Part shown: positions 1 to 33,580 of the stretch, in pieces | Numbering within the stretch: the stretch's first letter is position 1 | How the letters are laid out: every line of letters starts with the position of its first letter | NCBI GenBank assembly: GCA_012839235.1 | Contig: DUNS01000161.1 | Span: forward strand, 1-33,580 | Origin: Clostridiales bacterium | GTDB taxonomy: Bacteria; Bacillota; Clostridia; Lachnospirales; Lachnospiraceae | Direction: 5' to 3' | Length of the DNA: 33,580 nucleotides | Notes under the pieces: generated by a model | What the model was told of the DNA's origin: nothing | The model's database searches: none | The model's input: only the letters and a program-made list of their open reading frames with translations | Position numbers and translations under genes: made by a program

Positions 1-534
1 ATTCTCCAATTCCTTGATCATAATAGCGGTTTCATGTTTTACATCTTCTTCAACAGACCTTAAAAGATATTCCTTAGCTTGTTCGGAGGTAAGTCCTGAA
101 ATCTTCTCTAATTCATGAATTTGCTGTTCTTGGAATTTTTCAATTTCTTTTTTACTTTTTTCCAATTCAGCTTCTCTAGAATTCAATCGAGATTCCCTTT
201 TTTCCAGTGTTTCAATCTTTTTGTCAAGAGTTTCTTCTTTGTTCAAAACTCTTTTTTCATAGCGCTGTAATTCAGCTCTTCGATCCTTTGTCTCTCGCTC
301 AAAATCATTCTTAGCTCTTAATGCTTCTTCTTTAGCTTCAAGCATTGCTTCACGTTTTTTAGTATCAGCTGTCTTTAATGCTTCATCTATGATTTCTCTA
401 GCCTTTTCCTCAGCACTACCAACCTTCGCCTCATAAACCTTAATACGATAAGCAGTAGCCATCTTCCATGTAAGAAAAGCGACTATAACAAAAGTTATCA
501 AAATAGCAATCACTATTTTTAAAGATTCTGTCAC
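1..534 (-). CDS. rny: Ribonuclease Y, N-terminal part (runs off left edge)
   Basis: RNase Y is the membrane-anchored endoribonuclease that starts bulk mRNA decay in Firmicutes. Only the first 178 codons are in the window; the reading frame is open to base 1. Residues 5-24 form one hydrophobic membrane anchor. Residues about 35-145 are a highly charged coiled coil rich in Glu and Lys. The segment from about 144 (KISGLTSEQAKEYLL) matches the conserved linker that precedes the KH domain. The KH and catalytic HD domains, expected in a protein of about 520 residues, lie outside the window. The start is GTG at 534, chosen because AAGGAGGT sits 6-7 bases upstream and the anchor begins immediately. 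It has its own consensus promoter, so it need not depend on miaB transcription. The family call is firm; what is missing is only the sequence past the edge. Confidence 0.93.
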   Translation of the reverse strand, partial: MTESLKIVIAILITFVIVAFLTWKMATAYRIKVYEAKVGSAEEKAREIIDEALKTADTKKREAMLEAKEEALRAKNDFERETKDRRAELQRYEKRVLNKEETLDKKIETLEKRESRLNSREAELEKSKKEIEKFQEQQIHELEKISGLTSEQAKEYLLRSVEEDVKHETAIMIKELEN

Positions 535-584
535 AGGAACACCTCCTTATTCAGTTTTCATTGTACAATACATACAACATATAA

Positions 585-613
585 ATTCTATACTTTATTT
601 GTTAATATGTCAA
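585..613 (-). promoter_or_regulatory. Sigma-A promoter of rny
   Basis: On the minus strand TTGACA (608-613) and TAGAAT (585-590) are separated by exactly 17 bases. The -35 box is perfect and the -10 box matches at five of six positions. The predicted transcript starts near 577, giving a leader of about 40 nt before the GTG start of rny. Confidence 0.8.
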
Positions 614-640
614 GCATTCGAAGAAATATGATTGCGTTTT

Positions 641-692
641 GATATCTATTTTGTCATAATATAGTAGAGCCATGACTATTATGCTAGATATC
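641..692 (-). other. Hairpin at the 3' end of miaB
   Basis: GATATCTA (641-648) pairs with TAGATATC (685-692), and inside it CATAATA (655-661) pairs with TATTATG (677-683). On the minus strand the hairpin begins within the stop codon of miaB. No U-rich run follows, so it is a poor fit to an intrinsic terminator. It could be an mRNA 3'-end stabiliser or a processing site between miaB and rny. Confidence 0.35.
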
Positions 693-2107
693 TATAAATC
701 TAATAATTCCCCCATATAATAAAAACCTTTGCTCTCCTTCAAGTAAACCTCCACAATACTACCTATTAGGGATGTATCTCCCTTAAAATGAACTAATATA
801 TTATTGCTTAGTCTTCCAGTAAGAAGCTCAGGATTTTGGCTATTAACCTCTTCAACAAGGACTTTTTGACTAGTATGCTCATCTCTACCTGCAGATTTAG
901 CTGAACCTTCCTGTACTAGCTTTAGCAGCCTATCAAATCTATCCTTAGCTACATTATCCTCCACTTGATTCTCCATAGTAGCTGCAGGTGTGCCTGTCCT
1001 TCTGGAGTACAAGAAGGTAAATGCACTATCGTATCCTACTTGTCCTACAACATCCAAGGTTTCTAAGAAATCCTCCTCTGTTTCCCCAGGAAAGCCAACA
1101 ATAATATCTGTAGTAAGGGATATGTCGGGTATAGCCTCACGAATTCGTCTTACTAAATCAAGGTACCCTTCCTTTGTATACTTCCTGTTCATAATCTTAA
1201 GAAGCCTTGAACTACCTGATTGAATAGGTAGATGAAGGTGTTTACATATTTTACTACTATTTTTCATTGTATCTATTAATTCTTGTGATAAATCCTTAGG
1301 ATGAGGGGTCATAAAGCGAATACGTTCAATTCCATCAATCTTCTCGATTTCTTGTAATAGCTGGGCAAATGTTATTGGATCATCCAGATTCTTACCATAA
1401 GAGTTAACATTTTGACCAAGTAACATAATTTCAACAACACCATCAGCAGCAAGAGTCTTAATCTCTTCAATAATATCCTTAGGATTTCTGCTTCTTTCTC
1501 TACCTCTAACATAGGGCACAATACAATAGCTACAGAAATTATTACATCCGTACATTATATTAACCCCTGACTTAAAGCTGTACTTACGATCATTAGGAAG
1601 ATCCTCAATAATCATCTTAGTATCCTTCCAGATGTCAATTACTACCCTATCAGAGATAAGTCTGGTTTGTAGAAGTTCAGCAAACTTAAATATGTTATGG
1701 GTACCAAAAATTATATCAACAAATCTGTATTTTGATTTGATGTTTTCAACTGCTTCGTGTTCCTGCATCATACATCCACATATGGCTATTAGCATATCTG
1801 GGTTCTTCTTTTTAAGCTTTCCTGCAAATCCAAGATGACCATATAATTTGTTATTAGCATTCTCCCTAACAGTACAGGTATTATATAGTACAAAATCTGC
1901 TTCCTCTGTATCTGTTTCTACATATCCAATTTCTTTTAGAATCCCAGATATCTTCTCAGAATCTCTACTGTTCATCTGACATCCAAAGGTCTCTATATGA
2001 AAGGTTTTCTTTCTTCCTTCCTTTTCTTCCATTTCAGCAAATTGTAGCTTAAGAACATTGATAATCTCTTGCTGTTTCTTAGCTTCCATTGTATTTATGT
2101 TTTCCAT
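692..2107 (-). CDS. miaB: tRNA 2-methylthio-N6-dimethylallyladenosine synthase
   Basis: MiaB is a radical-SAM methylthiotransferase that adds a methylthio group to isopentenyl-adenosine at position 37 of tRNAs reading UNN codons. The N-terminal domain has the three cysteines for the auxiliary 4Fe-4S cluster: FGCQMN (C43), NTCTVREN (C78) and GCMMQ (C112). The radical-SAM motif CNNFCSYC supplies C188, C192 and C195 and is followed by the family signature VPYVRGRERSR. A TRAM-like RNA-binding region ends the protein. Its 471 residues fit MiaB rather than the related RimO or MtaB. An in-frame ATG at 2119 also exists, but AGAAAGG is only 1 base from it and 13 bases from 2107; other genes here use the longer spacing, so the start is uncertain by four codons. 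Confidence 0.96.
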   Translation of the reverse strand: MENINTMEAKKQQEIINVLKLQFAEMEEKEGRKKTFHIETFGCQMNSRDSEKISGILKEIGYVETDTEEADFVLYNTCTVRENANNKLYGHLGFAGKLKKKNPDMLIAICGCMMQEHEAVENIKSKYRFVDIIFGTHNIFKFAELLQTRLISDRVVIDIWKDTKMIIEDLPNDRKYSFKSGVNIMYGCNNFCSYCIVPYVRGRERSRNPKDIIEEIKTLAADGVVEIMLLGQNVNSYGKNLDDPITFAQLLQEIEKIDGIERIRFMTPHPKDLSQELIDTMKNSSKICKHLHLPIQSGSSRLLKIMNRKYTKEGYLDLVRRIREAIPDISLTTDIIVGFPGETEEDFLETLDVVGQVGYDSAFTFLYSRRTGTPAATMENQVEDNVAKDRFDRLLKLVQEGSAKSAGRDEHTSQKVLVEEVNSQNPELLTGRLSNNILVHFKGDTSLIGSIVEVYLKESKGFYYMGELLDL

Positions 2108-2141
2108 ATAAGTATTCATGCCTTTCTACATAACATTCCTA

Positions 2142-3107
2142 TCAAATTATTAAACTTCCAAATTCCAAAATAATCAATTTGATTTCATCAAAAACTTTCT
2201 GTCTATAATCTGGGTCAAGGGGAAAATCTGCATCTTCTTCAACGGTTTCTATTGTAAAAGCTGGCTTATTAAAATTTTCTGAAAAATAATGAACCGTGTT
2301 ACCCCCACTATCGCCTATATCAATTTCTTCTTCAGGCTCCATAAGAACATAGTCAATAATATCAGCTAATCTATTAGCTATGGAAAGCTGTCTATTATTA
2401 TATTCAACTGGCATAGTAGATCTATAAAAATATATAGACTCACCTCGAGAATGAAAATCTATATATCCCAGAGGTTTGAATTGATTAAAAACATGGATTA
2501 ATGCTTTTGTTTCATTTTCACTGGCTGCTTCATCTAAATCGTTTTTCTTCACCCATAATTTACTTGGGAAATTCCTATTGATATCTACAGCTCTACCATT
2601 AAATTTCCATGCATTATAGGATATATTCTCTTTTTTACACACGTCTCGTAAATATGTATCAATTATTGCGTCAAATCCTTCAAGAGCTATCATATATCCA
2701 TCAGGATTAACTAGTGGTATAAATAATATAGTGTAGGTATTCAACAACTCATATACGCAGCGACGAAATAAAATCTGACCATATTTCTTTCTACTTTTGT
2801 AGAGCTTACTAATTTCATGACTCTTGGACTTTTTAAAACTGGCTTCATGAGATCTATAAAGCATTGCATAATACTCCACAATCTTTACAAGAACAACTGG
2901 ATTAATACTCTCTCTTCCATGAACTCCTGCGCTACATACCATATGGTTTTGTCCCAAACCCAATTTTAGCAAAATTATGTCACGATTGTCGTGGGACTTT
3001 CCAATCGTGACACATTTTAATATGTCTCCATATTGCTTTTCAAGTTCTTTTGAAACACTAACTAATTTATCATATGTATAAAATGATTTATCAAAATCAT
3101 CAAACAT
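2142..3107 (-). CDS. M14-family zinc carboxypeptidase, predicted cytoplasmic
   Basis: This is a metallocarboxypeptidase of family M14. Zinc ligands are visible as H63 and E66 in AGVHGRES and H219 in DFHSRG. The family signatures NPDGY (134-138) and DINRNFP (175-181) are present, and E287 in FTIETVEE is the likely catalytic glutamate. No signal peptide or membrane segment is visible, which is unlike secreted digestive carboxypeptidases. A role in trimming gamma-D-Glu-diaminopimelate peptides from recycled peptidoglycan is an inference from the M14 subgroup it resembles. The longer frame from 3122 is less likely, because GGGGAG lies inside its first codons, 7 bases before the ATG at 3107. A CTCCCA/TGGGAG hairpin (3138-3156) sits just upstream. 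It follows hflC across a gap holding a structured repeat. Confidence 0.88.
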   Translation of the reverse strand: MFDDFDKSFYTYDKLVSVSKELEKQYGDILKCVTIGKSHDNRDIILLKLGLGQNHMVCSAGVHGRESINPVVLVKIVEYYAMLYRSHEASFKKSKSHEISKLYKSRKKYGQILFRRCVYELLNTYTILFIPLVNPDGYMIALEGFDAIIDTYLRDVCKKENISYNAWKFNGRAVDINRNFPSKLWVKKNDLDEAASENETKALIHVFNQFKPLGYIDFHSRGESIYFYRSTMPVEYNNRQLSIANRLADIIDYVLMEPEEEIDIGDSGGNTVHYFSENFNKPAFTIETVEEDADFPLDPDYRQKVFDEIKLIILEFGSLII

Positions 3108-3199
3108 GATATCGCTCCCCATATTTAATTCTAATGGCTCCCATTCATTTTGGGAGACTATTCATACTATGATATGAGGATAAAAACCACAATATGTCT

Positions 3200-3398
3200 A
3201 TTACTATTCAGCCTAATAAAACTATAGGATAAGGCTAGGGGAAAATGATTCCCATGGTGAGTATTGGATTACGTCGGTACTTGGGTTCTGTTTTATAGAA
3301 CCCTATGTACCGCTACGTAATACATCTAAGCGAGAGCGTCTCACCAAGGGAACATTTCTCCTCTAGCCTCTTCAAGTACCTGAAGGCTGAATAGTAAT
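3200..3398 (+). repeat. Structured rod-like element, copy 1
   Basis: This 199-nt intergenic element folds as one long interrupted hairpin. From outside in, the paired arms are 3200-3214/3384-3398 (15 bp, perfect), 3233-3247/3353-3368 (one bulge and one G-U), 3251-3253/3348-3350, 3256-3261/3340-3345, 3268-3274/3315-3321, 3275-3280/3307-3312 (CGGTAC/GTACCG) and 3283-3289/3297-3303, closed by the loop GTTTTAT. The motif AAGCGAGAGCG (3328-3338) is unpaired in this fold or forms a tiny GAGA-loop hairpin. The same plan recurs at 19517-19706 with different stem sequences. The plus orientation is assigned from the single G-U pair and is tentative. It could be an untranslated RNA or a structure-constrained repeat. 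Confidence 0.75.
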
Positions 3399-3403
3399 CT
3401 AAA

Positions 3404-4288
3404 TTAGTCTATGTTATAAAAAATCTGAGCCATAGGGGAGTCTTGTGATAATATTAGTGTTTTCTCCTGACCAACTAAAGAAGATTTTGCTGCTTCTAAT
3501 GATCTTATAAAAGTATAAAACTCACTTCTTGCAGGATCAGAGTAGGCATCTGATAATATTCTCATATATTCTGCTTCACCCTCCGCAACAATCTTAGCAG
3601 ATTCCTTTTTTGCATTGGATATGCTAATATCTACTTCCCTGTCTGTAGAGTTTCTAATTATCTGAGCTTCTGATTCACCCTCAGCAGTATAAGTAGCTGC
3701 CATCTGAGCTCGTTCAGATATCATTCTCTCAAAAACAGCATTTTTATTGTCACTTGGAAGATCCAGGTGCTTTGTCTCTACAGATATTAAGCGAATACCG
3801 TAGTTATCCATTGTATTACCGATACTCTCCATATAAGCTTCATCAAGTTCACCATCTCTACCACTTATAACTTGATTTTGAGATAGGCTACTAATAACAT
3901 TCTTCATGGAATTATAAACAATGGTGTCAATTCTACTTTCTGCAAGTGCTATTGAGGAATTAACACTTTGGGCAAAAACTATTGGATCTACAATTTCCCA
4001 CAAAACATAGCTATCTGCTACCATGGTTTTTTTATCCATAGTAATTACATCGGATTCAGGCATATCATAAAACTGTATGCTTTTTGGTAGGACATCAACC
4101 TCTTCTATAATAGGAACCTTGAAGGATAATCCAGGATTATCATTAACTCTTTCGATTTTATTAAACTTTTTTATCAATGTATATTCATTTTCCTTAGTAA
4201 CTACCAAAGACATAGACAATATTATTAATGCTCCAAGAAAAACAAACAAGAATACTATACCTGTAATTTTCTTAGCTTTATTAGCCAT
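3404..4288 (-). CDS. hflC: HflC-like SPFH-domain membrane protein
   Basis: HflC belongs to the SPFH/band-7 family and with HflK forms a membrane cage that modulates the FtsH protease. Residues about 9-28 are a single membrane anchor, followed by an SPFH domain (about 25-190) and a charged helical region with the ERAQMAATYTAEGESEAQ segment typical of HflC. Length is 294 residues. A frame open from a TTG at 4312 exists, but AGGAGGT sits 8 bases before the ATG at 4288, so 4288 is preferred. That ATG starts one base after the hflK stop, which suggests translational coupling. Its 3' end lies 5 bases from the large structured element at 3200-3398. Confidence 0.9.
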   Translation of the reverse strand: MANKAKKITGIVFLFVFLGALIILSMSLVVTKENEYTLIKKFNKIERVNDNPGLSFKVPIIEEVDVLPKSIQFYDMPESDVITMDKKTMVADSYVLWEIVDPIVFAQSVNSSIALAESRIDTIVYNSMKNVISSLSQNQVISGRDGELDEAYMESIGNTMDNYGIRLISVETKHLDLPSDNKNAVFERMISERAQMAATYTAEGESEAQIIRNSTDREVDISISNAKKESAKIVAEGEAEYMRILSDAYSDPARSEFYTFIRSLEAAKSSLVGQEKTLILSQDSPMAQIFYNID

Positions 4289-4289
4289 C

Positions 4290-5261
4290 CTATTCCACCT
4301 CCTGCTGTCCAATTAAGGGTTCAATAGGAAGTAGCTTCTGCACTCCCGAGGAACCACTGTCAATAATAACCTTAAGTGAAGGTAAAACACTTTCCATTGT
4401 TTCATAGAACATTCTTTCCTTCGTAATAAGAGGGTACTTAGTATACTCCGCATACATCTCATTAAATCTTGCAACCTCAGATTCGGCTTCGTTAACTCGC
4501 TCAGCTTTTGTTGATAGGGCTTTCTGCAATATTTTATCAACCTCTGCTTCAGCCTGAGGAAGCTTTTCATTACGATATTTGGTGGCATTATTAAGGGCGG
4601 TTTCCTTACCCTGCTTAGCTGTTTCAACTGCCTTAAAGGCTTCCATTACTGTTTCTGTAGGAGGTTCAGCATCCTGAATTGTGATGTTTACTAATTGAAT
4701 TCCTATATCCTGAGCATCTAATTTTTTGATGATATTTTCTTTTATTACGGACTGGATTTCATTCTTCCCTGTAGTTATAACACTATCTACATCATAGCTA
4801 CCTACAACCATTCGAATACTACTTTGGGCAATATTCTTTAATATAGTTACTGGCTGATCTGAAGCAAAAAGCCACTTCACGGGATCAGATACCGTGTATT
4901 CAACAAAGAAGTCAACATTAACGAAATTAAAATCTCTTGTTATCATCATTGACTCAGTTTCAACAAAACCATCTGTCACTGGATCATATCCAATAGGAAA
5001 TCCTTGAATTGTTGTATCTACTTTTTGTACTCTTTGTATAATAGGTAATTTAAAATGAAGACCTGAAGTTCCAACAGTTTTGGCCTTTCCAAAAGTTGTT
5101 ACAACAGCCTTTTCCTGCTCTTCAATGGTATAAAATGAACCAAATACAATTACAGCAGCAAATACAAGAAAAACTACGAGAAAAACAATTTTTCCAAAAT
5201 TTTTAAAATAACCTCTAAACTTATCCCCGGAAGGAAATTCATATATATTCCTTTCTTCCAT
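4290..5261 (-). CDS. hflK: HflK-like SPFH-domain membrane protein
   Basis: This is the partner of the HflC-like protein encoded next. A short cytoplasmic N terminus leads to a membrane segment at about 26-45. The SPFH domain follows with the pattern EEQEKAVVTTFGKAK and a GLHFKLP motif, then a long Ala/Glu-rich helical region typical of prohibitin-like proteins. It has 323 residues, shorter than E. coli HflK and without its Gly-rich N terminus. The ATG at 5261 has AGAGGG 7 bases upstream. The hflK-hflC order and one-base spacing match the usual paired arrangement. Control of FtsH is known for the E. coli pair and is inferred here. Confidence 0.9.
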   Translation of the reverse strand: MEERNIYEFPSGDKFRGYFKNFGKIVFLVVFLVFAAVIVFGSFYTIEEQEKAVVTTFGKAKTVGTSGLHFKLPIIQRVQKVDTTIQGFPIGYDPVTDGFVETESMMITRDFNFVNVDFFVEYTVSDPVKWLFASDQPVTILKNIAQSSIRMVVGSYDVDSVITTGKNEIQSVIKENIIKKLDAQDIGIQLVNITIQDAEPPTETVMEAFKAVETAKQGKETALNNATKYRNEKLPQAEAEVDKILQKALSTKAERVNEAESEVARFNEMYAEYTKYPLITKERMFYETMESVLPSLKVIIDSGSSGVQKLLPIEPLIGQQEVE

Positions 5262-5299
5262 TCTCTAACCCTCTTTCTTTTAGACTACTAATCAAATAG

Positions 5300-6544
5300 C
5301 TATCTTATCTGTCCATTACCAAATATTATATATTTAGTTGTTGTAAGTGCTCTAAGCCCCATGGGTCCCCTGGCATGAAGCTTCTGGGTGCTAATACCTA
5401 TTTCTGCTCCAAAACCAAACTCATTACCATCTGTAAATCTAGTTGATGCATTAATATATACAGCTGCTGAATCAACCTCATTAAGGAATTTGAGTCCATT
5501 ATTATAATCCTTGGTAATGATTGCATCTGAATGCTTTGTATTATAATTGTTTATGTGGTTAATAGCATCATTTATACTGTCAACCACCTTAAGGGATATA
5601 ATCTTATCTAGATATTCTGCTCCATAATCCTCTTCTGTTGCAGGATTACAATAATCACTAATAGAACAGCCCTTTTCATCTGCTCTAATCTCTACCTGTT
5701 TAGCCCGCAATCTATCTACCACTAATGGAATGAACTCCTTGCTAATCTTCTCATGAATAACAAGTGATTCAGCAGTGTTACACACTCCTAGTCTTTGGGT
5801 TTTAGCATTGTCAATAATGTCTAGTGCCATATTAAAATCAGCATATTCATCAACATATATATGACAGTTACCCGTTCCAGTCTCAATTACTGGTATAGAA
5901 CTATTCTCAACCACAGTTTTAATTAAGCCTGCTCCACCTCTAGGAATAATAACATCAATATATTTATTTAATCTTATTAATTCTTGAACAGCTTCTCTGT
6001 TAGTATCCTCAATAAGCTGTACAGCATCAGCAGTAATATCAATACTAGAAAGAGCATCTCTTAAAACCTTGACAATAGCAATATTAGAATTAATAGCGAC
6101 ACTACCACCCTTTAATATAACTGCATTACCAGTCTTAAAGCATAATCCAAATGCATCAGCAGTTACATTAGGTCTTGATTCATATATAATTCCAATGACA
6201 CCTAAAGGAACAACCTTTTGACCTATTGTCAATCCATTAGGGCGAACCTTCATAGATAGTACTTCTCCAATAGGATCATCTAATGCTGCAACTTCTTCTA
6301 GTCCATCAGCAATAGCACAAATCCTATCATGTGTTAATAAAAGCCTATCCACTAAGGATGGCTTCACACCATTTTTCTTAGCAGCCTCAACATCCTTCTT
6401 ATTAGCCTTCATAATATAATCTTCATTCTCTAATAAGGCCTTAGCACAAGTTCTTAAACCAATATTTTTACTTTCCTGGTCTAATTGACCTAGAATCATA
6501 GAGGCTTTTTTTCCATTTTCACCGATTTTAATTAAATTACTCAT
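5300..6544 (-). CDS. proA: Gamma-glutamyl phosphate reductase
   Basis: ProA makes glutamate-5-semialdehyde from gamma-glutamyl phosphate with NADPH, the second step of proline synthesis. The protein has the aldehyde-dehydrogenase-like fold with the catalytic cysteine in [15 protein letters not shown], the family motifs [21 protein letters not shown]-like and [16 protein letters not shown], and the C-terminal [21 protein letters not shown] stretch. Its 414 residues are the usual length. The ATG at 6544 is preceded by AGAGG 9 bases away. It is separated from proB by two other genes, an unusual split of a pair that is often adjacent. The upstream gap holds a hairpin and a mini-ORF that may affect its translation. 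Confidence 0.97.
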
Positions 6545-6588
6545 GTTTCACATCCTCTCATTTTGATAAACTTAGTTAATTGAGGCAT
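6541..6588 (-). CDS. Putative 15-codon leader ORF overlapping proA
   Basis: An ATG at 6588 preceded by AAGGTGAT opens a frame encoding [15 protein letters not shown]. Its TGA shares the ATGA overlap with the proA start. Both the ATG and its binding site lie in the base of the hairpin at 6581-6665. There is only one proline codon, so it is not a classical proline attenuation leader. It may be chance; translational coupling to proA is an inference. Confidence 0.25.
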
Positions 6589-6665
6589 ATCACCTTCTTA
6601 TTACTATATGATTAAGGAATCAAAAGCCTAATCAATAATGAATATCAGTGATTTGCCATGCCTCA
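6581..6665 (-). promoter_or_regulatory. Long hairpin in front of proA
   Basis: TGAGGCAT (6581-6588) pairs with ATGCCTCA (6658-6665), continued by ATCAC/GTGAT (6589-6593/6648-6652), and a second hairpin TGATTAAGG/CCTAATCA (6609-6617/6627-6634) lies inside. On the minus strand it begins directly after the stop of the cyclo-ligase gene and ends over the mini-ORF start. There is no U-run, so it is not a standard terminator. It may be an RNA control element or a processing site. Confidence 0.45.
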
Positions 6666-7250
6666 TCACCTATGAATTGTTATAACTTTACTTGGGGTAA
6701 CTATATAATCTACAGGAAGGTCATACTCATCTGTGGGGACTTCATCTACAATCTGAAAATCATATGCCAGAGCAATTTTAGTAAAATCCTTAGCATATTC
6801 CCTAGATAAATATTCATCATAATAGCCTTTTCCATAACCAAGGCGATTACCCATAGAGTCAAATGCTAAGCCAGGGATAATCATTATGGTTTTTTCCTTC
6901 AGTCTTTCTTCATTTAATATAAAAAGGTTATTATAATCAGGTTTAGGCTCAGATACACCAAACTTACTAGTTACTAAATTCTCTAGATTACTGATTTTAT
7001 AAAAATCCATGCTATTGATAGCTACTCTAGGTGCATATATGTTTTTCTGATAATCTATGGAGCTTTTAATCAACTCTTTAGTGTCCACCTCTTTACCAAA
7101 GGAGATAAAAGAAAGTATATTAGATGAACTTTTATACAAGTCCAGCCCTAATATTCGGCCCTTTATAGCCTCACTCATTGCTATAACTTCATTATCAGAT
7201 AGAGAATTTCTCTTAATTTTAAGAGCCTCTCTTAATTTTGCTTTCAACAT
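6666..7250 (-). CDS. 5-formyltetrahydrofolate cyclo-ligase family protein
   Basis: This enzyme converts 5-formyl-THF to 5,10-methenyl-THF using ATP, returning the storage folate to one-carbon metabolism. The signature GNRLGYGKGYYDEYL lies near residues 135-150. The N terminus has the KxxLR...KRxxLS pattern of the family, and IIPGLAFDSMG precedes the signature. At 194 residues it has the usual length. The ATG at 7250 has AGGATG 7 bases upstream. It sits between a DUF896 gene and proA within the proline gene set, and no direct metabolic link explains this. Confidence 0.93.
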   Translation of the reverse strand: MLKAKLREALKIKRNSLSDNEVIAMSEAIKGRILGLDLYKSSSNILSFISFGKEVDTKELIKSSIDYQKNIYAPRVAINSMDFYKISNLENLVTSKFGVSEPKPDYNNLFILNEERLKEKTIMIIPGLAFDSMGNRLGYGKGYYDEYLSREYAKDFTKIALAYDFQIVDEVPTDEYDLPVDYIVTPSKVITIHR

Positions 7251-7276
7251 TATGCCACATCCTATCCTTTAATGGA

Positions 7277-7480
7277 TTATTTGTTTTCTTTTGCTTTTGT
7301 AATAGATCCATCAGGATTAACAAATGATATATTATCTAATGTTCCCCTCATATTTTTACGAATGGTGCTTATATACTCTTTACGAAGTCTAGTCTGCTCA
7401 TTCTTCTCTTCTTCTGTCAATCCTGGTCCCTTAGATTTATGATAAAGCTCATTAATTCTATCTATAATATTTTGGTCCAT
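7277..7480 (-). CDS. DUF896 (UPF0291) small protein
   Basis: This 67-residue soluble protein has the DUF896 pattern: an N-terminal helix with INELYHKSK, then GLTEEEKNEQTRLRKEYI, then a basic stretch ending in NPDGS. The family includes B. subtilis YnzC, whose exact function is not established. It lies 18 bases after proB and 26 bases before the cyclo-ligase gene, in the same direction, so it is probably in one transcript. The start ATG has AGAAAGG 13 bases upstream, a long spacing that recurs in this window. Function is unknown. Confidence 0.88.
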   Translation of the reverse strand: MDQNIIDRINELYHKSKGPGLTEEEKNEQTRLRKEYISTIRKNMRGTLDNISFVNPDGSITKAKENK

Positions 7481-7498
7481 AATAATAACTCTGCCTTT

Positions 7499-8389
7499 CT
7501 ATTCTGCGTCTTCACAATGCTTTCCAAAATTATTAAAGCTCTCGTAATATTGCTTTGTTGAAATATATTTTAATATATTAAAATCTCCTTCTTTACGTGC
7601 TGTAAATAAGGTTCCTATTTCCTTACCATCTAGAATATGATAAATATTGCGAACGTTGTTAGCATTGGCTATTACCATATCTGCACCAGATGCAGTTGCA
7701 ATCTTAGCAGCCGAAATCTTGGAAGTCATACCACCTGTTCCCAAGGAGTTAGTAGTTGATTTAGCCATACTAGTTAGATTATCATCAATATCTGTTACTA
7801 TCCTAATAATCTTTGCATCAGGATTTGTATGAGGATCATCAGTACATAAGCCATCAATATCCGATAAGAGGATTAATAAATCTCCTCCTACTAAAGCTGT
7901 TACAATGGCTGATAAAGTATCATTGTCACCAAAATCTAACTCATCAGTGGAAACTGTATCATTCTCATTAACAATAGGAATTACACCCATTTTAAATAAT
8001 TCATTAAAGGTATTTTGTGCGTTAGTACGACTAATATCATTAATCATTGTATACTTGGTCATAAGTATCTGTGCTGCCATCTGGCTATATTCAGCAAATA
8101 ATTTTTGATAGACCATCATTAGATTGGCTTGGCCAACAGCTGCACAGGCTTGCTTAATTGTTCTTTCAGTAGGTCTTTCTACAAGTCCTAGAGCCTTACG
8201 ACCAACTGCAATAGCTCCTGAGGAAACCAAAACCACATCCTTACCCTGATGCTTTATATCAGTTAATAACCGAACTAACCTTTCCATTTTATCTAGGTTT
8301 AAGCTCCCGGTCTCAGGATGAGTTAGGGAGGAAGAACCTATCTTAATTACTATTCTGCTTTTATTCCTAAGTGCATCTCTTTCGTACAT
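7499..8389 (-). CDS. proB: Glutamate 5-kinase (no PUA domain)
   Basis: ProB phosphorylates glutamate to gamma-glutamyl phosphate, the committed and normally proline-inhibited step of proline synthesis. The amino-acid-kinase fold is shown by VIKIGSSSLT, VLVSSGAIAVG, NENDTVSTDEL with GDNDTLSA, LLILLSDIDGL and GTGGMTSKISAAK. The protein ends soon after the kinase domain, so the C-terminal PUA domain of E. coli and B. subtilis ProB is missing; short forms are common in Clostridia. The frame opens at 8422, where ATGA overlaps the stop of the upstream flavoprotein gene. No binding site precedes that ATG, whereas AAAGG lies 15 bases before the ATG at 8389, the expected position for the family. The choice between the two is uncertain. 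Confidence 0.95.
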   Translation of the reverse strand: MYERDALRNKSRIVIKIGSSSLTHPETGSLNLDKMERLVRLLTDIKHQGKDVVLVSSGAIAVGRKALGLVERPTERTIKQACAAVGQANLMMVYQKLFAEYSQMAAQILMTKYTMINDISRTNAQNTFNELFKMGVIPIVNENDTVSTDELDFGDNDTLSAIVTALVGGDLLILLSDIDGLCTDDPHTNPDAKIIRIVTDIDDNLTSMAKSTTNSLGTGGMTSKISAAKIATASGADMVIANANNVRNIYHILDGKEIGTLFTARKEGDFNILKYISTKQYYESFNNFGKHCEDAE

Positions 8390-8418
8390 AGTTTTACGAC
8401 CATACCTTTCACTCAAAA

Positions 8419-10017
8419 TCATATAGGCTTATATTTTCTAGCTATAGCTTCGTATACCCTAATTCCATCAATAGCTGCAGAGGTAATACCACCTGCATAA
8501 CCAGCCCCTTCACCACAGGGGTAGATCCCCTTTATATTGCTTTCTAGGGCTTCATCACGAAGTATTCTTACAGGAGATGAGGTTCTAGATTCTACCCCTG
8601 ATAGAATTATTTCCTCATTACCAAAGCCCTCTATCTTCCTGTCAAATACTTGTATTCCCTCTATAATATCATCTAATATAGGCTTTGGAAGGCAATCTTT
8701 AAGGTTGGCTAGCTTATACCCACCCTTAATATTAGGTGTAATATTTCCAATTGTAACACTCTCTTTGTCTCTTAACAAGTCACCAAATAATTGAATCGGA
8801 ACTTTTCCCTGACCTATTTCATAAGCTCTTTTCTCGATTTTCCTTTGAAACTCAATTCCACTTAAGGGTCCATCTCCTCCAAAGTCTTCAGGTCTTACTG
8901 TAACCACAATAGCGCTATTAGCATTGACACCATCTCTTGCATGATTGCTCATACCGTTAACTGCTAGATGACCTGGTTCTGAAGAAGCGTTGACTACATA
9001 TCCTCCAGGACACATACAGAAGGAATATACTCCTCTTCCATGTATGCTTTGATGGGTTAGCTTATAATCTGCTGGGGGCAGATAAATCCTATCCTTACCA
9101 TATTGAGCATGATTAATCATCTCCTGAGGATGTTCAACTCGTAGTCCAATTGCAAATGGTTTTGGCAGTAAAGTTAGTCCTCGACTTAAGAACATATCAA
9201 AGGTATCTCTGGCACTGTGACCTAAGGCAGGAATTAATACATTACATGGGATTTGCTCATTACCATTAATCTCGATAGCCTTTAAGGTATTATCTTCTAT
9301 TATTAGATCTGTTAGCTTTGCACCAAATCTTACCTCTCCCCCTAATGCAATAATCTCATTACGGATATTTTTCACTACATCTCTAAGCAGATCTGTTCCG
9401 ATATGTGGTTTATTAAGATATAGTATTTCTGATGGTGCCCCATGGGCCACAAAGCTTTCAAGAACAAAACCATATCTATGAGAGTTGTCCCTTATATTGG
9501 TGTTCAATTTACCATCGGAGAATGTCCCGGCCCCACCTTCACCAAACTGAACATTAGATTCAGGATTAAGGTCCTGTCCTGCCCAAAAGCCCTCCACAGT
9601 TTTTACTCTCTTATCTACTTCCTCACCTCGCTCTATAACTAGTGGCTCATAGCCATGTTTAGCAAGAAGTAGTGCGCAAAATAGCCCTGCAGGACCAGTA
9701 CCAACTACAACCGGTCGGTGGGCTATTAGAGAAGTTCCATTTGGCTTAATATCATACCTAGACAAATCCGCAATCGAAACATTACTATTACGACTATGCT
9801 TTACAATAGTAATCTCTTTTTCTTTATAACTTTCTTCAAATATAACATCTACAGTATATGTATACTTGACCTCAGCTTTTCTAGCATCTATTGACTGTTT
9901 AATTATATTATAATCTTTAATATAAGATGTAGAAATCCTAAGGGCTTTTCCTATTGATTTAATCATATCTTCCTTAGTGTGTCTTATTGGAAGCTTTATC
10001 CCATTAATTCTTATCAT
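8419..10017 (-). CDS. FAD-dependent dehydrogenase, COG2509 type
   Basis: This 532-residue protein belongs to the uncharacterised FAD-dependent dehydrogenases of the COG2509 kind. An N-terminal domain of about 95 residues precedes the dinucleotide-binding motif VVVGTGPAGLFCALLLAKHGY and its partner VIERG. Downstream are the family stretches FGEGGAGTFSDGKL, GRGVYSFCMCPGGYVV, and near the C terminus YPCGEGAGYAGGITSAAIDG, which closes the FAD site. No membrane segment or cofactor cysteine cluster is visible. The ATG at 10017 has AAAGGG 7 bases upstream. It follows a second flavoprotein gene by 20 bases. The substrate is unknown. Confidence 0.88.
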   Translation of the reverse strand: MIRINGIKLPIRHTKEDMIKSIGKALRISTSYIKDYNIIKQSIDARKAEVKYTYTVDVIFEESYKEKEITIVKHSRNSNVSIADLSRYDIKPNGTSLIAHRPVVVGTGPAGLFCALLLAKHGYEPLVIERGEEVDKRVKTVEGFWAGQDLNPESNVQFGEGGAGTFSDGKLNTNIRDNSHRYGFVLESFVAHGAPSEILYLNKPHIGTDLLRDVVKNIRNEIIALGGEVRFGAKLTDLIIEDNTLKAIEINGNEQIPCNVLIPALGHSARDTFDMFLSRGLTLLPKPFAIGLRVEHPQEMINHAQYGKDRIYLPPADYKLTHQSIHGRGVYSFCMCPGGYVVNASSEPGHLAVNGMSNHARDGVNANSAIVVTVRPEDFGGDGPLSGIEFQRKIEKRAYEIGQGKVPIQLFGDLLRDKESVTIGNITPNIKGGYKLANLKDCLPKPILDDIIEGIQVFDRKIEGFGNEEIILSGVESRTSSPVRILRDEALESNIKGIYPCGEGAGYAGGITSAAIDGIRVYEAIARKYKPI

Positions 10018-10037
10018 CTATAATCCCTTTCCTTATA

Positions 10038-11255
10038 CTACAAAGCTCCAGCAGAGGTTCCTGCAACATATCCTGAGCTCCATGCCCACTGCAGATTATA
10101 TCCACCGCAAGTTCCATCTACATCTACTAACTCACCAGACAAATACAAGCCTTTAGTTATTTTTGATTCCATAGTTTTCTCATTAATCTCCAGGGTAGAA
10201 ACTCCTCCAGCTGTAACTTGAGCCTTATCAAAGGAATTAGTATCTATAATAATCATAGTAAATTCCTTAATATTATCTGCTAGCTTCTCCAAATCTTTAG
10301 CTTTAAGTTTATCACAAATCATAGTAGGGTCAATATTAGATTTAAGAATCATAACATAGGATAGTTTATTATTAAATAATCCTACCATCATCTCTTCAAC
10401 TGATTTACCCTTACCATATGTAATCCGATATTTAAGAATATCTATAACTTCATTCTTTCTTTTATCCATAAGGAAATCAATTATCAGCTTTACTTTATTT
10501 TTTTTATCTAAGGCCTTAGCCACAAATCTACTTATTTGCATAATTGGTATTCCTGATATACCATAATCAGTAAATACCATTTCACCAGTTTCCTCTCCTA
10601 TAACTTTGTCATTGCCATATGCCTTAATATTTCCTACAACACGAACCCCTGATATTGTCTTTCGATATTTATCTGATGATTTTAGCTGGACCAGGGCTGG
10701 TAAGGGCTTTATAATGCTGTGACCAAAAAACTTGGCATAATCATATCCACTTCCATCTGAGCCAAGCTTGGATGAAGCACAGCCTCCAGTAGCAAGTATA
10801 AGGTTTTTACCATAATAGGTTCCCTGATCAGTTATAAGAGTAAAATTCGGTTTTACGAACTTTATTATCTTCTCATTATAATTAAACTTAACCCCTAGTC
10901 TTCTACATTCCATCAATAGGACTTGTACTACACTTGCAGATTGCTCAGAGTTAGGATAAAGATAGCCGTTTTTCTCCTTGGGATATATACCAAGCTTCTT
11001 AAAAAATTCTATAGTATTATCAGTGTCAAATAATCTTAATACCTTCTGCGGGAATAAGCTATTATCACATCTATAACAATGATCTTCCTGTAATAGATTA
11101 GTATAATTACACTTACCATTCCCTGTAGCAAGTATCTTCTTACCGGCTTTATCCTTGTGTTCAATTACAAGAACGGAGCTGCCTTTTCTTCCTGCGGCAA
11201 TTGCTGCCATCAGTCCGGATGCGCCAGCTCCAATTATTATTACATCGTATTTCAC
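10038..11255 (-). CDS. HI0933/BaiN-like flavoprotein
   Basis: This is an NAD(P)/FAD-dependent oxidoreductase of the HI0933 (COG2081) family, 405 residues. The N-terminal FAD site is VIIIGAGASGLMAAIAAG followed by VLVIEHKDKAGKKILATGNGKCNYTN, which is diagnostic of the group. LILATGGCASSKLGSDGSGY and the C-terminal GGVSTLEIN...GLYLSGELVDVDGTCGGYNLQWAW complete the family pattern. BaiN, a bile-acid reductase, belongs to this family, but most members have no known substrate and no bile-acid function can be claimed here. The start is GTG at 11255 with AGGAGG 7-8 bases upstream. Confidence 0.9.
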   Translation of the reverse strand: MKYDVIIIGAGASGLMAAIAAGRKGSSVLVIEHKDKAGKKILATGNGKCNYTNLLQEDHCYRCDNSLFPQKVLRLFDTDNTIEFFKKLGIYPKEKNGYLYPNSEQSASVVQVLLMECRRLGVKFNYNEKIIKFVKPNFTLITDQGTYYGKNLILATGGCASSKLGSDGSGYDYAKFFGHSIIKPLPALVQLKSSDKYRKTISGVRVVGNIKAYGNDKVIGEETGEMVFTDYGISGIPIMQISRFVAKALDKKNKVKLIIDFLMDKRKNEVIDILKYRITYGKGKSVEEMMVGLFNNKLSYVMILKSNIDPTMICDKLKAKDLEKLADNIKEFTMIIIDTNSFDKAQVTAGGVSTLEINEKTMESKITKGLYLSGELVDVDGTCGGYNLQWAWSSGYVAGTSAGAL

Positions 11256-11290
11256 TAATATGCCTCCTAATAGATTTATCCTTATCTTAT

Positions 11291-11367
11291 AGATTAGAGG
11301 ATTTATATAAACAAGCTTGGGTCTGAATGAGCTTCAGACTATATCCATAAATTTTTTGGACTAATCT
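11291..11367 (-). repeat. Nested inverted repeat in 127-bp gap
   Basis: AGATTAG (11291-11297) pairs with CTAATCT (11361-11367), ATTTAT (11301-11306) with ATAAAT (11347-11352), and GTCTGAA (11321-11327) with TTCAGAC (11333-11339). It lies after the stop of the small membrane protein gene and before the GTG of the flavoprotein. There is no U-run after the hairpin. The outer arm with its flank (GGACTAATCTG) recurs between hisD and hisB. Confidence 0.4.
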
Positions 11368-11382
11368 GCTTACTCCTGTACA

Positions 11383-12048
11383 TTAACTGGTGTAACTCTC
11401 AAGAAGACTATATAATTCATCTAAAGTATTAATATAGATTCCTTTACTAAGCTGAACCCTATCATTCTCTGGTAGCTTTGAAGCTTCTATTCCTGTGTAT
11501 CTATATACACTTTTTAAGTCACCGTTATATACTATTACGTATCCATTCTTTACTACAACATAAAACATAAATGGTATAGATGAAGAATCATAGCTTTTCC
11601 TCATAACTACTTCATCTGCAGAAAATGATAAAAGCTCATATGATAATAGACCCTTATTATATTCCGATAAGGTCATATCTTCCATATAACCTTCAGTATA
11701 TTCAATAATTTCTTCCCTTGTTAAGCCTACTATATCCGCAGGTGGATTCTGTTGATTAGAAACAACAGAATCAGTAGCTTTATCATATATCTCAAGTGTA
11801 TATTTAGTCGTTGGTAAAACAGTTATTAAATTCCCTGTTGTAGTTGTCTGGCTTTCTATTGGATCTGCTGTATATTCAGGCTCTATATTAATACCCTTCA
11901 CTAATTCTGCATACTTACTATTATGTTCTATTGAATTCTTATTGAATTCATAAAGGGCATGGCGATAGCTAAGGTAGTAGGATGCACTAAACATTACAGA
12001 TAAGCCCAAAAAACTTATGAGATAAATATATACCTTTTTTTGCTTCAT
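11383..12048 (-). CDS. Single-pass membrane protein, possible BofC C-terminal-like domain
   Basis: This 221-residue protein has a basic N terminus and one hydrophobic segment at about 6-25, then an extracytoplasmic part. The stretch from LPTTKYTLEIYDKATDSVV to LTREEIIEYTEGY, and later FYVVVKNGYVIVYNGD with YRYTGI, resembles the BofC C-terminal domain, which in B. subtilis acts in the forespore on signalling to sigma-K. That assignment rests on pattern memory and is weak. The frame is open from 12081, but AAGGAG lies 8 bases before the ATG at 12048 and the membrane anchor follows at once. It stands directly after a SpoVB-like gene, which fits a link with sporulation or the cell envelope. Confidence 0.6.
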   Translation of the reverse strand: MKQKKVYIYLISFLGLSVMFSASYYLSYRHALYEFNKNSIEHNSKYAELVKGINIEPEYTADPIESQTTTTGNLITVLPTTKYTLEIYDKATDSVVSNQQNPPADIVGLTREEIIEYTEGYMEDMTLSEYNKGLLSYELLSFSADEVVMRKSYDSSSIPFMFYVVVKNGYVIVYNGDLKSVYRYTGIEASKLPENDRVQLSKGIYINTLDELYSLLESYTS

Positions 12049-12123
12049 AAGAAACACTCCTTCGGTATATATTTTCACCATAATTAAGCCAAATATACAT
12101 TATTTACACAAATTTGGTAAGAT

Positions 12124-13800
12124 TTATAACAAGCGCATTTTTCTAAGTATTCGAACTATAAGCTCACCCTTCGGGGCTTGCAATAATTCATCCTCTTCTA
12201 CCCCTTTCATAAATATGAGTAAAGCAAAGTAAAATGGTATGGCAACAAATATTGCAATTAATAAGGGTATTAATATACTTCCCATCCATTTATGGAAGCC
12301 ATTATAAATCAAATATGTTGCAATTCCCATAAATCCGGAACTTATTAAAGGAATTACAAAGGTTTTCATAATTTCTTGTTGGTATCCTAGATACTTCTCC
12401 AAAGAGAACCAATTAAGAATACATACAACTAAAGCAAATGTTACATTACCGATAACTAATCCATATGTACTTAGATTAGTATATACAAGAAGGATATACA
12501 TAAGAACAATATGAATTCCAAGAGAAATGGCAGAATTTATAACAGGAACCTTTAATCTACCAATACCCTGAAGTATAGATGTAGTAACAGTAGAAAGTGC
12601 ATAAAAGACTATGGATACAACACCAAGTCTCATGAAATTAGCTGATAAGACATATGAATCTCTAAATAAGAGCTCTAATATAGGGGATGCCAGTACACCC
12701 ATACCTACAGCTGAAGGTATGGCTATTATCATATTAAACTTTATAGATGAATGAACCTTTCTTTTAATATCATCTACATAACCCTTGGCATGGGCAGCTG
12801 AGATGCTAGTAACTGCCGCTGCTCCAATAGCAGATGCTACTGCTACTGGGACATTAGTAAGAAGTCGATATTCTCCACTATATATTCCAATTAAGGTTGA
12901 TATATCGTCGCTTGTATATAGTCCTGTTTCAGTGTGACTTAAGACTTCAAGATCAAAGATTGATATTAATTTACCTTCCATAATATGACCAAACATAGAA
13001 TTATCAACTACACCACTTATGTGATATACTGTCTGGCTTAAGATAATAGGGAATATTGTTATTATTAATAAATAATATATATCCTTATAACTTTCCCTGT
13101 TAGAACTCTTGTCCTTACGGATTTGCTTATTTAAATGAGGCTTATAGATAATAAATACAAATGCTAAAAATAAAAGCCCTGCAAATGCTCCTATAAAGGT
13201 TCCTAGAGTTCCTCCGGCTGCGCCATAAGCTGCCACATTAATAGAAGCACTATAGTTCTTCATTAATAAATAAGAAGCCCCAATACTTACAATTGCATTA
13301 ACGATTTGCTCAAGTATCTGTGAAATAGCCGTTGGAATCATGGTATTCTTACCTTGGAAAAATCCACGAAAAACTCCCATAATAGAAAAAACCAGAATAG
13401 TTGGAGCAAGAACCTTAAGTGGCAATGCTACCTTAGGATTATTACTTACCACCAAGGCGAAAAAATCCGCACCAAAGAATACAATTAAAGTTGCAGCAAG
13501 TCCTACTGCAATAGCAAATATCATAGCAGCTAGAAATATTCGATAGGAGTTTCTATGTTCCTTAAAGGCTCCTCTGGCAGCAACTAATCTTGAAACTGCT
13601 AGGGGCAAGCTATATGATGAAAGGATCAAAGCAATATCATATATGGCAAAAGCGTATGAATATATGCCCACACCTTCGTGGCCAATTATCCTATTCATTG
13701 GTATACGATATAATAGTCCGATAATTCGGACAATCAGTGATGTTGCGGCTAGTATACTGCCTTGAACTAGAAAATGATTACTTTTTCTCCTTGTAGTCAT
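12124..13800 (-). CDS. SpoVB-like polysaccharide flippase (MOP superfamily)
   Basis: This 558-residue, very hydrophobic protein has about 14 predicted membrane helices. The N terminus, with QGSILAATSLIVRIIGLLYRIP followed by GVGIYSYAFAIYDIALILSSYSLP, matches the SpoVB/YtgP/MurJ-like branch of the MATE/MOP flippase superfamily. The loop FRGFFQGKNTMIPTAISQILEQ is typical of this branch. Family members move lipid-linked cell-wall precursors across the membrane; SpoVB acts in spore cortex synthesis. Which of the vegetative or sporulation roles applies cannot be read from sequence alone. The ATG at 13800 has AAGGAG 6 bases upstream. Confidence 0.88.
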   Translation of the reverse strand: MTTRRKSNHFLVQGSILAATSLIVRIIGLLYRIPMNRIIGHEGVGIYSYAFAIYDIALILSSYSLPLAVSRLVAARGAFKEHRNSYRIFLAAMIFAIAVGLAATLIVFFGADFFALVVSNNPKVALPLKVLAPTILVFSIMGVFRGFFQGKNTMIPTAISQILEQIVNAIVSIGASYLLMKNYSASINVAAYGAAGGTLGTFIGAFAGLLFLAFVFIIYKPHLNKQIRKDKSSNRESYKDIYYLLIITIFPIILSQTVYHISGVVDNSMFGHIMEGKLISIFDLEVLSHTETGLYTSDDISTLIGIYSGEYRLLTNVPVAVASAIGAAAVTSISAAHAKGYVDDIKRKVHSSIKFNMIIAIPSAVGMGVLASPILELLFRDSYVLSANFMRLGVVSIVFYALSTVTTSILQGIGRLKVPVINSAISLGIHIVLMYILLVYTNLSTYGLVIGNVTFALVVCILNWFSLEKYLGYQQEIMKTFVIPLISSGFMGIATYLIYNGFHKWMGSILIPLLIAIFVAIPFYFALLIFMKGVEEDELLQAPKGELIVRILRKMRLL

Positions 13801-13839
13801 AATGTTCTCCTTAATTTCTCTTATGTTAGTTTAAGCCAG

Positions 13840-13861
13840 GTGAATTGAAAAGCCAATTCAC
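13840..13861 (-). other. Hairpin between YerB-like and SpoVB-like genes
   Basis: GTGAATTG (13840-13847) and CAATTCAC (13854-13861) form a perfect 8-bp hairpin with a 6-nt loop. No U-run follows on either strand, so terminator activity is doubtful. Confidence 0.3.
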
Positions 13862-13893
13862 TTACTATGAATTAATCAAATATTAATATTACA

Positions 13894-14985
13894 CTAGTTA
13901 TCGATAACAATGTCCTCAACCCTATTATTAGGAAACATGGCTATATAGGTTTTACCTGGATTAATAGTCAGCTCATTACCTGACTCATCATAATATCTCA
14001 TCCATTTATTATTCTCATTCTTCTTCCATGTTATATCAACTTTTTTACCATTAGTTATATAATATCCAGAACCAGTAGCATCTTCAAAATCTATTGTTTG
14101 ATAGTCATTCTTATCAATTGGACGTTGTTTAACAAATTGAATAATAATATTCTTAAATGTAAGCTGTTTATCTGTATTGGAATCCTTATGTTCTTCATTA
14201 AATTGGAATCTATAATATAATTTGTCTTCAGTATTATAAGTAAAATATGGTGATGTATAATAGGAAAAATCAACAGTAACCTTGTTAGCTATTGTTGTTG
14301 ATGTAAGATCAGTATCTTCTTCATAGAAGGAGTAATGAGCTTCAAAATCCGATGAATGTTCAGTTTCATAACCCTTCTTTTCAATACCTTTAAGTATTCC
14401 ATCAAGACTAGCGAAAGCATTATGAGGAGCACTCATATTATTATCCCTATAAAACACAGTGGTTCCTATTCCTGTTTCTCCATCAAGATTGTCAATGCCA
14501 AGAGCAGATAATTTGCTTTTTGCATATTTAGTCTTTCCGTAATGAATATATATAGCATCATATTCATCTGCAATACTCGCAAAATAATGTCTCGAGCTTC
14601 TTACTGAGCCAATTCTTTCCCCAGAAAAGTTTTCACCAATAGCAAGTAGTCTTGTAATTCCCCCTTCAACAATAGCCTCATATACTATGTCCCCTTGACT
14701 TATACCCCATTGGTTACGAACAGTTTTAAAGTTGCTAAACTGAATTGCATATGGACGCTTTCTACCTATTTCCTCAGCTACCCAAAGTCCGGTAAGAGTA
14801 CTCCTCACTTCCCCTTCATGAGTTTCCTCAGGAATTGGAGTAATCTCTACTTGATTGTTTTTAGGTGGAAGGGTAATCTTTGGTTCATATTCAGTAATTG
14901 CCTTGTCATTATTCTTATCCTTTTTACATCCTGCCAATAAAACTAAAGTTAATATTATTAGGATCATATAAGCTATCTTCTTCAT
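13894..14985 (-). CDS. YerB-like lipoprotein, DUF3048 domains
   Basis: This protein has a lipoprotein signal peptide with lipobox LLAGC and lipidation site C20, followed by a charged, Pro-rich linker. Residues about 65-200 match the DUF3048 N-terminal domain (RPYAIQFSNFKTVRNQWGISQGDIVYEAIVEGGITRLLAI-like, then RIGSVRSSRHYFASIADEYDAI). Residues about 230-360 match the second DUF3048 domain with YRFQF and NKWMRYYD. The length of 363 is typical of B. subtilis YerB, whose function is not known. It sits outside the membrane, downstream of ybeY by 41 bases and upstream of a SpoVB-like gene. Confidence 0.88.
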   Translation of the reverse strand: MKKIAYMILIILTLVLLAGCKKDKNNDKAITEYEPKITLPPKNNQVEITPIPEETHEGEVRSTLTGLWVAEEIGRKRPYAIQFSNFKTVRNQWGISQGDIVYEAIVEGGITRLLAIGENFSGERIGSVRSSRHYFASIADEYDAIYIHYGKTKYAKSKLSALGIDNLDGETGIGTTVFYRDNNMSAPHNAFASLDGILKGIEKKGYETEHSSDFEAHYSFYEEDTDLTSTTIANKVTVDFSYYTSPYFTYNTEDKLYYRFQFNEEHKDSNTDKQLTFKNIIIQFVKQRPIDKNDYQTIDFEDATGSGYYITNGKKVDITWKKNENNKWMRYYDESGNELTINPGKTYIAMFPNNRVEDIVIDN

Positions 14986-15026
14986 ATTAGAATGCCTCTC
15001 ATAGGTTTATTATTAATAATTGATGT

Positions 15027-15524
15027 TTATCTGATTATATTAAGCTTGTCCAAGACCTGTGATTGTTTAGCTTCCATCTGCAAACGATCATCCTCATTCA
15101 TATGATCATAGCCTAAGAGATGAAAGACACTATGGGCAGTTAAAAATGCAATTTCTCTCACTAAAGAATGACCATAATCATTGGCCTGCTCTATTGCTTT
15201 TTCAACGGATATAGCAATATCACCAAGAAAAAGCTCTCCACTTTCTGGATTAAAAAAATCAGCATAGTAATCCTCTAAATCTGAGAAATCACCAATACTA
15301 GTAAATGTTACAGCTGGAAATGATAGGACATCAGTTGGAGAATCAATTCCTCTATAGTCACGGTTAATCTCTCTTATCTCATCATTATCTATAAAAAGAA
15401 TACTAACTTCAACCTCATAAGGGCAATCCTCAGAATCAAGACAGGCTATAATAACACTTTTAATTAAGTCTTCATAATCAAAATCCAGCTTTTCTTTAGA
15501 TTCATATTCAATAGTGAAAGTCAT
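15027..15524 (-). CDS. ybeY: Endoribonuclease YbeY (rRNA maturation)
   Basis: YbeY is a zinc-dependent endoribonuclease needed for 16S rRNA 3'-end maturation and ribosome quality control. The metal-binding signature is H131-x3-H135-x5-H141 in AHSVFHLLGYDH. The family stretches NRDYRGIDSPTDVLSFP (about 54-70) and GELFLGDIAIS (97-107) are intact. It has 165 residues, normal for the family. The ATG overlaps the stop of the upstream PgpH-like gene as ATGA, and GAGAGG lies 9 bases upstream. Its place after phoH and a PgpH-type gene is the standard Firmicute order. Confidence 0.96.
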   Translation of the reverse strand: MTFTIEYESKEKLDFDYEDLIKSVIIACLDSEDCPYEVEVSILFIDNDEIREINRDYRGIDSPTDVLSFPAVTFTSIGDFSDLEDYYADFFNPESGELFLGDIAISVEKAIEQANDYGHSLVREIAFLTAHSVFHLLGYDHMNEDDRLQMEAKQSQVLDKLNIIR

Positions 15525-16786
15525 TCATTCGTTCCTCTCTTATTAAACTCCTCTACATAAAACTCTCTAAGGAGATTAAAATCCTTAATATTAAGACCAG
15601 CTTCATCAAATGTTCCCTTATTCAATCTCATGGCAAATATATTACCTATGATTTTATCAATAGGATAATCATGTGCTCCCTGGTTTTCTATGTAGTCAAT
15701 TGTTGCTAAGGTATGATCTGTCAACATAACAATAGCTGCCTCAACTGAAGTTGGCTTATCATATTTAATATTGTGTTGCTTAACTATGGTTTTAAGCTTC
15801 TCAGGAAAATGATATTCTTCAGCAATAAGAAGTCCCTGTTCAATATAATTACCAGATCTAATTTTACCGATCTCATGATAAAGACCCCCTGTATAAGCAA
15901 GAAATTCATCGGCAGAAACAACCTTTGCAGCTCGACTAGAAATATCTCCAACAATTTGAGCATGGTTATATAATTCATCCGAGCATTCTTTTAGCTGTAC
16001 CAATAACTCATTATTATTATCCATTAATAAATCATAGCTTGTCCTAGATGAATTACTTTCATCATTAATATATTCTTCCTCACCAGTTAATTCCTTATCA
16101 TTATATAATATATCAGCACTATTATTAATCAAATCTTTTTTAATATTCTCTTTCCTATTAACATATTGGCTATAAAGTAAGCTTAATAAGAAGGATCCCA
16201 TTATGACAAGAAAAATATTAGCAAGAGAGGCTATATAATCATATCCTGCCTCATATTCAAAAATAAAATTATTAAATACAAATGCTAGTGTAATATTGGT
16301 TGAAAGCACAATAATAGTTCCATATACTAATGTAGATTTATCCATTAGGTATTTGGATAGGGCGCATATTAAGGCGCTTATTAATAATAGATGTAATAGG
16401 GTTTCAATTCTTGCTGAAAATCCAACAGCATATATAAACACTAGATTGAATTGCAAGAAGAGACCCAGTTTACGATCCACTATCATGGAAACTAGCAATC
16501 CACCAATCATCCAAAACACTTCTATTTCAGGATTTTCTACCAGAAATAATAAGCTTAAGGATCCCATATAGCAGATTGCCAGTATTAATATTGAAATTTT
16601 TGATTTTATTATATCATTATCAAATAGCCGTACATAGTAGGTTGCAGCTAAAGTTAATATAAGAGTCAATATACCTAGCTTTATCACGGAAACTCCATAG
16701 CCTGTTCTTAAAACTTCTATGAAGACCATTAAAGCTGTCGATACTAACGGTAATATTACTCCTAAGCTAATCCTATTACTTTTCAT
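15521..16786 (-). CDS. PgpH-like 7TM-HD protein, shortened and with altered metal site
   Basis: The gene holds the pgpH (yqfF) position between phoH and ybeY. PgpH is a membrane c-di-AMP phosphodiesterase of about 700 residues with an extracellular domain, seven membrane helices and a cytosolic HD domain. Here the protein has 421 residues. The large extracellular domain is absent, residues about 8-207 form seven or eight membrane helices, and the HD domain spans about 265-415. By alignment from memory with PgpH, the first His (H275), one His of the HH pair (H338) and the distal Asp (D357 in VMLTDH) remain. The HD dyad reads H304-E305, the middle His is replaced near Y314, and HH reads HN (338-339). 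Activity is therefore doubtful. The start overlaps phoH by 11 bases with AGGGGA upstream. Confidence 0.8.
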   Translation of the reverse strand: MKSNRISLGVILPLVSTALMVFIEVLRTGYGVSVIKLGILTLILTLAATYYVRLFDNDIIKSKISILILAICYMGSLSLLFLVENPEIEVFWMIGGLLVSMIVDRKLGLFLQFNLVFIYAVGFSARIETLLHLLLISALICALSKYLMDKSTLVYGTIIVLSTNITLAFVFNNFIFEYEAGYDYIASLANIFLVIMGSFLLSLLYSQYVNRKENIKKDLINNSADILYNDKELTGEEEYINDESNSSRTSYDLLMDNNNELLVQLKECSDELYNHAQIVGDISSRAAKVVSADEFLAYTGGLYHEIGKIRSGNYIEQGLLIAEEYHFPEKLKTIVKQHNIKYDKPTSVEAAIVMLTDHTLATIDYIENQGAHDYPIDKIIGNIFAMRLNKGTFDEAGLNIKDFNLLREFYVEEFNKRGTNE

Positions 16787-17831
16787 AACGATTTCCCCTA
16801 ATTCGTTCTGATTTTAGTATTGGTCTATCTACCCTCTTATTCCTTCCTTGATTTCCTCTGCTAGCTTTATGCTTCTGTTTATCTTCATAAACCTCATAGG
16901 CTTTAACTATTTTCTGCACCAATGGATGTCTTACAACATCGGCGCTAGTTAATTGTGAAAAACCTATATCATCTAATTTTGATAATACCTTAAGTGCAAC
17001 ATCTAATCCTGATGTTGTTCCACTTGGAAGATCCTTCTGAGTCTGATCTCCTGTAATAACTACCTTTGATCCGAAGCCAATTCTAGTTAAAAACATCTTC
17101 ATCTGAGCTGGCGTGGTATTCTGTGCCTCATCTAGAATAATAAAAGCATTATCCAAAGTTCTACCTCTCATATATGCTAGAGGTGCAACTTCTATTAAAC
17201 CCTTTTCCGAATTCTTAATATAAGCATCAGGACCCATAATTTGATAAAGAGCATCATATAGGGGCCTTAAATAAGGATCAACCTTGCTTTGTAAATCCCC
17301 TGGTAGAAAACCAAGCTTTTCTCCTGCTTCAATGGCAGGACGGGTTAGAATAATCCTACTCACCTCATCATTTTTAAATGCTGTAATCCCCATAGCCATA
17401 GCAAGATAGGTTTTACCAGTACCGGCAGGACCAACACCAAACACGATCATCTTGTTACGAATTAAATCAACATAACTTTTTTGTCCAAAGGTTTTTGGTT
17501 TTATCGGTTTACCATTAATAGTATGACATATTAAGTCCTTATCAATCTCAACAAGGGATTTATCATTGCCTTCAAAGCATAATGATAAGGCGTAAGTAAC
17601 ATTTTGTTCAGTAATTGTATTACCTCTTTTAGATAATTCAAGTAGTTGAGCAAAAACATTCTTAGCTTTCTCAACATCATCTACTGCACCAACAACCTTA
17701 ATTTCAGAATCTCTGGCAATTACAGTAACATTTAAGTGTCTCTCAATTATCTTCACATAGGAATCAAAGGCTCCAAATACATTTCCCTCATGTTCAATAG
17801 GTAATTCTATAATTGTCTCAATTATACTCAT
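16776..17831 (-). CDS. phoH: PhoH-family ATPase
   Basis: PhoH-family proteins are cytoplasmic nucleoside-triphosphatases linked to RNA metabolism; their exact substrate in Firmicutes is not settled. Walker A is GPAGTGKT (134-141), Walker B is FIILDEAQN (D234, E235), and sensor-like VVITGDQTQKDLP follows. An N-terminal region of about 100 residues with a KH-like pattern precedes the ATPase domain, and a basic tail ends the protein. The frame is open from a GTG at 17855, but the family N terminus and GGAGG 13 bases upstream favour the ATG at 17831. That start overlaps the end of yqfD by 14 bases, suggesting coupling. Confidence 0.93.
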   Translation of the reverse strand: MSIIETIIELPIEHEGNVFGAFDSYVKIIERHLNVTVIARDSEIKVVGAVDDVEKAKNVFAQLLELSKRGNTITEQNVTYALSLCFEGNDKSLVEIDKDLICHTINGKPIKPKTFGQKSYVDLIRNKMIVFGVGPAGTGKTYLAMAMGITAFKNDEVSRIILTRPAIEAGEKLGFLPGDLQSKVDPYLRPLYDALYQIMGPDAYIKNSEKGLIEVAPLAYMRGRTLDNAFIILDEAQNTTPAQMKMFLTRIGFGSKVVITGDQTQKDLPSGTTSGLDVALKVLSKLDDIGFSQLTSADVVRHPLVQKIVKAYEVYEDKQKHKASRGNQGRNKRVDRPILKSERIRGNRYEK

Positions 17832-19047
17832 CGACTTGCTCGATCCTCCACTCACTATCCTGTACTTTTCTATATTCCCAGGCAGGTTCTAAAACAATAA
17901 TTCTGCCTTCTGTCTTACATTTATTATTCCCTATAGTAATTACAATATTATGCTCTAATATATTAACTCCATTATCAGTTAAGAGTTTGAAATAACGATT
18001 AAGCTTGTTATTAGCTATTTCCTTAGCTTCTTCTGGCGAATATGATACCTTTTCTATAGTATACTCCCGAACTGTCGTAGTGCCGTATCTAAACGGCAGA
18101 TAATAAGTGTCGGTTATGTGTAAAACATTTTCATTTACAATTATATCATATGTATCATAGTAATATCTAGGATTATACAAAAATAATTTATTTTCTAAGT
18201 AACTTATGTAAAATCCTTTCTTTTCATTACCTGTATAATTCTTCTTATCATAGTAAATAGAAAAAACATCACTATAATCGTAATAAGATTTACATAGTAT
18301 GGTTGCATCTGCCACAACAAGTTGATTATTTAGAACATCTCCGAAGTCTCCCATAACAGGTACAATACCAGATACAAGAATATCTCCTTTTTTAACAACA
18401 TCTCCTGGCTTTACTAGGGGCCTACCACTTCTTGTAATTATTTCCTCTACTATTAGATCCTTTGTAGCCACCATATGGCTTGGAGTAATGGTTTTAGTTG
18501 CTGGAGCCGGCATACTAGTTTCTGTTATCTTAATTATAAGTCTAGTTCCTTTTATTTCTGCTGAAACCCAACCTATATCCTTATATGTTAGACGAATATT
18601 CTCTTCAATCTCCTGGCAGTCAACTTTACTTTTTCGAATCCCTGTAGATATTTCATTCTCGTCTAAAAATTTGATCATTGCTTCAGGGGTATATTTATAG
18701 CCACCTAATATTTGAATATTCCATATATATAGAGACATTATGTAAACTAATACACCACATAAAAATATACCAGCAAAGAAAAGCTTTCTTTTACGGTACT
18801 TATGAATATAGAAAGGAAGTCCTGCTTTAACCATAATCTTAGGGACCATCCTTGTTTTTTTTGCTATTGGCTTTAACCGTTTATAATCCCTAGCTTTCAT
18901 TAAAAAAACATAGTCTCCATCAATATTCTTAAGATTCCATATAAATATCCTTTTATTATAACATAGATTAATAAACCGTTCAGGGGCATTACCATTAATT
19001 CTAATAGTTAGGTAACCAAATATCCAGTTTACAAGTCTTCTCCACAT
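17818..19047 (-). CDS. yqfD: Sporulation protein YqfD
   Basis: YqfD is a membrane protein made in the mother cell during sporulation in B. subtilis and needed for efficient sporulation; its biochemical role is unknown. The protein has 409 residues with an N-terminal cytosolic part, one membrane helix at about 89-109 and a large C-terminal domain. Family features are the start MWRRLVNWIFGYLTIRING, the basic segment before the helix and WVSAEIKGTRLIIKITE after it. The ATG has GGAGGG 7 bases upstream. It follows yqfC by 12 bases, the standard pair. Confidence 0.92.
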   Translation of the reverse strand: MWRRLVNWIFGYLTIRINGNAPERFINLCYNKRIFIWNLKNIDGDYVFLMKARDYKRLKPIAKKTRMVPKIMVKAGLPFYIHKYRKRKLFFAGIFLCGVLVYIMSLYIWNIQILGGYKYTPEAMIKFLDENEISTGIRKSKVDCQEIEENIRLTYKDIGWVSAEIKGTRLIIKITETSMPAPATKTITPSHMVATKDLIVEEIITRSGRPLVKPGDVVKKGDILVSGIVPVMGDFGDVLNNQLVVADATILCKSYYDYSDVFSIYYDKKNYTGNEKKGFYISYLENKLFLYNPRYYYDTYDIIVNENVLHITDTYYLPFRYGTTTVREYTIEKVSYSPEEAKEIANNKLNRYFKLLTDNGVNILEHNIVITIGNNKCKTEGRIIVLEPAWEYRKVQDSEWRIEQVDEYN

Positions 19048-19059
19048 TCAGATACCCTC

Positions 19060-19425
19060 CTATTGATAATAGATTCCACTTATAATACCAGTGATTTTCA
19101 TTTCATCATCATTATAGTAAAGTATATTTAGCTGCTTTCCTTCAATAGAAATCTTACATACCTTTGTTAAAACCCTAATAATATCTCCATTATATTCAAT
19201 AATCCCTTTATAATTTTCAATACTAATTTCATTAATACCTGTAGCGGTTACTATTGGGGCTCCAGCTATAACATCCTGTGGTAAGTTAAGACTGTTAGAT
19301 AATTGTTGAAGATATTGTACCCTTTTTTTTCGTTTCTCCCTGGTATCATAATCAAACCCTTTGTATAAGGTATTCTTAGAGTCTTTTTTAAATTTTTTAT
19401 GGGTGGATTTAATTTTATTTTTCAT
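19060..19425 (-). CDS. yqfC: YabP/YqfC-family sporulation protein
   Basis: This 121-residue protein has a very basic N terminus (about 1-36) and a C-terminal YabP/YqfC domain with SLNLPQDVIAGAPIVTATG, ENYKGIIEY and ISIEGKQLNI, ending in a G-I-I-x-G-I-x-Y type motif. YqfC is a sporulation protein of the mother cell whose mechanism is unknown. It heads the yqfC-yqfD-phoH-PgpH-like-ybeY gene string. A possible sigma-E-type promoter lies upstream at 19482-19510, and beyond it the second structured element. Confidence 0.88.
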   Translation of the reverse strand: MKNKIKSTHKKFKKDSKNTLYKGFDYDTREKRKKRVQYLQQLSNSLNLPQDVIAGAPIVTATGINEISIENYKGIIEYNGDIIRVLTKVCKISIEGKQLNILYYNDDEMKITGIISGIYYQ

Positions 19426-19481
19426 ATTAATAACCTTACTTTCTTTATATAAATATAAATTTCCAAAGAAGTATTGTTACT

Positions 19482-19510
19482 AATATATGAAAATTTCGAT
19501 CCATATAGAC
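19482..19510 (-). promoter_or_regulatory. Candidate sigma-E-type promoter before yqfC
   Basis: On the minus strand GTCTATATG (19502-19510) and CATATATT (19482-19489) are separated by 12 bases. The second box matches seven of eight positions of the B. subtilis sigma-E -10 consensus CATACANT; the first is a looser match. Sigma-E control of yqfC-yqfD is known in B. subtilis, so context supports it, but in AT-rich DNA this may be chance. Confidence 0.35.
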
Positions 19511-19516
19511 TATTTC

Positions 19517-19706
19517 GTTTGTTTACATCAAAATGTAAAATCAAGTGACATTAAACATATCTCAATGAGCAAATGTTTTTTAATCGTCGGTACTTAGAAC
19601 ACGTATTATGTGTTCTTATGTACCGTTACGATTAAAATCAAGCGAGAGCGTGTTGCTCATAAAATATGTTTCATGACACTTGTATATAGCTAGATTTGTA
19701 AACAAC
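19517..19706 (+). repeat. Structured rod-like element, copy 2
   Basis: This element lies in the 337-bp gap between rpsU and yqfC. It folds like the element at 3200-3398. Paired arms are 19518-19527/19697-19705, CAAGTG/CACTTG (19542-19547/19677-19682), AAACATAT/ATATGTTT (19553-19560/19664-19671), ATGAGCAA/TTGCTCAT (19565-19572/19653-19660), 19578-19587/19628-19637, CGGTAC/GTACCG (19588-19593/19620-19625) and AGAACAC/GTGTTCT (19596-19602/19610-19616), closed by GTATTAT. AAGCGAGAGCG recurs at 19640-19650. A small extra hairpin, TTTACAT/ATGTAAA (19522-19539), competes with the outer arm. The stem sequences differ from copy 1 but still pair. Confidence 0.75.
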
Positions 19707-19711
19707 GTAAT

Positions 19712-19741
19712 AAGACTCCCAGTGTTTCCACTGGAAGTCTT
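19712..19741 (-). terminator. Terminator-like hairpin after rpsU
   Basis: Bases 19712-19724 pair with 19729-19741 (13 positions, one G-U) around the loop GAAA on the minus strand. It begins about 20 bases after the rpsU stop. The following bases are only moderately T-rich (CTTATTA), so termination may be partial. Confidence 0.6.
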
Positions 19742-19762
19742 TAAATTTGCACAAATATCTTA

Positions 19763-19936
19763 TTAGAACTTACGTTTTCTAGCAGCCTCAGACTTTTTCT
19801 TACGCTTTACGCTTGGCTTTTCATAATGCTCCCTCTTACGGATCTCTTGCTGGATACCGGCTTTCGCACAGCTTCTTTTGAATCTGCGGAGAGCACTATC
19901 TAATGTTTCATTATCTTTTACAACAACATTTGACAT
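19763..19936 (-). CDS. rpsU: 30S ribosomal protein S21
   Basis: S21 is a small basic protein of the 30S subunit that helps 16S rRNA pair with mRNA. The frame encodes 57 residues starting [20 protein letters not shown] and ending in a Lys/Arg-rich tail ([14 protein letters not shown]), the typical S21 sequence and length. GGAGGGAGG lies upstream, with 14 bases between the nearer GGAGG and the ATG, a long spacing. It has its own promoter and a terminator hairpin, so it is probably transcribed alone. In Bacillus, rpsU is followed by yqeY and then yqfA-yqfD; here yqeY is absent and the structured element lies between rpsU and yqfC. Confidence 0.95.
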
Positions 19937-19958
19937 AGTCTCACACCTAACCTCCCTC

Positions 19959-19985
19959 CAGTTGTAAATTGTGCCTAAACAACTG
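19959..19985 (-). promoter_or_regulatory. Leader hairpin next to the rpsU ribosome binding site
   Basis: CAGTTGT and ACAACTG (19959-19965 and 19979-19985) form a perfect 7-bp stem ending directly against GGAGGGAGG. Outside it, CACAC and GTGTG on either side of the binding site could also pair. This would allow control of rpsU translation, possibly by S21 itself, but that is inference. Confidence 0.4.
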
Positions 19986-20015
19986 TGTGGGTCTTATTTG
20001 AATAGCACTAGATAA

Positions 20016-20043
20016 ATTATATCACATTTTATTTTTTCGTCAA
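20016..20043 (-). promoter_or_regulatory. Sigma-A promoter of rpsU
   Basis: On the minus strand TTGACG (20038-20043) and TATAAT (20016-20021) are 16 bases apart, and TGA before the -10 box makes an extended -10. It begins just after the alaS stop. The leader would be about 73 nt. Confidence 0.78.
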
Positions 20044-20050
20044 TAGTTTT

Positions 20051-22693
20051 CTAAGCTAGTTGTCCAGTTAATTCCTCTTTGGCTTTAGCAATAACTTTAG
20101 AGATGCCTTCGGCAGATTTACCACCTGCTTGAGCCATATTAGGACGGCCTCCGCCACCACCGCCAACTAGTACTGCCAGATTTTTAATTAGATTACCAGC
20201 ATGGGCACCTTTCTTAATAGCTTCATCAGTAGCCATGGCTAATAAGCTAACTTTATCAGGAGCCAACTCAGAAGCAAGGACTATTACACCCTCTCCTAGT
20301 TTTTCCTTCAACCCATCTCCTAGGTTACGAAGACCATTCATATCTAAACCTGGTACAGAAGCAGCAAGAAGCTTAACCCCTTTTACCTCAACAACTTGGT
20401 CCATAACATCCCCAAGAGAGCTCTTAGCTAGCTTGCTCTTTAAGCTTTCATTTTCAGCCTTTAGAGCTTTGATCTCTTCAATATAGGATTCTATTTTAGT
20501 TACTAGATTAGAAGGCTCAGCCTTAGCTGCCTTCGCAGCATTATGAAGCTCATCTTCTATCTCTTTATAATATTCAAATACTCCATTACCTGTTAATGCT
20601 TCAATTCTTCTTACACCAGCTGCAATACCAGCCTCAGATACAATTTTAAATGCTGTTATAGCTCCTGTATTAGATACATGGGTTCCACCACAAAGTTCTT
20701 TACTGTAATCACCCATAGATACGACTCTTACTTCTGCATCATACTTCTCTCCAAAGAGAGCCATAGCCCCATCCTTCTTTGCATCTTCAATGTTCATAGT
20801 CTTAGTATCAACAACTAGATTATTGGCAATCTGTTCATTAACTAAAGCTTCTATCTTGCTTATTTCTTCCCCAGTTAATGCAGAGAAATGGGTAAAGTCA
20901 AATCGTAGTCTATCTTGACTTACAAATGAACCAGCCTGTTCTACATGATTGCCCAGAACTATTCTAAGAGCCTTCTGCAATAAATGGGTTGCACTGTGAT
21001 TTTTAGCTGTACTAGCTCTTTGCTTTTCATTAACCAGTAATTGAACCTTATCATCAAGAGTAAAGATACCTTTAATTACCCTACCTACATGGCCAATTTT
21101 TCCACCCTGAAGCTTTATTGTATCCTCAACCTGAAACTCAGAATCCTCTGATTTTATAATACCTGTATCAGCACACTGGCCACCACTGGTAGCATAAAAA
21201 GGTGTCTCATTAACCAAGATAGTTCCTTTTTGACCAGCCACAAGCTTACTAACTAGTTCGGTTTCAGTTGTTAACACCTTAATCTCAGAACTGTAGGTCA
21301 TATGATTATATCCTACAAAGTCAGATGTGATTTTTGGATCAATCTCGTTATATACTGTTTCGTCTGCCCCCATGTAATTACTAGTAGCTCTTGCACTTCT
21401 AGCAGTTTCTCTTTGGACATCCATAGCCTTTTTAAAGGCATCCTCATCAACTGTATAGCCCTTTTCCTCAAGGATTTCTTTGGTCAAATCAATAGGGAAG
21501 CCATAGGTATCATAAAGCTTAAATGCATTATCACCTGATAGAACCTTCTCATTATTAGTCTCCATATCCTTTTGCATATCTGCCAATATGCTAAGTCCCT
21601 GGTCTATAGTTTTATTAAATTTTTCTTCCTCAATTGTAAGAAGCTTTAAAATGTAATCCTTCTTATCGAAAAGCTCAGGATATCCATCCTTACATTCCTC
21701 TATTACTGTATTAGATAACTCAGCCAAGAAGCTTCTATTAACACCAAGTAATCTTCCATGTCTAGCAGCTCTACGAAGGAGACGTCTAAATACATAGCCC
21801 CTACCTTCATTAGATGGGATTATTCCATCAGAAGCCATAAAGGTAACGGAACGAATATGATCTGTAATAAGTCTTATGGATACATCAGTTTTAGGATCGG
21901 TCATATAAGTAACCTTTGCAATATCACATACCTTATCGCGAATTGCTTTCATAGTATCAATATCAAATATGGAGCTAACATCTTGAATTATAGTAGCAAG
22001 ACGTTCTAATCCCATACCAGTATCAATATTCTTATGCTCTAGTTCTGTATAATTACCATTACCATCACTATTAAACTGAGTAAATACATTATTCCATACT
22101 TCAATAAAGCGGTCACACTCACAGCCTACCTGGCAGTTAGGGTCTCCGCAGCCATACTTTTCTCCTCTATCGTAATAAATTTCAGAACAAGGACCACAAG
22201 GACCAGCTCCATGCTCCCAGAAATTATCCTCTTTACCCATAGGATATATTCGTTCAGCAGGAATACCGATTTTCTTGTTCCATATGTCAAATGTCTCCTG
22301 ATCCTCTTCATAAACAGATGGATAAAGACGATTTTTATCCAGTCCAACAACCTCAGTCATAAACTCCCAAGACCAAGCAATTGCTTCTTCCTTAAAGTAA
22401 TCTCCAAATGAAAAATTACCAAGCATCTCGAAAAAGGTACCATGCCTTGCGGTTTTACCTACATTCTCAATATCACCAGTACGAATACATTTTTGACATG
22501 TAGCAACACGGTTTCTTGGTGGTATCTCCTGTCCAGTAAAATAGGGCTTTAAGGGAGCCATTCCTGAATTAATTAATAGTAAGCTATTATCATTATGAGG
22601 TACTAAGGAGAAACTCTTTAATACCAGATGACCTTTTTCTTCAAAAAAGTCTAAAAACATTTTTCTAAGTTCATTAACACCGTAAACCTGCAC
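20051..22693 (-). CDS. alaS: Alanyl-tRNA synthetase
   Basis: AlaRS charges tRNA-Ala and clears mischarged Ser or Gly. The class II catalytic core at the N terminus shows NSGMAPLKPYF, CQKCIRTGDIENVG and FFEMLGNFSFGDYF. The editing domain has its zinc ligands at H566 and H570 (HSATH) and C668 and H672 (CGGTH). The C-terminal C-Ala domain ends with VGGGGGGRPNMAQAGGK. The 880 residues are full length. The start is GTG at 22693, with GGAGG 9 bases upstream. It lies 29 bases after hisIE with no terminator or promoter visible between them, so the his transcript may extend into it. There is no T-box leader, although alaS genes of Firmicutes often have one. Confidence 0.98.
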   Translation of the reverse strand: MQVYGVNELRKMFLDFFEEKGHLVLKSFSLVPHNDNSLLLINSGMAPLKPYFTGQEIPPRNRVATCQKCIRTGDIENVGKTARHGTFFEMLGNFSFGDYFKEEAIAWSWEFMTEVVGLDKNRLYPSVYEEDQETFDIWNKKIGIPAERIYPMGKEDNFWEHGAGPCGPCSEIYYDRGEKYGCGDPNCQVGCECDRFIEVWNNVFTQFNSDGNGNYTELEHKNIDTGMGLERLATIIQDVSSIFDIDTMKAIRDKVCDIAKVTYMTDPKTDVSIRLITDHIRSVTFMASDGIIPSNEGRGYVFRRLLRRAARHGRLLGVNRSFLAELSNTVIEECKDGYPELFDKKDYILKLLTIEEEKFNKTIDQGLSILADMQKDMETNNEKVLSGDNAFKLYDTYGFPIDLTKEILEEKGYTVDEDAFKKAMDVQRETARSARATSNYMGADETVYNEIDPKITSDFVGYNHMTYSSEIKVLTTETELVSKLVAGQKGTILVNETPFYATSGGQCADTGIIKSEDSEFQVEDTIKLQGGKIGHVGRVIKGIFTLDDKVQLLVNEKQRASTAKNHSATHLLQKALRIVLGNHVEQAGSFVSQDRLRFDFTHFSALTGEEISKIEALVNEQIANNLVVDTKTMNIEDAKKDGAMALFGEKYDAEVRVVSMGDYSKELCGGTHVSNTGAITAFKIVSEAGIAAGVRRIEALTGNGVFEYYKEIEDELHNAAKAAKAEPSNLVTKIESYIEEIKALKAENESLKSKLAKSSLGDVMDQVVEVKGVKLLAASVPGLDMNGLRNLGDGLKEKLGEGVIVLASELAPDKVSLLAMATDEAIKKGAHAGNLIKNLAVLVGGGGGGRPNMAQAGGKSAEGISKVIAKAKEELTGQLA

Positions 22694-22722
22694 TTTAACT
22701 TGCCTCCAGTATGTTCATTTAA

Positions 22723-23997
22723 TTATTTTCTGTGGGCTAATTCGGTTGTAATATCCTTCCAATCCAGACCACATTCAGCCATTAATACCATCAAATGATA
22801 CAGATAGTCGGCGATTTCATACCGTAATTCCTCGGTTCCAGGGTTCTTTGCAGCAATTGTAATCTCAGTTGCCTCTTCCCCGCATTTTTTAAGGATTTTA
22901 TCAATACCCTTATCAAATAGATAATTAGTATAGGAACCTTCCTTAGGATTTTTTTTACGATCCATAATCACATCATATACATCATTAAAGATGCGGGAAG
23001 GATTATAATCTTCATATTCCTTTTTAACTAGTTCAGTATAAAAACAGCTATGATTACCAGTATGGCATGCTGCTCCAACCTGCATTACCTTAGCTAATAT
23101 AGTATCCTTATCACAATCGATGGCTAATTCTTTGACGTATTGATAATGACCTGAGGTTTCACCTTTAACCCATAGGCTTTGGCGACTCCTGGAATAATAG
23201 GTCATTTTTCCGTCAGTAATAGTCTTATTATATGCTTCTTCATTCATATACGCAAGCATTAAAACATCCCCTGATTTATAATCTTGCACAATTACAGGGA
23301 CTAAACCATTACTATCAGCTTTAAATTCCGAGAAAGGAATCTTACTCTCAAGAAGATTAACAATAATGCCATTCTCCTTTAAAGCATGCTTGGCTTTTCT
23401 AATATCCTTATTTTCAAAAAAGTTTGTTGAGATTCCCAAAACATTATCTATCTTTAATAATTCTATAATATCATTATTAATAAGGCTGTCCTTAATAATA
23501 ATTGGAAGAGGTGAAGCTTCAATAATATCATTAGTTTGTTTATCAAGCTGTTCTGTTTTTAATAGGACAGTTCCTACTCCTACACTATCTAGAAAAGATA
23601 AGCATTCATCATTATCTCTTCCCTTTTTTACACATTGTTCGATTGTAAGCTCAACAATAACTTTATCGGAACCAAATCTATCTACAGCTTCCTTTAAAAC
23701 TTCCTTATTATATAAGGTTTTATACCTTACAATTACTGCTGAAGCACCAGTGTAAAATGCTTTTTTCACATCCTCAAAATTTTCTATATATGTTCCTATA
23801 TAAAAAGGAATATCTATAACCTTGGTTATTTCCTTAGCAAGAGATAGAAATTCCTCTCTCGTCTTCTCGTCCTTAGCAAAATTATATAATATAATCTTGT
23901 CAGCTCCACCAAGGGAATAATCTTTACTAAGCCTTATTACATTTCCTGATACTTCCCCTTCTCCGTTGATATAGGGAATAATATATTTCTCCGTCAA
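22723..23997 (-). CDS. hisIE: HisIE with N-terminal HisF-derived domain
   Basis: The C-terminal half is a normal bifunctional HisIE, catalysing steps 2 and 3 of histidine synthesis. The cyclohydrolase HisI spans about 223-326, with metal residues D294, D296, D298, C311, H312 and C318 (IDCDKDT and [12 protein letters not shown]). The pyrophosphohydrolase HisE spans about 336-416, with KKCGEEATE. The N-terminal 218 residues align along their length with HisF, including the last helix ([19 protein letters not shown]). The catalytic aspartates are gone: D11 is N11 and D130 is T118. The phosphate-binding GGG and GG loops are also replaced. The frame is open from a TTG at 24024, but GGAGGTG precedes the TTG at 23997, where HisF proteins begin. 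It gives 424 residues. Confidence 0.92.
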
Positions 23998-24030
23998 AAG
24001 ATATAACACCTCCACCGATGACAATTCTAT

Positions 24031-24750
24031 TTATGACTCAAACATTTCTACTGCTTTTTTAAGATCTATCTTGTTTTCATATAATGCTTTACCTATAATT
24101 GCCCCATGAACACCTATTTCTTCTAAAATTTCAAGATCCTTTAATGATGAAACTCCTCCAGAGGCAATGATATTAAGACCGGTCTCATCTACCATTTCTT
24201 TAGTATGGGTAAAATTAGGACCCTGAAGCATTCCATCCTTGGATATGTCTGTATATACAATAGTGTCTATCCCAAACTGCTTCATAGAAGTGGCAAGTTC
24301 TATAGCTGTATGATTGCTTAGCTTCTCCCAAGCTTCAATTGCTACTATCCCATCAACAGCATCAATTCCAATTACAATTCTTTCTGGACCAAATATAGCT
24401 ACTGCTTCCTTTATAAAACCTGGATCACTAACGGCTTTAGTTCCAATAATCACACGATCAACACCTAAGGCTAATTTATTTTCAATCTCCTTAATTGTTC
24501 GGATTCCGCCACCTACCTGAACCTTAACATCGATTTTGGATACAATCTTCCTAATAGCTTCATCATTTACTGAATAACCCATTAACGCTCCGTCTAAGTC
24601 AACAATATGTAAATCAGTCACACCATAGGAAACCCATTCCTTGGCAACAGTAAGGGGTGAGTTAGAATATACATTAACTTCAGAGAATCTGCCCTGCCTA
24701 AGTCTTACACATTGTCCATTTTTAATGTCTATTGCGGGAAATAGTTTCAT
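24031..24750 (-). CDS. hisA: ProFAR isomerase (HisA)
   Basis: HisA catalyses the Amadori rearrangement of ProFAR to PRFAR, step 4 of histidine synthesis. The 239-residue TIM barrel starts with FPAIDIKNGQCVRLRQG, carrying the first catalytic Asp (D8), and has VQVGGGIR as the first phosphate loop, IGIDAVDG with the second Asp, and IASGGVSS as the second phosphate loop. Both HisA motifs are intact, in contrast to the HisF-like domain of the next gene. The ATG at 24750 has AAAGG 9 bases upstream. It lies 89 bases after hisB, a gap where hisH often sits in other operons. Confidence 0.96.
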   Translation of the reverse strand: MKLFPAIDIKNGQCVRLRQGRFSEVNVYSNSPLTVAKEWVSYGVTDLHIVDLDGALMGYSVNDEAIRKIVSKIDVKVQVGGGIRTIKEIENKLALGVDRVIIGTKAVSDPGFIKEAVAIFGPERIVIGIDAVDGIVAIEAWEKLSNHTAIELATSMKQFGIDTIVYTDISKDGMLQGPNFTHTKEMVDETGLNIIASGGVSSLKDLEILEEIGVHGAIIGKALYENKIDLKKAVEMFES

Positions 24751-24776
24751 AATACCAAGCCTTTCTTTTGCGTAAA

Positions 24777-24785
24777 ATTATATCA
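24777..24785 (-). promoter_or_regulatory. Possible internal promoter before hisA
   Basis: TGATATAAT on the minus strand is a perfect extended -10, in the 89-bp gap between hisB and hisA. No good -35 box lies at 16-18 bases. It could keep hisA, hisIE and alaS expressed when the main his promoter is low. Confidence 0.3.
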
Positions 24786-24839
24786 CATGCAAATAAATAT
24801 AACATTTTTGTTTGTCACAAGATAAGATCGTCTCATAGC

Positions 24840-25433
24840 TTAATTAATAGTTCCTTTAGTAGATAGGACACCCTTAATTCTATCATCAATCCTACTGCCG
24901 CTATGAAGTGCTTTTGCAAATGCTTTAAAAGTTGCTTCAATTATATGATGATTATTCTCACCACTAATTTTTTTAATATGAAGATTCATTCCTCCATTAT
25001 ATGTTACTGCCCAGAGGAATTCCTTAACAAGTTCAGTGTCAAAATCACCAACCTTATCTACAGTAAACTCTTCATCAAATACAAGATAAGGACGGCCTGA
25101 TAAATCAACAGCGCACAGTACTAGAGTTTCATCCATAGGAAGTAAAAAAGAACCATATCTTATTATACCTTCTTTATTTCCTAAACTAGCTTTAATTGCT
25201 TGACCAATAGCAATACCCGTGTCCTCAACTGTATGATGGGAATCCACATGTAGATCACCCTTAACAGTTAATTTCATGTCAAAAAATCCATGTCGACAAA
25301 AATTCTCCAACATATGGTCAAAAAAACCTATGCCAGTATCAATTTGGCTAGTTCCACTACCATCAAGATTAAATTCTAATTCAATCTCTGTCTCTTTAGT
25401 TTTTCTATGGATAATAGTACTTCTGCTATTCAT
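24840..25433 (-). CDS. hisB: Imidazoleglycerol-phosphate dehydratase
   Basis: HisB dehydrates imidazole glycerol phosphate to imidazole acetol phosphate. It is the single-domain form of 197 residues, without the phosphatase domain found in E. coli HisB. The two metal-binding repeats are DSHHTVEDTGIAIGQA and NNHHIIEATFKAFAKAL. DTGIGFFDHML near the N terminus and RIDDRIKGVLSTKG at the end fit the family. The ATG at 25433 is chosen over one at 25439, because GGGAGG touches the latter and lies 6 bases before the former. It follows hisD after a gap containing an inverted repeat. Confidence 0.96.
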   Translation of the reverse strand: MNSRSTIIHRKTKETEIELEFNLDGSGTSQIDTGIGFFDHMLENFCRHGFFDMKLTVKGDLHVDSHHTVEDTGIAIGQAIKASLGNKEGIIRYGSFLLPMDETLVLCAVDLSGRPYLVFDEEFTVDKVGDFDTELVKEFLWAVTYNGGMNLHIKKISGENNHHIIEATFKAFAKALHSGSRIDDRIKGVLSTKGTIN

Positions 25434-25467
25434 AGACATCCTCCCTTATCATTATAACATAAATTTT

Positions 25468-25501
25468 CAGATTAGGAACTCAAACCACACGGACTAATCT
25501 G
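25468..25501 (-). repeat. Inverted repeat between hisD and hisB
   Basis: CAGATTAG (25468-25475) and CTAATCTG (25494-25501) form a perfect 8-bp stem with an 18-nt loop, starting 4 bases after the hisD stop. There is no U-run after it. The arm and flank GGACTAATCTG match those of the inverted repeat at 11291-11367. Confidence 0.4.
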
Positions 25502-25505
25502 TTTA

Positions 25506-26801
25506 TTACGACTCCTCAAATCTAACTGATATAGAATTTGCATGAGCTGTAAGGCCTTCCGCATTAGCAAACTTAACTATATCAGGATATATTTCCTCCA
25601 GTGCTTCTCTAGAATATGAAATAATGCTGGATTTTTTAAGGAAATCATCCACGTTTAAAGGTGAGAAGAACTTAGCTGTTCCGTTGGTTGGAAGAACATG
25701 GTTAGGGCCAGCCATATAATCTCCCAATGGCTCACTACTATAATCACCAATAAATATTGAACCTGCATTATTAATCTTAGTCATTACCATATAAGGATCT
25801 TTAGTCATTATTTCTAAATGCTCAGAAGCAATCTCATTGGCTGTCTCTATGGCATCCTCCATGGTTTCTGCAATCATTATATAGCCATAGTTTTCTAATG
25901 ATTTAAGAAGGATTTCCTTTCTAGACAGCTTCTCAACAAATTTATCTACTTCATCTGATACCTTATCTGCCAATTCCCTGCTTGTAGTTATAAGTATTGA
26001 TGAAGCCAGCTCATCATGCTCTGCCTGAGATAATAAATCAGCTGCTACATATCTTGGATTAGCAGTTTCGTCTGCTATAATAAGTATTTCACTAGGACCA
26101 GCTATCGAATCAATACTTACATGACCATATACCGCCTTCTTAGCTAAAGCAACATATATATTTCCAGGTCCTACTATTTTATGAACCTTAGGAATACTCT
26201 CAGTTCCATATGCTAATGCTGCTATTGCCTGTGCCCCACCAACCTTATATATTTCATCAACTCCAGCTTCCTTGGCTGCTACTAAAGTCCCCTCATAAAC
26301 CTTTCCATCCTTTCCAGGAGGAGTTGTCATGACGATTTTCTTAACACCGGCTACCTTAGCTGGTAGAACATTCATTAACACAGAGGATGGATAGGCTGCT
26401 TTACCACCAGGTACATATACCCCTACAGCTTCTATTGGGGTTATCTTCTGACCAAGAATAGTTCCCTTCTCGCTTGTATCAAACCAACCATACCTTTTCT
26501 GTTTTTCATGATATGCTTTAATATTAACAATAGCTTTTCTAATTACATCAATTAAAGATGGGTCTATAAGAGAATATGCTTCTTGAATTTCTTCCTCAGT
26601 TACCCTTATAGTATCCTTGGATATAGTTGCCCCATCAAACTTATATGTATATGAAAAAAGGGCCTCATCCCCCTTATTTTTAACATCACTAATTATACCC
26701 TCTACAACATCAGCATATTGATCATATTGATTAGGACTTCTTTTAAGCAAATTCTCCTGAATATTTTTCTTGGTTTCTGAATTAAGTTCTACCTTACGCA
26801 T
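25506..26801 (-). CDS. hisD: Histidinol dehydrogenase
   Basis: HisD oxidises L-histidinol to histidine in two NAD-dependent steps. The zinc site is shown by [17 protein letters not shown] (Gln and His ligands) and by the later Asp and His in [13 protein letters not shown] and [42 protein letters not shown] and [13 protein letters not shown] are the family's long conserved blocks. It has 431 residues, the normal length. The ATG at 26801 lies 2 bases after the hisG stop, with GGATTGG inside the end of hisG, so the two are tightly linked. hisC, which often follows hisD, is absent. Confidence 0.97.
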
Positions 26802-26803
26802 AT

Positions 26804-27442
26804 CTATCCAATCCTTTCCTTAAGATTAGTAATCATCTTCCCAATTCGTTTCTGTTCCATCTTCATACTAACTTCATTAACAACCATACGAGCTGATATT
26901 GGACATATTTCTTCTAAAACAACAAGTCCATTTTCTCTAAGGGTGGATCCGGTCTCAACTATATCTACAATTACCTCAGAGAGACCAACAATTGGAGCAA
27001 GCTCAATCGATCCGTTTAACTTAATAATTTCAACGGTCTGATGCTTTTTATTGTAAAAGTAATCCTTTGCTATATTAGGGAATTTGGTAGCAACCCTTAT
27101 TAATTCCCCGTGCTGTAGCTTCTCCATGGCATTCTCTGGACCTGCTACACACATTCTGCATTTACCTAGGCCCAGATCCAAGACCTCATACATTTTCCTG
27201 CCTTCTTCAAGGATTGTATCTTTACCTGCAAAACCTATGTCAGCAGCACCATATTCAACATAAGTAGGTACATCATTGGCTTTAGCTAGAAAAAATTTCA
27301 ATTTTAGCTCTTCATTGGTAAATATTAATTTACGAGAGGATTTATCACTTATTTCATCACAGGTAATCCCTATATCTTTAAGAAGATCCAATGTTTTTTC
27401 TGCTAACCTTCCCTTGGCCAAAGCTATTGTTAAATATCTCAT
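26804..27442 (-). CDS. hisG: ATP phosphoribosyltransferase, short catalytic subunit
   Basis: HisG joins ATP and PRPP in the first, feedback-controlled step of histidine synthesis. It has 212 residues, the short form that lacks the C-terminal regulatory domain and needs HisZ, encoded directly upstream. It begins [32 protein letters not shown] and the PRPP-site stretch [15 protein letters not shown] are intact. The frame is open from a TTG at 27481, but the family start and the GGAGGGGG before it place the ATG at 27442, 4 bases after the hisZ stop. Confidence 0.96.
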
Positions 27443-27446
27443 CACC

Positions 27447-28715
27447 TCATACCCCCTCCAAAATATCTTGAGTTCGTGCAATTTGAATATCGCCGGTTGT
27501 AGTATTAATTACCTGAATTTCATACCTATCTCTAATATAAAGAATCCCCCCAATATTCATTCTCTTTGAATATTGAATATATTCCTCAATAGATTTTTGA
27601 GCATTCGACATCTGTAGAATAATGTTCAAGCCATCCTTACGAAAATGATCTGCTAGGGATATTGCTTGTTCTCTGTATTCTCTTTCATATAATATCATAG
27701 TATCTTCATTAGGAAACTGCTCATTCAGATTTTGCCTGCTTAGTGCAAACATAAGTTGATCTATTACTATAGCTGTACCAATTGCAGGTGTTTCTTTTCC
27801 GTACTGGGCAACAAGCTTATCATATCTACCACCGGTTGCAATAGCTTCACCAGTTCCATAGGTATAGGCTTTAAATATAATACCAGTATAATAATTGTAT
27901 TTACTTAACATTCCAAGATCGAAGGATATATATTTTTCATAACCGTATTCCTTTAAAATAATATAAAGATCCTCAAGTCTCTGGATTGCTTTAATTGCCC
28001 GGGAATTATTAGTAGTTTCTTTAGCAGATGATAGTACATCTATTGGTCCAAATAATTCTGGAAGTTTAAGAAAAATCTCTTTTAATTCATTTTTGATATT
28101 CTTAGACTTAACTAGCTCCTCAACACCAAATCTATTTTTACTTTGTATAAGTTCACGAAGCTTAATAACTTCAAAATCCTGGTCAAATCCTGCCTCTTCT
28201 ACGATAGCTCGAAAGAAATCTGCATACCCTATCTCAACTTGAAACTCCACAAGGCCAGATTTTAAAAGACATTCTATAGTTAAAGCTATCATTTCAGCAT
28301 CAGCTTCAACACAATCGTCATTCATAAGTTCTGCACCTAATTGAGTTACTTCTTTTAATTTACCTTGATAGCTTGAATTATTAACGAAAGTATTCCCCAT
28401 ATAACAAAGACGAATAGGAAGGGACTCCTCTTTATAATATTTAGCTACACACCTAGCAATTGATGGAGTAATGTCAGGTCTTAATACTAAGGTATTACCA
28501 TCTCTATCAACAAATTTATACATATCCTTAGAAGGAACCGTTCCTCTTTCCTCACTAAATATATCGAAGAATTCAAATGTTGGAGTCTGAATATCCTCAT
28601 ATCCATAGGATTTAAGGACCTTATGTAATTTACTTTGTAAACTTAATTTAGAAGCACATTCATAATTATATATATCTCTAACGCCTTCTGGGGTATGAAG
28701 TAATATATCCTTCAT
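27447..28715 (-). CDS. hisZ: ATP phosphoribosyltransferase regulatory subunit
   Basis: HisZ is a histidyl-tRNA-synthetase-like protein that forms an octamer with short HisG and passes on histidine feedback. Its 422 residues include [11 protein letters not shown] at the N terminus, the class II motif 2 stretch [13 protein letters not shown], and [21 protein letters not shown] followed by [11 protein letters not shown]-terminal domain of about 100 residues follows. The pairing with short HisG immediately downstream separates it from a true HisRS. It is the first gene of the operon, with a consensus promoter about 70 bases upstream and GGAAGGTG before the ATG. Confidence 0.95.
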
Positions 28716-28749
28716 ATTTTCACCTTCCTTAAATGCTTTACTGTTGTAA

Positions 28750-28769
28750 CGTGATAATTCGCTACCACG
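28750..28769 (-). promoter_or_regulatory. Hairpin or operator in the his leader
   Basis: CGTGATA (28750-28756) and TACCACG (28763-28769) pair with one G-U around a 6-nt loop, just downstream of the predicted transcription start. It could be a repressor site or a short leader hairpin. There is no T-box or histidine-rich leader peptide. Confidence 0.3.
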
Positions 28770-28784
28770 ATGATATATTTTATG

Positions 28785-28813
28785 ATTATAGATTACAAAA
28801 TATTAAGTGTCAA
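28785..28813 (-). promoter_or_regulatory. Sigma-A promoter of the his operon
   Basis: On the minus strand a perfect TTGACA (28808-28813) and a perfect TATAAT (28785-28790) are 17 bases apart. The predicted start near 28778 gives a leader of about 63 nt. A second TTGACA lies just upstream (28822-28827). Confidence 0.88.
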
Positions 28814-28862
28814 GCTATATTTGTCAAAATAATAACTATATCTCTCACATAAGATAAAGGCT

Positions 28863-29396
28863 CTACTCTCTACAGGCCAAATCCTTCTGGAGTATTTCTA
28901 AGTAATGAACACAGATACTATTTTGTACTGGTATCACGTAGGATAAATCAAGTTCATCATATCTAAAGCTTTTTCTACCACCCTCCAGGGCCCTATTCCA
29001 AAATTCTAAGAGCCTTTTAAATGTAAGGTAATAATATGTATCATGTTTCTTAAAATATATTAATATAAAGGCAACACCATTCTGTTCCTCAAACTCCTTC
29101 ATAAAATCAATCTGATGCTCATGAACATTGTTTAGACTAAATGTGTCTACCGCACATTCTTTAGCATCAAAGCAAACTGGTATACCTTGAACAACTCCGA
29201 TATAATCCACTGTACTTTTCTTTTCAAAATAAGCCAAAGTAATATGCCTTGAAGTTTTATCAATATCAATAGGTGTAATCGGCGTTGGTACTTTTTGTAT
29301 TAAGGCCAGTTTTGTTTCACGGTATTTTAGATTTGTATAGTTAATCATTTCCTCCAGCATAGACCCTCTCAGGCCCCTGGATTTCCATGATGCCAT
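28863..29396 (-). CDS. recU: Holliday junction resolvase RecU
   Basis: RecU cleaves Holliday junctions during recombination and DNA repair in Firmicutes. The 177-residue protein has the nuclease-fold motifs RGSMLEEMIN near the N terminus and STVDYIGVVQGIPVCFDAKE, containing the metal-binding D and the D-x-K pair. HEHQIDFMKEFE and FILIYFKK follow as in other RecU proteins. The ATG has AAGGAGG 7 bases upstream. In many Firmicutes recU is next to a penicillin-binding protein gene; here it follows a pseudouridine synthase gene, separated by 87 bp that are largely a partial structured element. Confidence 0.95.
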   Translation of the reverse strand: MASWKSRGLRGSMLEEMINYTNLKYRETKLALIQKVPTPITPIDIDKTSRHITLAYFEKKSTVDYIGVVQGIPVCFDAKECAVDTFSLNNVHEHQIDFMKEFEEQNGVAFILIYFKKHDTYYYLTFKRLLEFWNRALEGGRKSFRYDELDLSYVIPVQNSICVHYLEILQKDLACRE

Positions 29397-29427
29397 ATAT
29401 CTTCCTCCTTAGAATTAGTTCACTCGC

Positions 29428-29470
29428 AACACGCTTTTGCTCGGATGAGTCACGTAGCGGTACATAGGAA
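29428..29470 (-). repeat. Partial copy of the structured element, reverse orientation
   Basis: Read on the minus strand, this stretch matches the 3' half of the elements at 3200-3398 and 19517-19706. It has TATGTACCGCTACGT, then ATCC, then AGCAAAAGCGTGTTGC, where copy 2 has AGCGAGAGCGTGTTGC. The GAGA tetraloop is AAAA here while the flanking GC pairs stay. The partner arm with CGGTACTT is missing; the RluC/D-type gene ends in its place. Confidence 0.65.
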
Positions 29471-29483
29471 CACAAGATCTTCC

Positions 29484-30488
29484 TCATTCGAATAAATCTT
29501 TTTTAATGTCTTCAAATATTTCAGGTGGCTTTGCCACAAACTCTTTACCTGAAAGGTAGCTTAGGTCACCGCCAATCTCAGAAAATTCCATACTATAGGA
29601 GTGTAACAATTGATGGGATAGACCATAATTACTCTTAAAATAATGATTGGTTTTTTGCTCACCATATTTATAATCCCCTATTATGGGATGACCAATACTA
29701 GCAAGATGTCCTCTAATCTGATGAGAACGGCCTGTTATTAACTTTACCTTTAAAAGAGTGTAATCTCCCTTTATCCCATTATCATTCTTAATGACCGAAT
29801 GTTTAATAGGTTCGTATTCAGTACATATATAGGCCGAATTAGGAGTCTCACTATTACTTATTGATACCAGGTTTTTACTGTCATCCTTATTCAGATAACC
29901 TTCAATTGTCCTTTTATCAAGAATTCTTCCCTTTACTATAGTTAGATAATACTTTCCTAAGCTTCTGTCTTTCAGTAGCTTAGCCATCTCCTGTAATCCT
30001 AACAATGATTTACCAGCAATTAATATACCACTCGTATTACGATCTAGACGATTGCAGATACTTGGCTTGAAGCTTATCATCTGCTCTTTTGTAATTAGCT
30101 TATTAGATAACATGTATGAAATTACATGCTCTACCATAGAGATATCATCTTTATCAGCCTTTTGTGATAGTAAGCCTAAGGGTTTATTAATAACTAGAAT
30201 ATGAGAATCCTCATAAATAATATCTAAATCAAAGTCTTTACGCAGTTCTACATCTGTAGTATCATCGTGTCCCATGAACTTATTTATAGTCTCATCAGAT
30301 AAAAAAAGCTTGATTTCATCATCAATTTCTAACTTCTCAGACCCTATGGCCTTCTTTCCATTTAAAACAATATTCTTTTTACGAAGCATCTTATAAATAA
30401 AGGACTTAGGTGCTTTATTTAATATCTTAAGCAAAAGCTTGTCTAAACGCTGCCCTGCCTCATTCTCCTGTACCAAAAACTCTTTCAC
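29484..30488 (-). CDS. RluC/RluD-family rRNA pseudouridine synthase
   Basis: This enzyme isomerises uridine to pseudouridine in RNA, most likely 23S rRNA. An N-terminal S4-like RNA-binding domain (GQRLDKLLLKILNKAP through about residue 65) is followed by the RluA-type catalytic domain with INKPLGLLSQK and the catalytic Asp in ICNRLDRNTSGILIAGKS. GRSHQIRGHLASIGHPIIGDYKYG closes the domain. It has 334 residues. The exact target uridine cannot be assigned. The start is GTG at 30488 with AGGAG about 11 bases upstream. It lies 19 bases after the HAD gene. Confidence 0.9.
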   Translation of the reverse strand: MKEFLVQENEAGQRLDKLLLKILNKAPKSFIYKMLRKKNIVLNGKKAIGSEKLEIDDEIKLFLSDETINKFMGHDDTTDVELRKDFDLDIIYEDSHILVINKPLGLLSQKADKDDISMVEHVISYMLSNKLITKEQMISFKPSICNRLDRNTSGILIAGKSLLGLQEMAKLLKDRSLGKYYLTIVKGRILDKRTIEGYLNKDDSKNLVSISNSETPNSAYICTEYEPIKHSVIKNDNGIKGDYTLLKVKLITGRSHQIRGHLASIGHPIIGDYKYGEQKTNHYFKSNYGLSHQLLHSYSMEFSEIGGDLSYLSGKEFVAKPPEIFEDIKKDLFE

Positions 30489-30507
30489 TCTTATCCCTGC
30501 TCCTGAT

Positions 30508-31179
30508 CTAAAGATTTTCTCTTACACCTTCTGTTTTCAATACTTCTGTCATTGAATGTATATAATAGTCTGCTAATTCTTTCTTCTTTTTATCATCATT
30601 TCTTGAATGTTCATCATAAACAGCACAAACCTTCATATTAGCATTTATACCAGCCATAATACCATGTACAACATCTTCGAAAGCTAGGCATCTAGAAGGT
30701 TCTACATTAAGATCCTTTGCCACAAGAAGATATATATCAGGGGATGGCTTACCATTAGGAACTTCATCAGCAGTTCTAACGGAATCAAAAAAGTCTCTAA
30801 TCTTTAGTTTATCTAATACCAAGTCTGTTAGTTTTCTATAATTACTAGTGGCAATTCCCATCTTAATATTATTCTGCTTAAGATATGTTAAAAACTCTAG
30901 TACCCCTTCCTTAAGAGGTACCTCCGTCTCGTATTTAGACCAGGCCATCTTGTTCCAGTCATCTTTAATCTTCTCTATAGAATCAGAAAGATTAAATCTC
31001 TCCTTAAAATAAACAGCAGTTTCTGTAAAGCTAAAACCTTCTATAGATTTTTGTAAATTCTCTGGCATCTCTATACCATGTCTTTTCAAATATTTTATAT
31101 CTATGTCTTCCCACATCCACATAGAATCAATTATCGTCCCATCCATGTCGAAAATTACTGCATCAATATTCTGTAACAT
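30508..31179 (-). CDS. HAD-superfamily phosphatase, beta-phosphoglucomutase-like
   Basis: This 223-residue soluble protein has all four HAD motifs: FDMDGTIIDS with nucleophile D11 and acid D13, IATSNYRKL (motif II), GKPSPDIYL (motif III Lys) and CLAFEDVVHG (motif IV acids). The helical cap of about 65 residues between motifs I and II fits subfamily IA, which includes beta-phosphoglucomutases and sugar-phosphate phosphatases. The substrate cannot be inferred. It sits between two pseudouridine synthase genes, and a role in detoxifying or dephosphorylating a nucleotide product would be speculation. The ATG has AAAGG 8 bases upstream. Confidence 0.9.
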   Translation of the reverse strand: MLQNIDAVIFDMDGTIIDSMWMWEDIDIKYLKRHGIEMPENLQKSIEGFSFTETAVYFKERFNLSDSIEKIKDDWNKMAWSKYETEVPLKEGVLEFLTYLKQNNIKMGIATSNYRKLTDLVLDKLKIRDFFDSVRTADEVPNGKPSPDIYLLVAKDLNVEPSRCLAFEDVVHGIMAGINANMKVCAVYDEHSRNDDKKKKELADYYIHSMTEVLKTEGVRENL

Positions 31180-31243
31180 ACTTTCAGCCTTTCATTAAAG
31201 TTGTGTGTAAGAATATATCTTTCACATTTTATCCGTCAGTTTC

Positions 31244-31951
31244 TTATATCTCCTTCAACCTAGCAATCTCCTCTTCTGTGAGAAATCTATACTCACCAGT
31301 TTTAAGCTTAGGGTCTAAAATCAAGCTTCCCATGGAAAGCCTTTTCAAATATATAACTTCTTTTCCAACAGCCTCAAACATCTGCTTTACCTGATGGAAT
31401 TTACCCTCATGAATTGTTAACTTTATCTCAGATATTTCAGCTGAAGCAATTATCTGAAGTGATGCAGGCAAAGTTCTATAGTTATCACCTATAATAACTC
31501 CCTTGGCAAAGGCCTCCTTATCATCATCGTTAACAACTCCTTTAACCGTGGCATAATATACCTTGTCTACATGTCTTTTAGGTGATAGAAGCCTATGGGC
31601 AAGTTCCCCATCATTGGTTATTAGAAGAAGTCCTTCTGTATCCTTATCCAATCGTCCTACAGGGAATAAATCCTTATGTTTCTTATCTTTAATACAATCC
31701 AAGACAGTTTCACTAAGATTATCCCTAGTTGCAGACACAACACCAGCAGGTTTATTAAGCATATAGTAGGAGTGTTTTTCATAGGTAACAATATTATCAT
31801 CAAAGAAGATGCTATCTCCTTCCTTCACCTTTAGGTTAGGATCGGATACTACAATATTATTAACCTTAACCCTACCCTTACGGATGTAGGCTTTGACTTC
31901 ACTTCTTGAACCTATCTGCATATCTGCCAGGTATTTATCTAGTCGTATCAT
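31244..31951 (-). CDS. RsuA-family 16S/23S rRNA pseudouridine synthase
   Basis: This is a pseudouridine synthase of the RsuA/RluB/E/F family, 235 residues. The S4 domain at the N terminus (IRLDKYLADMQIGSRSEVKAYI) is followed by NKPAGVVSATRD and the catalytic GRLDKDTEGLLLITNDGELAH. The length and lack of a long C-terminal tail favour RsuA, which modifies U516 of 16S rRNA, but RluF-like activity cannot be excluded. A TTG at 31954 opens the frame; the ATG at 31951 is preferred, with GGGAGG 9 bases upstream. It follows the RsmF-like gene by 20 bases. Confidence 0.9.
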   Translation of the reverse strand: MIRLDKYLADMQIGSRSEVKAYIRKGRVKVNNIVVSDPNLKVKEGDSIFFDDNIVTYEKHSYYMLNKPAGVVSATRDNLSETVLDCIKDKKHKDLFPVGRLDKDTEGLLLITNDGELAHRLLSPKRHVDKVYYATVKGVVNDDDKEAFAKGVIIGDNYRTLPASLQIIASAEISEIKLTIHEGKFHQVKQMFEAVGKEVIYLKRLSMGSLILDPKLKTGEYRFLTEEEIARLKEI

Positions 31952-31971
31952 CAAACTAAACCTCCCTCAAG

Positions 31972-33378
31972 CTACTGCCATCTCCATCCTGGAAGATATT
32001 TGTTTTTTAGGCTGTTATTAGCCACCTTAGCCCATCCAAGAGGGAATCCCTCTACAGCTATTAGATACCAACCATCCTCGTAATCATGTTCTAATTCGAT
32101 TGTTTCACATTTGAGATATCTGATTACTCTTGAATCATCTACGGAAAAACTAATGGTTTTTTGGTAATCTGCAATTTTAAGAGCATTTGCTAAGGCCTGT
32201 GAAGGTTCAAATCTTTGCTTCTTCATTTCCCCAAGGAGTAATCCTTGTCTAAGTATTCTTAGGCCATTGGTGTTAGGCAATCCCTTGGGTAAATTATGAA
32301 CCCAGGATCCCCTCACAACTATTTCATCCTTACTAATACTCCTACTATTAATCTCCTTAATAAAAGAGATGGCTTCCTCTGATAATTTGTTTTTATCAGA
32401 GCTGTCTACATAAGATGAACTGTCTCTATATTCTTTATCCTCATCTTTTTGAAGTAAAGCAATAAAATGCCCTTCACCATTAATCTTATGAGGCCATAGT
32501 CTAATACATTTTTTTAGCTCATCAGGGCCATTAACCCACTCTGGTCTACCTCTATCAAAGCCCTCATAGGATACTCCCAATTCTCTCTGACTAGCTTCAT
32601 CAGGTATACAATCAATAACCTTGAATTCTGGGAATTCCTCTAATAGATATGCAACAGTACCTTCATCTTCTTCTGGTGAGAAGGTACATGTGGAATATAG
32701 CATCATACCACCGGGCTTAAGCATCTTGGCAGCCTGAATAACTATCTCCTTTTGAAGCTTGTTATAATAATCAACCCCATATTGCTCCCAGTTTTTAATA
32801 ATAGCTGGACTTTTGCGAAACATTCCTTCTCCAGAGCAGGGAGCATCTATTAAAATCTTATCAAAATACTCTGGGAAATAGTTGGCCAGCTTATTAGGAG
32901 CTTCAGATAATATAAGGGCATTGCTTATACCAAATAATTCAATATTCTTAAGCAAGGCCTTAGCTCTTGAGTTACTAATGTCATTAGTAACTAGTATCCC
33001 CTCACCACCAAGCTTAGCACCTAATTCTGTGCTTTTACCTCCAGGGGCTGCACAGATATCAAGAACCTTATCACCTTTTTCTATGGGAAGAAGGCTTGCA
33101 GGCGTCATAGCACTGGGTTCCTGTATATAATATAAGCCAGCATAATAATAAGGATGTTTAGCTGGCTGTAAATCAGAATCATAATAATAACCATTGGAAA
33201 TCCATGGTATTCTCTTAATAGAAAAAGGACAGTTTTCTTCAAATTCCTTGGGATTAGTCTTTAAGGTGTTAACTCTTAGCCCGCTATAATGGGGCTTTGA
33301 ATAACATTCCCTAAATTCTATATATTCATCTCCCAATAGAGTTTTCATTCTGTCCTCAAAAAGTTTTGGTAAATTCAT
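31972..33378 (-). CDS. RsmF/RsmB-like rRNA m5C methyltransferase
   Basis: This NOL1/NOP2/Sun-family enzyme methylates cytosine in rRNA using S-adenosylmethionine. The SAM site is VLDICAAPGGKSTELGAKL. The catalytic cysteines are in DAPCSGEGMFRK and MLYSTCTFSPEEDE. The C-terminal part from about residue 300 resembles the RsmF-type extension, which supports RsmF rather than RsmB, since no NusB-like N-terminal domain is present. It has 468 residues. Two ATGs are possible: AGAAAGG is 1 base from 33390 and 13 from 33378; the family N terminus (MNLPKLFEDRM) favours 33378. The exact target base is not known. Confidence 0.9.
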   Translation of the reverse strand: MNLPKLFEDRMKTLLGDEYIEFRECYSKPHYSGLRVNTLKTNPKEFEENCPFSIKRIPWISNGYYYDSDLQPAKHPYYYAGLYYIQEPSAMTPASLLPIEKGDKVLDICAAPGGKSTELGAKLGGEGILVTNDISNSRAKALLKNIELFGISNALILSEAPNKLANYFPEYFDKILIDAPCSGEGMFRKSPAIIKNWEQYGVDYYNKLQKEIVIQAAKMLKPGGMMLYSTCTFSPEEDEGTVAYLLEEFPEFKVIDCIPDEASQRELGVSYEGFDRGRPEWVNGPDELKKCIRLWPHKINGEGHFIALLQKDEDKEYRDSSSYVDSSDKNKLSEEAISFIKEINSRSISKDEIVVRGSWVHNLPKGLPNTNGLRILRQGLLLGEMKKQRFEPSQALANALKIADYQKTISFSVDDSRVIRYLKCETIELEHDYEDGWYLIAVEGFPLGWAKVANNSLKNKYLPGWRWQ

Positions 33379-33418
33379 AGTAATAACCATGCCTTTCTCA
33401 TAATCTGCAAACTTTATA

Positions 33419-33580
33419 CATGAAAATCAGAGATTTTCATGTTACGCAAGGCAGAAAGAACGAGCACCGTTGTGCTTGCTTCGCAGTTCTTCTGTGTGAA
33501 TTGTCTTTTTAATTCACACTACTCCTAGATGATGCCGCTTTAGGCATCTCGAAAAACCGGAAGAACAAGGAGCGAGCACC
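33419..33580. repeat. Hairpin-rich intergenic repeat at right edge (truncated)
   Basis: Four hairpins follow each other: 33419-33428/33432-33441 (10 bp, loop AGA), 33452-33461/33486-33494 with inner AGCAC/GTGCT (33463-33467/33472-33476), GTGTGAATT/AATTCACAC (33494-33502/33511-33519) and GATGCC/GGCATC (33531-33536/33543-33548). The phrase GCGAGCACC at 33572-33580 echoes CGAGCACC at 33461-33468, so a second unit may start at the edge. It is GC-richer than its surroundings. No gene is visible in it. Confidence 0.55.

Follow-up and report, generated by a model that had tools for sequence, protein, structure and literature searches.

The element that occurs twice in the window (the whole stretch of DNA analysed, 33,580 nucleotides from a Lachnospiraceae draft genome) is both a piece of MITE-like mobile DNA and the bearer of a structured core. 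We consider it fairly likely that such copies are non-autonomous DNA elements served by transposases in trans, that they carry a conserved, strand-specific structured RNA module, and that this module meets a host factor. In our judgement the new feature is a defined RNA-like module that is associated with several types of MITE end across one bacterial family.

Two copies of the element in the window

The original prediction placed elements at 3200–3398 (199 nt) and 19517–19706. Both are found at those positions, and the stems and conserved core letters that it quoted are present in the window copies. The parts of the two elements are:

3200..3398, + strand: element copy 1 (L001), whole, end type A, 199 bp
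3200..3213, + strand: copy 1, left terminal inverted repeat ATTACTATTCAGCC; young copies have GTTACTRTTCA...
3247..3359, + strand: copy 1, structured core; full match to covariance model R1 at 113.3 bits, the copy having been used in building R1
3275..3312, + strand: copy 1, tip hairpin CGGTAC...GTACCG, with an internal loop and a 7-nt apex
3330..3337, + strand: copy 1, side mini-hairpin GC-GAGA-GC with a GNRA loop
3385..3398, + strand: copy 1, right terminal inverted repeat GGCTGAATAGTAAT
19517..19706, + strand: element copy 2, inner arms read as subfamily B, ends unrecognised by the typing script
19559..19671, + strand: copy 2, structured core; full match to R1 at 106.1 bits, the copy having been used in building R1
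19588..19625, + strand: copy 2, tip hairpin, stem AGAACAC/GTGTTCT
19642..19649, + strand: copy 2, side mini-hairpin GC-GAGA-GC

Both copies fold strongly as RNA on either strand (z –7.3 to –11.4). The z scores are –11.35 (+) and –10.16 (–) for copy 1, and –7.33 (+) and –10.28 (–) for copy 2; on each strand none of 200 shuffles equalled the native sequence.

Searched as plain DNA against the 2.83-Mb draft genome to which it belongs, copy 1 has at least 44 matches, with 40 of 66 candidates scored; among the 44 are the copy itself, the reverse match that it makes as a palindrome, and matches broken into pieces. The corresponding number for copy 2 is 21, again with self and split pieces included. 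By eye the copies of this genome fall into two subfamilies. Subfamily A has GTGAG/CTCAC arms flanking the core and ends like GTTACTATTCAGCC, while subfamily B has GCAAC/GTTGC arms and inner ends like CTTTGTTAATTTGCA. From our reading of its sequence, copy 2 appears to have the inner arms of subfamily B. The outer arms of the two window copies had been called unrelated; they do differ, but through subfamily membership (A ends in one, B inner arms in the other), and it is because the copies belong to different subfamilies that the arms look unrelated. The divergence of the stems has to be qualified in a similar manner. The compensatory change is real, but a given stem is not confined to its copy, since many of the DNA matches to copy 1 are 78–87% identical to it, arms included. 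The contrast originally drawn with transposons, whose copies would share stem sequence as these would not, is not supported, because copies of one subfamily share much of it.

Covariation and the fold of the core

The core has the architecture of a three-way junction, in which a long arm with an internal loop and an apex is joined by a hairpin of two base pairs with a GNRA loop. Alignment A1 comprises 31 cores, being 41 loci of the own genome minus four duplicates and six atypical loci (L004, L010, L017, L020, L026 and L031) in which there is an additional tip or the right side is changed. Compensatory change is seen at 24 of the 33 pairs. The fraction of cells paired is 95.7%, compared with 30.9–43.2% for slid partners and 79.8% for shuffled ones; the covariation score, 0.478, falls to 0.197 on shuffling and to 0.102 or less on sliding. 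The test favours the structure, which was derived from the same alignment. Among 115 matches to R1 from 99 loci compensatory change extends to 31 of the 33 pairs, and 95.2% of cells pair compared with 27.5–41.1% when slid; the alignments A2–A4 were fitted to R1, so that pairing is favoured in them. The covariation score was unreached by 500 shuffles of either the 31-row or the 115-row alignment, and in the 115 rows 23 of the 500 did reach one measure out of five, that of further pair types. That the stems covary between copies is thus upheld on both sets.

Three of the atypical loci (L004, L020 and L026) have a tandem duplicate of the tip hairpin within the core, giving a forked tip. An extra alternative hairpin lies 3′ of the GNRA element on the right side of L010, L017 and L020, and is alike in the three. 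At L174:4445-5090 there is a tandem run of four cores with a period of 178 bp.

Three model alignments provide a pool of 263 distinct rows, of which 23 have no paired four-base loop in the side hairpin. In the other 240 the loop is GNRA in 232 and its third base is a purine in 239. The GNRA loops found are GAGA, GAAA, GCAA, GGAA, GGGA, GCGA and GTAA, closed by a stem that itself varies (GC/GC 179, GT/AC 44, AC/GT 8, AT/AT 3, TG/CA 1, and a few with G-U). Read on the + strand, the cells contain 202 G-U against 81 A-C, an excess of about 2.5-fold from which the fixed apical U-G is excluded. A further 182 cells in the pooled alignments are G-A or A-G, and in A2 the G-A cells lie mostly in adjacent columns of the lower long stem. 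Tandem sheared G-A pairs in RNA occupy neighbouring positions. Judged from the alignments, the GNRA loop and the bias of G-U over A-C favour an RNA of the window's + strand. Together with the covariation they support the proposal of selection on single-strand structure. Since the alignments are model-fitted and the scan pattern prescribes part of the tip, the data for the arm and the GNRA hairpin outweigh those for the tip. The frequency of G-U is low, at 202 of 7,761 canonical cells, and this counts against the explanation that we prefer, for RNA alignments are usually richer in G-U.

The family had not been recognised when the element was first described, and searches of Rfam 15 at the gathering cut-off gave no match for the window or for 10 other loci. 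A permissive Rfam search returned two hits far under the cut-off, with E values of 6.5 and 7.2.

Occurrence of the core in genomes

How widespread is the element? The covariance model R1 was used to search genomes at the level of the own genome, genus, family and class; the numbers of matches per genome are lower bounds, with up to 111, 12 and 9 candidates scored for genus, family and class, respectively. R1 has 58 matches in the own draft genome. It matches 19 of 34 genomes of the genus, own included, with up to tens per genome and at least 111 in G024, where all 111 scored candidates are matches. Of 299 genomes drawn over the family, with at most 12 candidates scored in each, 96 have matches, and the element occurs in about one third of the family's sampled genera. 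In the class, 10 of 391 genomes are positive, own included, and all 10 belong to the window's family. The covariance model has therefore found further copies both in the own genome and over the family, with pairs that covary.

A pattern scan of named genomes, which prescribes some letters of the tip, gave at least 119 stretches, and the titles of 80 of these are mostly Lachnospiraceae with other Clostridia. Cultured gut species such as Coprococcus catus and Roseburia porci are included among the carriers by record title, and Mobilitalea sibirica DSM 26468 and Anaerobium acetethylicum GluBS11 are further cultured carriers. Among the 80 titled matches listed, five (L088, L096, L113, L118 and L156) are draft bins of Gastranaerophilales, Muribaculaceae or Muribaculum; these may be misnamed, or the range of the element may be wider. 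There was no blastn match to plasmid records with one G024 element as query, nor to phage records with copy 1 as query, and two viral contigs match both the scan pattern and R1.

Ends, target duplications and empty sites

The elements have terminal inverted repeats, target site duplications and empty orthologous sites, features by which MITEs are recognised, and from this clear anatomy we infer that they are mobile. The close copies in G024 have sharp termini with ends like GTTACTGTTCACACCC/GGGTGTGAACAGTAAC (20 stretches, several cut at contig ends). For type A ends (n = 38) the flanking 8-mers are 73.4% identical, compared with 30.6% when shuffled and 40.1% in the highest shuffle. The 8-bp duplication is exact in 11 of the 38, and has at most one mismatch in 19, the exact ones included. 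Flanks of 7 and 9 are barely above the shuffles, and those of 5, 6 and 10–12 are not above them. The duplications of the other types are less sharp. Type C ends, TAGGNAATTGCGAAAC, have duplications of 10–12 bp (n = 30; exact in 5 at 10, 3 at 11 and 3 at 12). Type B ends, GRTTNGGGTGTCAAAAG, have duplications of 6–7 bp (n = 20; exact in 6 at 6 and 3 at 7), with an end point that was picked after viewing the flanks and with lengths 6 and 8 alone beating every shuffle. The different lengths of duplication among the end types would point to different transposases.

All three types of end were found as pairs by pattern, and the core accompanies each of them. The 273 model matches were reduced to 254 by dropping short or repeated rows, and the 243 of length 100–125 were placed in a tree; 94 of these copies could be typed by their ends and 149 could not. 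Cores cluster by end type, with 10 label changes where shuffling gives a mean of 50, for the 94 typed of 243. End type is, however, partly confounded with genome, since the copies in a given genome have the same end type, type D being that of G003. The G003 copies (L063 and L258–L284) have a fourth arm type, GAAGAACCGATAGG..., and in many a further tip hairpin precedes the core on its 5′ side. In the same genome there is a local array of repeated left-arm-plus-tip units (G003:C1:931459-932312).

The site of copy 1 matches 32 loci of relatives, of which 20 were fetched, and 18 of these are without a core. One of the remaining two has a type B core elsewhere in the same gap, and the other is cut and uninformative. 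Among the 18 coreless loci is one that holds a coreless A-like element (L299). Copy 1 has no visible target duplication, which counts against our preferred explanation; presumably it is old. At the site of copy 2 the distance between flanking matches, as read from the hit coordinates, is 82 bases in G021, 95 in G028 and 189 in G003, where the corresponding distances in the window are 300, 282 and 331. Short A elements of 57–183 bp are found without all or part of the core, as flagged by a rough letter pattern that overlooks some cores (L020, L064), and several of them keep their duplications (exact in L245, L246 and L318). Thus the core is not required for all movement, unless it was lost later. 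The view that the element is unlike an ordinary transposon remnant finds no support, since young copies carry terminal inverted repeats and 8-bp duplications, and relatives have empty sites.

Among the end matches listed, three IS66 loci and a 4.2-kb span, no autonomous element with these ends was found. IS66 was rejected as the partner, the three loci being without paired ends and G000 and G004 without an IS66 match. The 4.2-kb span between type C ends was rejected as an autonomous element, as it consists of two separate small elements around other ORFs.

The arms of some copies (L141, L016, L033 and L003) extend as copy-specific inverted repeats in the flanks. In L141 these are about 40 bp long, and those of L003, a copy at the end of a contig, may be an artefact of assembly. 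Three type C elements (L337, L338 and L341) have other hairpin sequences, with many GCTTAGCGAGG-like motifs, that take the place of the tip or enlarge it.

Comparison with known systems

IStrons carry an RNA domain between the ends of a DNA transposon. The element here differs from them in being without a transposase gene and without an Rfam match, and so without a group I intron hit. The REP/RAYT system includes a Y1 transposase. REP palindromes are given as 20–40 bp (PMC3733652), compared with about 200 bp here.

To judge from their descriptions, the nearest described elements are the bacterial MITEs with stem-loop transcripts (PMC2229807) and the bcr repeats of Bacillus cereus (PMC3446304). 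As described there, the MITEs Correia/NEMIS, ERIC, RUP, CIR and YPAL measure about 100–200 bp and have little or no coding content. Terminal inverted repeats and target duplications are present in most of them, and the transcripts are predicted to form long stem-loops (PMC2229807). Going by those descriptions, the element here is set apart by its defined branched core, GNRA loop, family-wide covariation and several end types. The repeats bcr1–bcr18 of the B. cereus group are intergenic, and about half of the copies are expressed; bcr1–3 are MITE-like, whereas bcr10 and bcr18 have conserved secondary structure, so that by description the two traits are named apart in that group and combined in one element here (PMC3446304). 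Stem-loop containing repeat families are bacterial repeats whose members are predicted to share a fold. The families described for Clostridium perfringens and C. tetani are Clop-1 and Clot-1 to -3, and none of those described there is from Lachnospiraceae (PMC2267715). In the open-licence literature on MITEs and structured RNAs of Lachnospiraceae and Clostridi-, the titles and opening lines of abstracts do not describe the present family.

It would be a large RNA-like family outside Rfam 15 that links mobile DNA to RNA structure, with the fold kept in elements whose movement seemingly needs the ends alone. A binding partner, if found, would tell why non-coding elements retain an RNA. The evolution of hairpins could be followed in the many copies, which serve as natural replicates.

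Selection as RNA, as DNA or not at all

The main rival to an RNA module is that the core was selected as single-stranded DNA or a cruciform during transposition or replication, as a hairpin recognised by a DNA enzyme. This would accord with pairing that is nearly all Watson–Crick (7,559 cells against 202 of G-U), with the resemblance of the elements to mobile DNA and with their even orientation to genes, and GNNA-type mini-hairpins are very stable as DNA too. Yet a purine at the third position of 239 in 240 loops is the GNRA rule of RNA, and the 2.5-fold excess of G-U over A-C belongs to one strand. Moreover the tipless derivative L246 has an exact target duplication, and the core is common to end types with different lengths of duplication. 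On this evidence we regard selection as DNA as rather improbable, though it is the strongest of the alternatives.

Still less probable, in our view, is that the core has no function, its paired changes being made by hairpin-templated repair (quasipalindrome correction) and the swapping of whole helices among copies. A rough tree of the cores, which has little signal, requires 806 double against 132 single pair changes, a ratio that exceeds expectation for stepwise RNA evolution. In G003 some of the extra 5′ hairpins and two cores (L263 and L284) are now perfect palindromes by eye, and the long copy-specific inverted flanks noted above point the same way. Some of the double changes probably do come from exchange of helices between copies and from repair templated by hairpins. 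But correction would erase asymmetry, and yet nearly every one of the 31 copies collected without a pattern still has the TT/TAT internal loop, and the one-sided GNRA hairpin is kept in 232 of 240 scored loops. The internal loop letters of A2 and A4 carry no weight in this comparison, because the scan pattern prescribed them.

We therefore return to a MITE-like element with an RNA module. Elements of about 200–270 bp would move through their terminal inverted repeats using transposases provided in trans. The module would act as an RNA made by transcription from outside the element, which has no promoter of its own that we could see, and this RNA may meet a host factor such that insertions become tolerable or useful. 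A benefit of this kind would explain why different end types keep the module. As the fold seems dispensable for some movement, a further advantage is needed to account for a core that accompanies several end types, and this could be either that the host tolerates the insertion or that the element is helped. The arms have probably been shaped in addition by DNA-level changes that perfect palindromes. A more specific and tentative proposal is that the structured RNA, a single fold with a GNRA loop, has turned into a portable module of DNA transposons. Elements with several types of MITE end, in about one third of the genera sampled in the family, would carry it because RNA from flanking transcription binds a common host factor, raising the survival or movement of the carrier element.

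Gene context

Among 254 copies the orientation of core and genes is even (++ 64, – – 75, – + 38, + – 38), the other 39 being at edges with no ORF on one side. There is no clear promoter peak, in bins counted without a shuffled control, and no clear excess of U-runs on either strand that would indicate a terminator. With even orientation and no clear promoter or terminator peak there is therefore no sign of action in cis within an mRNA, and a cis-regulatory role, judged by orientation, is unsupported.

Stop codons lie within 60 nt in 69 of the 113 genes that face the 3′ side of the core, compared with 20 of 102 that face the 5′ side (Fisher p 6e-10), and this proximity is strongest in copies without recognised ends (54/105 against 15/105). 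Many copies just past stop codons might suggest an ordinary terminator or another gene-linked regulatory hairpin, but this is most improbable given the lack of a clear U-run excess on either strand, an orientation that is not fixed, and an orthologous site that is without the core in 18 of 20 loci of relatives.

Divergent pairs of cores are also found, with gaps of about 170–390 bp (L101, L104, L125, L129, L145 and L148), and one such pair is present in the own genome, at C22:20792 and C22:21108.
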